Positions 1 through 64,000 of a stretch of 64,000 bases of DNA are shown in pieces. The stretch's first letter is position 1. Each line of letters begins with the position of its first letter. This stretch comes from Elusimicrobiota bacterium (GTDB lineage Bacteria; Elusimicrobiota; Elusimicrobia; UBA1565; UBA9628), in the NCBI GenBank assembly GCA_027452025.1, contig DAIDHI010000022.1, positions 1 to 64,000 of the forward strand, given 5' to 3'. Below the pieces are notes generated by a model. The model was not told the DNA's origin, ran no database searches, and saw only the letters and a program-made list of their open reading frames with translations. Made by a program: the position numbers and the translations under genes.

Positions 1-257
1 GGCGCGGCGGCGCCGGAGGCCCCCGTTGCCGCGACGGAGGACGCCGGCGCGGCCGACGCCTGTCCGATCGGATTGCGCAGCTTCTGGCGGTCGGGCACGC
101 CCCAAAGCCCCATGCCGTCGGTGCGGCGGCGCACCCTCATCGTCAGCTGCCGCCGCGTCACTTGATTGAGATGGCTCCACCAGACATAGTAGCCCACGGC
201 CGGAATCGCCAGGATCAGCACCAGGAGCGGGACCATCGAGCTGTTCTTGGCGGCCAT
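1..257 (-). CDS. Hypothetical membrane-anchored protein of the pilus operon, partial (runs off window start)
   Basis: Minus-strand ORF from ATG at 257 (MAAKNSSMVPLLVLILAIPAVGYYVWWSHLNQ...) with no stop before position 1; ATGA overlap with the upstream PilO-like gene. Confidence 0.6.
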   Translation of the reverse strand, partial: MAAKNSSMVPLLVLILAIPAVGYYVWWSHLNQVTRRQLTMRVRRRTDGMGLWGVPDRQKLRNPIGQASAAPASSVAATGASGAAA

Positions 258-886
258 CAGAGCCCCGGCCTCCTCCCCGGAAGGATGGTGCTGACGGCGC
301 AGTCCACCTTGATCGTGCCGATGTCCTGGTCGCGGCCGGAGATCTTGTGCAGCTCAAGCGATGTGACCTGGAGCGCGAGCGCGCCGTCCTCCAGGCGGTT
401 GAGCCAGGACACGAGCTTCCCAAAGCGCGTCGTCGTGGTGAAATGGACGGTCTGAAGGACGTAGCCTTGGGCCGCCTGCTCCTCCGGAGGGCTCATCGAT
501 TCCGGCACGAGGCCCTCCGCGTTGAGGCTGCCTCGGATCTGATCGATGAGCCAGCCGCTGCGATCGGAGCCGGCCCCCAGGGCCGTGTTGACGGCGTCGA
601 GCTGCTGACGCAGGGCGTTGTAGCGGTCGGCATAGCGCGCCGTCGCGCGAGCCACGCCGATGCGCCGGTCAAGCATCTGCCTCCTCGTCGCCGCCGCAGA
701 GTAAAAGAAGTGATAACTGAGAAACACCGCCGCCAAGCCGAGCCCCGCGATGCGGCCGAAGCGGCCCGCGCCGCGCTCGCGCAGCGCCGTCGAGGCCGCC
801 TCGATTTCCCTCTGCGCCGCCAGGACCGCCTGGTTGAGCAGCTTCTGGACGTCGATGTTGCCCGCCCCCCCCTCGGCCGCGCTCAT
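257..886 (-). CDS. PilO-like type IV pilus inner-membrane assembly protein
   Basis: Single N-terminal TM, coiled coil and C-terminal ferredoxin-like layout; directly downstream of the PilM/PilN-like gene. Confidence 0.5.
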   Translation of the reverse strand: MSAAEGGAGNIDVQKLLNQAVLAAQREIEAASTALRERGAGRFGRIAGLGLAAVFLSYHFFYSAAATRRQMLDRRIGVARATARYADRYNALRQQLDAVNTALGAGSDRSGWLIDQIRGSLNAEGLVPESMSPPEEQAAQGYVLQTVHFTTTTRFGKLVSWLNRLEDGALALQVTSLELHKISGRDQDIGTIKVDCAVSTILPGRRPGL

Positions 887-2523
887 GATCTTGGCTTGCC
901 CGTCATGGTGAATGTGGTGCGATTTTCCAAACTTTTGGCGAGCTCCTCCGGAGACAGGCTGCGCCCGGGATCGCTCGGCATCTCGTGGCCGGAGAGCGTC
1001 ACCTGGAGGTCCGCAAAGAGCCGGCCCACCCCGCTCGTCTTGAGAAGGGCCTCCCGGAACTGGTAGGGCATGGCCTGCTCCTCCGAGACCGAGGCGCCGG
1101 AGGCGTTGCCGCTGAGCTGGAGCGTCGAGTTATCCATCGCCGAAGGCGCGCCCGCCTGGAGGGGCGGCTGAATCGTGACCTGCGTCAGCCACACCTTCTC
1201 GGGGAGGCTGTCGACGATGTCCTTGAGCAGGGAGATCATCTTGGGACGAGAGGCGCTGGTGAACATCTGGCCCGCCGAAACCTGCTGCTGCATCGTGTCG
1301 AGCATCTGCTCGATCTGCGTCGAGCTCTTGCCCGCAAAAATCGCTTCGAGCTGGGGATTGCGCTTGAGATGCGACAGCTGCCTCGCCTTGACCGCGCACA
1401 ACGCGTTCTCGAAAAGGCCCAGGACCAAGAACAGGGCGGCGAGCGTCCCGCAGGCGACGGAGACGTCCCGGGCGACGCGCTTCTCCTCATCGGTGACGCG
1501 GCCCACGCGGCCCAAGTCGAGAGCCATCGACGACGAGGCCACGGAGCGCAGGGACGCTCCTATCGCCGCGTAGCCTCCCCAGTCCGCGGCCTTGATGCCG
1601 AGCATGGCCGCCGTGTCCTGCACCTCGGCGCGCGCGCCCGTCTCCTGGCCGAACGCTTCCGCCCATTGCGCCAGGGCCGTGCCCTGCCCGCTGACGCGCA
1701 GACGGCCGATGGCGCCGACGGCGAGATTCTTCTGCGCGAAGGCGACGCAGCCGGCGAGGTCCACCTTGCGCAGGTCGTTGACGGTGGCCTGCGGGCCCAG
1801 GAAGAGCTCGCGGAAAAAGACCGGAATGCCGCGATCGGCCAGGAGGATGCGTATGTTGCCCCCGTCGAAGTGGACCTGCCCGAAGGCCTGCGCCGCGCCC
1901 TCCTTGTCGAGCATGTCCCAGACCCGCAGCACGGAGCACGGCGCCACCTCCATCGCGATGAGCTTGAGCCCGAGCGCATCGAGCAGGGCCGTGACGTTGG
2001 TGAGATTGCGCTTCTGCGTGACGGCGATGAGGGCGGCCTGGCGCGGCTTGTTGGCCGCGTCGGCGGCCAGGGGCGCGACCTGGAAGTCGTGGGAGAGCTG
2101 GTCGAAGGGGACCGGTATGTATTTCTTGGCCTCGAGCGGGACGGCCGACTTCCAGTACTTTCGGTCGATGGCGGGCATGGCGAAATAACGCAGGAGCCCG
2201 AGATGGTGGGACAGCGTGACGACGACGTCCTTGGCGCCCCAGCGGATTTGAGACATCGACGTCTTGATGACGGCGGCGAGCTTGGCCGTATCGTTGAGGA
2301 AATCGGTGTTGAGCGTGGCCGTCGACAGCCCCCCCGCGGTCTTCGAGGCGTCGAGCTGCGGCAGCGGGATTCGCACCAAGTGGTCGACGCGGACGCGCCC
2401 CTTCTCCAGGCGCGTCTCAGAGACGTAGATGGTCTCGGGGCTCAGGAAGAGCCCCAGGCAGTGCGACGTTTTCGGGGTGCTGGTCCCGAAGGCGAGCCGC
2501 TCGATGACGTCGTCGATTGCCAT
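883..2523 (-). CDS. PilM/PilN-like type IV pilus assembly protein (actin-like domain followed by a TM/PilN-like region)
   Basis: Start taken at ATG 2523 (MAIDDVIERLAFG...LGLFLSPETIYVSE); PilM-like N-terminus, TM segment, PilN-like C-terminus; ATGA overlap with next gene. Confidence 0.6.
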   Translation of the reverse strand: MAIDDVIERLAFGTSTPKTSHCLGLFLSPETIYVSETRLEKGRVRVDHLVRIPLPQLDASKTAGGLSTATLNTDFLNDTAKLAAVIKTSMSQIRWGAKDVVVTLSHHLGLLRYFAMPAIDRKYWKSAVPLEAKKYIPVPFDQLSHDFQVAPLAADAANKPRQAALIAVTQKRNLTNVTALLDALGLKLIAMEVAPCSVLRVWDMLDKEGAAQAFGQVHFDGGNIRILLADRGIPVFFRELFLGPQATVNDLRKVDLAGCVAFAQKNLAVGAIGRLRVSGQGTALAQWAEAFGQETGARAEVQDTAAMLGIKAADWGGYAAIGASLRSVASSSMALDLGRVGRVTDEEKRVARDVSVACGTLAALFLVLGLFENALCAVKARQLSHLKRNPQLEAIFAGKSSTQIEQMLDTMQQQVSAGQMFTSASRPKMISLLKDIVDSLPEKVWLTQVTIQPPLQAGAPSAMDNSTLQLSGNASGASVSEEQAMPYQFREALLKTSGVGRLFADLQVTLSGHEMPSDPGRSLSPEELAKSLENRTTFTMTGKPRS

Positions 2524-4349
2524 TACCGCCCCTTGTCCAGCGCGACCTCGACCTTGTAGGAGGCCGTGTCGTCGATCTGCGAACGGACCGTCAGCTTCTT
2601 GGGATCGATCTGATACTTGTTGATGAGAAGGCCGGCGACCATCTGCGCGCGGCGTTCGGCAAGCCCCGCGGCGTCGTTCTCGGAGGACTGCGCGTAGCCC
2701 GTGACGGTCACGCTCTGCGCGGGAGAGGCCGCCATCCACCGCGCGATGCGCGCCAGGCTATTCTCGCCGGCCGGCGTCAACTGATGGGTGCCTTGGCGGA
2801 AAGTCAGCACGAGATCGGCCGCCGACGGCTTGGCCGGCAGGCTCCGGCCGGCGGGCTTGGCCGCCGCAGCCGCCTTTCGGCGGGCCCGCGCCTTGCGGCT
2901 CTTGCGCGAGGCTTCAGGGGCGAGGGCTTTGCGCGCGGGCGTCCGGACGGGGCTTCGGCGCGCGACTCTGACGCGCCGCGGCGCGACGCGGTGCGCCACC
3001 GTCAGGACAGGCTTGGCCCGCGCTTGCTCCTTTATAAGGGGAGCGGCCGGCGCCGGCGCCAGGTCGGCCGGCGGCGCCCCGGAGCCGAGCGTGGAAGGCA
3101 GCTGCCCGGAGGCGTTGAGGACCTCGATCCAGCGATGCAGGGTGCGCTGGCGATTGCGCCCGTCGGTCGCCGTCAGCACGCACTCGTAGCGCCCGGCGGG
3201 CAGCGGCGGGCCGAAGAAGTTGCGCCGCCCGTTCCAATAGATCTGGTGGAAGACGGGGCTGCCTCCGACGACCTCCTGGATCGGCGCGAGGTCGCGCTCG
3301 GAGGAGACCGAGGGCGCCAGCAGCTGGAAGCGCCAGGAGCTCAGGCCCGACGGAGGGTCCTGCACGGAAAACTCGATGACCGCCCCCTCGTCGCGGTCCG
3401 GCCGGATGGCATCCGGATAGATGCCCAGGGAAAGCGGAGGCCCGGCATCGTCGCCCAGCATGGCGTCGGCGGAAAGGCTCATGGGCGTGTCGTAGGCGAA
3501 GAGGACGATGACACCGCGGAAATTCATGAGGGGGCGCGGGATGTCCACCTGCGAATTGAGGAGGTTGACGCTGACGCGAACCGGCGCCACGCCGGCCGCG
3601 AGCAGATGGGCGGAGATGCCCATCGTCCGGCGCATGTCGATGATCTTGGCGTCGCCCATCGGCGTGCCTTCGGGCAGTATGGCGACCTGCGCCTCGCCCA
3701 GCCCAAACGCCACCTTCGTCAAAGCGTCCAGGATCTTGATGGCGTCTTTCTGGAACGCGATGCCGTCTTGGAACAGCAGCGGCGACGGGATCGCAATCGC
3801 CTGGGGGTCGCCGTTTTGCATGAGCAGCATGCGGATCTGCGGCCGCTCCTTGAGCTGCCGCAGCCCGGTCTCCAGCATCCCGCGGATCTTGGTCCGGATC
3901 TCCGTCTTCATCAGGGCCCGGTCGGGCGGCGGGGCCGGGGCGGCCGCGGGAGCCGCCGGTTGGGGCGCGGCGGGCGCGGCTGCGGGCCCCGCGCCCATGG
4001 GCTCGGCGATGACGCGGTCTGGACGCAGCGTCACCGGCTCTCGCGGCGTCTTTTGATCCGGGTTCATCCGCCGGGAAATCAGATTCAAGTATTCATTGGC
4101 CAGCGAACGCTCCGCGGGATCGCCCTTGGTCAGCACCTCCATCAGGCTGTCCATGGCCTGCGTGTCTTGGCCCTTCTCGTAGTAGCGAATGCCCATTTGC
4201 ATGTCCCGGCTGAGTCCCGACAGCGATTCCTGGGACGCTTCCTGCGCCGCGGCAAGACCCGTTCCCAGCCCGAAGACCGAGACGGCCGCCGCCAGCGCCA
4301 AGGCGCGCGCCCAGGCCATGCGAATCGGACGACCCATGCGGCCAGGCAC
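2523..4349 (-). CDS. OmpA-family C-terminal domain protein with N-terminal signal peptide
   Basis: C-terminus LTPAGENSLARIARWMAASPAQSVTVTGYAQSSENDAAGLAERRAQMVAGLLI resembles an OmpA peptidoglycan-binding domain; TAATG junction with the PilM/N gene. Confidence 0.65.
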   Translation of the reverse strand: MPGRMGRPIRMAWARALALAAAVSVFGLGTGLAAAQEASQESLSGLSRDMQMGIRYYEKGQDTQAMDSLMEVLTKGDPAERSLANEYLNLISRRMNPDQKTPREPVTLRPDRVIAEPMGAGPAAAPAAPQPAAPAAAPAPPPDRALMKTEIRTKIRGMLETGLRQLKERPQIRMLLMQNGDPQAIAIPSPLLFQDGIAFQKDAIKILDALTKVAFGLGEAQVAILPEGTPMGDAKIIDMRRTMGISAHLLAAGVAPVRVSVNLLNSQVDIPRPLMNFRGVIVLFAYDTPMSLSADAMLGDDAGPPLSLGIYPDAIRPDRDEGAVIEFSVQDPPSGLSSWRFQLLAPSVSSERDLAPIQEVVGGSPVFHQIYWNGRRNFFGPPLPAGRYECVLTATDGRNRQRTLHRWIEVLNASGQLPSTLGSGAPPADLAPAPAAPLIKEQARAKPVLTVAHRVAPRRVRVARRSPVRTPARKALAPEASRKSRKARARRKAAAAAKPAGRSLPAKPSAADLVLTFRQGTHQLTPAGENSLARIARWMAASPAQSVTVTGYAQSSENDAAGLAERRAQMVAGLLINKYQIDPKKLTVRSQIDDTASYKVEVALDKGR

Positions 4350-4403
4350 GGGAAATATCTAGCGTTTAATCGTTTCTGAATTATTACGACCGGAGCGGGA
4401 CTA

Positions 4404-6947
4404 TTAGGAGCCGGCGAGGATCTTGAGCCGCTGCTGGAGCCCGGAATTGGCGGGGTCCAGGGAGACGGCCGCCCGCATCTGGCCCAGCGCGTCCGCGCGC
4501 CGGCCCAAGGCCCAATAGTCCTCGGCGAGGTTGGCGTGGGCCCAAGGATCGGCGGCGTCGCGGGCGACGGCCCATTCCAGGGGAGCCAAGGCGTCCGCGG
4601 CGCGGCCGCGGGCCAGCAGCACGCTGCCTAGGAGCAGCCGCGCCCGCGCGGAGGCCGGCAGGGCCCCGGCCGTGCGGCCGGCCAGGGCGAGGGTGGCGTC
4701 TGAGTAATCGTGGCGGGCGATGCGGCCCTCGACGTCGCGCAGGCCGTCCAGGGCGGAGAGGACGGCGGGGCGGTGCCCCAGGTTCCGAGACAGAGCGGCG
4801 AGGTTGCGCTGCGCAACGACGAGGTTCGGCGCGAGCATCAGGGCCTGCGTGTAGGCGCGCTCGGCGTCCGCGAAGCGGCGGCGCAGGGAATAAAGATATC
4901 CGAGGTTGTTCCAATGGTTCGGGTTGTCCGGGAAGAAGTGCACGGCGCGCTCGAGGAGATAGAGCGCCGCGTCGCCGTAGCGCGCGGGATCGCGCAGGTA
5001 GATGTTGCCCAGGCTGTCGTAGATCTGCGGCGAGACCGGATTGATGAGCCAAGACTCGCGGAAATTGTCGACGGCGGCGTCCCAATGCCCCAGATGCGCC
5101 CCCTCGATGGTCGCGATGTTGAAGTAGATCTCGTCGTAGCCGGCGTTGGCTCGCAAGGCGTCGCGGTAGGCCGCCACGGCCTCGGGAAAGCGCTGTGCCC
5201 GGGCGTAGGAGTTGCCGAGCTCGTAGATCGCGTTGACTTCCGGGGGGCCGACGCGCTTGGAGGTCTCCAGCTCGCGCTGCGCGGCGGGCAAGTCGCCCTC
5301 GCGCACGAGCTTGAAGCCCGCGAAATAGTGGACCTCGCGCAGCCAGACGCAGCTCCAGTAGCCGGCGATGCCGGCGAGCAGGAGGAGCGCGGCCGGGCGC
5401 AAGGCTCGCGGCCAGCGCGCGGCGCCGGCCCTTGCCCCCTCCGGCTGCGGCGCCGGAGGCTCGGAAAACCCCATCGCCGTGCCGGCGGCCCACCAGAACA
5501 GGAAGGCCGGCACCGCGAAGTGGAGCGAGACGTTGAGCAGATTATCGACGAGCATTCCGGCCGCGCCGGCGACGGCCGCGGCCGGAAGCCAGGCGTCGCG
5601 ACGGTCGAAGTGGGTCTTGGCCGCGCGGAAGAAGTCCGCCCAAAGCCAGAAGAAGACCCCGAGGCCGAGAAGGCCGGTCTGCGAGAAGACCTCGAGGATC
5701 TCGTTGTGGGCGTTATTGGCGTGGGTGCGCATCGTGCGGAAAAAGTCCAGCGCGTTGAGGACCGGGCCCTGATAGAACGGGTAGAACAGCTCGAAGCAGC
5801 CGAATCCCTTGCCCGTGATCGGGTTCTCCTTGCCCATCAGCCAAGCGCACAGCCAGATGAGACGCCGCTGATGCCAGGGGCTGTAGGGCGCGGCGCCGGC
5901 CACGGGCGAGACGATGGCCGACATCTCGCGGATGCGCCCGAGCACGCTCGGGGCGTAGCCGCCCACCAGGCTCTGCGGCCAAAACAGCGCCAGCAGCAGG
6001 CCCAAACCGAAGAGCAGGCCGGCCGGCCTGGCCTGCTCGGACAGCGCCGCTCGGGTCTGCGAGGACGCCGCCAGGACGGCGAGCGCCACGATCGCGCCCA
6101 CCCAGGAGGAACGGGTCAGGCTGCAGAGGAGGGCGGCCTCGAGAGTCAGCGCCAGCACGGCGTAGACCAGCCGGCGGCCGCCCTTGGCGCGCAAGAAGAG
6201 AGCCGCGGCGAAGGGAAGCAGGATGACGTTGAAGGACGAAAGGAAGTTCGGGTTGCCGAAGGTGGAGACCGAGCGGCCGCCGTAGGGATCGAGCGTGTGC
6301 GGCCAAATGAACTCGAGGTTGAAGTACTGGCACACGCCGTAGGCGGAGGCCAAGAAACCGGCCAGGAGCGCCAGATGGATCCAATCGGAGGCCTTCTCGC
6401 GGCGGCAGAGCCACCAGGCCGACACGAGCCCCCCCGTCCACAGCAGCGCGCCGTAGCCGTCCCAGACGTGGCCCCAGATGTCGGCCGCCGGGGCCCCGGG
6501 CCCGCGCAGCTGGGGAAAGGCTGTCCACAGCAGGCCCCAGACGAGCGCCAGAGCGACCCAGCCCTCAAGCCTCGGAGGCTGCGAGTCGGGGTTTCGACGC
6601 GCGGCGGCCGCGGCCAGGTAGAAAGGCGCGAGCACGTTCGAGACGAGAAATACGGCGCTGCGAAGGCCTTCCCAGGCGATCGGCGGCCGGAAGAACGCCC
6701 GGTGGCCCACATAGGAGACGGCCCAGCTCAGGGCGCAGACCGCGACCCAGGCGCCCAAGGGAGCGTCGAGGGGCGTGCGCGGCCAGGAGGCGCCCGGCTC
6801 AAGCCACGCCAGCGCGGCCAGCGCCAGCAGCGAGACGTTGAGCAGGCAGATCTGGGTGACGTAGGGATTGCGGGTGAGATTGGTGAAGAAGAGCAGGGGG
6901 CTGGCGAAAAAGCAGAGGACCAGCAGCGCGCGGCGGGCCTGCGTCAC
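4404..6947 (-). CDS. O-antigen ligase/Wzy-like polytopic membrane protein with C-terminal TPR repeats
   Basis: Multiple TM helices, STFGNPNFLSSFNVILLPF motif region, C-terminal TPR-like repeats (GNIYLRDPARYGDAALYLLERAVHFFPDNPNHWNNLGYLY). Confidence 0.7.
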   Translation of the reverse strand: MTQARRALLVLCFFASPLLFFTNLTRNPYVTQICLLNVSLLALAALAWLEPGASWPRTPLDAPLGAWVAVCALSWAVSYVGHRAFFRPPIAWEGLRSAVFLVSNVLAPFYLAAAAARRNPDSQPPRLEGWVALALVWGLLWTAFPQLRGPGAPAADIWGHVWDGYGALLWTGGLVSAWWLCRREKASDWIHLALLAGFLASAYGVCQYFNLEFIWPHTLDPYGGRSVSTFGNPNFLSSFNVILLPFAAALFLRAKGGRRLVYAVLALTLEAALLCSLTRSSWVGAIVALAVLAASSQTRAALSEQARPAGLLFGLGLLLALFWPQSLVGGYAPSVLGRIREMSAIVSPVAGAAPYSPWHQRRLIWLCAWLMGKENPITGKGFGCFELFYPFYQGPVLNALDFFRTMRTHANNAHNEILEVFSQTGLLGLGVFFWLWADFFRAAKTHFDRRDAWLPAAAVAGAAGMLVDNLLNVSLHFAVPAFLFWWAAGTAMGFSEPPAPQPEGARAGAARWPRALRPAALLLLAGIAGYWSCVWLREVHYFAGFKLVREGDLPAAQRELETSKRVGPPEVNAIYELGNSYARAQRFPEAVAAYRDALRANAGYDEIYFNIATIEGAHLGHWDAAVDNFRESWLINPVSPQIYDSLGNIYLRDPARYGDAALYLLERAVHFFPDNPNHWNNLGYLYSLRRRFADAERAYTQALMLAPNLVVAQRNLAALSRNLGHRPAVLSALDGLRDVEGRIARHDYSDATLALAGRTAGALPASARARLLLGSVLLARGRAADALAPLEWAVARDAADPWAHANLAEDYWALGRRADALGQMRAAVSLDPANSGLQQRLKILAGS

Positions 6948-6959
6948 GCAGGGATATTA

Positions 6960-7370
6960 CTAGAAAGAGCGGCGGCGGCGAAAGTCGTCCACGCTCAAGG
7001 GCCCGGGACCCAGCTCGCGAAGGACGAGGGCCGCCCCGAGGAGGGCGACGTTCTTCATGAACTGGGCCTGCTGGGCCAGGGCGGCCTGGCTGCTGGCCAA
7101 GTCCCAGAAGTGATGCACGAAGAGAGTGACGGGCACCAGGAAAAGGGCCAGGGCCGTCGCGCCCAGGCGCGTGCGCCAGCCGAGCGCCGCAGACACCCCG
7201 CCGAACACGCAAAGAAGGCCCGAAGCGGGGACGAGGAGCACGGCGGCCGGCACGCCGTTGAGCGACGCCGCCGCGATCGTCTCGATGGAGAAGTGATTGA
7301 GGCCGGAAAGGACGAAGAGCGAGCCAAACATCGCCCGCCCGGCCAAGAGCGTCCAGGACGACGTTCTCAT
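6960..7370 (-). CDS. DoxX family membrane protein
   Basis: 136 aa, 4-TM pattern with LAGRAMFGSLFVLSGLNHF and MKNVALLGAALVL. Confidence 0.75.
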   Translation of the reverse strand: MRTSSWTLLAGRAMFGSLFVLSGLNHFSIETIAAASLNGVPAAVLLVPASGLLCVFGGVSAALGWRTRLGATALALFLVPVTLFVHHFWDLASSQAALAQQAQFMKNVALLGAALVLRELGPGPLSVDDFRRRRSF

Positions 7371-7477
7371 GTCCCCTCCCTGCGCCGGGCCAGTATACCG
7401 CCGCCGCCCGGAGGGGCTCCACGACGGGCGCGTAACGGGGGCCTTGCGCCCGTCGCCGGCCGCGCTTCAAAAACGAT

Positions 7478-7520
7478 TTACAAGGCCTCTATGGGCCCAC
7501 CGTGCCGCGAGTCCTAGAAT
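7478..7520 (+). promoter_or_regulatory. Putative promoter with upstream box TTACAAGGCCTCTATGGGC and -10 TAGAAT
   Basis: Box 7478-7496, 18 nt, TAGAAT 7515-7520; same arrangement found at 19194-19236. Confidence 0.5.
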
Positions 7521-7538
7521 CGCCGCGACGATGCCCGC

Positions 7539-8185
7539 ATGGCACAACTATTTCCGCCCTCAAGCAACTCGATCGTCAAGGCCGCCTTCGCGGCAGGCGC
7601 GCTCGTGCTGTGCCTTGCCGTCTGGGTCGCCTACCGCGTCGAGCGCACCACCTACTTCACCAAAGCCGGCGTGGCGTGCGAGCAGCCGGTGCCCTTCAGC
7701 CACAAGCACCACGTCTCCGGTCTCGGCATCGACTGCCGCTATTGCCACGTGTCGGCGGAGGATTCCTCCTTCGCCGGCCTGCCGCCGACTCGGACCTGCA
7801 TGACCTGCCACTCGCAGGTCTGGACGCAGGCTCAAATGCTCGCGGCCGTGCGTCGCTCCGCCGAGACGGGCCAAGCCATCGCCTGGACGCGCGTCGACCG
7901 CCTGCCCGACTACGTCTACTTCGACCACAGCATTCACGTGCGCAAGGGCGTCGCCTGCCAGACCTGCCACGGCCGAGTCCAGCGGATGCCCCTGACCTGG
8001 CGCGGCTACCCCTTCCCTTTCCACATGAAGGACTGCCTGGCCTGCCACCGCCATCCCGAGCGTTTCCCCCGGGAAGACGCCGAGTTGGCGCGCTTGAGCC
8101 GCGGTTTCCCCCCCGGCGAGCGCGGCCACGCCGCCGCCCTGGCCGAGCACGTGCGGCTGCTGACCGACTGCTATACCTGCCACCG

Positions 8186-8189
<4 letters not shown>
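7539..8189 (+). CDS. actA: Alternative complex III pentaheme cytochrome c subunit (ActA)
   Basis: Five CxxCH motifs (CRYCH, CMTCH, CQTCH, CLACH, CYTCH), N-terminal TM, first gene of the act cluster. Confidence 0.85.
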
Positions 8190-11130
<2,941 letters not shown>

Positions 11131-11134
<4 letters not shown>

Positions 11135-12480
11135 GCGAGGACGCCAAGCGCTTCCTGGCTCCCGGGTGGGACTTCGGCACCGTCACCGACAAGATCTCGT
11201 CGATCATCCTCGGGCCGACGCCCCTGTCGTGGTTCGTGGGCTTCGGCGCGGCCTTCGCGGCGCTGCTGCTGTTCATCTTCGCCGTGTCCGCCACTTTCCT
11301 GCGCGGCATCGGCCTGTGGGGCGTGGGCATTCCCGTCGCCTGGGGCTTCGCCATCGTCAATTTCGTTTGGTGGATCGGCATCGGCCACGCGGGCACGCTG
11401 ATCTCGGCGATCCTGCTGCTGCTCCACCAGAAATGGCGCACCTCCATCAACCGCTTCGCCGAGGCCATGACCCTCTTCGCCGTCGCCTGCGCCGGGACGT
11501 TCCCGCTGCTGCACCTGGGCCGTCCGCAGTTCTTCTACTGGCTGTTCCCCTATCCGGACACGATGGGCCTCTGGCCGCAGTTCCGCAGCCCGCTGGTCTG
11601 GGACGTCTTCGCCGTCTCAACCTACTTCACGGTGTCGCTGCTGTTCTGGTACACCGGGCTCATCCCCGACCTGGCCACGCTGCGCGACACGGCCAAGAGC
11701 AAGCTCGCCAGAGTCGTCTACGGCGTCATGGCCTTCGGCTGGCGCGGAAGCGCGCGGCACTGGCGGCGCTTCGAGACGGCCTACCTGCTCCTCGCCGGCC
11801 TGGCCACTCCGCTGGTCGTCTCCGTGCACAGCGTCGTCAGCTTCGACTTTTCGGTCGCCATCCTGCCCGGCTGGCACAGCCCGATCTTCCCCCCCTATTT
11901 CGTGGCGGGAGCGATCTACTCCGGCTTTTGCATGGTGCTGACCTTGGCGATCCCGCTGCGCTCCCTTTACGGCCTGCACGACTTCATCACCGACGACCAT
12001 CTGGAGCTCTGCGCCAAGCTGATGCTCGCCACCGGGCTGATCGTCGACTACGGCTATGTCATGGAATTCTTCATGGCGTACTACTCCGGCGACATCTACG
12101 AGAAATTCCTGGCCTACAACCGCGCGATGGGCCCCTGCGGCTGGTCGTTCTGGCTGCTCTTCGCGCTCAACATGGTGCTGCTGCAGGCGCTCTGGAGCAG
12201 GCGCGTGCGCCGCAGCGTGCCCACGCTCTTCGTCCTGTCGCTGCTGCTCAATTTCGCCATGTGGATCGAGCGCTACGTCATCGTCGTGGTCAGCCTCACC
12301 CGGGACTTCCTGCCCTCGTCCTGGGGCTATTACGGCGCGACGCGCTTCGACTGGTCGCTGCTCCTCGGCTCTTTCGGCTTGTTCCTCACCTGCTTCTTCC
12401 TCTTCGTGCGCTTCCTGCCGGCGATCTCGATGTCGGAGATGCGCGGGCTCATCGACGAGCGCCAGGAGGCCGGGAAATGA
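11131..12480 (+). CDS. actC: Alternative complex III NrfD-like membrane subunit (ActC)
   Basis: About 450 aa polytopic, NFVWWIGIGHAGTLISAILLLLHQKWRTSINR; ATGA overlap with actB. Confidence 0.88.
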
Positions 12481-13013
12481 ACGGGCAAAGGACGGCGGGA
12501 CTGCTGGCCGAGTTCGAGAAGCCCGAGGAGGTCGTCGCCGCCGCGCGCGCGGCCTACGGAGCGGGCTATCGGCGCCTGGACGCCTTCACGCCCTACCCGG
12601 TCGAGCATCTTTCCGAGGCCATCGGCTTTCCCCGCGACTCGGTGGCGGCCTTCGTGCTCGCGGGAGGCCTCGTCGGCGGCGCGGGCGGCTACCTGCTGCA
12701 GTACTGGGCCGCCGTCTTGAGCTACCCGCTCAACGTCGGCGGCCGTCCGTTCCACAGCTGGCCCTCCTTCATTCCCGTCACCTTCGAGTTGACCGTGCTC
12801 ATCGGCTCCCTTTTCGCCGTCGCCTCCTTCATGCTCCTCAACGGCCTGCCGCGGCCCCACCACCCCGTCTTCGAGGAACCGGCCTTCAAGCGGGCCTCGC
12901 GGGACCGCTTCTTCCTCTATCTCGAGGCCGCCGATCCGCTCTTCGACGAGGCCGGCGCCCGGAGTTTTCTGCAGGGCCTCAAGCCCCTGGGGGTCTATGC
13001 CGTGCCCGCGTGA
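12477..13013 (+). CDS. actD: Alternative complex III subunit ActD (DUF3341)
   Basis: AGLLAEFEKPEEVVAAARAAYGAGYRRLDAFTPYPVEHL and two TMs. Confidence 0.85.
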   Translation: MNGQRTAGLLAEFEKPEEVVAAARAAYGAGYRRLDAFTPYPVEHLSEAIGFPRDSVAAFVLAGGLVGGAGGYLLQYWAAVLSYPLNVGGRPFHSWPSFIPVTFELTVLIGSLFAVASFMLLNGLPRPHHPVFEEPAFKRASRDRFFLYLEAADPLFDEAGARSFLQGLKPLGVYAVPA

Positions 13014-13572
13014 GGCCGCCTCGCTGGTCCTGGCCCTGGCCGCGGCGCTCTGCGCCTGCGACCGGCAGCTGGGTCATCAGCCCAAGTTCCATCCCCTCGA
13101 CCCCAGCCCTTTCTTTTCCGACGGCCGCTCCTCGCGCCCGCTGGTGGCCGGCACGATCCCGCTCGACGGCCCCGATCCCGCGCTCGCCACCGGGATCAAA
13201 GACGGCCGCTATCTCGCCGCATTTCCGTATCCCGTCGACCGGGCCATGCTCTTGCGCGGCCGGCAGCGCTTCGACATCTACTGCGCCGTCTGCCACGACC
13301 GCACGGGTTCCGGAGACGGCATGGTGATCCGCCGGGGCTTCCGGCCGCGCCCGCCGGACTTCACGGACCCGCGCCTGATGGCCGCGCCGCCCGGCCTCTT
13401 CGTCGACGTCATCGCCAACGGCTTCGGCCGCATGTACCCCTACGAGGACCGCGTCCACGTGCGCGACCGCTGGGCGATCGCGGCCTACATCAAGGTCCTG
13501 CAGCTCGCCGCGGCCTCGCGCTTCCAGGACCTGCCCGGGCAAGACCGCCGCGCGCTGGAGGCCCTCAAGTGA
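12997..13572 (+). CDS. actE: Alternative complex III monoheme cytochrome c subunit (ActE)
   Basis: CAVCHDRTGSGDGMVIRRGF; lipoprotein-like N-terminus; position in cluster. Confidence 0.85.
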   Translation: MPCPREAASLVLALAAALCACDRQLGHQPKFHPLDPSPFFSDGRSSRPLVAGTIPLDGPDPALATGIKDGRYLAAFPYPVDRAMLLRGRQRFDIYCAVCHDRTGSGDGMVIRRGFRPRPPDFTDPRLMAAPPGLFVDVIANGFGRMYPYEDRVHVRDRWAIAAYIKVLQLAAASRFQDLPGQDRRALEALK

Positions 13573-14543
13573 CGCGGTTTTTGCAGGCGTACCTGACCGC
13601 CTACGTCTATTGGCTGCTCATCTCCCTCGGCTGCCTGGGCATCGCGATGATGCGCACCCTCACAGGCGGGCGCTGGGGCAAGGCCATCGCGCCCGCGCTG
13701 GCGGCCGGCATCAGGACCCTGCCCGCGATGGCGCTGCTCTTTTTGCCCATCGCCGTCGGCCTGGGCCGGATATTCCCCTGGGCGCCGGCCGAGCACCGCT
13801 GGTTCTACCTCAACGTCCCCTTCTTCCTCGGCCGCGCGGCGCTTTATTTCATCGTGTGGCTGTGGCTGGCCTGGAAGGCCCTGCCCGCGGCGGGCGACGA
13901 CCCCGCGGGCCCCGGCGGCTTCGGACTGGTGCTCTGGTCCTTCGCCGTGACCTTCGCCTCCGTGGACTGGATGCTGTCGACCGATCCGCAGGCGCATTCG
14001 ACGATCTTCGGGCTCATCGTCATCGCCGGGGCCGGGCTGTCGGCCTACGCCGCCTGCACCCTGACGATCTGCTGGCCGCTGCGCGAGCGCGAGCTGACGG
14101 GACCGGAGCGGGACGTCCTCAACGACCTCGGCAATCTCATGCTCGCCTTCCTGATGCTGTGGGCCTACACGGAGTTCTCCCAGTGGCTCATCATCTGGTC
14201 GGGCGACCTGCCCAACGAGATCTCATGGTATCTGGCGCGCGCCAGGCGCGGCTGGGAGATCCCGGGCTACTTCGTCATCGCCTTCGGCTTCTTCGCTCCG
14301 TTCTTCGCGCTGCTCTTTCGAGACGTCAAGCGGCGCGCCGCCGCGCTCGCGACCCTCGCCGCCTGCGTGCTGGCCGTGCGCTGGCTGGACCTCTACTGGA
14401 CGATCATGCCCTCGTTCTTTCCCCAGGCGCCGAGCCCGGACTGGCGGGATCTCCTCGCGTTCGTCTCGGTGGGAGCCGTTTGGAGCGCGAGCTACCTGCG
14501 CGCGGCCGGGCCCGCGATCCGATCCCGGGAGAAAACATCGTGA
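13569..14543 (+). CDS. actF: Alternative complex III membrane subunit ActF
   Basis: Polytopic, SVDWMLSTDPQAHSTIFGL, SQWLIIWSGDLPNEISWYL. Confidence 0.85.
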   Translation: MTRFLQAYLTAYVYWLLISLGCLGIAMMRTLTGGRWGKAIAPALAAGIRTLPAMALLFLPIAVGLGRIFPWAPAEHRWFYLNVPFFLGRAALYFIVWLWLAWKALPAAGDDPAGPGGFGLVLWSFAVTFASVDWMLSTDPQAHSTIFGLIVIAGAGLSAYAACTLTICWPLRERELTGPERDVLNDLGNLMLAFLMLWAYTEFSQWLIIWSGDLPNEISWYLARARRGWEIPGYFVIAFGFFAPFFALLFRDVKRRAAALATLAACVLAVRWLDLYWTIMPSFFPQAPSPDWRDLLAFVSVGAVWSASYLRAAGPAIRSREKTS

Positions 14544-14908
14544 AGATCGAGCCTCATGAGGCGCGGGACGTCACGTTCGGGCAATACGCCGTCATCGCGG
14601 CGGCGCTCGTCGCGTGCGTGATCGCGGCTTTCATCGTCAGCTACGGGCTTGAGCGCGCCCTTCTTCAAGGCTTCGCCCGGGCCGACGCAGGGCGGGCGCT
14701 CGTCCCGGCGGTCCTGCCGCCCGAGCCGAGACTCGAGCCGGACAACTCGGGGGAACTGGCCAGCCTGCGCGCCCACGAGGACGACTTGCTGTCCCGCTAC
14801 CGCTGGGTCGACCGCCGGCGAGGGCTGGCCAGGATCCCCCTCTCGCGGGCCATCGACCTGGCGCTGGCCAGGGGCTTTGCGACCAAGCCTTTGGGGAGGC
14901 GGCCATGA
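14540..14908 (+). CDS. Small membrane-anchored protein of the ACIII/oxidase operon
   Basis: GTG at 14540 overlapping the actF stop; 122 aa, one TM (VKIEPHEARDVTFGQYAVIAAALVACVIAAFIVSYGLERALLQGF), ATGA junction with the SCO gene. Confidence 0.65.
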   Translation: MKIEPHEARDVTFGQYAVIAAALVACVIAAFIVSYGLERALLQGFARADAGRALVPAVLPPEPRLEPDNSGELASLRAHEDDLLSRYRWVDRRRGLARIPLSRAIDLALARGFATKPLGRRP

Positions 14909-15705
14909 GGCGGGCGAGCGTCGCTCTAGCCGCCGTCCTGCTGGGCCCCGTCTCCGCCGCCGGCTCGCCGACCGGCCGCCTATCTCCCGCCCAGCTCATC
15001 AAGCGCATCGGGTTCGCTCAGCGTCCCGGCGCCCGGCTGCCGCTCGACGTCCCCTTCACCGCCTCGGACGGGAGAACGGTCACGCTGCGGGGCCTGCTGG
15101 CGGGCAAGCCCGCCATATTGGCGCCCGTTTACTACGAGTGCCCCATGCTCTGCACCCTGACGCTCAACGGCCTCGTGCGCTGCCTGCGCGTGCTGTCCCT
15201 GCTGCCCGGCCGCGACTTCCAAGTGATCGCCTTCAGCATCAACCCGCTCGAGACCCCGGGGCTGGCGCGGGCCAAGAAGGAGACCTACCTCGCCATCTAT
15301 CGCAGGCCGGGGACGGAAGGCGGCTGGCATTTCCTGGTCGGCCGCCAAGCCTCCATCGACGCGCTCGCGGGGGCGGCCGGCTTCAAGTACGTCTATGACC
15401 CGGCCTCCAAGCAGTATGCCCACGCCCCCGGCCTCATCTTCGTGACCCCGGCCGGCGTCGTCTCCCGCTACATGCCCGGAGTCGAGTTCGACCCGGAAGC
15501 GGTCCGGCTCTCGATCATCGACGCCTCGGCCGGGCGTCTCGGGACGATCGTCGACAAGGCCTTCCTGCTGTGCTACTGCTACGATCCGGCTACGGGGCGC
15601 TACAACTTCGTGATCATGCGGGCCCTGCGGATTCTCGGGATCCTGACGATCGCGGGCCTGGCGGGCGGCGTCGCCTGGCTGCTGCGCGGGGAAAGGGCGG
15701 CCTAG
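14905..15705 (+). CDS. SCO1/SenC-family copper chaperone-like protein
   Basis: YYECPMLCTLTLNGLVRCL CxxxC motif, signal peptide and C-terminal TM, between act and cox genes. Confidence 0.85.
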   Translation: MRRASVALAAVLLGPVSAAGSPTGRLSPAQLIKRIGFAQRPGARLPLDVPFTASDGRTVTLRGLLAGKPAILAPVYYECPMLCTLTLNGLVRCLRVLSLLPGRDFQVIAFSINPLETPGLARAKKETYLAIYRRPGTEGGWHFLVGRQASIDALAGAAGFKYVYDPASKQYAHAPGLIFVTPAGVVSRYMPGVEFDPEAVRLSIIDASAGRLGTIVDKAFLLCYCYDPATGRYNFVIMRALRILGILTIAGLAGGVAWLLRGERAA

Positions 15706-15706
15706 C

Positions 15707-16647
15707 ATGCGCTTCGTCCCGCCGCTGGCCTCCGTCATCGGCAGCCAGGTCGATGGCCTGTTCTGGTTTCTCTGCGGGCTGTCGGCCTTCTTCGCGGCGC
15801 TCATCGCGGGAACGATCCTCTTCTTTTGCATCCGATACCGGGAGGGCGCCGACGCGGACCGCAGCCATCCGCCTCCGAGAAACCTTCCGCTCGAGCTGAC
15901 GTGGATCGCGATCCCTTTCGCCATCATGCTCGGGGTCTATTGGCGCGGAGCCCAGCTGTTTTTGCGCGAGCGCAAGCCCCCGCCCGACGCCCAGCAGGTC
16001 CTCGTCGTCGCCAAGCAGTGGATGTGGAAGACGCAGCAGTCCAACGGGCGCGCCGAGATCAACGAGCTCCACGTCCCCCTCGGGCGCCCGACCAAGCTCC
16101 TGATGACGTCGCAAGACGTGATCCACAGCTTCTTCGTCCCGGCCTTCCGGCTCAAGCAGGACGTCCTGCCGGACCGCTACACCACCCTTTGGTTTACGCC
16201 GACTCGGGTCGGAGAGTTCCGCTTTTTCTGCTCCCAGTACTGCGGCATGGGCCACGCCTCCATGATCGGCCGCGTCGTCGTCATGCGCCCGAAGGACTTC
16301 GAAAAATGGCTCGCCAGCGGCCGCACCCCGGGCGCGCCCCAAGAGCAGGATCCCGGCCGCATCCTCTTTCGCCGCAAAGGCTGCGTCGCTTGCCACCGCA
16401 AGGTGGACGGCCAGGGGCCGCCCCTGGAGGGGATCTTCGGCAAGACCGTGCTCCTGTCCGACGGCCGCACGATCGTGGCCGACGAAGATTACCTCCTGGA
16501 GTCCATCCTCTATCCCGCCGCCAAGATCGTCGCCGGCTATCCCAACATCATGCCCAGCTACAAGGGGCAGCTGACTCCGGAGGAAGAGTCCCAGCTGGTC
16601 TCCTACCTGGAACGCTACGGCACCGGAAGGCAAAAGGAGCCCCGGCC

Positions 16648-16651
<4 letters not shown>
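15707..16651 (+). CDS. coxB: Cytochrome c oxidase subunit II with C-terminal cytochrome c domain (caa3-type)
   Basis: CuA motif [12 protein letters not shown] and heme motif [15 protein letters not shown]. Confidence 0.9.
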
Positions 16652-18238
<1,587 letters not shown>

Positions 18239-18246
<8 letters not shown>

Positions 18247-18898
18247 ATCGACCCGCGCGTTCGCCGAGCAGTTCGACGATCCGCTCCAGCAGAAAGAGGC
18301 GGCCCAAGCCGGCATGTGGGTATTCCTGGTCACGGAGGTCCTCTTCTTCGGCGCGCTCCTGACCGCTTACACGGTCTACAGGCATCTCTACCCCGCGGCC
18401 TTTCGCGAGGCGTCTCGCCGCACCGACCTCGCCCTCGGATCGATCAATACCGCCGTCTTGCTGACGAGCAGCTTCACGATGGCGCTGTGCGTGCACGCGG
18501 CCAAGACCGGTCGACGCGCCGCCCTGGTCGCGCTGCTGGCCCTCACCATGGCCCTCGGAGCGGGCTTTTTGGCGATCAAGGGCGTCGAATGGGCCCGCGA
18601 GATCCACGAGCATCTCCTGCCCGGCCCGAGCTTCGAGTTCCCCAGCGCCTATCCCGGAGAGGCGGGCCGCCAGGCGCAGCTCTTCTTCGTGCTCTATTTC
18701 GTGATGACGGGCGTGCACGCCCTTCACCTCGTCATCGGCATCGTCCTGTTGGGGGTCTTGGCGTTTTTCGCGGCCCTCGGCCGCTACCGGAGCGATTACT
18801 ACACTCCGGTTGAGGTCGCCGGGCTCTATTGGCACTTCGTCGACATCGTGTGGATTTTCCTCTATCCGCTGCTCTACCTGGTGGGAGGCCCGAGATGA
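18239..18898 (+). CDS. coxC: Cytochrome c oxidase subunit III
   Basis: [22 protein letters not shown]; start taken at ATG 18239. Confidence 0.92.
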
Positions 18899-19179
18899 CG
18901 AGCGGACCCAGACTGTACGCCATGGTCTATGCCGCGCTGCTCTTCCTCCTCGGCGCGACCTTCGTCATCGCCCGCGTCGACCTCGGCGCCTTCAACACCG
19001 TGGCGGCGCTGGCGATCGCCTGGCTGAAGATGGGCCTGGTCGTGGCCTACTTCATGCACCTGCGCGACGCCGACCGTCTCGACGCCATGCTCTTCGCCAG
19101 CGGCTTCGTGATGCTTCTCTTCGTGCTGCTCGCGCTGACGCTGGGCGATTACTTCGGCCGCGTGTGGCTGGCGGGCTGA
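18895..19179 (+). CDS. Cytochrome c oxidase subunit IV-like small membrane protein
   Basis: 94 aa, FNTVAALAIAWLKMGLVVAYFMHLR; ATGA overlap with coxC. Confidence 0.8.
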   Translation: MTSGPRLYAMVYAALLFLLGATFVIARVDLGAFNTVAALAIAWLKMGLVVAYFMHLRDADRLDAMLFASGFVMLLFVLLALTLGDYFGRVWLAG

Positions 19180-19193
19180 CGAAGACACGGCCG

Positions 19194-19236
19194 TTACACG
19201 GCCACTATGGGCGGGGCCCGCGCGGCCCGATAGAAT
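19194..19236 (+). promoter_or_regulatory. Putative promoter with upstream box TTACACGGCCACTATGGGC and -10 TAGAAT
   Basis: Box 19194-19212, 18 nt, TAGAAT 19231-19236; 17/19 identity and same spacing as the box at 7478. Confidence 0.5.
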
Positions 19237-19268
19237 CCCCCCGTCGGGTGCGCACCTCGGGAGGGCTC

Positions 19269-21020
19269 ATGCCTACGGCTTCGGACGTGCTCGTCGACTC
19301 GCTTTGCGATTGGGGCGTGGACGTGGTCTTCGGGATCCCCGGAGACGGCATCAACGGCGTCATCGAGGCCCTGCGCAAGCGCCGGGACCAGATCCGCTTC
19401 GTCCAAGTCCGTCACGAGGAGGCGGCCGCCTTCATGGCCTGCGGCTACGCCAAGTTCAGCGGAAGGCTCGGCGTCTGCGTGGCGACCTCGGGCCCCGGCG
19501 GGATACATCTCCTCAACGGCCTCTACGACGCCAAGCTCGACGGCCAACCCGTCCTCGCCATCACCGGCATGCAGTTCTCCGATCTCATCGGCACCCATAC
19601 CCAGCAGGACGTCGAGCTCGACAAGCTCTACATGGACGTGGCCGTCTACAGCCAGCGAGTCATGAATCCCAACCACGTCGAGAACGTGGTCGACCTCGCC
19701 TGCCGCACGGCGCTGGCCCGCCGCGGCGTGGCCCACGTCACGATCCCGATCGACGTCCAGGAGCAGCCTTACGAAAAGGGCGAGCACTCCAAGCGCAACG
19801 TCCCCGGCCACAGCTCGGAATCGTTTGCTCATCCCATCCGCCGTCCCGATCCGCGCGACATGAGGAAGGCCGCCGAGATCCTGAATTCCGGCAAGCGCAT
19901 CGCCATCCTCGCCGGGCAGGGCGCCCTCGGCGCCGCCGACGAGCTCGAGCAGGCCGCGGAGATCCTGGGCGCGCCCGTCATCAAGGCGCTGCTCGGCAAG
20001 GGCGTGCTGCCCGATGACAGCCCCTATACGACCGGCGGCATCGGGCTGCTCGGCACGACCCCCTCCCAGGACGCCATCGAGAAGTGCGACACGCTCTTCA
20101 TCGTGGGCTCCTCCTTCCCTTATATCGAGTACATGCCCAAGCCCGGGCAGGCGCAGTGCGTGCAGATCGACGTCGACGCCGCGCGCATCGGGCTGCGCTG
20201 CCCCGTCGAAGGGCCGCTCGTCGGCGACGCCAAGACGACGCTCCAGGCCATGATTCCGATGCTCAAGCGCAACAGCCACCGCGCGTTCCTCGAGCAGGCG
20301 CAAAAGGCGATGAAGGCCTGGTGGAGCCTGGAAGAGGAGCGCGCGACCCGGCGCGACCATCCCATGAAGCCGCAGGTCGTGGCCTGGGAGCTCGGCAAAC
20401 GGCTCAAGGGCGACGCCATCGTCGCCTGCGACTCGGGCACGAGCGCGACCTGGTGGGCGCGCGAGATCAAGGTCCGGCGCGGCCAGAAATTCTCGATCTC
20501 GGGCACGCTGGCGACCATGGCCTGCGGGCTGCCCTACGCCGTCGGCGCCCAGATCGCCTTCCCCGACCGGCAGGTGATCGCCTTCGTGGGCGACGGGGCG
20601 CTGTCGATGCTGATGGCCGAGATGGCCACCTGCGCCAAGTACCAGCTCCCGGTCAAGATCGTCGTCGTCAAGAACGACACTCTCGGCCAGATCAAATGGG
20701 AGCAGATGGTTTTCATGGGCAACCCGGAGTACGCCTGCGAGCTGCAGCCCATCGACTTCGTCATGGCCGCGCAAGCCTGCGGCATCAAGGGCTATCGCGT
20801 CGAACGCGCCGTGGAATGCGGCAACGTGCTCGATGAGGCGCTGGCCGAGCCGGGCCCGGTCCTCATCGAGGCCGTCGTCGACCCTCTGGAGCCGCCGATG
20901 CCTCCCAAAGTCAAGCTCGAGCAGGCCAGGCGCCTGGCGCAGGCTCTTGCGCGCGGCGAGCCCAACCGGGAGAAGATAGCGCTGACCATCCTCTCGGACA
21001 AGGTGCGGGAGCTCATCTGA
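19269..21020 (+). CDS. Thiamine-pyrophosphate-requiring enzyme (pyruvate oxidase/acetolactate synthase-like)
   Basis: VVFGIPGDGINGVIEALRK, QVRHEEAAAFMACGYAKF, C-terminal TPP motif GDGALSMLMAEMATCAKYQLPVKIVVVKN. Confidence 0.85.
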   Translation: MPTASDVLVDSLCDWGVDVVFGIPGDGINGVIEALRKRRDQIRFVQVRHEEAAAFMACGYAKFSGRLGVCVATSGPGGIHLLNGLYDAKLDGQPVLAITGMQFSDLIGTHTQQDVELDKLYMDVAVYSQRVMNPNHVENVVDLACRTALARRGVAHVTIPIDVQEQPYEKGEHSKRNVPGHSSESFAHPIRRPDPRDMRKAAEILNSGKRIAILAGQGALGAADELEQAAEILGAPVIKALLGKGVLPDDSPYTTGGIGLLGTTPSQDAIEKCDTLFIVGSSFPYIEYMPKPGQAQCVQIDVDAARIGLRCPVEGPLVGDAKTTLQAMIPMLKRNSHRAFLEQAQKAMKAWWSLEEERATRRDHPMKPQVVAWELGKRLKGDAIVACDSGTSATWWAREIKVRRGQKFSISGTLATMACGLPYAVGAQIAFPDRQVIAFVGDGALSMLMAEMATCAKYQLPVKIVVVKNDTLGQIKWEQMVFMGNPEYACELQPIDFVMAAQACGIKGYRVERAVECGNVLDEALAEPGPVLIEAVVDPLEPPMPPKVKLEQARRLAQALARGEPNREKIALTILSDKVRELI

Positions 21021-22144
21021 TGCCCGTCGCCCTCTACGAGCGCGCCGCCGCGCCGCCGGCGCCCATCGACGGCCTGGAGGCCTCGGCCTACGCCATCCCC
21101 ACCGAGTATCCGGAAAGCGACGGCACCTATTCCTGGGACAGCGTCACCCTCGTCGTCGCCGAGGTCTCGGCCGGCGGCCGCCGCGGGCTCGGCTACACCT
21201 ACGCCGAGCCGTCCTTGGCCGCCTTCATCGCGGCCAAGCTCGGGCCCGTCGTGCGCGGGCGCGACGTCATGGACGTCCCGGCGCTCTGGCGCGACCTGCA
21301 CGTCGCCTTGCGCAACCTCGGCCGGCCCGGGCTGTGCTCGATGGCGATCTCCGCCGTCGACGTCGCGCTCTGGGACCTCAAGGCGCAGCTGTTGGGAGTC
21401 TCCCTGGCCAAGCTCCTGGGCCTGGCGCGCCCGCGCGTCGCCGCCTACGGTAGCGGAGGATTTACGTCCTATCCGATGGAGAAGCTCAAGGAGCAGCTGG
21501 CCGGCTGGGCGTCGGAGGGCTTCTCGCGCGTGAAAATGAAGGTCGGCCGCCACCCCGAGCAGGATCAGGCCCGCGTCGAGGCCGCCCGCGACGCGCTCGG
21601 CGCCGACGTCGAGCTTTTCGTCGACGCCAACGGGGCCTACAGCCGCAAGCAGGCGCTCCAACAGGCCGCCGCCTTCGCCCGCCTGGGAGTGCGCTGGCTC
21701 GAAGAGCCCGTATCCTCGGACGACCTGGAGGGCTTGCGCCTTCTGCGCGACCGCGCGCCCGCCGGAATGGAGATCTCCGCCGGCGAGTACGGCTGGGACG
21801 CCTTCTATTTCCGCCGCATGCTGGAAGCCGGCGCCGTCGACGTCCTTCAAGCCGACGCCACGCGCTGCGGCGGCGCGACCGGCCTGCTTCACGCGGCCGC
21901 GCTGTGCGAGGCTTTCGCCATCCCGCTGTCGACCCATGCGGCCCCGGCCCTGCACGTGCCGCTGGCTTGCGCCCTGCCGGCGCTGCGCCACCTGGAATAC
22001 TTTCACGACCACGTGCGCGTCGAGCGCATGCTCTTCGACGGCGTGCCGCAGCCGCGCCACGGCTCCCTGGCTCCCGATCTGTCGCGCGCCGGGCTGGGCT
22101 TGGTCTTCAAGCGCGCGGACGCGGAACGCCTCCGCGCCCGCTAG
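21020..22144 (+). CDS. Mandelate racemase/enolase superfamily protein
   Basis: RVKMKVGR, VDANGAYSRKQA, WLEEPVSSDD, ISAGEYGWD, STHAAPALH motifs; TGATG junction with the TPP gene. Confidence 0.85.
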   Translation: MPVALYERAAAPPAPIDGLEASAYAIPTEYPESDGTYSWDSVTLVVAEVSAGGRRGLGYTYAEPSLAAFIAAKLGPVVRGRDVMDVPALWRDLHVALRNLGRPGLCSMAISAVDVALWDLKAQLLGVSLAKLLGLARPRVAAYGSGGFTSYPMEKLKEQLAGWASEGFSRVKMKVGRHPEQDQARVEAARDALGADVELFVDANGAYSRKQALQQAAAFARLGVRWLEEPVSSDDLEGLRLLRDRAPAGMEISAGEYGWDAFYFRRMLEAGAVDVLQADATRCGGATGLLHAAALCEAFAIPLSTHAAPALHVPLACALPALRHLEYFHDHVRVERMLFDGVPQPRHGSLAPDLSRAGLGLVFKRADAERLRAR

Positions 22145-22258
22145 CTCCCTCTTCGAGGACGCCCGCGGCCTGGAGGAGGAGCGTCGCCGACGGCTTCTCC
22201 TGCCGGGAGCATATCCGCCAGGGGACGGGCCGCGGGGCCTCCATCCGGAAATAAAACA

Positions 22259-22330
22259 AGCCGGGAATGGGATTCGAACCCACAACCTATCGCTTACGAA
22301 GCGATTGCTCTACCGTTGAGCTATCCCGGC
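22259..22330 (-). tRNA. tRNA-Thr (anticodon CGT)
   Basis: Minus-strand cloverleaf: acceptor GCCGGGA/TCCCGGC, anticodon stem ATCGC-TTCGTAA-GCGAT, T arm GTGGGTTCGAATCCCAT; 3' CCA not encoded. Confidence 0.93.
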
Positions 22331-22455
22331 GCGGAGAAGATTCTACACCATTTCGAGGCGCGATTTCCTCCGCGCTCACCCCCTCGTCCGTCGTCTCATC
22401 GTCGCAAGAGCGTCGCGCCCGGGTTCGTATCATTCCAGTAGTAGGAGGTGCGAAT

Positions 22456-22971
22456 ATGGCAATAGAGACTGAGACGCGCCCCGCGGCCCGCATCGAGCCG
22501 GTCAAGGGGTTGAGACGCGCCGACTGGCGGGCGGCGCTGATGGCCGGCCTGGGGGCCGGCATCGCCGCGATGGGATTGGAGATCCTGCTGGAGTGGGCCT
22601 TCTTGGGTCAAAGCGGCTGGGCGCCGGTTCGCTGGATGGCGGGGCTGTCCTACGACCGGGGAGCCATGCCCGCGCAAGGGATCCTGCCCACGATCGTCGC
22701 GGCGGCGGTCATCTACAGCGGCTGCCTCTGCGTGGAGTACGCCGCGCTGCTGGCGGATTTCATCCATCCCCTGCGCAGCCGCGCTCTGGCCGTCGGCATC
22801 GGCGTCCTCTTCGGCCTGGCGCTCTACGGCATCAACATCTACGGGCTGAGCTACACCTTCCCGTGGTTCGTCGCCGCGCGCAACTGGGCCACGCTGGTCG
22901 TGCACGCCTTCTTCGGAGGCCTGGCGGGCTATCTCTACGCGGCGCTGGCCTGGAAGACGGCATTGCGATAA
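22456..22971 (+). CDS. Hypothetical integral membrane protein
   Basis: ATG at 22456 after AGGAGGT; 171 aa with about four hydrophobic segments. Confidence 0.65.
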   Translation: MAIETETRPAARIEPVKGLRRADWRAALMAGLGAGIAAMGLEILLEWAFLGQSGWAPVRWMAGLSYDRGAMPAQGILPTIVAAAVIYSGCLCVEYAALLADFIHPLRSRALAVGIGVLFGLALYGINIYGLSYTFPWFVAARNWATLVVHAFFGGLAGYLYAALAWKTALR

Positions 22972-23038
22972 AGCGACGGGATTTCGAGTATAATATCCGG
23001 CGTATCCCGCCGACGATGACCCGTCTGCGAAGGAGCGC

Positions 23039-24583
23039 GTGTTAATGAGGAATCTCTTCGCCACCAAGCCCTTGGACATGCTCTTGGCCGAAGTCAAGGG
23101 CGAAAACCGTCTCAAGCGGGTCCTTGGCCCCCTTCAGCTGACCAGCATCGGCATCGGCGCGATCATCGGCACCGGCATCTTCGTCTTGACCGGCGTCGCC
23201 GCCCACGACAAGACCGGCCCGGCCCTGATGCTCTCCTTCGTCGTCGCCGGCATGGCCTGCGTCTTCGCCGCTCTCTGCTACGCCGAGTTCGCCTCGATGG
23301 TCCCCATCGCCGGCTCGGCCTACACCTACGCCTACGCCACTCTCGGCGAGCTGATGGCCTGGATCATCGGCTGGGACCTGATCCTCGAATACACCGTCTC
23401 GGCCGCCGCCGTGGCGCACGGCTGGTCCCACTACTTCCAGGACATGGTCGGCATCGTCGGCATCCACGTGCCTCGCCTGCTCTCCAACGCCCCCTTCGAC
23501 TTCAACCCGGCGCTGGGCAAGCTCGTGCTCACGGGCACGTGGTTCGACCTGCCCGCCGTCGTGGTCACGGCGATCATCACGACCATCCTCGTCGTCGGCA
23601 TCCAGGAAAGCGCGCGCTTCAACACGGCGATGGTGCTCATCAAGCTCGCCGTCGTCGCCCTGGTCATCGGCCTCGGCGTCTTCTACGTCAACCCGGCCAA
23701 CTGGCACCCCTTCGCCCCGTTCGGCTACACCGGCGTGAGCTTCTTTGGGAAGACGCTCTTCGGCCAGACCGGGCCGGGAGGCCAGCCGCTGGGCATGCTG
23801 GCCGGCTCGGCGATGATCTTCTTCGCCTACATCGGCTTCGACGCCGTCTCCACCAACGCCGAGGAGGCCAAGAACCCTCAGAAGGACGTGCCGACCGGCA
23901 TCATCGCCTCGCTGATCATCTGCACCATCCTCTACATCGCCGTCTCCGGCATCCTGACGGGCATGGTGCCCTACTACAAGCTCAACATCGACGCGCCGGT
24001 CTCCGACGCCTTCGGCCAGGTCGGCCTGGTCTGGGCCCAGGGCGTCATCTCGATCGGCGCCATGGCCGGCATCACCTCCGTCCTGCTGGTCATGCTGCTG
24101 TCCCAGCCGCGCATCTTCTTCGCGATGGCCCGCGACGGCCTCATGCCGGAGAAGTTCTTCGCCGCCGTCCACGAGCGCTTCCGCACCCCCTACAAGGCCA
24201 CGATCCTCACCGGCTTCGTCGTCGCCTGCATGTCGGCCCTGATCCCGCTGCGCATCCTCGCCGAGCTCGTCAACATCGGCACGCTGCTCGCCTTCGTCAT
24301 CGTCTGCTCCGCCGTCCTCGTCATGCGCAAGACCAACCCGAACGCCGAGCGCCCCTTCCGCTGCCCGTGGGTGCCTTTCACTCCCATCGCCGGCATCGCG
24401 ATCTGCCTGCTCCTCATGTTCTCGCTGCCCGCGGAGAACTGGTGGCGGCTCATCGGCTGGCTCGTCATCGGCTTCGCGATCTACTTCGGCTACGGCCGCC
24501 ACCACAGCGTGCTCGCCCGCCGGCGCCGCGCCCAGGCCGAGGGCCGCGACGGTGCCCTCGCCGCCGAGACGGTCACCCCCTAG
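23039..24583 (+). CDS. APC-family amino acid permease
   Basis: GIGAIIGTGIFVLTGVAA, PIAGSAYTYAYATLGELMAWIIGWDLILEY, 12-TM pattern. Confidence 0.9.
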   Translation: MLMRNLFATKPLDMLLAEVKGENRLKRVLGPLQLTSIGIGAIIGTGIFVLTGVAAHDKTGPALMLSFVVAGMACVFAALCYAEFASMVPIAGSAYTYAYATLGELMAWIIGWDLILEYTVSAAAVAHGWSHYFQDMVGIVGIHVPRLLSNAPFDFNPALGKLVLTGTWFDLPAVVVTAIITTILVVGIQESARFNTAMVLIKLAVVALVIGLGVFYVNPANWHPFAPFGYTGVSFFGKTLFGQTGPGGQPLGMLAGSAMIFFAYIGFDAVSTNAEEAKNPQKDVPTGIIASLIICTILYIAVSGILTGMVPYYKLNIDAPVSDAFGQVGLVWAQGVISIGAMAGITSVLLVMLLSQPRIFFAMARDGLMPEKFFAAVHERFRTPYKATILTGFVVACMSALIPLRILAELVNIGTLLAFVIVCSAVLVMRKTNPNAERPFRCPWVPFTPIAGIAICLLLMFSLPAENWWRLIGWLVIGFAIYFGYGRHHSVLARRRRAQAEGRDGALAAETVTP

Positions 24584-24590
24584 CGGCCTG

Positions 24591-26300
24591 ATGCCGGATT
24601 CCAAAGGCGTCTTAGGCGTTTCGGCCCCCGCGGCCGCGCCCTCCGGGGTCTTCGCGCGCCTGTGGCGGCGCAAGGGCATCGACGAGCTGGAAAGCGACGC
24701 CGAGCACGGCCGGGGCCTCTCCAAGTCCCTGGGCCCGATAGAGCTCGTCGCCCTGGGCATCGGCGCCATCGTCGGCGCGGGCATTTTCCTGACCGTCGGC
24801 ACCGCCGCCGCCGGCCAGGTCGACGCCGCCGGCCACATCGTCCGGTGGGGCGCGGGCCCCGCCATCATCGTCTCCTTCCTCGTCACCGCCGTCGTCTGCG
24901 GCTTCGCGGCGCTTTGCTACGCCGAGATGGCCGCCATGATCCCGATCGCCGGCTCGGCCTACACCTACGCCTACGCGACGCTCGGCGAGCTCATGGCCTG
25001 GATCATCGGCTGGGACCTCCTGATCGAATACGCCGCCGGCAACGTGGCCGTGGCGATCTCCTGGTCGGGCTACTTCAACGACATGCTCCATAACGCGGGA
25101 CTGCTCGTAGGCTCCATCATCGGCCGTCCCGACCTCAACTGGGGCATCCCTCTGTGGCTGGCCGTCTGCCCCAAGGGCGCTCCCGCCGACGTCCTGGCCT
25201 CGGCGCCGCGTCTCTTCGGCCATCCGATCATCTTCAACCTCTTCGCCGTCCTGATCGTGCTCGCGCTGACCTGGCTGCTCGTCATCGGCGTCCAGGAATC
25301 GGCGCGCTTCAACACGATCATGGTGTCGATCAAGCTCGTCATCCTCCTTTTCTTCATCGGCATCGGCATCCGCTTCTTCGACATCCACAACTGGGTGCCG
25401 CTGCATTCGAAGTCGCTCTGGCGGGGTTTCGCGCCCAACGGCTGGAAAGGGATCTTCTCCGGCGCCTCGATCGTCTTCTTCGCCTACATCGGCTTCGACG
25501 CCGTCTCCACCGCCTCGGAGGAGGCCCGCGACGCCAAGCGCGACATCCCCATCGGCATCATCGGCTCGCTGATCATCTGCACGCTCGTCTACATCGCCGT
25601 GGCGGCGATTTTGACCGGCATGGTCCCTTACTCGACGCTCAACAACGCCGAGCCGCTGACCTCGGCGATCGAGGCCCACGCCGGCAACTTGGCCGGCGGC
25701 TGGCTGCGCTTCTCGGCCTTCCTGGTCGCGCTCGGCTCCGTCATCGCGCACACCGCCGTCCTGCTCGTCTTCCAGCTGGGCCAGCCGCGCATCTTCCTGT
25801 CGATGTCTCGCGACGGCCTGCTGCCCGCGTGGTGCGCCAAGATCCACCCCAAGTACAAGACGCCGATCGCGACGACCATCATCACCGGCGTGCTCGTGGC
25901 GGCGTTCTCCGCGGTCTTTCCCATCGACGAGATCGTCGACCTGACCAACATCGGCACGCTGTCGGCCTTCGTGCTCGTGTGCGCGGGCGTGCTCGTCTTG
26001 CGCGTCACCGAGCCCGAGCGCGAGCGGCCCTTCCGCACGCCCCTGGTCTGGCTGTGCGCGCCGCTGGGCATGATCTCCTGCTTCGTCCTCATGTATTACC
26101 TGCCCCACATCACCTGGGTGCGCTTCTTCGTCTGGCTGCTCATCGGGCTTTCCTTCTACCTGTCGATGGTCGTCTGGAACGAGAACCTGCAGAAAGCCGG
26201 CATGCCGCAGCAGACGGCGCGCCTGCGCACGGCGCTGGCCGGCTCCGCGGCCGCGCTGCTCATCACCTTCGGCAGCGTATGGCTCGGGCTTTGGACCTAG
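24591..26300 (+). CDS. APC-family amino acid permease, paralogue of the upstream gene
   Basis: Same PIAGSAYTYAYATLGELMAWIIGWDLLIEY block; ATG 24591, 7 nt after the upstream stop. Confidence 0.9.
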   Translation: MPDSKGVLGVSAPAAAPSGVFARLWRRKGIDELESDAEHGRGLSKSLGPIELVALGIGAIVGAGIFLTVGTAAAGQVDAAGHIVRWGAGPAIIVSFLVTAVVCGFAALCYAEMAAMIPIAGSAYTYAYATLGELMAWIIGWDLLIEYAAGNVAVAISWSGYFNDMLHNAGLLVGSIIGRPDLNWGIPLWLAVCPKGAPADVLASAPRLFGHPIIFNLFAVLIVLALTWLLVIGVQESARFNTIMVSIKLVILLFFIGIGIRFFDIHNWVPLHSKSLWRGFAPNGWKGIFSGASIVFFAYIGFDAVSTASEEARDAKRDIPIGIIGSLIICTLVYIAVAAILTGMVPYSTLNNAEPLTSAIEAHAGNLAGGWLRFSAFLVALGSVIAHTAVLLVFQLGQPRIFLSMSRDGLLPAWCAKIHPKYKTPIATTIITGVLVAAFSAVFPIDEIVDLTNIGTLSAFVLVCAGVLVLRVTEPERERPFRTPLVWLCAPLGMISCFVLMYYLPHITWVRFFVWLLIGLSFYLSMVVWNENLQKAGMPQQTARLRTALAGSAAALLITFGSVWLGLWT

Positions 26301-26587
26301 CGCAAGGCTCGCTGCAGGCCAGGCTTCGCGAGGCCGCTCTCGTCGCGCTTCGCCGCCACGGCAAGGCCGAGGAAGAGCTCGAGTTCAAGGGCCCCAAGCC
26401 CGGCGCGCCGCAGTTTTGCGAGATCTGCGGCCACCGCATCCGCATCCACCTCGACGAGGCCACGGCGACGTTTCGCGTCCTCGGCGGGCTTTGGAGCGGA
26501 GCTCGCGCCGATTACCCCTCCACCGGCGCCTTCGTCGCCGACTTCGAGGCCCAGCTCGACCGGGCGCTGTCCGGCCGCTGGCGCTGA
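26291..26587 (+). CDS. Small hypothetical CxxC protein
   Basis: Frame open with TTG at 26291 (LDLAQGSLQARLREAALVALRRHGKAEEELEFKGPKPGAPQFCEICGHRIRIHLDEATATF); start codon uncertain. Confidence 0.4.
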   Translation: MDLAQGSLQARLREAALVALRRHGKAEEELEFKGPKPGAPQFCEICGHRIRIHLDEATATFRVLGGLWSGARADYPSTGAFVADFEAQLDRALSGRWR

Positions 26588-26648
26588 CGCCACCGCCGGC
26601 GAAGCGGGCTGGCCGGGCAGGCCGGGCTGACTGGCGATAGTCCTCTCT

Positions 26649-27395
26649 CTAGACTTCGATGCGCGAGAAGCGCCAGGCGCCCAGAGCCAGGAGCGCGACC
26701 GTCACGGCCCCCAGGATCAGCGCATCGAGCGCCAGCGGCGTCGCGAACTCCCCGGTCAGCGCCCCGCGCAGGCCGTCGATGCCGTAGGTCAGCGGATTGA
26801 GCCGGCTGGCGAGCATAAGCCAACGCGGCAGGCCCTCGAGCGGGAAGATGGCGCTCGACAAAAAGAACAGCGGCGTGACGACGAGGTTCATGACCAACGG
26901 CAGCGCCTGCATGTCGTCGAGGGAGGAGCCGATCACCGTGCCCACGGCCGTGAAGGCCAGCGAGATCAGCGCCATGAAAGCGAACGCCACGGGAAGCAGC
27001 GCCGGCCGCTGGACGCGGAAGCCCGCGAGGATGCAGAGCCCGAAGACGACGACGCCCTGAAGGAGCGCCACGGCCGCTCCGCCCAGAGTGCGCCCCAGGA
27101 CGATCTGCAGGCGCGAGATGGGCGCGACCAGGGTCTCTTTCAGGAAGCCGAACTGGCGGTCCCAAATGATCTCGATGCCCGAGAAGGCGGCGGTGAAGAG
27201 AATGCCCATGGCCACGACGCCGGGCGCCAAATACTCGATGTAGTCCCCCCGCCCGGCCTGCTTGAAGACCGGCGCGAATCCAAAGCCCAGCGCCACCAGG
27301 AAGAGGACGGGCTGGCCGAGCGAGGCGAGGATGCGGGCGCGGGCGCGCGCGTAGCGCTTGAGCTGGCGAAGGCAAAGGATCCAGACCGCGCCCAC
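26649..27395 (-). CDS. ABC-2 type transporter permease (DrrB-like)
   Basis: GTG at 27395 (VGAVWILCLRQLKRYARARARILASLGQPVLFLVALGFGFAPVF); LNPLTYGIDGLR near C-terminus; overlaps the ATPase stop (TAGTG). Confidence 0.85.
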   Translation of the reverse strand: MGAVWILCLRQLKRYARARARILASLGQPVLFLVALGFGFAPVFKQAGRGDYIEYLAPGVVAMGILFTAAFSGIEIIWDRQFGFLKETLVAPISRLQIVLGRTLGGAAVALLQGVVVFGLCILAGFRVQRPALLPVAFAFMALISLAFTAVGTVIGSSLDDMQALPLVMNLVVTPLFFLSSAIFPLEGLPRWLMLASRLNPLTYGIDGLRGALTGEFATPLALDALILGAVTVALLALGAWRFSRIEV

Positions 27396-28186
27396 TAGCG
27401 CCGCCCCCGCCAAAGCTTGCTCATCTGCCTCATCTGGTCGGCCGGCGAGGCGTCCTCGTCGCGGATGGAGTGGCCGGTCAGCGCGATGAAGGCCTCCTCG
27501 AGCGTGGCGGCCTTCGTCTGCCGCTTGATCGCCTCCGGGCTTCCGCGCGCGACGATCCTGCCGTGGTCGATGACGGCCAGCTCCTGGGCCACGCGCTCGG
27601 CCTCGTCCATGTAGTGCGTGGTGAAAAAGACCGTCGTGGCGCGCTCGCGCGCCGAGCGCTCGACGAAGGCCCAAATATGGCTGCGCGTCTGCGGGTCCAG
27701 GCCCACGGTGGGTTCATCGAGAAAAAGGATCCTCGGCTTGTGCATCAGCGCGCGCGCCAGCTCCAGGCGGCGGATCATGCCGCCGGAGAACTGCTTGACG
27801 ATCTCGTCTCTGCGCTCCCAGAGCTCCACGAAGCGCAGCAGCTCCTCGCAGGCGCGCCGGCGCTCGGCGGCGGGCACGCCGTAGAGCACGCCGTGCACCT
27901 CCAGATTCTCGGCGGCGGTCAGCTCGTTGTCGACGCTCGGGTCCTGAAAGACGATGCCCAGGCACCGGCGCGCCGCCAGCGGCTCGCGCGCCGCGTCGTG
28001 GCCGTCGATGAGGACGGTCCCGCTCGTCGGCCGCAGCACCGTCGTCAGCATCTTGACGGTCGTCGTCTTGCCGGCGCCGTTGGGGCCGAGGAAGCCGAAG
28101 ATCTGCCCGGCCGGGACGGCGAAGGAGACGCCGTCGACGGCGCGAAAGCCTCCGAAGTCCTTGACGAGTTCCCGGACCTCGATCAT
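27395..28186 (-). CDS. ABC transporter ATP-binding protein (DrrA-like)
   Basis: Walker A GPNGAGKTTT, signature FSGGMIRRLELARALMHKP, Walker B ILFLDEPTVGLDP. Confidence 0.92.
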   Translation of the reverse strand: MIEVRELVKDFGGFRAVDGVSFAVPAGQIFGFLGPNGAGKTTTVKMLTTVLRPTSGTVLIDGHDAAREPLAARRCLGIVFQDPSVDNELTAAENLEVHGVLYGVPAAERRRACEELLRFVELWERRDEIVKQFSGGMIRRLELARALMHKPRILFLDEPTVGLDPQTRSHIWAFVERSARERATTVFFTTHYMDEAERVAQELAVIDHGRIVARGSPEAIKRQTKAATLEEAFIALTGHSIRDEDASPADQMRQMSKLWRGRR

Positions 28187-28231
28187 AAGGCGATGGTAAC
28201 AAGAAAGACGCCGCGAAAGCGATCTCGAGCC

Positions 28232-28260
28232 TTGACGAAACGCCGGACCTGCGGTACATT
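28232..28260 (+). promoter_or_regulatory. sigma70-like promoter TTGACG-N17-TACATT
   Basis: -35 28232-28237, -10 28255-28260; ATG of the next gene at 28270. Confidence 0.65.
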
Positions 28261-28269
28261 TCCTGGATC

Positions 28270-29160
28270 ATGACCATCCGCGCCGCGCTCTTGGCCGCCC
28301 TGGGCCTGGTCTCGGTCCTCTTCACGGCGTTTTGGGCGCGCGAGCTGCTGCGCGAGAGGCGCGAAGGCGCCCTCAAGCTGCCCGGGCCCAAGGAGCTCGC
28401 CATCGGCTTCGTCACCGATTTTTTCGACACACTCGGCATCGGGTCCTTCGCGGTCACGACCTCGGCCTTCCGGCTCTTCGGCGTCCTGGCCGACGACGAC
28501 ATCCCCGGAGCGCTCAACGTCGGCCACGCCATCCCGACCTTCGCCGAGGCCCTCATCTTCATCGCGATCGTGAAGGTCGACGGCAAGACCCTGGCGCTGA
28601 TGATCCTGGCCTCCGTCCTCGGCGCTTGGCTGGGCGCGGGGATCGTCACGGGCTGGTCCAAGCGCAAGATCCAGGCGGGCATGGGCGTGGCCCTTTTGTG
28701 CGCGGCGGCGTTCTTCCTGATGTCGAACCTGGGCTGGTTTCCCTCCGGGGGCGACGGCATGGGCCTGACGGGAACCTATCTGTGGATCGGCGTAGCCGTC
28801 AATTTCGTGCTCGGAGCGCTCATGACGCTCGGCATCGGCGCCTATGCGCCATGCATGATCCTGACGAGCCTGCTCGGCATGAACCCGCAGGCGGCCTTCC
28901 CGATCATGATGGGCTCCTGCGCGTTCCTGATGCCCGCGGCCTCCATCCGCTTCATCAAGAAGCGACGCTACGGGCCCGGGCCTTCGCTCGGGCTGACGCT
29001 CGGCGGCACGCCGGCCGTCTTGATCGCCGCCTACATCGTCAAGTCGCTGCCGCTCTCGACTTTGCGCTGGCTCGTCATCGCCGTCGTGCTCTACACCGCC
29101 GCCGCGATGCTTCGCTCGGCGCTTTCCCCGGCGCCCGCGGCCCAGCCCGTCCGGGCCTAG
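28270..29160 (+). CDS. TSUP family (TauE/SafE-like) membrane permease
   Basis: About 8 TM, GFVTDFFDTLGIGSFAVTT, GIGAYAPCMILTSLLGMNPQAAFPIMMGSCAFLMP. Confidence 0.8.
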   Translation: MTIRAALLAALGLVSVLFTAFWARELLRERREGALKLPGPKELAIGFVTDFFDTLGIGSFAVTTSAFRLFGVLADDDIPGALNVGHAIPTFAEALIFIAIVKVDGKTLALMILASVLGAWLGAGIVTGWSKRKIQAGMGVALLCAAAFFLMSNLGWFPSGGDGMGLTGTYLWIGVAVNFVLGALMTLGIGAYAPCMILTSLLGMNPQAAFPIMMGSCAFLMPAASIRFIKKRRYGPGPSLGLTLGGTPAVLIAAYIVKSLPLSTLRWLVIAVVLYTAAAMLRSALSPAPAAQPVRA

Positions 29161-29241
29161 CCGTTTTTGCCGTCCCTTTACCCTCTCGAAACGCGCGCGA
29201 AACGGCGCGCGGGCACACTGGGAGCGACTGACGGAGGCACC

Positions 29242-29736
29242 ATGAAACGACTCCTCGCCGTGGCGTCCCTGGCCGCTCTCGCGGGCTGCGCGCGCGCGCC
29301 GCGCCGGGGCGCCGCCGTCAGTCCCCCCTTGAGGCTCGCCCGGGTCCCAGGATCGCCCTCCCCCTGCCTGCCGCAAGCGATGCACGCCGAGCTGCTCCTG
29401 CCGCCCGGCGCCCCGGCCCAGGTCGTGCACGAGGCGGCCTTCCGCGACTACTGGGAGGCCGTCCTGGACGCCCAGCAGCAGGCCGAATACGTGGCCTGCC
29501 TGCGCCGCCGCTGGCGCCTGCCTTGGCTGCACGCGCAGTACCGCCGCGGCAAGCGCTGGCTCTCGGAGTCGCGCGCCGAGGCGGCGCGCGACGAGCCGCT
29601 CGCCGGCCGGCCGATTGCCGACGTCGCCGAGAGCTTCTCGCCCGCGGCGGGCGGGGCGACGAGGCGCCGCGTCGTCATCGTCTTTGCCGACGGCGGCAGG
29701 ACGGAAGTCGACGACACGGCGCCCCGGACGCCCTAG
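29242..29736 (+). CDS. Hypothetical lipoprotein
   Basis: ATG 29242; lipobox-like N-terminus MKRLLAVASLAALAGCARAP. Confidence 0.6.
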   Translation: MKRLLAVASLAALAGCARAPRRGAAVSPPLRLARVPGSPSPCLPQAMHAELLLPPGAPAQVVHEAAFRDYWEAVLDAQQQAEYVACLRRRWRLPWLHAQYRRGKRWLSESRAEAARDEPLAGRPIADVAESFSPAAGGATRRRVVIVFADGGRTEVDDTAPRTP

Positions 29737-29754
29737 GGGTTTCCTCTATATAGC

Positions 29755-30339
29755 CTAGCGCCCGACCAATTCCTCGCGCCTCGAGGCGGCCAGCCACCCG
29801 AGCCCGGCCAGGACGACGGTGCCGAGGGCGATGAAGGCCGCGGTCTTGCCCGCGCCCCGGAAGCGCTCGCGCAGGTAGGGCCGGTGCGCGACGGCGCGCA
29901 TCTTGAGATGCGCCATCTCCAGGCCGAGCTGGTGCAGGTCCAGGTCGGACTTCTCGGCCATCGGGAAGAGCTTGTCCTCCTCTTCGTCGACGTGGTCGGT
30001 GACCGTGTCGGCCAGCTTCTCGAACTTGGCGTGGTAGCGGTCCCCGAAGGGGATGACCTTGAGCTCGGCGATGATGAGCTTGGCGATATGGTGCGCCTCG
30101 CGCGAGTCCGAGAGGATCTCCTCGCAGCCCTCCACCTCGCGCTCGACGGCCGGGTAGAAGAGCTTTTCCTCGAGCAGGGTGTGGAGCTCGATCTCCTCGA
30201 TGGCGGTGCGGGCGATGTAGTTCTTGGTCTCCCGGTCGACGGACTCGAAGTCGCGGAAGAGCTCCTTGATGCGGCGATGGTCGCCGCGCAGCAGATCGGT
30301 GGCGCTGATGGCCTCGACCGTGGACGTTTTACCGTTCAT
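29755..30339 (-). CDS. Hemerythrin HHE-domain protein with C-terminal TM
   Basis: DLLRGDHRRIKELFRDFE, HTLLEEKLFYPAVE, EAHHIAKLI, DHVDEEEDKLFP motifs. Confidence 0.82.
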   Translation of the reverse strand: MNGKTSTVEAISATDLLRGDHRRIKELFRDFESVDRETKNYIARTAIEEIELHTLLEEKLFYPAVEREVEGCEEILSDSREAHHIAKLIIAELKVIPFGDRYHAKFEKLADTVTDHVDEEEDKLFPMAEKSDLDLHQLGLEMAHLKMRAVAHRPYLRERFRGAGKTAAFIALGTVVLAGLGWLAASRREELVGR

Positions 30340-30427
30340 AATGAAAGCCTCCTTACAGAGATTCCTCATTATAGACGGACGCGTATTTCCTCCTGGGGAC
30401 GGTCAGGCAACGTTTTTGCGTCGCGGC

Positions 30428-31576
30428 TCAGCGCACGGCGACGAAGCGCTTGCGGCGGGCGTCGGCGCGCATCATGGTCACCGTGCGGTTGGTCGTGTCG
30501 CCCTTGGCGTCGAAGGCGATCTCCCCGGACAGGCCGCGGTAACGGATGCGGCGCAGCGCCGAGAGCACCCTGGTGCGTCCGGGCCCGCCGCGGGCGATGG
30601 CCGCGAGCACCATGTTGGCGACGTCGTAGCCGACGTCGTCGTAGGTCCGCGGCACGTCGCCCGGGAAGCGCGCCTCGTAGCGGGCGATGAAGCCCTTGGC
30701 GCCGGCCAGGAGCTCGACCGGAGTGCCCAGCGCCGTCACGTAGGCTCCGTCGGCGGCGGCTCCGGCGACGTCGAAGAGGCCCGGGGTCTTGGCGCCGTCG
30801 CCGGCCAGAAACGGCGTGCGCTTCATGCCCGCGGAGCGCATCTGAGACAGCAGCAGCCCCGCCTCGGTGTAGACGCCCCCGAAATAGACGGCCTGCGGCC
30901 GGGCGGCCTTGAGCCGGGCCGCGACGGCCGAGAAGTCCCGCTGCCCGGGCTCGACATGCAGGCCCAGGATCACGCGGCCGCCGAGCGCCTCGAAGGACTG
31001 GGAAAAGCGCGCCACCAGGCCCACGGCGTAGGGCGTGCCGTCGTCGACGACGGCCACGCGGCGGCGGCGCAGGCGTTGGTAGGCGAAGGACGCCGCGAAG
31101 GAGCCCTGCACGTCGTCGGTGGGCACGGCCCTGAAGACCACGCGCGGGCCGCGCCAGTCCGCGCGCAGCTGCTGGAGGGTGACGTCGGGGTTGCTCGCGG
31201 CGGGGGTGATCATGGCGACCGGGGCCTCGGCGTAGATCTTGGCGGCGGCCAGCGCGCAGCCGGAGTTGTAGGGGCCGACGACGGCGACGATGCGCGGATC
31301 GGAGATGATCAGGTCGGCCACGTTTACGGCCTCGCGCGGGTCGGCGCGGTCGTCGAACTCGTCGACCTCGACGGGGAAGCGGAAGCGATGGGAGGCGTTG
31401 GCCTCGTCGACGGCCAGCTGCACGGCCCGGCGCAGGCCCTGGCCCTCCGTGCCGATGTCGCCGGTCAGGGGCACGGCCACGGCGATCTTGACCGCGCGCG
31501 GCCGCCCGCAGCCGGCGAGAGCCGAGAAGGCGAGGAGAGCGGCCGCCGGCAGCGCCGGTCCGCGGAACCGCGACAT
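30428..31576 (-). CDS. Periplasmic substrate-binding protein, branched-chain amino acid (Leu/Ile/Val) type
   Basis: Lipoprotein signal, VKIAVAVPLTGDIGTEGQGLRRAVQLAVDEAN, VGPYNSGCALAAAKIYAEAPVAMITPAASNPD. Confidence 0.85.
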   Translation of the reverse strand: MSRFRGPALPAAALLAFSALAGCGRPRAVKIAVAVPLTGDIGTEGQGLRRAVQLAVDEANASHRFRFPVEVDEFDDRADPREAVNVADLIISDPRIVAVVGPYNSGCALAAAKIYAEAPVAMITPAASNPDVTLQQLRADWRGPRVVFRAVPTDDVQGSFAASFAYQRLRRRRVAVVDDGTPYAVGLVARFSQSFEALGGRVILGLHVEPGQRDFSAVAARLKAARPQAVYFGGVYTEAGLLLSQMRSAGMKRTPFLAGDGAKTPGLFDVAGAAADGAYVTALGTPVELLAGAKGFIARYEARFPGDVPRTYDDVGYDVANMVLAAIARGGPGRTRVLSALRRIRYRGLSGEIAFDAKGDTTNRTVTMMRADARRKRFVAVR

Positions 31577-31622
31577 GGACGCAGTTTACCCGCTTTTCGC
31601 CGCCTTTTCCAGCGAATTTCTC

Positions 31623-31651
31623 TTGTGGGCCCCGGCGAGGTTTGCTAAAAT
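31623..31651 (+). promoter_or_regulatory. sigma70-like promoter TTGTGG-N17-TAAAAT
   Basis: -10 31646-31651, ATG of shc at 31660. Confidence 0.5.
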
Positions 31652-31659
31652 AGCCCTCC

Positions 31660-33702
31660 ATGATAGAAAGACTCGTTCCCGACTGGCTCTCCCCCTCGGC
31701 TCGGCGCTACCGCAAGCCGAAGGATTGGGCCGTCCACCTGCGCCCCGACCTCGGCTTTTCGCCTCAAGACGGCGCCCCGGTACCGCTGCAGGAGGCCGCG
31801 CGCAAGGGCGTGGAGGCCCTCCTGCGCATGCAGAACCGCGAGGACGGCTATTGGCACGCGCCGCTCAAGGCCGACACGACCTGCACCTCCGACACGATCA
31901 TGCTGCTCAATTTCCTCGGCCGCGGCGGCTCGGTCAAGGTCCGGAAAATGGCCAACTACATCCTCAACCAGCAGCTCGAGGACGGCGGCTGGCCGATCTT
32001 CAAGAACGGCCCCGCCGACATCTCGGCCACGGTCAAGGCGTACTGGGCCCTCAAGCTCGCCGGCCACGCCCCCCACGAGCCGCGCATGGCCGCGGCGCGC
32101 AAGAAGATCAAGGAGCTCGGCGGCATCCACAAGGTCAACACCTACACCAAGTTCTACATGGCCCTCTTCGGCCAGTACGACTGGCGCGGCGTGCCGACGA
32201 TCCCGCCGGAGCTGATGCTATTCCCGAAGTGGTTCTACTTCAACATCTACGAGATGTCCTCCTGGACGCGCGCCATCGTCGTGCCGCTGTCCATCGTGTG
32301 GGCCTTCCAGCCGGCCATCCCCTGCCCGGCGCACGCGACGCTCGACGAGCTCTTCCCGGATTCCCGGCGCTTCGTGCCGCTCAAGGACGTGATGCCCAAG
32401 CAGCCGTTCTTCTCCTGGACGAACTTCTTCCTCCTCTGGGACAACGCCCTCAAGGCGATCGAGGGCCACGGCGGCCACTGGATCCGCGTATGGGCCCTGC
32501 GCCTGGCCGAGGACTGGATGCTGCGCCACCTTCAGGACTCCGACGGCATCGGGGCGATCTATCCGCCCATCGTCAACACCGTCATGGCCATGAAGTGCCT
32601 GGGCTACCCCGACACCGATCCGCGCTTGGTCGAGCAGCTGCAGGTCCTGGACCGTCTCGAGTGGCCGGAGGACGGCGCCGTCAACGTCGCGCCCTGCCAC
32701 GCGCCCGTCTGGGACACGGCGATCTCCGTCATCGCCCTGGCCGAATGCGGCGTCGATCGCCGCCATCCCGCCATGGTGTCCGCCGCGCGCTGGCTCATCT
32801 CCCAGGAGATCAAGATCAAGGGCGACTGGGCCGTGACCAACCCCCAGGGCACGCCCGGAGGCTGGGCCTTCGAGTTCAGGAACCCCTTCTACGCCGACAT
32901 CGACGACTCGGCGATGGTCATGCTCGCCCTGCGCCACGTCCACCTCGAGGAGCCCCTGTCGCGGGAGCGCGAAAAGGCCTGCCTGCGCGGCCTCAACTGG
33001 CTCTTGTCCATGCAGTCCTCCTCGGGGGGCTGGGCGGCCTTCGACAAGGAGAACGTCAAGGCGATCCTGACGAAGATTCCCTTCGCCGACCACAACGCCA
33101 TGATCGACCCGCCCACCGCCGACATCACGGCCCGGGTGCTCGAACTGCTCGGCTACGTCGGCTACGACCGCGCCTACGCGCTCGTCGAGCGCGCCGTGCG
33201 CTTCCTGCGCCGGGAGCAGGAGGCCGACGGCTCCTGGTACGGGCGCTGGGGCGTCAACTACATCTACGGCACCTGGCAGGTCCTTCGCGGCCTCAGCGCC
33301 ATCGGCGAGGACATGCGCCAGCCCTACATCCAGAAGGCCGCGGAGTGGCTCAAAAGCGTGCAGCGCGAGGACGGCGGCTGGGGCGAGACCTGCCTCACCT
33401 ACGAGGACCCCGCTCAAAAGGGCCGGGGCCCGTCGACGCCCTCCCAGACGGCCTGGGCCGTCATGGGTCTGCTGGCCGCGGGCGTCTCGGACGAGTCCGT
33501 CCATCGCGGCATCGATTACCTCGTGCGCACCCAAAAGGAGGACGGGACCTGGGACGAGAACGAGGCCACCGGGACCGGCTTTCCGAAGGTCTATTACCTC
33601 GAGTACACGATGTATCGCCAGTATTTCCCCCTCCAGGCGCTGGGCGTCTTCCAGAAGACGTTCTCCCGCCCCCGGAACACCGCCGCGCCCGTCGCGCCGT
33701 AA
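31660..33702 (+). CDS. shc: Squalene-hopene cyclase
   Basis: Catalytic DIDDSAM (DxDD), repeated QW-type motifs ([31 protein letters not shown]), 680 aa. Confidence 0.93.
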
Positions 33703-33712
33703 GGAGATCCCC

Positions 33713-34813
33713 ATGCCATCGCCGATGCAGCTGCAGATGTCGATGTTCAAGTATCTCGTCACCCAAAAGCTCAAGGGCGTCGAGAAATACCCTCTGGTCA
33801 TGATGCTCGAGCCGCTGTTCGCCTGCAACCTCGAGTGCGCCGGCTGCGGCAAGATCCAATATCCGACGGAGATCCTGCGCAAGCGCCTCTCCCCCGAGGA
33901 AGTCTTCGAGTCAGCCGAGGAGTGCGGCGCCCCCATCGTCTCCATCGCCGGCGGCGAGCCGCTCATCCATCCCGAGATCGACCAGATCGTCGACGGCCTG
34001 GTGGCGCGCGGCAAGTTCATCTATCTCTGCTCCAACGCCATCCTGCTCGAGAAGAACATCCACAAGTTCAAGCCGAGCCCGAACCTGATCTTCTCGATCC
34101 ACTTGGACGGCCTCGAGAAGACCCACGACCGGATGGTCTGCAAGGAGGGCGTCTACAAGGTCGCCGTCGACGCCATCAAGCTCGCCAAGTCCCTGGGCTT
34201 CCAGGTGATGACGAACTCGACGATCTTCCAGGGCGAGGACGCGGCGGAGTTCCGGCGCTTTTTCGACAGCCTCATGGAGCTCGGCGTCAACGGCATGATG
34301 ATCTCCCCCGGCTACGCCTACGAGAAGGCCCCGCAGCAGGACATCTTCCTCAAGAACGAGCAGACCAAGTCGTGGTTCAACGAGGTCCTCGGCGACTGGC
34401 GCAAGAAGGGCTGGGACTTCAACCACTCTCCATGGTATCTGGACTTCCTGCAGGGCAAGCGCGACTACGACTGCACGCCCTGGGGCAACCCCCTGCGCAA
34501 CGTCTTCGGCTGGCAGCGGCCCTGCTACCTCATGGCCGACGGCGGCTACGCCAAGACCTACCGCGAGCTCGTCGAGACCACCGACTGGTCGAAGTACGGC
34601 CACGCCTCGGGCAATCCCAAGTGCGCCAACTGCATGACGCACTGCGGCTTCGAGCCGACGTCGGTCTCCGACATGTTCTCCTCCTGGTCCAAGTTCTTCT
34701 CCATGGTGCGCGATTTCGCCACCATCCAGTGCCCGCGCAAGGCGCAGAAGGCCTATCCGCGCGACGGCCGGCCCTACGACCAGCTCGAGCGCGAGGCGGC
34801 CGGGAAAGCCTGA
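33713..34813 (+). CDS. hpnH: Adenosyl-hopene transferase HpnH (radical SAM)
   Basis: [26 protein letters not shown] (CxxxCxxC), after shc. Confidence 0.92.
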
Positions 34814-34815
34814 GC

Positions 34816-35838
34816 ATGCCGGACGTCGCGTTTCTCACCGGGGGCACGGGCTTCGTCGGCGCCAACCTCGCCCGGCTCCTCCTCAAGGAGGGGCTGCGCG
34901 TGCGCGCGCTCGCGCGCCAGGGCTCGAGGCGCAAGAACCTCGAAGGCCTCGACGTCGAGCTCGTCGAGGGAGACCTCCTCGACCAGGACGCTCTTCGCCG
35001 CGGCTGCCGGGGCGCGCGCTACGCCTTCCACCTCGCCGCCGACTACCGGCTTTGGGTCAGAAACCCGGCCGACATGTACGCGGCCAACGTGCAGGGCTCG
35101 GTCAACGTCGTGGAGGCCGCCGCCGCGGCCGGCTGCGAGCGCATCGTGCACTGCTCGAGCGTCGCCGTCCTTCGGCCGCCGCGCGGCAAGACGCCCGTCG
35201 ATGAAACCTCGGAGTACGGCGGCGTCGAAGAGATCGTCAGCGACTATAAGAAATCCAAGTATCTCTCCGAGAAGGCCGTCGCGGCGCTGGCCAAGAAGGG
35301 CCTGCCCGTCGTCATCGTCAACCCGGCGGCGCCGATCGGCCCCTACGACATCAAGCCCACCCCCACGGGCAAGATCGTCGTCGATTTCCTGCGCGGCCGC
35401 CTGCCTTCCTACATCGACACGGGCTTGAACGTGGTCCACGTCGACGACGTCGCCCGCGGGCACTGGCTGGCCGCCAAGTCGGGGCGCCTGGGGCAGCGCT
35501 ACATCCTCGGCGGCGAGAACCTCACGCTCAAGCAGATCCTGGAGACGCTGGCCCAAGAGACCGGCGCGCCGGGCCCGCGCTTCAAGACCCCCTACGCCGT
35601 GGCCTACGCCTTCGGCGCGCTCGACACCGCGCGGGCCAAGGTCTTCGGCGGAGAGCCCTTGGCGCCTCTCGAGGCCGTGCGCATGGCGCGCCATTATCTT
35701 TGGTTCGATTCCGGCAAGGCCCGCCGCGAGCTCGGCTACACGACCGTGCCCGCGCGCCAAGCCCTGGCCGAGGCCGCGCGCTGGTTCTCGGCCAACGGCT
35801 ACATCCCCGGGAAGGCCTCGGCATGCGCGGCGGCGTGA
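34816..35838 (+). CDS. hpnA: Hopanoid-associated NAD-dependent sugar epimerase HpnA
   Basis: TGGTGFVGANLARLLLKEGLRVRALAR Rossmann motif, YKKSKYLSEK active site, neighbourhood. Confidence 0.88.
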   Translation: MPDVAFLTGGTGFVGANLARLLLKEGLRVRALARQGSRRKNLEGLDVELVEGDLLDQDALRRGCRGARYAFHLAADYRLWVRNPADMYAANVQGSVNVVEAAAAAGCERIVHCSSVAVLRPPRGKTPVDETSEYGGVEEIVSDYKKSKYLSEKAVAALAKKGLPVVIVNPAAPIGPYDIKPTPTGKIVVDFLRGRLPSYIDTGLNVVHVDDVARGHWLAAKSGRLGQRYILGGENLTLKQILETLAQETGAPGPRFKTPYAVAYAFGALDTARAKVFGGEPLAPLEAVRMARHYLWFDSGKARRELGYTTVPARQALAEAARWFSANGYIPGKASACAAA

Positions 35839-36470
35839 TGGCGCGGCGAGTGCTCGTCTGCGCGGCGACGAAATGGGAGGCCGGGCCGCTGTCCAGGCGC
35901 CTGAGCGCCGTCGTCCTGCGCACCGGCATGGGGCCGCAGAGGGCCCGGGCGGCGCTGTCGGCCGTCCCCGCCGAGGACCATTACGACCTGGCGGTCAGCG
36001 CGGGCTTCGCCGGGGCCCTGCAGCCCGGCATCGCCCCGGGAGACGTCGTCATGGACGTGCGCGAGGCGCCCGCGGAGTGGCCGCCGCTCTCGCGCGAGAT
36101 CGCGCAGCGCCTCGGCGTGCGCCTCCATTTCGGCCGCATCATGCACTCCGACAAGGTCCTGGCCGCGCCCTCGGCCAAGAGGTGCCTCGGCGAGAAAGAG
36201 CGCGCCTGCGCCGTGGACATGGAAACGGAGGCGGTCAGGGCCTGGGCGCGCGAGCGCGGCGCCGAGGCGCTGGCCGTGCGCGTCGTCCTGGACGCCGTCG
36301 ACGACGAGCTGCCGGCCGAGCTGCCGCAAGGCGAGGACTTCCCCGCCCTCGCGCGCTACGCCCTGAGCCGTCCCGCAAGCCTTCCCGGCTTGATAAGATT
36401 GGGGATGCGCCAGCGGCGCGCCATCGCCGTGCTCGGCGATTTCCTCGCCGCTTTGCTGGAGAGCCTATGA
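35823..36470 (+). CDS. hpnG: Hopanoid-associated phosphorylase/nucleosidase HpnG
   Basis: VLVCAATKWEAGPLSRRL, AVSAGFAGALQPGIAPGDVVM, VDMETEAVRAWARE. Confidence 0.82.
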   Translation: MRGGVMARRVLVCAATKWEAGPLSRRLSAVVLRTGMGPQRARAALSAVPAEDHYDLAVSAGFAGALQPGIAPGDVVMDVREAPAEWPPLSREIAQRLGVRLHFGRIMHSDKVLAAPSAKRCLGEKERACAVDMETEAVRAWARERGAEALAVRVVLDAVDDELPAELPQGEDFPALARYALSRPASLPGLIRLGMRQRRAIAVLGDFLAALLESL

Positions 36471-37378
36471 CGACCGATTTGGAGACTTACATGGACGCGC
36501 GCTGCGCCGAGGTCGACGCCGCGCTCAAGAAGCTCTTCGGCCCCCGGCCCGAGGAGCCCAAGACCCTCCGCCAGGCGATGAGCTACTCGATCTTCGCCGG
36601 GGGCAAGCGCCTGCGCCCCATGCTCGTCATGGCCGCGGCCGAGTGCTGCGGCTTGGACGGCCGAAAGACTCTCAAAGCGGCCGCGGCCCTGGAGATGATC
36701 CACACCTACTCTCTCATCCACGACGACCTGCCGGCCATGGACGACGACGACCTGCGCCGCGGCAAGCCGACCAACCACAAGGTCTTCGGCGAGGCCATGG
36801 CGATCCTGGCCGGCGACGGGCTGCTCACCTACGCCTTCGAGGCCGCCGCCGACAACGCCTTGGAGTGCGCCTTGAACGGCCGGCAGACCGCCGAGCTCAT
36901 CCGGGCCATCGCCCGCGGCGCCGGCTCCCAGGGCATGGTCGGCGGCCAGGCGGCCGATCTGCAAGCCGAGAACTGGAAGAAGCGCAATCACGGGTTCAAG
37001 CCGGGCGCGACCTTGGAATACATCCACCTGCACAAGACGGCCGCCCTCATCGTGGCCAGCCTCGACGCCGGCGCGATTTTGGCCCAGGCCTTCCCCGAGC
37101 AGCGCCGCGCCCTGCGCGCCTACGGGCGCGCCATCGGGCTGGCCTTCCAGATCGCCGACGACATCCTCGACGTCGTGGGCGACAAGAAGAAGCTCGGCAA
37201 GCGCGGCTCCGACGCCGCCAACCACAAGCTGACCTACGTATCGCTTTACGGAATCGAGAGCGCCCGCCGCAAGGCTCGGGCTCTCGTCGCCGCCGCTCAC
37301 CGCGCGCTGTCGAGCTTCGGCACGCGCGCCGCCGTCTTGCACGAGCTGGCGGACTACATCATCGCGAGGGACAAGTAA
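36467..37378 (+). CDS. ispA: Polyprenyl (farnesyl/geranylgeranyl) diphosphate synthase
   Basis: ATG 36467; FAGGKRLRPMLV, first Asp-rich motif LIHDDLPAMDDDDLRRGKPTNHK, second motif FQIADDILD. Confidence 0.9.
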   Translation: MTTDLETYMDARCAEVDAALKKLFGPRPEEPKTLRQAMSYSIFAGGKRLRPMLVMAAAECCGLDGRKTLKAAAALEMIHTYSLIHDDLPAMDDDDLRRGKPTNHKVFGEAMAILAGDGLLTYAFEAAADNALECALNGRQTAELIRAIARGAGSQGMVGGQAADLQAENWKKRNHGFKPGATLEYIHLHKTAALIVASLDAGAILAQAFPEQRRALRAYGRAIGLAFQIADDILDVVGDKKKLGKRGSDAANHKLTYVSLYGIESARRKARALVAAAHRALSSFGTRAAVLHELADYIIARDK

Positions 37379-37379
37379 C

Positions 37380-39335
37380 ATGGCCGACGCAGCCGCCGCA
37401 ACCAACGCCTCACCCGCCGCCAAGTCGCCGCCCGCCGACGCACCGCTGCTGTCCGGCATCGCCGGCCCGCAGGATCTGCGCCAGCTGCCGGTGGAGCAGC
37501 TGCCGCGCCTGATGAAGGAGATCCGCGAGTATCTCATCAACACCATCTCCAAGATCGGCGGCCACTTCGGCTCGAGCCTGGGCGCCGCCGAGATCACCAC
37601 GGCGCTGCACTACGTCTTCAACACGCCCGACGACAAGATCGTCTTCGACACCGGCCACCAGACCTACGTCCACAAGATCCTCACCGGCCGCCGCGAGGCG
37701 CTCTCGCGCATCCGCCAGTTCGGCGGCATCTCCGGCTTCATCAAGCGCGCGGAGTCGCCCTACGACACCTTCGGCGCCGGGCACGCCTCCACGGCGATCT
37801 CCGCCGCGCTCGGCATGGCCGTCGCGCGCGACCTCAAGGGAGAGAAGAACAAGGTCGTCGCCATCGTCTCCGACGGCTGCATGACGGGCGGCGAGTCCTA
37901 CGAGGGCCTGCAGAACGCCGGCCAGGTCCAGACCGACCTCGTCGTCATCCTCAACGACAACCAGATGTTCATCTCCAACCGCGTCGGCGCGCTGGGCGCG
38001 TATCTGAGCAAGCTGCTGACGCTGGGCGCCGTGCAGAACGCCGAGCACTCGGTCAAGAGATTCTTGGCCCGCTTCCGGTTCTGGGGCGCGGTCCTGACGC
38101 GCGTGGCCAAGCGCGCCAAGGTCCTGCTCTTTCCGGGCATGCTCTTCGAGGAGATGGGCTTCACCTATTTCGGCCCGGTCGACGGCCACGACATCGTCAG
38201 CCTCGTCAAGGTCCTCAAGCACGTCAAGGCCATGAAGGGCCCCGTGCTGCTGCACTGCGTGACCAAGAAGGGCAAGGGCTACGCCCCCGCCGAGGCCGAC
38301 GCCTACACCTGGCACGGCCCGGGCAAGTTCGACGCGCCCAGCGGCACGTTCCTCAAAAACCCGGTGGCCAAGACCCCGCCGCCCAGCTACACCTCGGTCT
38401 TTTCCAAGGCCCTGGTGCGCGAGGCCGAGCAGGACCCCCGCATCGTGGGCATCACCGCCGCGATGCCCGAGGGCACGGGCATGGACGCCATGCGCGAGCG
38501 CTTTCCCCGCCGCTACTTCGACGTGGGCCTGGCCGAGGAACACGCCGTGACCTTCGCCGGCGGCCTGGCCGCCGAGGGCTACCGCCCCGTCGTCGCCGTC
38601 TACTCGACTTTCCTGCAGCGCGGCTTCGACCAGATCGAGCACGACATCTGCCTGCAGAACCTCCCCGTGACGTTTTGCCTGGACCGCGCCGGCCTCGTCG
38701 GCGAGGACGGGCCCACGCACCACGGCGTCTTCGACTTCTCCTACCTGCGCATGATCCCGAACATGACGATCATGGCGCCGGCCGATGAGAACGAGCTGCA
38801 GCACATGCTGCGCACGGCGCTGCACCTGGGCGGCCCCGCCAGCATCCGCTATCCCCGCGGCGCCGCCGTGGGCGTGACGATGGACGCAGAGCCCCAGGCC
38901 CTGCCGGTGGGCCGCGGCGCGCGCTGGAAGGACGGCACGGCCGTCACCCTCGTCGCCATCGGCAACCGGGTCCACCCCGCCGTCGAGGCCGCCCACGCCC
39001 TCGACGACATGGGCATCTCCGCGGGCGTGCTCAACATGCGCTTCGTCAAGCCCTTGGACGTCGAGCTGCTCAAGGAGGCCGCGGCGCGCACGCCGCGCCT
39101 GGTGACCATCGAGGACAACGTGCTCTCCGGGGGCTTCGGCAGCGCCGTCCTCGAGGCGCTCCAGGCCCCGGGCATGCCGCAGACCGACGTCCTGCGCCTG
39201 GGCCTGCCCGACCGCTTCGTCGAGCACGGCGCCCCGCACCTGCTCTACGACGCCGTGGGACTTTCGCCCGCCAAGCTGGTCCAGCGCATCGCCGACTGGA
39301 TGCGCCACGGCGCGCCGGCCGGCGTCTCGGCCTAG
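37380..39335 (+). CDS. dxs: 1-deoxy-D-xylulose-5-phosphate synthase
   Basis: VFDTGHQTYVHKILTGRR, FGAGHASTAISAALGMA, VAIVSDGCMTGGESYEGLQNAG, C-terminal transketolase domain. Confidence 0.93.
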   Translation: MADAAAATNASPAAKSPPADAPLLSGIAGPQDLRQLPVEQLPRLMKEIREYLINTISKIGGHFGSSLGAAEITTALHYVFNTPDDKIVFDTGHQTYVHKILTGRREALSRIRQFGGISGFIKRAESPYDTFGAGHASTAISAALGMAVARDLKGEKNKVVAIVSDGCMTGGESYEGLQNAGQVQTDLVVILNDNQMFISNRVGALGAYLSKLLTLGAVQNAEHSVKRFLARFRFWGAVLTRVAKRAKVLLFPGMLFEEMGFTYFGPVDGHDIVSLVKVLKHVKAMKGPVLLHCVTKKGKGYAPAEADAYTWHGPGKFDAPSGTFLKNPVAKTPPPSYTSVFSKALVREAEQDPRIVGITAAMPEGTGMDAMRERFPRRYFDVGLAEEHAVTFAGGLAAEGYRPVVAVYSTFLQRGFDQIEHDICLQNLPVTFCLDRAGLVGEDGPTHHGVFDFSYLRMIPNMTIMAPADENELQHMLRTALHLGGPASIRYPRGAAVGVTMDAEPQALPVGRGARWKDGTAVTLVAIGNRVHPAVEAAHALDDMGISAGVLNMRFVKPLDVELLKEAAARTPRLVTIEDNVLSGGFGSAVLEALQAPGMPQTDVLRLGLPDRFVEHGAPHLLYDAVGLSPAKLVQRIADWMRHGAPAGVSA

Positions 39336-39345
39336 GAGAAAACCC

Positions 39346-40326
39346 ATGCCAGCCCCAACGAAGGCTCCCATCCGCATCAAGAGGCTCGTCCTCGCCCGCC
39401 TGCGGGGATTTTGCGCGGGAGTGGTGCGCGCCATCGACGTCGTCGAGAAGGCCCTGGAGGTCTGCGGCAAGCCCGTCTACGTGCGCCACGAGATCATCCA
39501 CAACCGCTACGTCGTCGACGGCCTGCGCGCCAAGGGCGCGGTCTTCGTCGAGGACTTAGCCGAGGTCCCGGCCGGCTCCTGGCTCATCTTCTCCGCCCAC
39601 GGCGTCGGCCCGGCCGTGGTGCAGGAGGCCCGGGAGCGCAAGCTCAACGTCATCGACGCCACCTGCCCGCTGGTGACCAAGGTGCACCTGGAGGCGATCG
39701 CGCTGGCCAAGCGCGGCTACACGATCATCCTCATCGGCCACGCCGACCACGTGGAGACGATCGGCACCCTCGGCGAGGCCCCGGAGCACATGAAGGTCGT
39801 CGGCTCCCCGACCCAGGCCGAGGCCGTCGCCGTCCCCGACCCGGACAAGGTCGCCTACCTCACGCAGACCACGCTGTCGCTCGACGACACGCGCGAGATC
39901 GTGGCCGTGCTCAAGAGGCGCTTTCCCAACCTCCACGCCCCGTCCAAGGACGACATCTGCTACGCTACCCAGAACCGCCAAAACGCGGTCAAGGCGATGG
40001 TGCCCCACGTCGACTTGCTCCTCGTGCTCGGCGCGCCCAACAGCTCGAACTCCATTCGCCTGTGCGAGGTGGCCAAATCCAAGGGCGTGCGCTCCTATCT
40101 CATCGAGCGCGCCGCCGACATCAAGGACGAGTGGATGACGGGCGTGCGCGGCCTGGGGCTGACGGCCGGCGCCTCGGCGCCCGAGGTTCTCGTCCAGGAA
40201 GTCGTAAAATACTGCCGCGACCGCTTCGAAGTCTCCGAAGTCGAGGAGTTCGAGACGGTCGAGGAAGACGTCCATTTCTCGCTGCCCTACGAGCTGGAGC
40301 AGCTCGTCAAAGGAAAGAACCCATGA
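39346..40326 (+). CDS. ispH: 4-hydroxy-3-methylbut-2-enyl diphosphate reductase
   Basis: LRGFCAGVVRAIDVVEKAL, VRHEIIHNRYVVDGLRAKGAVFVED, IDATCPLVTKVH. Confidence 0.94.
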   Translation: MPAPTKAPIRIKRLVLARLRGFCAGVVRAIDVVEKALEVCGKPVYVRHEIIHNRYVVDGLRAKGAVFVEDLAEVPAGSWLIFSAHGVGPAVVQEARERKLNVIDATCPLVTKVHLEAIALAKRGYTIILIGHADHVETIGTLGEAPEHMKVVGSPTQAEAVAVPDPDKVAYLTQTTLSLDDTREIVAVLKRRFPNLHAPSKDDICYATQNRQNAVKAMVPHVDLLLVLGAPNSSNSIRLCEVAKSKGVRSYLIERAADIKDEWMTGVRGLGLTAGASAPEVLVQEVVKYCRDRFEVSEVEEFETVEEDVHFSLPYELEQLVKGKNP

Positions 40327-40619
40327 CCACCACCGCGGAAGAGCTTCTCACCGAGATCGAGGAAGAGCGCGAGGAGGAGACCGCCGTCGAGGAAGAGTCC
40401 GAGCGCGACCCCTCGAAAGTCGACCAGCGCAAGCCCCCGAAGGACGGCCTCTGCCGCCGCTGCGGCGAGAACAAGCCCATCAACCGCCTGATGCTCTGCT
40501 ATCCCTGCTGGGTCAAGACCGAGCTCGAGAAATCCGGCTGGCGCGAGGGGATGCCGCACCCCGACTGGTGCCGCTGCGAGGGGCTCAAGGACCACGCCCG
40601 GCTTTCCAACGGCAACTGA
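40323..40619 (+). CDS. Small acidic protein with C-terminal zinc-ribbon-like cysteines
   Basis: ATGA overlap with ispH; EEEREEETAVEEESERD then CRRCGENKPINRLMLCYPCW. Confidence 0.7.
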   Translation: MTTTAEELLTEIEEEREEETAVEEESERDPSKVDQRKPPKDGLCRRCGENKPINRLMLCYPCWVKTELEKSGWREGMPHPDWCRCEGLKDHARLSNGN

Positions 40620-40655
40620 GCCGCGGGACCCTCGAGTTCCCGGAAGTCGAACCCT

Positions 40656-41072
40656 TCAAGGCCTGACTCCGGCCGGCGGCTCCTTGAGCTCGACGTCGAC
40701 GAAGTCGCAGGAGCGGGCCCCGGCGACCTGAAGGCTATGGTCGCTGCCGCGGCTCCACGCCACCTTGCCCTTCTTGAGGTCGACCAGGCTCGTCTTGCCG
40801 TCGGCCGCGACCTGGCGCAGCTCGCAGCCCTTCAAGGGATAGAGGACGTGGTCGGGCTGCGAGAGCATGCCCGCCCTGGCGCCCGGGGCGGCCCGAAAGC
40901 GGCTGACGCGGACGCGGTCGTTCTCGAAGAGGATGCGCGAGTAGCGCGAGGCGGAATGGGGACGGATCTCCTTCTGCCCCTGGGCGAGCCTATAGACGAC
41001 GGCCGTGACGACGACGGCGGGAAGCAGCCAAAGCGCTTTTTTCACCAGGCCTCCTGAGAGTCCGGCGCTCAT
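40656..41072 (-). CDS. Hypothetical membrane-anchored cupin-like protein
   Basis: 138 aa; N-terminal TM then FENDRVRVSRFRAAPGARAGMLSQPDHVLYPL beta-barrel-like. Confidence 0.55.
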   Translation of the reverse strand: MSAGLSGGLVKKALWLLPAVVVTAVVYRLAQGQKEIRPHSASRYSRILFENDRVRVSRFRAAPGARAGMLSQPDHVLYPLKGCELRQVAADGKTSLVDLKKGKVAWSRGSDHSLQVAGARSCDFVDVELKEPPAGVRP

Positions 41073-41117
41073 TGTAGCGCGGAGGACCGTCCGTCCCCTA
41101 GGAAGGAGCGGAAACGC

Positions 41118-41657
41118 TTACTTGAAGACGGTTTTGCGGTAGTGGGAGAGCTCGGCGATCGACTCGCGGATGTCTTCCAAGGCCTCGTGCTGCTTGCTCT
41201 TGGTGAAAATGTATTTCTGCGCCGGATACCAGCGAGCCACCAACTCCTTGATCGTGCTGACGTCTATGGAGCGGTAGTGGAAGTAATCGTGGAGGACGGG
41301 CATGTACTTGACGAGGAAGCGGCGGTCCTGGCCGATGGTATTGCCGCACAGCGGCACCTTCTTTTCCGGGCAGAACTTGGCGATGAACTCCACGGTGCGG
41401 GCCTGGGCCTCGGCCATGGTCGCGCGCGAGGCGCGCACCCGGTCGGTCAGGCCGGACTTGCCGTGCTGCTCGACGCACCAGGGATCCATCTTGGAGAGGA
41501 CCTCGTCGCTCTGGTGGACGGCGAAGACCGGCCCCTCCCCCAGGACCCGCAGCTCGCTGTCGGTGACGATCGTGGCGATCTCGAGAATGGTGTCTCGCTC
41601 AGGGTCGAGGCCCGTCATCTCCAGGTCCAGCCAAGCCAAGTTTCGCTCGTCTTGCAT
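41118..41657 (-). CDS. orn: Oligoribonuclease
   Basis: [30 protein letters not shown] DEDDh exonuclease; [12 protein letters not shown]. Confidence 0.93.
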
Positions 41658-41693
41658 GCGTGACGAGGACGATCATATCACTGACAAGTTATC

Positions 41694-41722
41694 TTGACAA
41701 GGTATTCCATGTCTGTTAGACT
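41694..41722 (+). promoter_or_regulatory. sigma70-like promoter TTGACA-N17-TAGACT for the lipoprotein operon
   Basis: Consensus -35 41694-41699 and -10 41717-41722; AAAGGAGG Shine-Dalgarno precedes ATG 41766. Confidence 0.75.
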
Positions 41723-41765
41723 TCGGTCGTCGTCGCCGGCGAATTTAAAGGAGGTTTCTCCACTT

Positions 41766-42335
41766 ATGCAACGAACGATCATCGCGGGTTTGGCCGCCGT
41801 CGGCCTGGGCTTCATTCTGGCCGGCTGCCATCACGTCAAGAACGGGCCTATCGCCAACAACGCTCCGGACTGGGTCAACAAGGGCGGCGGCGCCTTCAAG
41901 GACAAAGGACAGGACGTGTTCTACGGCGTGGGCATCTTCCGCGGCTCGATGAACCCCGCGCTCGCCCGCGACGCCGCCGACGACCGGGCTCGCGCCGACG
42001 TGGCCAAGATCCTGAACACCTACGTCGCCGACCTGCAGAAGGACTACATGGAGGCGGTCACGGCGGGAGACCAGAGCAAGACCAGCGACGAGCAGCTCGT
42101 CAGCGAGACCATGAAGAGCTTCACCAAGATCACGCTGACCGGCGCCGTCATCGTCGACCACTGGAAGGATCCCTCCGACGGGACGCTCTACTCCCTGTGC
42201 AAGCTCGACATGAACTCCATGCAGAAGACCCTCGACCAGGCCAAGGAGCTCGACTCCAAGGTCCGGGACTACGTCAAGGCCAACGCCGAGAAGGCCTTCG
42301 ACGACCTGACGGCCGAGGAATCCAAGTCCCACTAA
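41766..42335 (+). CDS. LPP20-family-like lipoprotein
   Basis: Lipobox GLGFILAGCHH; APDWVNKGGGAF...GQDVFYGVGI...DAADDRARADVAKIL. Confidence 0.7.
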   Translation: MQRTIIAGLAAVGLGFILAGCHHVKNGPIANNAPDWVNKGGGAFKDKGQDVFYGVGIFRGSMNPALARDAADDRARADVAKILNTYVADLQKDYMEAVTAGDQSKTSDEQLVSETMKSFTKITLTGAVIVDHWKDPSDGTLYSLCKLDMNSMQKTLDQAKELDSKVRDYVKANAEKAFDDLTAEESKSH

Positions 42336-42342
42336 GCCGCTC

Positions 42343-42939
42343 ATGAACGGGAAACTGGCCCTCGGATTGCTCGTGCTCGCCCCGCTGGCGGCGGGCTGCG
42401 GAACGGTCGTCAAGCGCGAGTCCGTCAACACCGTCCAGGACCTCAACTCGGACTGGAACGACACGGACTCCCGCCTCGTCGCCCAGGAGATGATCTCGGA
42501 CTGCTTGTCGAGGCCGTGGCTTTCCAACGCCACTCAGTCCGAGGGGCACACGCCCACGGTGATCGTCGGCACGGTGCATAACCGCAGCAACCAGCACATC
42601 GACACCGACGCCTTCATCCAGAACCTGCAGAGCGAGCTCATCAACTCGGGCAAAGTGGCCTTCGTGGCCAACCGCCACGAGCGCGGCGAGGTCCGCGAGG
42701 AGCGCTTGGATCAGGATACCAACGCCTCGGACTCCACGCGCAAGGCCAACGGGCACGAGATCGGCGCGGACTTCATGCTCGATGGCGTCATCAACACCAT
42801 CGAGCAGCAGGAAGGCGGCCAAAGCATCATCCTCTACCAGACGAACCTGCGGCTGGTCAATATGGAGACCAACCAGATCGTCTGGAACGGGCAGAAGCAG
42901 ATCAAGAAGTACCAGAAGCGCGCCGCGGTGACTTGGTAG
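42343..42939 (+). CDS. LpoB-like (penicillin-binding protein activator family) lipoprotein
   Basis: LAPLAAGCGTVVKRE lipobox; VIVGTVHNRSNQHIDTDAFIQNLQSELINSGKVAFVA. Confidence 0.75.
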   Translation: MNGKLALGLLVLAPLAAGCGTVVKRESVNTVQDLNSDWNDTDSRLVAQEMISDCLSRPWLSNATQSEGHTPTVIVGTVHNRSNQHIDTDAFIQNLQSELINSGKVAFVANRHERGEVREERLDQDTNASDSTRKANGHEIGADFMLDGVINTIEQQEGGQSIILYQTNLRLVNMETNQIVWNGQKQIKKYQKRAAVTW

Positions 42940-42953
42940 AGCGCGCAGCGAGC

Positions 42954-44324
42954 ATGCTCGCATCGCTCGAAACGACGGGAAGGGCGGCCGGCCTCGGGCT
43001 GGCCGCCCTTCTCTTTTGCGCCTGCGCCTCCGGGCCTTCCCCGCAGGCCCGGCGCAACGTGGACCTCCTCATCGCGCAGCGCAACTGGCCGGCGGCGGAG
43101 TCCTTCGTCGAGAAGCACAAGTCGAGCGACTACGGGCGCAAGAACATGGTGCTCTACTACCTGGACCTCGGCACCATCCTGCACGGCGCCCGCCGCTACA
43201 GGCGCAGCGACGAGGCCTTTCACCGCGCCGAGCAGCGCATGGACGAGCTCTACACCAAGAGCCTCCACCAGGCCGCGGGCCTGCTGCTTCTCAACGACGC
43301 CACCATGGACTACGCGGGGCAGCCCTTCGAGCACGCGCTGACCAACGTCTACCGCGCGCTCAACTATGTCTTCCTGGGCAAGCCCGAGGACGCCGTCGTC
43401 GAGGCCCGGAAGGTCGAGGAATTCCTCTCGGCGCTGCGCGAGAACGCCGGCGGCAAGGACGTCTACAAGGACGACGCCTTCGCGCGCTTGCTCGATAGCC
43501 TGCTCTACGAGGACCTCGGCCAAAACGACGACGCCCGCATCTCGCTGCACTTCGCCAAAAAGGCCTACCGGCAGTACGAGGGCGATTACCGCATGCCCCC
43601 GCCCGCCTTCCCGCTCGCTTACGACCTGCCGCAAGACGGCGGCGAGCTGGTCTTCTTGCACTTCAACGGCATCGTGCCGCGCAAGGTCTCGCGCACCTTC
43701 CAGGTGGCCTGGGGCAACGCGCTGATGATCAGCCGGCAGAACAACACCGACGAGGAAAACGCCAAGATGGCCAACGCCCTGCGCGCCGGCGTGGCGGGGC
43801 GCGCCATCACCGTCTCCTACCCGGCCTACGTGCAGGATCCGTTCTCCATCCGGAGCTCGGAGGTCGTCGTCGACTCCGGCACGCGGACGGCGGCCACGTC
43901 GCTCGTCGAGCCGATCGGCGCCATCGCCCGCAAGACCCTGGCCGACGAGCTCCCCCTCATCGAGGCGCGCTCGATCGCCCGCGCCACCCTCAAGTTCGTC
44001 CTGGCCGAGGCCGCCTCCCGCGCCGCCGACCGCCTCGCCGACCGGGAGCTCGGCCGCGGGTCGCTGGCCGACGTCGCGGCGCGCTTCGTCTCCCGGGGCC
44101 TGGCCTTCGGCGCGGCGGCCGCCACGGAGTCGGCCGACACCCGCGACTGGTCGACGCTGCCCGCCCAGATCCGGATGGCGCGCCTGGACCTGCCCGCCGG
44201 GCGCCACGACGTGGAAGTGCGCTTCCTGGACGCCCAAGGGCAGGTCGTCTCCTCCGTCGATTTCAAGGACGTCGATATTCAAAAGTCCAAGAGGACTTAT
44301 CTCTCCTACCGCACCGCGAGCTGA
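42954..44324 (+). CDS. COG3014-like lipoprotein with TPR-like N-terminal region
   Basis: Start taken at ATG 42954; lipobox AALLFCACASG; LVFLHFNGIVPRKVSRTFQ, TRAATSLVEPIGAIARKTLADE-type region. Confidence 0.65.
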   Translation: MLASLETTGRAAGLGLAALLFCACASGPSPQARRNVDLLIAQRNWPAAESFVEKHKSSDYGRKNMVLYYLDLGTILHGARRYRRSDEAFHRAEQRMDELYTKSLHQAAGLLLLNDATMDYAGQPFEHALTNVYRALNYVFLGKPEDAVVEARKVEEFLSALRENAGGKDVYKDDAFARLLDSLLYEDLGQNDDARISLHFAKKAYRQYEGDYRMPPPAFPLAYDLPQDGGELVFLHFNGIVPRKVSRTFQVAWGNALMISRQNNTDEENAKMANALRAGVAGRAITVSYPAYVQDPFSIRSSEVVVDSGTRTAATSLVEPIGAIARKTLADELPLIEARSIARATLKFVLAEAASRAADRLADRELGRGSLADVAARFVSRGLAFGAAAATESADTRDWSTLPAQIRMARLDLPAGRHDVEVRFLDAQGQVVSSVDFKDVDIQKSKRTYLSYRTAS

Positions 44325-44326
44325 CC

Positions 44327-45382
44327 ATGAAAAACTACACGACGGTCGTCTTCCTCACGACGCTTCTGAGCGCCTGCGCCCACGCCGGCGCGCGCCCCGC
44401 GAGCGCCAGCCTTGCCAAGATACGCCAAGACAGCTCCAAGCCGGACTGGATCGACGGCTCGAGCATGGAGTATCCGCGCCAGCAGTATCTCGTCGGCGTC
44501 GGTATGGCCGACGACCGCCAGACCGCCGAGGACCGCGCCCGGGGCGAGATCGCCAAGATCTTCGACACCGTGGTCACGGTCAACACCGACAGCTCGATTT
44601 CGCAGGGCGAGGGCACCGCCGCCCAGAGCAACAGCTTCTCGCAGTCGGTCTCGCAGACGGTCCAGACCGCCTCCAAGAAGGCCCTGCAGGACGTCCAGGT
44701 CGTCGAGGGCTGGCACGACGACGCCACGCAGCAGTACTACGCCCTGGCCGTGCTCAACCGCCAGAAGGCGGAGGCGGCGATCAAGGACAAAATCCAGGGC
44801 CTCGACGGGCAGGCCAAGACTTGGTACGGCCAGCTGCAGGCTTCGACCGAAAAGCTCGCGCGGGTCAAGGCCGCGATGAAGCTGCTGGCTCTCTTCAAGG
44901 CCCGGCAGAACCTCAACAACGAGCTGCGGGTCGTCGACGCCACGGGGCAGGGCGTGCCCAATCCCATCGACGAGGCCGCCGTGCGGCCCGTCGCGGCCAA
45001 GGCCCTGGCCTCCCTCGACGTCGTCGTCGCCTTGTCGGGCGAGCAGTCCGGCCAGATCCAGACCGGGCTCATCGACGGCCTCAGCGCCTTCGGCATCGAG
45101 GCCACGACCGCGGCCGGCGGGCCCGCCGACATCCTTCTCGACGGGACGCTTTCGACCCAGCCCCTGCAGGGCGACGGCAGCGCCTGGCGCTGGGCCCGCA
45201 GCAACATGACCGTCTCCCTGCGCGACGGCGCCACGGCCAAGACCTTCCTGCAGTTCGTCGTCACGGATCGCGAGTCCTCCGCGGACTACGACGAGGCCGT
45301 GCGGCGCTCGCAGGTGGCGCTGGCCAAGAAGGCCTCGGCCCAGGTCCAGGACGCGATCTCGAACTACTTCGAGAACCAGTAA
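44327..45382 (+). CDS. LPP20-family-like lipoprotein (second copy, longer)
   Basis: Lipobox TLLSACAHAG; KPDWIDGSSMEYPRQQYLVGVGMADDRQTAEDRARGEIAKIF. Confidence 0.7.
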   Translation: MKNYTTVVFLTTLLSACAHAGARPASASLAKIRQDSSKPDWIDGSSMEYPRQQYLVGVGMADDRQTAEDRARGEIAKIFDTVVTVNTDSSISQGEGTAAQSNSFSQSVSQTVQTASKKALQDVQVVEGWHDDATQQYYALAVLNRQKAEAAIKDKIQGLDGQAKTWYGQLQASTEKLARVKAAMKLLALFKARQNLNNELRVVDATGQGVPNPIDEAAVRPVAAKALASLDVVVALSGEQSGQIQTGLIDGLSAFGIEATTAAGGPADILLDGTLSTQPLQGDGSAWRWARSNMTVSLRDGATAKTFLQFVVTDRESSADYDEAVRRSQVALAKKASAQVQDAISNYFENQ

Positions 45383-45390
45383 GAGCGGCC

Positions 45391-47523
45391 TTACTTGAAG
45401 AGGCCCTCGAGCAGCTTGCGTGCCTGCGGCGGCACCAGCTGCTTGGCCGGGCCTTCCAGGAGCTTCTCGGCCGACTGCTCGAGGAGCTTGCCGGCCTCCA
45501 CTCTCGTCTTCGGGTGCTCGAAGGTCCCCTTCACGACGACGTCGACGGGGGCCAGCGCCCCGGCCTGGGCGCTCACCCTCATGTCGAGACGCTCGGCCGG
45601 CAAGTCGATGCGGCCGCGGGCCTTTACGCGCCCGGCGCGGCTGTAAAGGTGGCTGTCGTTGACCGTCATCAGGCCCCGCGCGAAGGCGTAGTCGCCCTTG
45701 ATCTCGTCGTAGGCGGCGTCGGAGAGGTTCGGCAGGACCCGCAGCCCGACCAGGTGGCCGATCTTCTCGACAACGAGCAGCGGGTAAAGCAGCACCTTGC
45801 CGATCTCCGAGCGCCGCGAGGGGTCCTGCGCGACGTGGAAGCGGCCGCCGTTCGACGAGAGCTTGGCCCAGCCGCCCAGCTCGCGCAGGTCGGGGGTAAG
45901 CCCCGTCAGGCTCCAGGACAAGCTCACGTTCCGCGCCTCGAGGTCCGGATGGACCAGGCGCCGGATCGTCACCTCGCCGCTGGTGTCCACCGGCCGGGCC
46001 GGCGCGGCCGCGGAGGACGCGGCCGGGGCGGCGCCGGCCTTGCCCGGGGCGGCGGCCCGCGCGGCCAGCAGCGGCGCCACATTGAGCGTGCCGAACGCCG
46101 CCTTGACCCGGATGTTCAGGCGCGTCTGATAGCCGTCCACGGTCACGCTCGCCCGCAGGGCCTCGCCGTCGAGCCGGCCCTCGAGATCGGGGAGGCTGAT
46201 CTGCCGCGGCGAAAAGGCCGCGGCGCCGGAAAAGCCCGATAGCGTCAGCCCGTCGACTTTCGCGCCGGCGCCGGCAAGGCGCGCCTGACCGGACAACGCC
46301 GGACGCGGCAGAGACCCCGAGGCGGAGAGGGCCAAAGACGCCGTGCCCGCCAGGCCCAGGCCGGTCTCGCCGGACAGCCTCCCCGCTTGCGCGAGATCGA
46401 GGGCGGGAGCCTCCACGCGCAGGCTGACCGCCGGGGCCGGGCCGGAGACCCCGGAGACCGTCCCGGAAACAGAGACGTCGCCGGCCGGAGTCTTGATCGA
46501 GAAATCGCGCAGCGCGAGCGCGCCCGCGCCGTAGGCCAGGCGCCCGCCCGCCGAAAGGGCCGGCAGCGGCAGCGCCGCGGGCAGGCCCAGCACGGAAAGC
46601 CGGGCGGTCGAGACGCCGGGGGTCTGGAGCGTCGCGTCGCCCTCGGCGCGCGCTCCGGCGGCCTCGGCGGCCACCGTCCCCGACCAGGAGGCGCCGGCCA
46701 CCTCCTGCCCGCCCGAGGACGCGGCGAGCTTGGCGGAGACGCGGCAAGGCGAGAGACCCTTGACGCGCCCGGTCCCTTGGAGGGTCAAGCCCCCGTATTC
46801 GATCGAAAGCTTGGAAAGACGGGCCGAGAAGGCCCTCGGGTCGGCCCCGCCGAGGTCGACGCGCGCGGCGGCGTCGAGGCTGCCGACGACGGGGCGGCCG
46901 CCCGCCCGTCCGGAGACGGCGAAGGAGAGCGCGGCGTCGAAGGGGCCGGAGAGGCGAAAATCGCCGACGCGGGCCTGGAGGCCGGAAACGCGCAGGTCGT
47001 CGCCCTGGGCGTCGGTGAAATGGACGCTCGAGTCCGATACCTCGGCGCGCTCGACTTGGAGGGTCAGGCCCGCGGCGGCGGCGGCGTCCTGCGGCGCCGA
47101 CGGGGCGCCCGAGCGCGGCTTTCGGACGTCCGGCGAGGTCAGATCGGAGAAGTTGAAGCGTCCGTCTTGGCCGCGCGCGACGCGCACGTCCAGGCCGTCG
47201 GCGAAGACCGAGTCGACGCGCAGGCGCCCGTGGAGCAGGGCCAGCCAGGCCGGCCGCGCGCTCAGGCTCTTGGCGGACAGGAAAGTGCCCGCGGAAAAGT
47301 CGGGGCGCTGCGAGACGGCCACGTCGCCGAGCGTGATGCCCCGCCAGCCGTAGCTCACCCGCCCGATGCGCACCTGCCGGCCCAGGCTTTTCTGCGCCTG
47401 GGCGGCGATCAAGGCGCGGACCTTGCGCGGCGGCAGGTAGCGCCGCACGAGAACGGGCGAAAGCAGGGCCAAGGCCAGGAGGGCCGCCGCCGTCCAGAGC
47501 GCCGCCTTCAAGAGGGTCTTCAT
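45391..47523 (-). CDS. AsmA-family protein
   Basis: Start taken at ATG 47523; N-terminal TM then IRIGRVSYGWRGITLGDVAVSQRPDF; long beta-rich repetitive structure. Confidence 0.75.
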   Translation of the reverse strand: MKTLLKAALWTAAALLALALLSPVLVRRYLPPRKVRALIAAQAQKSLGRQVRIGRVSYGWRGITLGDVAVSQRPDFSAGTFLSAKSLSARPAWLALLHGRLRVDSVFADGLDVRVARGQDGRFNFSDLTSPDVRKPRSGAPSAPQDAAAAAGLTLQVERAEVSDSSVHFTDAQGDDLRVSGLQARVGDFRLSGPFDAALSFAVSGRAGGRPVVGSLDAAARVDLGGADPRAFSARLSKLSIEYGGLTLQGTGRVKGLSPCRVSAKLAASSGGQEVAGASWSGTVAAEAAGARAEGDATLQTPGVSTARLSVLGLPAALPLPALSAGGRLAYGAGALALRDFSIKTPAGDVSVSGTVSGVSGPAPAVSLRVEAPALDLAQAGRLSGETGLGLAGTASLALSASGSLPRPALSGQARLAGAGAKVDGLTLSGFSGAAAFSPRQISLPDLEGRLDGEALRASVTVDGYQTRLNIRVKAAFGTLNVAPLLAARAAAPGKAGAAPAASSAAAPARPVDTSGEVTIRRLVHPDLEARNVSLSWSLTGLTPDLRELGGWAKLSSNGGRFHVAQDPSRRSEIGKVLLYPLLVVEKIGHLVGLRVLPNLSDAAYDEIKGDYAFARGLMTVNDSHLYSRAGRVKARGRIDLPAERLDMRVSAQAGALAPVDVVVKGTFEHPKTRVEAGKLLEQSAEKLLEGPAKQLVPPQARKLLEGLFK

Positions 47524-47561
47524 GCGCCAAATTATAACAAAGCGGCCGCGCCCTCCCCGCC

Positions 47562-47590
47562 TTGACAGGCCCGAGACGCTCTGATACATT
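47562..47590 (+). promoter_or_regulatory. sigma70-like promoter TTGACA-N17-TACATT
   Basis: -35 47562-47567, -10 47585-47590; ATG 47598 only 7 nt downstream of the -10. Confidence 0.7.
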
Positions 47591-47597
47591 GAGCGCG

Positions 47598-49193
47598 ATG
47601 AGGACTCTGGCCGCGCTGATTTTCCTCGCCGCTCCCGCGAGGGCCGGCGATTCCGCGCTCGCGCAGCTGGCCAAAGAGGTCTCCAGCTACCTGGGCTCGG
47701 GCCCCGTGCGCCATGCCCCCGCCGAGCCGGCCGTCATCGCCGTGCGCGGCGGCGCGCCCATGGACGAGGGCGAGGACCTCGACGCGCGCCTACTCGACTC
47801 CGCCTATTTCCTAAGGCGCGCGGCGCTTTCCGGCCGCGCCTCCCAGGACGACCTGGCCGCCCTGCGCCGCGTCTACGCCGCGCTGGCCGTCTCGTACTGG
47901 GTCCAGGCCCTGGCGGCCCGGCCGGACGCCCCCACCCGCGCCGAGGATTTGCGCGCGCTTTCGGATTGGGCGGCCCTGCCGGACGTGCCGGGCGCGCTGG
48001 CCCGCGCCCTGCGCCGCCCCGCGGCGGGCTTCAACGAGAAGTCGCTGGTCGCCGCGGGCTGGGGCCCCTATTGCCGTCGTCTGGCCCCCGCGCACGGCAG
48101 CCCGGCGGCGCCGCCGGCCGACGCGATCTTCGACGCCCAGACGGCGCGGCTCGACGAGCTGCTGGCGGCCTTGCGCCGCTCCTGGACGAGCAAGAAGCTC
48201 TCCGCCGCCGACCGCGCCCGCGCTTATTTCCTGGCCGGGGAAGCCGCCCGGCAGCTGTCGCGCGCGCCCTTCGGCGTGCGCCGCGCGCGCGACGCCTCCG
48301 CCGCGGGCCCGGCCGTCCAGGTGCGCATGGCCTCCGGCCGCGCGCCGGCGGCCTCCGGTCCCAAGGTCGTCTTCGACCCCCGCGCCATCTACGACAAGGC
48401 CGCGCCCGGCGTGGTGCTCATCCTCTGCTCGGGGCAGGAGGGCGGCGGCGAGATCGGCAGCGGCAGCCTCGTCGACGAGCGCGGCCGCGTGCTTACCAAC
48501 GCCCACGTCGTCATCGAGGACGCGACGGGCCGGCCCTGGACCAACATCAGCGTGTACTTCAAGCCCGTCCGCATGACCGGCGACGCGGCCAAGGACCTGG
48601 TCGATCCCGCGGCGGCGCGCGTGCTCTCCTACGACCGCACCCTCGACTTGGCGCTGCTCGACGTCGGTCCGCCCCCGGATCGCGCCTCCGTGCTGTCCTT
48701 CGGCGATCCAGCGAAGATGCAGATCGGAGACCCCGTGGCCGCCATCGGCCATCCCGAGCAGGGCGGCCTGTGGACCCTGACCACGGGGATCGTGAGCACC
48801 GTCGTGGCCGACCTCGGAGGGGTCGCCGGCCGCGCCGCCTTCCAGACCGACGCCAGCATCAACCGCGGCAACTCCGGCGGCCAGCTGCTCGACGCCGCCG
48901 GCGACATCATCGGCGTCAACACGCTGATGTCTCGCAAGGCCGCGGACGGCCTGGCCATCACCGCCGTCAATTTCGCCATCCGCGCCGACGTCGCGCGCCG
49001 CTGGCTCGCCGGGCGCGGCGAGACGACGCCGGTCGTCGCCGTCGCCTCGCCCAGGCCCGTGCCCCCGCCCAAGCCGGTGACCGTCACCGAAAGCCGGCCC
49101 TACGACCGCGACGAGCTCATCGCGCGCCAGATCCGGCAGATGGAGGACCTCGGCGACGAAATGCAGAAGGAGATCGACGAGCGTGAGCGCTAG
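47598..49193 (+). CDS. Trypsin-like (S1C/HtrA-type) secreted serine protease
   Basis: GSGSLVDERGRVLTNAHVV (His), RTLDLALLDV (Asp), TDASINRGNSGGQLLDAAGDIIGVN (Ser). Confidence 0.85.
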   Translation: MRTLAALIFLAAPARAGDSALAQLAKEVSSYLGSGPVRHAPAEPAVIAVRGGAPMDEGEDLDARLLDSAYFLRRAALSGRASQDDLAALRRVYAALAVSYWVQALAARPDAPTRAEDLRALSDWAALPDVPGALARALRRPAAGFNEKSLVAAGWGPYCRRLAPAHGSPAAPPADAIFDAQTARLDELLAALRRSWTSKKLSAADRARAYFLAGEAARQLSRAPFGVRRARDASAAGPAVQVRMASGRAPAASGPKVVFDPRAIYDKAAPGVVLILCSGQEGGGEIGSGSLVDERGRVLTNAHVVIEDATGRPWTNISVYFKPVRMTGDAAKDLVDPAAARVLSYDRTLDLALLDVGPPPDRASVLSFGDPAKMQIGDPVAAIGHPEQGGLWTLTTGIVSTVVADLGGVAGRAAFQTDASINRGNSGGQLLDAAGDIIGVNTLMSRKAADGLAITAVNFAIRADVARRWLAGRGETTPVVAVASPRPVPPPKPVTVTESRPYDRDELIARQIRQMEDLGDEMQKEIDERER

Positions 49194-50307
49194 GACGCTG
49201 GCGGCCGCCGCCTTGGCGGCCCTTTTGTGCGCGCCGGCGCGCGCCGCGGACAAGCCCAACCTTTCGGAGTATCTTTCGGCGCGCCTCTCGCAGGACCGGG
49301 GCTTCACCCCCGCCGAGCGCCAAGCCGTGCTTTCCGCGATCAAGCGACGCTTCGCCGACTACGCCTTCGAGCTCGTCGACCCGGCGCATCCCCAGGCCGC
49401 CGACGTCGTCTTGCGCATGATCGTGGAAGGCTCCTTCGACCGCCAGCCGCCGCGGCGCGTGGCCGAAGTCGCCTTTTCGGCGTGGCAGGCGATGAGCCGG
49501 GGCGCGCCGCCCGACGTCGTCGAGGGCATCGCCCTCTACGGCTACCGCAAGCGCGTGCCCGCGCGGCGCGTGGGCGCGTGGGCCAACGGCTACGAGCAGA
49601 TGACCAAGGCCGGCGTGCCCGGCGGCGTGGCCGCCGACCTCATCCGCAACGCGCTCGAGCGCGATTGGGACGACCAGACCTTCGACACGCTGAAATGGGC
49701 GCTCGTCGGCGGCGTCAAGGACGGCTACAATCCGAGCGACTACGCCGTCTACGTCCTCGGCGGCATGCAGAAGCCGGGCGCGATGCCGGGCGAGGTCTCC
49801 TCGCGCGCCCGCGCCTATTTCTCGAGCCTCGCCCCAGGCCAGCGCCCGAAGCTGCCGGCCTACCGGGGCTCCTTCGTCCTCGCGCCCAAGCCGGCGCCGC
49901 CGCCGCGAATCGAGGTCCCCGCGCAGGACCGCATGAGCCGGCTGTGGCCCAAGCTCGACCGGACGGCGCTGTCGTATCTGGGCACGCCCTATGTCTGGGG
50001 CGGCGAGACCCACGCCGGCATCGACTGCTCGGGCCTGACCCAGGTCAGCTACGGCGCCAACGACGTCTACATCCCCCGCGTCAGCCGGGACCAGTGGAAC
50101 GCCGGCAAGCCGGCCAAGAATCTCAAGCCCGGCGACCTGGTCTTCTTCAACACCATGGGCGTGGGCGTCTCCCACGTCGGCATGATCGTCGACGCCCGCG
50201 GCCCGAAGTTCATCCACGCCTCATCCTCGCGCGGCGTGATGATCGCCGACCTCTCGGAGCGCTACTTCCGGCAGCGCTACCTGGGCGCGCGCCGAATCGT
50301 TCCCTGA
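49183..50307 (+). CDS. NlpC/P60 family cell-wall hydrolase
   Basis: GTPYVWGGETHAGIDCSGLTQ, GDLVFFNTMGVGVSHVGMIV; GTG start overlaps the protease 3' end. Confidence 0.88.
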   Translation: MSARTLAAAALAALLCAPARAADKPNLSEYLSARLSQDRGFTPAERQAVLSAIKRRFADYAFELVDPAHPQAADVVLRMIVEGSFDRQPPRRVAEVAFSAWQAMSRGAPPDVVEGIALYGYRKRVPARRVGAWANGYEQMTKAGVPGGVAADLIRNALERDWDDQTFDTLKWALVGGVKDGYNPSDYAVYVLGGMQKPGAMPGEVSSRARAYFSSLAPGQRPKLPAYRGSFVLAPKPAPPPRIEVPAQDRMSRLWPKLDRTALSYLGTPYVWGGETHAGIDCSGLTQVSYGANDVYIPRVSRDQWNAGKPAKNLKPGDLVFFNTMGVGVSHVGMIVDARGPKFIHASSSRGVMIADLSERYFRQRYLGARRIVP

Positions 50308-50333
50308 TCGCAGCATTCCCGGGGCGCCGACCG

Positions 50334-51569
50334 TTAGGTGACGACGGCGGGAGCCAGGTCGGATTGGCGGGAGCCGGCGCGGCCGGGAGCGCCGAGGACG
50401 GCGGGCAGAAGCGGCCAGCAGGCGGCCGTGGCCGCCGTGCCGACCAGGGCGAGCAGCGCCATGGCGTCGTAGGCGGGCAGGCGCAAAAGCAGCCAGTCCC
50501 AGGCCTTGCCGCCCAGGGTGTTGGAGGCCGCGGCGGAGAGGTCGAAGACGGCCATGTAGGCGGCGAATGCCGTGGCCTCGGCTCCCGCCGGGCAGGACTG
50601 CGCGGCCAGGTCCATGAGCCCGAGGCGAAAGGCCACCCCCGCGAAGCCGAAGACCACGCTGACGGCCGCCACCGTGCCCGGCCCGCGGTAGGCCAGATAG
50701 AGCAAGCTCATCGGCGCGCCCAGCCAAACGGCGGCGCGCGTCCACTCATCGGTGCTCCAGCGCCGCCCCACGGTGCGGCCGTAGAAGGCGGCGCCCAGCG
50801 CCCCGGCGGCGCCGGCCAGCGTCGTGGTCAGGCCGATGAAGATGGGCGAGAGCTTGAGCGCGTCGGCTTGGTAGTAGAATTGCGCCGTGCCGAGGAACGG
50901 ATAGAAGCTCCACAGGAAGATGAAGGCGCTCACCGCCCAAAAGCGCCGGCCGCGCGCCAGGTCCAAGAGCGCCCGGCCTCCCGCGCGCCAGGCCGAGGGC
51001 TGCGCCTTGGGCTCGCGCGTCCAGCGAGACGACAGCAGCACCAGCGCGGAGAAAAACGCCGAGATCAGGAACACCGAGCGCATCGAGGCGTGGGCGGAAA
51101 GCCAGCCGCCGCCCACGCCCGAGAGGACCAGCGCGGCGTAGAGGGCCGTCAGCTGCACGGCCTGGAAGAGCCCCGTCTTGCCGCAGGCCTGCCCCTGCTC
51201 GACCATGACGGCGTCGCACACCACGTCCGAGCCGACCAGGCCCACGTTGGTCAGGATCATGAGCCCGAGCAGCGCGGCGTAGCCGTAGCTGCGCAGCCCG
51301 GCCAGCGCGAGCCACGCTATCATCGAGAGCGCGCAGACGGCGGCCAGATACGGCCGGCGCCTGCGGCCGCGCACGGGCAAAAGATCGGTGGCCAACCCGA
51401 AGAGCGGCTTGACCAGGAAGGGCAGCGTCATCCAGAAGACGAAGACGGAGGACTGGCCGGCGGAGAGATGCAGCCGATCCTTGAGCAGGTAGGAGAGAGG
51501 CTCGAAGACCAGGCCGCCCATGCCCTGGGCGAAATAGTTGAGCCCGAAGAACAGCCAGAGCGTGTCCAT
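50334..51569 (-). CDS. MFS/BT1-like transporter
   Basis: 12-TM pattern; start taken at 51569 MDTLWLFFGLNYFAQGMGGLVFEPLSYLLKD. Confidence 0.75.
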   Translation of the reverse strand: MDTLWLFFGLNYFAQGMGGLVFEPLSYLLKDRLHLSAGQSSVFVFWMTLPFLVKPLFGLATDLLPVRGRRRRPYLAAVCALSMIAWLALAGLRSYGYAALLGLMILTNVGLVGSDVVCDAVMVEQGQACGKTGLFQAVQLTALYAALVLSGVGGGWLSAHASMRSVFLISAFFSALVLLSSRWTREPKAQPSAWRAGGRALLDLARGRRFWAVSAFIFLWSFYPFLGTAQFYYQADALKLSPIFIGLTTTLAGAAGALGAAFYGRTVGRRWSTDEWTRAAVWLGAPMSLLYLAYRGPGTVAAVSVVFGFAGVAFRLGLMDLAAQSCPAGAEATAFAAYMAVFDLSAAASNTLGGKAWDWLLLRLPAYDAMALLALVGTAATAACWPLLPAVLGAPGRAGSRQSDLAPAVVT

Positions 51570-51579
51570 CGCGGCGGGC

Positions 51580-51978
51580 CTAGGCCCGAGGGGAGATGGT
51601 GCGCTCCTTGCCCGGATACCAGGGCAGCTGCACGACCTGGACGCCCAGCTCCTCGACGGCACGGCGCGTCTCGTCGTCCGGCAGGCGCTGGTCGTAGCCG
51701 AGCACGAGGACCTTCGGGCGCACGCGGCGCAGGGACCGGGCGAAGCTGTCGGGGCGCCCGACGAGCACGCGGTCGGCCACGCCGAGGTCCTCGAGGATTT
51801 TCTTTCGGCGCGCCGCCGAGACGGCGTTGGGCTTGCGGTTGTGGGAATCGTGCGCGAGGACGACGACGAGCTCGTCGCCGAGCCCGCGGGCCGCGCGCAG
51901 CATCTGCAGATGCGCCTCGTGAACGCGGTTGAAGCAGCCCGCGGCGAAGACCACGACGGGCTTTTTCGTCGCGGTCAA
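51580..51978 (-). CDS. Cytidylyltransferase-like nucleotidyltransferase (RfaE/TagD type)
   Basis: VFAAGCFNRVHEAHLQMLRAARGLGDELVVVLAHD (HxxH-like motif), VLGYDQRL. Confidence 0.82.
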   Translation of the reverse strand: MTATKKPVVVFAAGCFNRVHEAHLQMLRAARGLGDELVVVLAHDSHNRKPNAVSAARRKKILEDLGVADRVLVGRPDSFARSLRRVRPKVLVLGYDQRLPDDETRRAVEELGVQVVQLPWYPGKERTISPRA

Positions 51979-51982
51979 ACGG

Positions 51983-52177
51983 CTAGGACTTCGCGTCCTC
52001 TTCCTTCTTGGCCGCCGGCTTGCTCGGCTCCTCGTCCATCCCCTCCTTCAAGCCTTGCTTGAAGCTGTTGATGGCCCGCCCGCACTGTCTCGCGAACTCG
52101 GGGATCTTGTTGGGGCCAAACAGGATGAGCCCCACGATGAGGATGACGAGGATCTCGCCGTAACTGAAGTTACCCAT
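51983..52177 (-). CDS. tatA: Sec-independent translocase TatA/E family
   Basis: 64 aa: MGNFSYGEILVILIVGLILFGPNKIPEFARQCGRAINSFKQGL. Confidence 0.88.
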   Translation of the reverse strand: MGNFSYGEILVILIVGLILFGPNKIPEFARQCGRAINSFKQGLKEGMDEEPSKPAAKKEEDAKS

Positions 52178-52246
52178 TCTCTTCCAGACGCTCCTGCGCC
52201 TGCGCGGCGCACCGCCATTTTAGCATTTTTTGCTAGAATCCCGTCG

Positions 52247-52924
52247 ATGCGGCCGGCCCTCGCGCTCCTGCTTCTCGCCCTCGCCGGCTGCGGCGGCCCG
52301 GTCTCGCAGACCGACGGCCGCGCCGCCTACCAGGCCCTCAACTGCCGCGCCTGCCATCGCATCGGCGACGAGGGCTCGCCGAGCGCTCCGGACCTGACCT
52401 ACGTCGGCTTTCGCAAGAGCCCGCAGTGGCTCAACCTCTGGCTCAAGGACCCGCAGGCCTGGAAGCCGGACGCCATGATGCCGAACCTTCATCTGACCGC
52501 TCCCACGAGACACGCCCTCGTGCAATATCTTACGCAACAAAAGGGCCAGGCCTTGGGAGACCACAAACCCTGGGACGCCCCCGCGCTCGCCAAAGACCCG
52601 GTCGAGCGCGGGCACGTGATCTTCGGCCGCGCCGGCTGCATCACCTGCCACGGCAAGGGCGGCATCGGCGGCTACCCCAACAACAACGTGGCCGGCGGCA
52701 AGATCCCGGCGCTGACCTCCGTCTGGGAGACTTATACTAAGGAAGAGCTCATCCAGAAGATCACCCGCGGCTCGATCCCCCAGAAGGCCGACCCGGCCGG
52801 CCCCGACCCGATGATCGACATGCCCCCCTGGGGCCAGGTGCTCTCCAAAGAGGACATCCAGGCCGTAGCCGCCTACGTGATGTCTCTCAAGCCCGCGGAC
52901 GCGAAGAGCGCCGCCGGCTTCTGA
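52247..52924 (+). CDS. Diheme cytochrome c lipoprotein
   Basis: Lipobox ALAGCGG; CRACH and CITCH; GGYPNNNVAGGKIPALT shared with the 58796 paralogue. Confidence 0.85.
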   Translation: MRPALALLLLALAGCGGPVSQTDGRAAYQALNCRACHRIGDEGSPSAPDLTYVGFRKSPQWLNLWLKDPQAWKPDAMMPNLHLTAPTRHALVQYLTQQKGQALGDHKPWDAPALAKDPVERGHVIFGRAGCITCHGKGGIGGYPNNNVAGGKIPALTSVWETYTKEELIQKITRGSIPQKADPAGPDPMIDMPPWGQVLSKEDIQAVAAYVMSLKPADAKSAAGF

Positions 52925-53131
52925 GCGCCCGAGCGCAGCGAGGGCGCAAGCGCGCCGCAAACCGGCTCTTGGTGATGACGGCCAGCGGTTGGCGGGGTTG
53001 AAGCCTGCGCCGCGCCGCATGCCGGACAGGATATCTCGAACGTCTGTTCGAATCAAGTCCCCCCCGCGCCGTCTTTCGCCATGCCGCGCCTTGAAGGAGC
53101 GGATTCGATTTGTTAAAGTAATGGCGATTTC

Positions 53132-53920
53132 ATGAATCTCAATTATCCGAAATACGGCTGGGGACTGCCGGTCGCCGCATCGACGTACGCCCGGGACATC
53201 GACTTCGGAATCCGCCTGATCCATTACGCGATGTTCGCCATCTTCATCCTCTGGGGCATTTTCTTCACCTACCTGCTCATCCGCTACCGGCGCCGCGACG
53301 GCGTGCCCGCCGAGCGCGAGCACGAGCATCATCCGATCAAGAGCCTGATGCCGGACCTGATCGTGATGGTCTTCGAGATCGGCTTGATCGCCTTCTACGC
53401 GATCCCGGTCTGGAGCCGCATCAAGCAGACCTTCCCCGACCCCAAGGACGCCAACGAGATCAACGTCATCGCCGAGCAGTTCGCCTGGAACGTGCAGTAT
53501 CCGGGCCCCGACGGCAAGTTCGGCAAGCGCTCCCCGGACCTGGTGCACTTCTCAAACCCCATCGGCCTGGACCGCAGCGACCCGGCGGCCAAGGACGACG
53601 TCGTCCTGGCCAACGAGATCCACATGCCGCTGGGCAAGCCCACGCTCATCCACCTCATGTCCAAGGACGTCATCCACAGCTTCTTCATCCCCAGCTTCCG
53701 CATCAAGCAGGACGCCGTGCCCGGCATGGACATCCCGGTGTGGGTGCAGCCCACCCGCCCCGGCCTCTACGAGCTTTCCTGCGCGCAGCTCTGCGGCTTC
53801 GGCCACAGCCTGATGCGCGCCGAAGTCGTCGTTCAGACGCCGGCGGACTACGCCGCCTGGCTCAAGAGCCAGGAGCCGGCGCCCGCGGCCGCGGCCCAGC
53901 CGCAGAACCTCGGGTTCTGA
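53132..53920 (+). CDS. coxB: Cytochrome c oxidase subunit II (second oxidase)
   Basis: CuA motif CAQLCGFGHSLM; two N-terminal TMs; no CxxCH. Confidence 0.9.
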   Translation: MNLNYPKYGWGLPVAASTYARDIDFGIRLIHYAMFAIFILWGIFFTYLLIRYRRRDGVPAEREHEHHPIKSLMPDLIVMVFEIGLIAFYAIPVWSRIKQTFPDPKDANEINVIAEQFAWNVQYPGPDGKFGKRSPDLVHFSNPIGLDRSDPAAKDDVVLANEIHMPLGKPTLIHLMSKDVIHSFFIPSFRIKQDAVPGMDIPVWVQPTRPGLYELSCAQLCGFGHSLMRAEVVVQTPADYAAWLKSQEPAPAAAAQPQNLGF

Positions 53921-53928
53921 CCTCTTTT

Positions 53929-55680
53929 ATGGCTAACCAACACGTCTCCGATCCCACCGAGCACGCTCACGCCTCCCACGAGCTGAGCTTTTGGCGCAAA
54001 TACGTCTTTTCCGTGGACCACAAGGTCATCGGCCTGCAGTACTGCATCACGGCCTGGATCTTCCTGCTCATCGGCTTCTCCCTGATGATGCTCATGCGCT
54101 GGCAGCTGGCCTTCCCCTACCAGCCCGTGCCCTTCCTGGGCCGCTTCCTGTCGCCGCACCTCGCCCCCAACGGCGTGATATCGGCCGAGCTCTACAACCA
54201 GCTCGGCGCCATGCACGGCACGATCATGGTCTTTTTGGGCATCGTGCCCTTGGCCGTGGGCGCCTTCGGCAACTACCTGGTGCCCCTGCAGATCGGCGCC
54301 CCCGACATGGCCTTCCCCCGCCTCAACATGATGAGCTACTGGCTCTACCTGCCGGCCGGCCTGCTGATGCTGGCCTCCTTCTTCCTTCCCGGCGGGGCGG
54401 CGCAGTCCGGCTGGACCTCCTATCCGCCCTTGGCCGACATCAACCCCGGCCAGACGGTGTGGCTGCTGGCCATGGTGATCATCATCACCTCCTCGCTGCT
54501 GGGCTCGATCAACTTCCTGGTGACCACGCTCAACATGCGCGCCAAGGGCCTGACCCTCTCGCGCCTGCCCGTCTTCGTCTGGTCCGAGATGGTCGCCTCC
54601 GTCCTCTTGCTGCTCGCCTTCCCGCCGCTCGAGGCCGCCTCCATCCTCCAGCTGGCCGACCGCGTGCTGCACACCAGCTTCTATATCCCCGCCGGCCTCG
54701 TCGTCCTCGGCGTGCCCAGCACGGCGACCGGCGGCGGGCAGCCGATCTTGTGGCAGCACCTCTTCTGGTTCCTCGCCCACCCCGAGGTCTACGTCCTGGT
54801 GCTTCCGCCGATGGGCATCGTCGCCGAGATCATCGCCAACAACACCCGCAAGCCGCTGCACGGCTACAAGACCATCGTGGCCTCGATGATCGCCATCGGA
54901 TTCATGTCCTTCATCGTCTGGGCCCACCACATGTTCATCAGCGGCATGGCCCCGGCGCTGTCGAACTTCTTCCTCGTGACGACGATGATCATCTCGGTCC
55001 CCTCGGTGGCGATCCTCACCTGCTTCATCTACTCGCTCAAGGGCGGGTCGATCCGCTTTACCACCCCGATGCTCTTCGCGCTGGCCTTCCTTCCGATGTT
55101 CGGCATCGGCGGCCTGACCGGCCTGCCGCTGGGCATCAGCGTCACCGACATCTACCTGCACGACACCTACTACGTCATCGGCCACTTCCACTACGTCGTG
55201 GTGACGGGCTCGATCGTCGCCATGATGGGCGGCGTCTACCATTGGTTTCCCAAGTGGTTCGGGCGCAAGATGAACGACACCCTGGGCAAGGTCCACTTCT
55301 GGGGCACGCTGCTTTGCATGAACGGGGTCTTCTTCCCCATGTTCATCCAGGGCATGGCCGGCCAGGACCGCCGCTACTGGGACCCGATGACCCAGCTGCA
55401 CAACGTGCCGACGCAGCCCCTGCACGTCGTCTCGTCGATCTCGGCCTGGACGCTGTTCCTCTTCCAGCTGCCGTTCATCTACAACTTCTTCCACAGCATG
55501 TTCCACGGCGAGAAGGCCGACAACCCGTGGGAGGCGACCACGCTCGAGTGGGCCTGCCCGTCGCCGCCGCCGCACGGCAACTTCGTCAAGATCCCCCGGG
55601 TCTACCGCGGCCCCTACGAATACAGCGTGCCGGGCGCCAAGACCGATTGGATCGCGCAAGACGCACCGGAGGCCGCATGA
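53929..55680 (+). CDS. coxA: Cytochrome c oxidase subunit I (second oxidase)
   Basis: ATG 53929; FWFLAHPEVYVLVLPPMGIVAEI, WAHHMFISG, HDTYYVIGHFHYVVVTG. Confidence 0.95.
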   Translation: MANQHVSDPTEHAHASHELSFWRKYVFSVDHKVIGLQYCITAWIFLLIGFSLMMLMRWQLAFPYQPVPFLGRFLSPHLAPNGVISAELYNQLGAMHGTIMVFLGIVPLAVGAFGNYLVPLQIGAPDMAFPRLNMMSYWLYLPAGLLMLASFFLPGGAAQSGWTSYPPLADINPGQTVWLLAMVIIITSSLLGSINFLVTTLNMRAKGLTLSRLPVFVWSEMVASVLLLLAFPPLEAASILQLADRVLHTSFYIPAGLVVLGVPSTATGGGQPILWQHLFWFLAHPEVYVLVLPPMGIVAEIIANNTRKPLHGYKTIVASMIAIGFMSFIVWAHHMFISGMAPALSNFFLVTTMIISVPSVAILTCFIYSLKGGSIRFTTPMLFALAFLPMFGIGGLTGLPLGISVTDIYLHDTYYVIGHFHYVVVTGSIVAMMGGVYHWFPKWFGRKMNDTLGKVHFWGTLLCMNGVFFPMFIQGMAGQDRRYWDPMTQLHNVPTQPLHVVSSISAWTLFLFQLPFIYNFFHSMFHGEKADNPWEATTLEWACPSPPPHGNFVKIPRVYRGPYEYSVPGAKTDWIAQDAPEAA

Positions 55681-56267
55681 GCTCTTCCGCCGTCGCCGTC
55701 AACTATCCGGGCGAGCACAGCGGCCTGACCAACGCCAAGCTCGGCATCTGGCTGTTCTTGGCCTCCGAGGTCATGCTCTTCGCCACGCTCTTCACCAGCT
55801 ACCTCGTGATCCGCCTGGGCTCCTCCTCCTGGCCGCGCGGCTGGGAGGTGCTCAACGTTCCGCTCGGCACGATCAACACCTTCGTGCTGATCACCTCGAG
55901 CGTGACGATCATCCTGGCCTACGCCAAGTGCATGGCGCGCGACAAGGCGGGATTCAAGACCTACATGGCGCTCACGCTGGCCCTGGCCTTCGTCTTCCTC
56001 GGCATCAAGAGCGTCGAGTGGGGCACGAAGTTCCGCGCCCATCACTTCCCCTCGACGAACATCTTCTTCGGGGTCTACTTCGTCCTGACCGGCCTGCACG
56101 CCCTGCACGTCATCGGCGGCATCATCCTCAACTCCGTGCTGCTCTTCATGGCCGACAAGCACTGGGACGACCCGCTCTTCGCCGGACGCGTCGAGGCCGC
56201 CGGGCTCTACTGGCACTTCGTCGACATCGTCTGGATCTTCCTGCTGCCGGCCCTCTACCTCCTATGA
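55677..56267 (+). CDS. coxC: Cytochrome c oxidase subunit III (second oxidase)
   Basis: [21 protein letters not shown]. Confidence 0.92.
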   Translation: MSSSAVAVNYPGEHSGLTNAKLGIWLFLASEVMLFATLFTSYLVIRLGSSSWPRGWEVLNVPLGTINTFVLITSSVTIILAYAKCMARDKAGFKTYMALTLALAFVFLGIKSVEWGTKFRAHHFPSTNIFFGVYFVLTGLHALHVIGGIILNSVLLFMADKHWDDPLFAGRVEAAGLYWHFVDIVWIFLLPALYLL

Positions 56268-56665
56268 CCACCGCCACCGCCCAAGCCCGCTCCCCGATCG
56301 CGCCTCAGCACGTCGACGTCAAGCCCTACATGTACGTCTTCGCCGGCCTGCTGTGCCTGACCGTCGCCACGGTCCTGGTCTCCTACTTCGACTGGTCGCC
56401 CTGGCTGACCATCTTCATCGGCCTGGCCATCGCCACGGTCAAGGCGAGCCTGGTGGCCACCTTCTTCATGCACCTCAAGGGCGAGCGCGTCATCATCTAC
56501 GGGCTCCTCGGCCTTTGCGCCGTTTTCGTCGCCGTCCTCTTCGCGATCCCGATCACCGACAGCCAGGCCAACATGGGCCGCCGCCAGCCGATCGCCGTCG
56601 TCGTGGAGGAGGCCAAGCCGGCCGCTCCCGCGCTGCCCGCCAAGGCCTTGCCCGCGACCCCCTGA
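56264..56665 (+). CDS. Cytochrome c oxidase subunit IV-like protein
   Basis: IGLAIATVKASLVATFFMHLKGE; ATGA overlap with coxC. Confidence 0.82.
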   Translation: MTTATAQARSPIAPQHVDVKPYMYVFAGLLCLTVATVLVSYFDWSPWLTIFIGLAIATVKASLVATFFMHLKGERVIIYGLLGLCAVFVAVLFAIPITDSQANMGRRQPIAVVVEEAKPAAPALPAKALPATP

Positions 56666-56669
56666 CCCT

Positions 56670-56864
56670 ATGTCTCTCAAGCATTTCCATATCGTCTTCA
56701 TTTGCGCTAGCATGGCCCTCATGACCTTCCTCGGCGTCTGGGGCTACAAGATGGGGCGGATGGGCATGCCGACCTACGGCCTGCTCGCCTGCGGGCTGGC
56801 CGGTTTCGGCGCGTCGCTGGTCTATCTCGGGTGGTTCGTGCGCCGCTACCGCTACCTGCCATGA
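56670..56864 (+). CDS. Small membrane protein of the oxidase operon
   Basis: 64 aa, two hydrophobic segments, tightly packed between coxD-like and ctaA genes. Confidence 0.6.
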   Translation: MSLKHFHIVFICASMALMTFLGVWGYKMGRMGMPTYGLLACGLAGFGASLVYLGWFVRRYRYLP

Positions 56865-57079
56865 TCCTCTCGCCGCTGTCCGCGCTGCTCGCCTCGCGCG
56901 CCGCGGCCTGCGCCGTGTGCTTCTCCGGCGCCGCCGCCGGCCTCGAGGGGCTGTTTTCCGGCATCACCTGGGGCATCGTCATCCTGCTGACCGCCACGTT
57001 CTCCTCCTTCGGCGGCCTGGCCCTCATGGTCATGCGCATCGAGCGCGCGCGCGCCGAATCCGACGGAGCGGGCTCGTGA
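56861..57079 (+). CDS. Small membrane protein of the oxidase operon
   Basis: 72 aa, ATGA overlaps on both sides. Confidence 0.6.
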   Translation: MILSPLSALLASRAAACAVCFSGAAAGLEGLFSGITWGIVILLTATFSSFGGLALMVMRIERARAESDGAGS

Positions 57080-57957
57080 GCACGGCCGTCTTGGAGCCTC
57101 CTCGCGCCGTCCCGCGGCCCGAACCCGCCGCGCCCCGCGCCTTCCACCGCTTCGCCGTCCTCACCGCCGCCTGCGCCTACGTGCTCGTCTGCGCCGGGGC
57201 TCTGGTCACCTCCACGGGCTCGAGCCTCGCCGTGCCCGACTGGCCCCTTTCCTTCGGCACCCTGTTTCCGCCCATGGTGGGCGGCGTGCTCTTCGAGCAC
57301 GGCCATCGCCTCATCGCCGGCACGGTGGCCGCGATGACGCTCGCCCTCCTGCTCTGGTGCCTGAAGACCCAGAAAGACCGTCTCGTCCGGGGCCTGGTCT
57401 TCGCCGCCTCGGCCGGCATCATCGTGCAGGCCGTCCTGGGCGGCGTGACCGTCTTGATGCGCCTTCCCCCCGCCGTCTCGATCGCCCACGCCTGCCTCGG
57501 CCAGGCCGTCTTTTGCACGCTCTTGGCCGCCGCGCAGGCCAGCTCCCCCTGGTATTTGAGCCGCCCGGCCCGCCCCGGCGGCCTTTCCTGGCTGGGCCTC
57601 TGGACGGTCTGCGCCGTCTACGTCCAGGTGGCGCTGGGCGCCTACCTGCGCCACACAAGCTCCGGCCTCTTCTACCACGCCGGCTGGGCCGTCGTAGCCG
57701 CCGTGTCCCTGATCGCGCTCTCCGGAGAAGGCTTTAGAAGCCGCCTTGAGGCCCTGAGGAGCCCCTCGGCGCTCCTTTTCGCCCTGGTGCCCGTCCAGCT
57801 CGCCCTAGGCCTGGCCGCCTGGAAGATCAAGTCCTCCCCCGATTTCGAGACGGGCCTGCACCCCGCCACCGCCGCCACGGCCGCCCACGTCGCCGTCGGC
57901 GCGGCCCTGCTCGGCACGAGCGTCATTTGGTGGCTGCGCTCGCGGAAGGCCTCATGA
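57076..57957 (+). CDS. ctaA: Heme A synthase (COX15/CtaA family)
   Basis: GTG 57076; GALVTSTGSSLAVPDWPLSFG, EHGHRLIAGTVA. Confidence 0.9.
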   Translation: MSTAVLEPPRAVPRPEPAAPRAFHRFAVLTAACAYVLVCAGALVTSTGSSLAVPDWPLSFGTLFPPMVGGVLFEHGHRLIAGTVAAMTLALLLWCLKTQKDRLVRGLVFAASAGIIVQAVLGGVTVLMRLPPAVSIAHACLGQAVFCTLLAAAQASSPWYLSRPARPGGLSWLGLWTVCAVYVQVALGAYLRHTSSGLFYHAGWAVVAAVSLIALSGEGFRSRLEALRSPSALLFALVPVQLALGLAAWKIKSSPDFETGLHPATAATAAHVAVGAALLGTSVIWWLRSRKAS

Positions 57958-58784
57958 AAGACTACATCGCCCTCGGCAAGCCCCGCATCGCCGTCATGGT
58001 CATGGCCACCTGCGCCATCGGCTGGGCCCTGGCCGGCGGCGGCCCGGGCTGGAAGCTCTTCGCAACCCTCCTCGGCGCCGGCCTGGCCTCCTGCTCCTGC
58101 GGCTGCCTCAACCAGTACCTGGAGCGGGAGCCCGACGGCATCATGCGCCGCACCCAAAAGCGCCCGCTGCCCGCCGGCCGCGTCAGCCCGCAGGACGCCT
58201 TGGGCTTCGGCCTGACGCTGGCCGTGGCCGGCCTGGGCGTGCTGGCCGTCTTTTCCGGCTGGCTGGCCTGCGCCTTGACCGCTTTCACGATCGCGGCCTA
58301 CGTCCTGTTCTACACTCCCTTGAAGAAAGTGACCCCGCACACCACCTGGATCGGCGCCGTCGCGGGCGCCACGCCTCCGATGATCGGCTGGGCCGCCTCG
58401 CGCGGGGAGCTGGCCCTGGGCGCCTTCATCCTCTTCGCCATCCAGTTTCTCTGGCAGATCCCCCATTTCCTGGCCATGTTTTGGCTGCACCGCGAGGACT
58501 ACGCCCGCGCCGGCTTCAAGGTGATGCCCGTCGTCGATCCCCGGGCCACGGCCGCGCAGATCGCGCTGCACTCCTTCACTCTGCTGCCCGCCGCCCTCAT
58601 GCCGACTCTCGTCGGGATGGCGGGCGTGGGCTACGGCGTCGGCGCGCTGTGCCTGTCCACCGCTTTCTTGGGCGTGGGGCTTCGCGCCAGCTGGACCATG
58701 GAGGCGGTCGACACGAGGCGGCTGTTCTTGGCCTCGCTCGCCTACCTTCCGATCTTGTTCGGCCTCCTGCTTCTGGGGGCGTAA
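57954..58784 (+). CDS. ctaB: Protoheme IX farnesyltransferase
   Basis: CLNQYLEREPDGIMRRTQKRPLPAGRVSP, UbiA-type. Confidence 0.93.
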   Translation: MKDYIALGKPRIAVMVMATCAIGWALAGGGPGWKLFATLLGAGLASCSCGCLNQYLEREPDGIMRRTQKRPLPAGRVSPQDALGFGLTLAVAGLGVLAVFSGWLACALTAFTIAAYVLFYTPLKKVTPHTTWIGAVAGATPPMIGWAASRGELALGAFILFAIQFLWQIPHFLAMFWLHREDYARAGFKVMPVVDPRATAAQIALHSFTLLPAALMPTLVGMAGVGYGVGALCLSTAFLGVGLRASWTMEAVDTRRLFLASLAYLPILFGLLLLGA

Positions 58785-58795
58785 GGAGATACTGG

Positions 58796-59503
58796 ATGAA
58801 ACGGACTTTGCTCTACGGGGTGCTGATCGGCGCGGGCTTCCTTCTCTCCGCCTGCCAACAACAGGTGAGCACCGACCCGGTCGCCCGCGGCGACGCGGAT
58901 TTCCACGCGCTGGGCTGCGTCAAGTGCCACTCGATCGGCAGCGAGGGCGGCACCTGGGGCCCGAACCTCACCTTCATCGGCTTTAGGAAGTCCCCGCAGT
59001 GGCTCGACACGTGGCTCAAGGACCCGCACGGCTGGCGACCGCAGACCGTGATGCCGAACTTCCATCTGCCCGACAACGTCCGCGCCGACCTGGTGGCCTA
59101 CCTTGCCTCGCAGAAGGGCCAGGCCTGGTCGTATGACCAGCGGCCGTGGAACCAGCCCGGCCTCTCGGGCGTCGCCCGCGGCAAGGTCCTCTTCAACGAG
59201 GCCGGCTGCGTGGCCTGCCACTCCAAGGACGGCCAGGGCGGCTACCCCAACAACAACGTCATGGGCGGCCACATCCCGGCGCTGACCAAGGTCGCCGAGG
59301 GCTACTCCAAAGACGAGCTCGAGACCAAGATCCGCGAGGGCGTGCCGCAGCCCGCTTCCGCCGACCCCAGCCAGCCCGCGCCGATGGTCTTCATGCCGAC
59401 TTGGGGCAAGGTCCTCAAGCCCGACGAGATCGACGCCGTGGCCGACTACCTGATCTCGCTCGACCCTAGCGCCGGCCAGCAGAGCGGCCCGAACGCGTTC
59501 TAG
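58796..59503 (+). CDS. Diheme cytochrome c lipoprotein, paralogue of 52247
   Basis: Lipobox FLLSACQQ; CVKCH and CVACH; GFRKSPQWLDTWLKDPHGW and GGYPNNNVMGGHIPALT. Confidence 0.85.
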   Translation: MKRTLLYGVLIGAGFLLSACQQQVSTDPVARGDADFHALGCVKCHSIGSEGGTWGPNLTFIGFRKSPQWLDTWLKDPHGWRPQTVMPNFHLPDNVRADLVAYLASQKGQAWSYDQRPWNQPGLSGVARGKVLFNEAGCVACHSKDGQGGYPNNNVMGGHIPALTKVAEGYSKDELETKIREGVPQPASADPSQPAPMVFMPTWGKVLKPDEIDAVADYLISLDPSAGQQSGPNAF

Positions 59504-59621
59504 CCTTCGCTCGAGGGCGATCACGGGAACCAAGTAGCGGCTCATTCGTATACTCTATGTGGCCCCATCCTGCGCGCAACTGACCGAAACTCTCCGATAT
59601 ATCCCCGCTGACTCCCGGGCA

Positions 59622-59711
59622 TTGACGTATGGCGAAACCTGGGGTACACTCGCTTGAAGGTCCGGGAAGCGATCTGGCTGCTCGAAAGAGATGGTCGCAA
59701 GCGCTCAGTCG
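59622..59711 (+). pseudogene. Putative hicA-like toxin remnant: promoter and 5' coding end only
   Basis: TTGACG-N17-TACACT, then frame LKVREAIWLLERDGRK resembling HicA N-termini; similarity stops before the attC edge and the RBS region appears missing. Confidence 0.4.
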
Positions 59712-59789
59712 ACCTAACGCAACGCTATGCCGCGCGCGCTCTTGGGGGATTCCCACGGAGCGCGCGTCGGCATCAGCGCTTGGTTAGAT
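59712..59789 (-). other. attC-like integron recombination site (78 bp)
   Basis: Minus strand ATCTAAC (RYYYAAC) ... GTTAGGT (GTTRRRY); long stem with three extrahelical bases on the 5' arm, two of them 6 nt apart as in classical attC L'' boxes. Confidence 0.75.
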
Positions 59790-59813
59790 CCCGCCCAATT
59801 CCATTTCATGGTC

Positions 59814-61580
59814 TCAATTCAGAAATTTATCGAACTTTGCAAGAAGAACAGCAATGCCCTTTGGAATCTCGCTTTTCTTGAACTGCAAGAGTATTCGCGC
59901 AGGGGTAAGTGTGACTCCGAGATCGGTATGCACTCTTGCAGTCAGTCGCTTAAACAATTCCTTCCCAGAGAGGACACGCAGGCGAAACTTTAAGTTCGCC
60001 CACTCCTTGTCAAACTCAGCATTAACGACCGCGAGGACAGTTGCCTGGTCCTTTCCTGAGGATCGTTGATGTTCCCAGCGCTTTGCGCCGATTTGGGCCT
60101 GAGTCGTTGCCTTCATATCGTCAGATAATGCCAACAGCAAGTTGGCCGCAGGCGCAATCTTAGAAGGAACTTTTTCTCCACTCCGCTTAGCCTTCTCAGC
60201 TACGAGGAGGGCAATAGTCCGGTCAATTACCTCGGGATTCAGCAGATAGTTTTCAATCTCCTTCCTTTTATGAATGTGGCTGAACGCCACAGCAGTCTTC
60301 AGTTCGGCCTCTATGGCGTCGACCGCCTCTTGCGGAAAGTAATCCCTATCAAAGATGGCTGCAATCTTGGGGGGGCTCGCAACAGCCTTTTTAACCCCCC
60401 AGGCAAAATCCCGAATCCGTTTCCATGCCGCAAACCCGTCAGATTCCAGTGCCGACACGCCTCGGCAGGAGGCAATCTCGGGATAACCAGCCCTGGCAGC
60501 GAAGCCGCGGATGATTTTCAGATCTTCTGCGCCTTCGACAAAAAGAATTCTCCGATTGCGCGCTAACTCTGATAGGGATAGATTGTGTACCGATCCAATC
60601 GTATCAAGGGCCTGCTGAACGCCGTCGGCGTCCTGCACTCTTACGGCTTTTTTTGTCGTCTTATCAACGATAACGATTTCAGCCGGATCAGCCTCGGCCA
60701 TGATCTCCGTAGAGTGCGTTGCAAGCACCACGTCTGGCCCGAGTTGGCGGATGATCGTTACTAGTTGCCTTTGGATTTCAGGGTGCAAGTAAATCTCAGC
60801 CTCATCCACCATGAGTAGCGAGTGGCCCTGTGCATGGACGAAATGGGTAAGCAGCTGGCACCAGGCCTGAAAACCGTAGCCGGCCCAAAATAGCTCCCTT
60901 GTGATACGGTTCTCACGATAAAACATCGTGAGCTTTGAGGCCACCATATCGAGTGCGACCTTTTCAATTTCCATTCCCGGCCAGGTCGATTTAACTAAAG
61001 ATGAGAATTCGAGGAATTTCTCCGGGTAGTGATGCCAGAAATTACGGAAATTTCCTGATGCCCTATGTGAGAGCAAATTGCGGCCGACCGTTTCTCTCTG
61101 GATCAGAATTTCCTCATGCTCAATCGGCCCGAGGATCGGAACCGCCGTAATTTGAATCGGGAACGCGGTCCGAAATGTCGCAGTCGAAGTGATGGCTTTT
61201 GTATCAGAATGCGGAATCAAGCAACAACCGCCATCGCGCGGAAAGAACAAAATGAGACGGTTGCCATTGGAGAGGTGGAATTCTATTGAAGAGTCCGTTT
61301 CTTGATACTCCGTATGAACATTCTCGAGTGAAAGCGGCAAGGAGTCTGGCGAGAGATTATACCCCCGCACTTCGCGCTTCCCGGGTCCCTGGACTACCTC
61401 TGGGGGCTTCGCGCGGGCACGGCGAAGCCCCGCGGCCAAAGCACGAAAGGCACTCAATACTGTCGATTTGCCCGAGTTGTTTGGCCCGACTAGGATATTT
61501 ATGTGCTGAATTGGAATGATGAAGTCAACGAGTGCTTTGAAATTGCGGAATCGAATTGAGCGGATATGAACATCAGGCAT
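59814..61580 (-). CDS. OLD-like ATP-dependent endonuclease (AAA ABC-type ATPase plus TOPRIM domain)
   Basis: INILVGPNNSGKSTVLSAFRAL (Walker A), SLLMVDEAEIYLHPEIQRQL (Walker B), VVLATHSTEI; TOPRIM-like ILFVEGAEDLKII and AIFDRDY; lower GC than neighbours. Confidence 0.85.
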   Translation of the reverse strand: MPDVHIRSIRFRNFKALVDFIIPIQHINILVGPNNSGKSTVLSAFRALAAGLRRARAKPPEVVQGPGKREVRGYNLSPDSLPLSLENVHTEYQETDSSIEFHLSNGNRLILFFPRDGGCCLIPHSDTKAITSTATFRTAFPIQITAVPILGPIEHEEILIQRETVGRNLLSHRASGNFRNFWHHYPEKFLEFSSLVKSTWPGMEIEKVALDMVASKLTMFYRENRITRELFWAGYGFQAWCQLLTHFVHAQGHSLLMVDEAEIYLHPEIQRQLVTIIRQLGPDVVLATHSTEIMAEADPAEIVIVDKTTKKAVRVQDADGVQQALDTIGSVHNLSLSELARNRRILFVEGAEDLKIIRGFAARAGYPEIASCRGVSALESDGFAAWKRIRDFAWGVKKAVASPPKIAAIFDRDYFPQEAVDAIEAELKTAVAFSHIHKRKEIENYLLNPEVIDRTIALLVAEKAKRSGEKVPSKIAPAANLLLALSDDMKATTQAQIGAKRWEHQRSSGKDQATVLAVVNAEFDKEWANLKFRLRVLSGKELFKRLTARVHTDLGVTLTPARILLQFKKSEIPKGIAVLLAKFDKFLN

Positions 61581-61612
61581 GTGTTCTGTCCAGTTGTTCT
61601 GAAGTGATGTGG

Positions 61613-61619
61613 ATCTAAC
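61613..61619 (-). other. attC R'-like core site GTTAGAT (proposed cassette 5' boundary)
   Basis: GTTRRRY on the minus strand, 32 nt upstream of the ATPase ATG. Confidence 0.5.
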
Positions 61620-61672
61620 GTGTGATTAGACTGACCGGCCTAGCTCGGCCATGTTAGATTTGTCGTTTCGGG

Positions 61673-61701
61673 AGTATAGGGCGACTTCCCAATTCGCGCA
61701 A
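61673..61701 (-). promoter_or_regulatory. sigma70-like promoter TTGCGC-N17-TATACT reading into the OLD-like gene
   Basis: Minus strand -35 61701-61696, -10 61678-61673. Confidence 0.45.
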
Positions 61702-61735
61702 GGGGATTTCCCACGGAATCCTTGGCTTGCGGCCC

Positions 61736-61755
61736 GTTAGGCCGGTCGGCCTAAC
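61736..61755. repeat. Near-perfect palindrome GTTAGGCCG-GT-CGGCCTAAC
   Basis: 9-bp arms, 2-nt centre; ends match GTTRRRY and RYYYAAC core sites. Confidence 0.8.
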
Positions 61756-61795
61756 ACGGCGGCCCAGGTCAGCCTATGGAGCCTAACGTGCGGGC

Positions 61796-62095
61796 TCAGC
61801 CCTGATAGGCCCGCTTGATCGCCGCCAGGTCCAACTTGACCATCCCCTGCACGGCCTTCATCATGCGGTTGAGCTGCTCCGGCGTCGCCTTCAGCTTCAG
61901 CATGAGCCCCATGAGCTCGGCGGGAACGACCTGCCAGGTGAGTCCGTTTTTGTCCTTGAGCCAGCCGTGGTCGCCGTAATGGGTGACGCCCAGGATCTTC
62001 GAGTCCTTGAAGACGGCGCAATAATACCGCGCGGCTTCCTCGGCCTGCCCGTCGAACCACAGGCAGGGATTGATCTTGGTCTTTACGAGCCCCAT
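61796..62095 (-). CDS. VOC-superfamily (PhnB/3-demethylubiquinone methyltransferase-like) protein
   Basis: NPCLWFDGQAEEAARYYCAVFKDSKILGVTHYGD, GLTWQVVPAELMGLM. Confidence 0.82.
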   Translation of the reverse strand: MGLVKTKINPCLWFDGQAEEAARYYCAVFKDSKILGVTHYGDHGWLKDKNGLTWQVVPAELMGLMLKLKATPEQLNRMMKAVQGMVKLDLAAIKRAYQG

Positions 62096-62538
62096 CCCTT
62101 GAGCACCACTCCCATGCCGTAGCTAAACACCACCTCCCCCCCGAGATACGCGGTATAAAGGAGGAGCCCGGTGGCCAGCACCCAGGCGAGCACTTGCAAG
62201 CGCGGCCACTTGCCGAACCACCGCCAGAGAGACAGGAATGTGAACACGCCCACGGTCCACCAGGCGAAGGTGCGGTGGTCGGCCAAGGCCTCCCAGGCGG
62301 GAGGCACGTGCGGGGCCGTTTTTTCGGCGAGCAGCCCCGCGCCCAGCGCGGCCCAGGCCGAGGCCGTTCCCAGCCACAAGAGCCAGGAAGCGGCCTCGGC
62401 CAGCCACGAGGCGCCGCGCTTAGCGGCGGCGCCGAGCCCGCAAAGGACTCCCAGCGTCAGGAGCGCCAGCGGGAAATGGACGACGGCGGGGTGGATGAGC
62501 CACCACCGCGCGCCGCCCGCGGCGGCGAAGGCTTCTAT
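62083..62538 (-). CDS. DUF2231-like membrane protein with no canonical start codon
   Basis: Frame reads IEAFAAAGGARWWLIHPAVVHFPLALLTLGVLCG...; first possible codon is ATA in an ATAG overlap with the upstream stop; only in-frame ATG/GTG/TTG is internal (62379). Confidence 0.6.
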   Translation of the reverse strand: MEAFAAAGGARWWLIHPAVVHFPLALLTLGVLCGLGAAAKRGASWLAEAASWLLWLGTASAWAALGAGLLAEKTAPHVPPAWEALADHRTFAWWTVGVFTFLSLWRWFGKWPRLQVLAWVLATGLLLYTAYLGGEVVFSYGMGVVLKGWGS

Positions 62539-62951
62539 TTGCCCGCGCCGCCCTTGACGGCGCTCTCGACGACGAGGGCCGTCAGGCCGCCCTTCTTGAC
62601 GAGATGGCCCGTGACGGTGGCCGCCTCGCCGCCCAGCTTCTGGGCGGCCTTGAACGCGTCCTCTTTCTCATGGTCGTTGACCAGGAGGACGATGTTGCCG
62701 TTGGCCTCGAGAAGGCCCATGGGCGCTCCGCCTGCGATGCAGCCCTTGGCGCAATGCGCGTGCTTGGCGCCCTTGGCTCCATGGCCCATGAAGCAGGCCA
62801 AGTCGACGATCTCGCCCTTGACGGTCGTCGTCTTGCCGCTCTCGTCTCCCATCTTCATCCCGCCCATCTTCATTCCGCCCATGTCATGGGCCAAGACAGG
62901 CGTAGCCAAGGCCAGGCCGAAGGCCAACGCGACGATAATGCTCTTGCTCAT
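62535..62951 (-). CDS. Secreted His/Met/Cys-rich protein, possible metal binding
   Basis: Signal peptide, then HDMGGMKMGGMKMGDE and CFMGHGAKGAKHAHCAKGC. Confidence 0.65.
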   Translation of the reverse strand: MSKSIIVALAFGLALATPVLAHDMGGMKMGGMKMGDESGKTTTVKGEIVDLACFMGHGAKGAKHAHCAKGCIAGGAPMGLLEANGNIVLLVNDHEKEDAFKAAQKLGGEAATVTGHLVKKGGLTALVVESAVKGGAGK

Positions 62952-62972
62952 TCGATCCCCTCCATCCGGCGC

Positions 62973-63407
62973 TCACGCGTTGTCATAATCGTCTATGTTG
63001 TCGCGATCGCGCCTACGCTTGCGGCGATTTTCTTGCGAGTCGAACGCCCGCCGCTTAGCGTCCTGCTGTTTTACAAAGTCTTGCCGCTGTTGGACCTGCG
63101 CCCGGATGAACTGCGCAAGCGCGGCCTGCCTCTTTGAATACGGAACCTGCTTCAGGCTCTCGAGAAAGGTCTTTCGCTGCTCGATGAGGCGCTTCTCGAA
63201 GGCCAGACGGTCGGAGACTTGGGACGCGTCGAAGTCCTGCTCGTCGTCGTAGTCGTCCTGCAGCTGGTTTTGCAGGACGGAGAAGACGGAGTCCAGGAAC
63301 TGGACACGGCGCTCCAAGCCTTGGTCCGAAAAGTCCGGCGCGGCGTCTTGCGCACGGGCCGGACGGTTTGACATCAGAAAGAGCGAGACGATCACTGACA
63401 AGGTCAT
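62973..63407 (-). CDS. Hypothetical secreted highly charged protein
   Basis: N-terminal signal, Q/D/R-rich body, acidic/basic C-terminal tail RRKRRRDRDNIDDYDNA. Confidence 0.5.
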   Translation of the reverse strand: MTLSVIVSLFLMSNRPARAQDAAPDFSDQGLERRVQFLDSVFSVLQNQLQDDYDDEQDFDASQVSDRLAFEKRLIEQRKTFLESLKQVPYSKRQAALAQFIRAQVQQRQDFVKQQDAKRRAFDSQENRRKRRRDRDNIDDYDNA

Positions 63408-63461
63408 GTTCCCTCCCGGGAAATTACGACCAGTGACAGTGTTGCTAAGCGCGATTATACA

Positions 63462-64000
63462 TCAATGCCCGGCGCGGGAGGCGAGCGACGCCCTCTCGGC
63501 CGCGTCAAGAGCTCTTGACCGGCCCTCCAGCCACGAGCGCGGCCCCGGACGCCCCAGAAGGCGGAGGAAGCGCCAGGCGTCGAAGTTCTCGCGCGGCAAA
63601 AGCAGGCGGTCCAGGGAGATCGGCAGGTCGCCCTGCGCCGGGCGGTCGAAATAGGCGCCCGTGGCCGGGTCTCGCAGCATGGCGTCCATGGCGGCGGCCA
63701 GGGCCAGCGCGCGCTTTTTCCAGCGCGGGTCTTTCGTGGCCCGATAGGCGGCCCAGAAGGCCTCGCCCAGGGCGGCTTGGTCGACGAGCAGGCCCGCCGG
63801 CTCTGTTTGGCCCAGTTCATGGCGCACGACGCCCTTGGCCACGCCCTCGCGCCACCAAAGCTCCAGCGTCTTGAGCGCGAAGGCCCTCTGCGAGGCGTCG
63901 CCGGCGGCGAGCGCGGCGCGGGCCAGCAAGGCGTTGGGCGCGGCGAAGAGCCGGCGGTCGACGGCCGGCACGCCCAGGGCCAGCCGCTGGCTTTCCGGCA
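63462..64000 (-). CDS. C-terminal part of a YyaL/DUF255-like protein (partial; runs off window end)
   Basis: Alpha-helical RALALAAAMDAMLRDPATGAYFD...; frame stays open to the window edge. Confidence 0.4.
   Translation of the reverse strand, partial: PESQRLALGVPAVDRRLFAAPNALLARAALAAGDASQRAFALKTLELWWREGVAKGVVRHELGQTEPAGLLVDQAALGEAFWAAYRATKDPRWKKRALALAAAMDAMLRDPATGAYFDRPAQGDLPISLDRLLLPRENFDAWRFLRLLGRPGPRSWLEGRSRALDAAERASLASRAGH

Follow-up and report, generated by a model that had tools for sequence, protein, structure and literature searches.

A probable integrase-less integron with a single OLD-type nuclease cassette in an Elusimicrobiota genome

Introduction

How can a gene stand in a chromosome as an integron cassette, with its own recombination site, when no integrase gene accompanies it? 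Integrons are described as consisting of one integrase, one attI site and one array. The locus considered here lies in a 64,000-nucleotide stretch of an Elusimicrobiota genome (the window, meaning the whole stretch of DNA that was analysed) and consists of one cassette with no integrase gene beside it. The attC site, EHBs, SALINs, CALINs, attG sites and defence cassettes are all already known (PMC2727003, PMC9024848, PMC9229058, PMC12690207, PMC12444791), and off-target insertion, loss of intI and rearrangement have been proposed as origins of CALINs (PMC8618304). Experimental off-target insertion of cassettes by IntI at attG sites is attributed to Loot et al. (2024, Nat Microbiol 9:228) in PMC12690207 and PMC12444791.

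Results

The features of the locus are listed in Table 1. An attC site is an imperfect hairpin with two or three extrahelical bases, 6-8 nt apart, on the R''-L'' arm (PMC2727003). The window hairpin has this form, with a spacing of 6 nt that visual inspection also showed for most attCs of relatives. The initial annotation had described an attC-like hairpin 24 nt past the stop codon of the ATPase gene (59814-59816), with ends ATCTAAC and GTTAGGT and with an extrahelical G and A 6 nt apart. Sequence, spacings and coordinates (59712-59789, minus strand) proved exact, the ends fit RYYYAAC and GTTRRRY, and the folded hairpin displays a G and then G-ATGCCG-A. A small correction concerns the spacer: the G bulge described in it is present, and the integrated form keeps almost no unpaired central spacer, just this G bulge and a C bulge. 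The fold has an energy of -33.8 kcal/mol as DNA (z = -5.2), equalled by none of 200 shuffles, and a palindrome scan of the window returned this attC as its single result, with none in five shuffles.

Table 1. Coordinates of the cassette and of the platform upstream of it
Feature	Position	Strand	Basis
attC of the cassette	59712-59789	minus	Fold z -5.2 and held-out covariance model R1
attC ends: R'' ATCTAAC, R' GTTAGGT	R'' 59783-59789; R' 59712-59718	minus	Crossover between 59718 and 59717
Integrated gene cassette, 1,901 bp	59718-61618	minus	Complement rule at left border and GC contrast
Cargo: OLD-type ATPase and TOPRIM nuclease, 588 aa	59814-61580	minus	Pfam, PADLOC, motifs, fold match
attI core: GTCTAATCACACG, then TTAGAT beyond the crossover	61613-61631	minus	Same motif adjacent to intI in relatives and preceding the first cassettes in other arrays
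attI crossover	between 61619 and 61618	minus	
Pc-attI platform, R2-matched stretch (75 nt)	61614-61688	minus	R2 held-out match
Putative Pc: TTGCGC 61696-61701, 17 nt, TATACT 61673-61678	61673-61701	minus	-10 box position; -35 weak
Second, partial attI-like element: CCGTGTTAGGCCGACCGGCCTAA	61737-61768	minus	R2 14.7 bits, E 0.0014, model positions 47-78 only

A covariance model (R1) was built from 14 attC sites near intI genes of the order, the window attC being left out. Its training alignment has 24 model pairs, with 94% of the cells paired, and 12 covarying pairs (shuffles gave 8.5, slid controls no more than 5). R1 gave a single match in the window, the attC itself, with 61.1 bits (E 3.2e-16), a score above background. 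The strict pattern RYYYAAC-N38-68-GTTRRRY occurs at 16 places in the 3.25-Mb genome, a number equal to that of the reversed control, and the window site alone among these has an attC-type fold. The window attC is real; as an attC, it would be recombined by IntI through the bottom strand. BLAST with this attC against its own genome revealed nothing credible beyond the attC itself, the best other match (contig C98) being a short chance match without R boxes; an R1 match on C78 (21.9 bits) was rejected because it has no attC fold.

When a cassette is circularised, its first bases complete R' and are expected to pair with its own R''. The left border of the window cassette, GTTAGATCC, is the complement of R'' GGATCTAAC, and the cassette start GTTAGATCCA at 61619 agrees with the complement of its own R'' (GTTAGATCCC) at 6/7 variable positions, versus 4/7 for the downstream R'. 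For calibration, 51 array cassettes of the order were compared: their starts matched the R'' complement at a mean of 6.0/7 positions (6 or 7 in 42 of the 51), and the downstream R' at a mean of 3.3/7. The cassette therefore extends from 61618 to 59718. The lower-GC cassette of about 1.9 kb in the initial annotation corresponds closely to this element, which has a GC content of 0.516 versus 0.70 and 0.66 in the flanks, and the second GTTRRRY sequence (GTTAGAT) placed 32 nt before the ATG is found at 61613-61619, with the ATG at 61580. The 208-nt flank downstream of the attC contains a promoter-like TTGACG-17-TACACT (59622-59650, plus strand) directed into the attC. A truncated hicA gene was suspected in this flank (59654 onwards, plus strand), and Pfam gave no match.

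The protein encoded by the cargo gene is complete and of the OLD ATPase-TOPRIM type. It has the Walker A/B ABC ATPase, followed by a C-terminal TOPRIM domain with E and DxD, that characterise the OLD family; it matches AAA_21/AAA_15 in Pfam, and PADLOC ranked AriAB, Old and GajA. The motifs GPNNSGKST, DE..IYLH, FVEG..D, FDRDY and HKRKEIENYLL are kept in six aligned homologues, and a fold search with the protein model (pLDDT 81, pTM only 0.53) gave OLD nuclease 6p74 as the best match, followed by retron PtuA and GajA. The OLD-like ATPase of the initial annotation is thus borne out by Pfam, PADLOC, invariant motifs and fold search. The six aligned homologues, at 38-44% identity, come from Ignavibacteriales, Legionella, Caballeronia and Alphaproteobacteria and belong to a distant, scattered family. 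The gene is absent from the 341 other genomes of the phylum, indicating that it came from outside. The cassette holds one gene, and none of the partners of Gabija, retron or PARIS systems (GajB, RT and ncRNA, AriB) was found. No shared partner gene was apparent near the cargo relatives at L055-L061, and R1, which is tuned to the order of the window, detected no attC beside the distant relatives. By analogy with its family, the protein most likely acts in anti-phage defence.

The region upstream of the cassette (61605-61800) had one foreign BLAST match in the order, 84% over 32 nt, situated right before the first attC-array cassette in genome G016. First cassettes elsewhere, located by the border rule, are preceded by the same architecture: a TAYAAT box, a leader, and about GTTAnGCCGACCAGTCTAATCACAAG with TT beyond the crossover. 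This architecture is found directly after intI (e.g. L140, L146, L148, L151 and L154), where it is by definition attI with Pc, and also where intI is absent. The -10 box of the window lines up with the TAYAAT of other platforms at an equal distance from the crossover; the -35 box is weak, and a generic promoter scan did not list Pc.

A sequence-only model (R2) was constructed from 31 platform sequences, with the window left out and the rows picked by eye among candidate borders. It matched the window over model positions 16-90 only, with 33.6 bits (E 1.8e-9 for the window and 8.4e-8 genome-wide), and this was the only convincing match in the whole genome. As an independent check, 9 of the 15 platforms first found by R2 alone have a correctly oriented attC about 0.1-1.6 kb downstream. 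We interpret 61613-61701 (minus strand) as an integron attI, by similarity, with a putative Pc. The presence of this attI with its putative Pc directly upstream of the cassette argues for attI x attC insertion rather than for a stray cassette. The term "CALIN-like" used in the initial annotation holds for a single attC without intI, but is incomplete, since an apparently intact Pc-attI platform, matched by R2 and previously missed, adjoins the cassette upstream.

Two other readings of the upstream partner were rejected. An attG is a site that is neither attI nor attC, whereas the attI model matches here, and this reading was dropped once the upstream flank had been linked to the array start in G016. 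A decayed attC, on the basis of a shared TCCGTGGGAA(A)TCCCC string, was rejected by R1 with filters off. Just upstream of Pc, the partial attI-like element (Table 1) contains an internal palindrome, GTTAGGCC-GACC-GGCCTAAC; this element is possibly a recombination scar or an extra IntI binding site. The platforms of L140, L141, L154, L217 and L222 have a hairpin between the -10 box and attI, i.e. in the transcript leader. A leader hairpin is present in many platforms; its sequence varies and its pairing looks conserved.

Cytochrome c and DUF2231 genes flank the cassette, the platform and a VOC-family gene in the window. In relatives L103, L107 and L108 the ends of these two genes are only a few bases apart. 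The cassette-free junction sought by the initial annotation is found there, with the platform and the VOC-family gene absent too, so that it represents an insert-free locus and not an empty attI. The VOC-family gene (61796-62095, minus strand), between the platform and the DUF2231 gene, is absent at the junction in the compared relatives, and its stop codon is followed by another GTTAGGC. In G032, the same junction holds an unrelated low-GC AAA ATPase gene (L102, 5151-6774). This junction is possibly a hot spot for insertion.

The initial annotation had seen no integrase gene in the window, and none was found in the genome (94% complete), in which no TIGR02249 match exceeded the cut-off and the best matches skip much of the profile between positions ~180 and 238. 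Xer-like genes on C43 and C35 were rejected as IntI, as much of positions 178-239 of TIGR02249 is missing. A complete integron has intI in the element or in the genome, and none was found here; in having a single attC and no integrase, the locus fits the term SALIN. A search for further attCs revealed a second array in this genome, on another contig (C39; L192, 656-2110), with three tandem attCs (R1 44-55 bits) and, as cargo, an ORF6N protein gene, a small membrane protein gene and a MazE/MazF pair. Neither intI nor an R2 match was found on this 9.4-kb contig, and the genome of the window therefore holds a CALIN too.

In the order, 21 of 56 genomes have an intI over the curated cut-off (30 of 342 in the phylum), and 36 of the 56 have attC matches. 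The suggestion that this is a lineage in which integrons are little discussed does not describe the order, which is not integron-poor. The proposal of an acquired single cassette agrees with the bona fide attC, the absence of intI and the lack of the cargo gene elsewhere in the phylum.

Strong R2 matches (E ≤ 1e-6) numbered 67, in 22 genomes: intI lies at most 2 kb upstream in 12 and is lacking there in 53, while 2 are too near the contig start to be judged, with the reservation that some of the 53 are near contig ends and that several orphan-bearing genomes are fragmented. The single-contig genome G012 has one intI, at 2.96 Mb, and five platforms (at 1.75, 2.05, 2.72, 2.96 and 3.48 Mb). This sole intI (C1, 2960333-2961256, minus strand), in a genome with 45 attC matches, carries one in-frame TAG that could reflect decay, recoding or a sequencing error.

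Orphan platforms have flanking genes common to different species. G016, G008 and G012 have in common a stretch of upstream DNA of about 4.2 kb (82-83% identity), which reaches as far as attI and no further. In the pairs G018/G004 and G008/G012, both flanks are conserved and the cassettes between them differ, with only attC similarity. Shared upstream DNA without intI implies that the intI-free state predates the species split and that the cassettes postdate it. An IntI that acts in trans is the simplest explanation for syntenic orphans with differing cassettes; the differences may also stem from differential loss out of an ancestral array that was longer. This synteny evidence comes from relatives, the genus of the window having one genome.

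Discussion

We estimate at roughly 80% the probability that the window contains an integron without an integrase gene, in which a Pc-attI platform carries one OLD-nuclease cassette inserted by IntI in trans, as one of a type of slot that recurs throughout the order. An IntI acting in trans, either since lost from the genome or encoded in the unassembled 6%, would have recombined the attC of a circular cassette with attI, thereby inserting the cassette. Transcription of the nuclease gene, the ATG of which is 38 nt inside the cassette, would be driven by Pc, and the nuclease would most likely serve anti-phage defence. Integrase-free Pc-attI platforms recur in the order at fixed chromosomal positions and with changing cassettes, so that a genome's one IntI, or its few, probably supply several scattered slots. 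The window platform may now be inert, because no intI was found in the genome. We consider evenly balanced the broader proposal of a distributed integron, in which conserved-locus Pc-attI platforms without an adjacent integrase are kept as parallel first-position slots loaded in trans, the window being one such slot, with an OLD-type defence nuclease.

It is doubtful, although worth weighing, that an ordinary intI-attI-cassette integron lost its intI by deletion here and that the other orphans are independent ruins rather than active slots. Loss of intI is one published route to CALINs (PMC8618304), and it would fit the genome of the window, which yielded no intI. At the protein level, 34 platforms were inspected: 11 have intI upstream, and one, in G014 (L231 on C418, ~1922-2008), retains upstream of attI a 29-aa remnant of the intI C-terminus with 93% identity, so some orphans are decayed integrons. 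The other 22, however, have no intI homology upstream, most of them with at least 1.8 kb of sequence. The syntenic orphans, in up to three species, also argue against simple decay: their intI-free upstream DNA is continuous to attI and their cassettes differ, so the cassettes changed after the intI-free state arose.

A stray cassette, inserted off target by IntI into an ordinary genomic attG (GTT-like), is improbable. The single attC and the lack of a nearby intI are compatible with such an event, and SALINs are known, among them 115 single orphan cassettes in Shewanella (PMC9229058), but the upstream partner is a 75-nt match to the Pc-attI of the lineage and not a bare G-T-T, and motif and promoter box stand at a fixed distance from the crossover. 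By itself the gene would resemble any foreign defence gene, but the idea that it is an ordinary horizontal acquisition with a hairpin next to it by chance is refuted at these scores by three independent signals (attC, E 3e-16; attI, E 2e-9; matched border) in the right order, orientation and spacing.

The integrase-less integron that we favour shares with chromosomal integrons, such as the Vibrio superintegron (PMC8618304), an attI with a crossover between G and TT, an upstream promoter (here putative) and cassettes that are composed of a single gene with its attC and share one orientation, and a toxin-antitoxin cassette is present elsewhere in the genome. It differs in that the platform has no adjacent intI and only one cassette, and in that there are several platforms per genome in the order. 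Like CALINs and SALINs (IntegronFinder, PMC9024848; PMC12690207; PMC9229058), it has an attC cassette, here a single one, and no integrase; unlike what those terms require or describe, the cassette is preceded by an apparently complete Pc-attI platform. As the attG insertions of Loot et al. (2024) are presented in PMC12690207 and PMC12444791, they too are single cassettes dispersed in chromosomes, whereas the upstream partner here is attI-like, linked to a putative promoter and, in relatives, syntenic across species. The integron defence cassettes of Darracq 2025, Getz 2025 and Kieffer 2025, as cited in PMC12444791, likewise have probable anti-phage cargo, which here is a single-gene OLD-type nuclease in an integrase-less slot. 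The cargo resembles the OLD nuclease of Thermus scotoductus (6p74) and Gabija GajA in combining ABC ATPase and TOPRIM in one protein; it differs in that its cassette has no helicase or reverse-transcriptase partner, and its identity of 38-45% is only to the distant family.

Orphan attI platforms appear to be undescribed in the open-access literature, where our search turned up no account of attI-promoter platforms that lack intI and occupy conserved loci. The lineage's attI upstream of a cassette offers a testable origin for CALINs, and R2 and the syntenic pairs can be used in any complete genome of the order. If the finding is true, many of the loci now classified as CALINs or SALINs may be slots that function. 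If the order does keep several integrase-free attI-promoter slots at fixed loci with cassette turnover, a single genome could express more than one first-position cassette at the same time.
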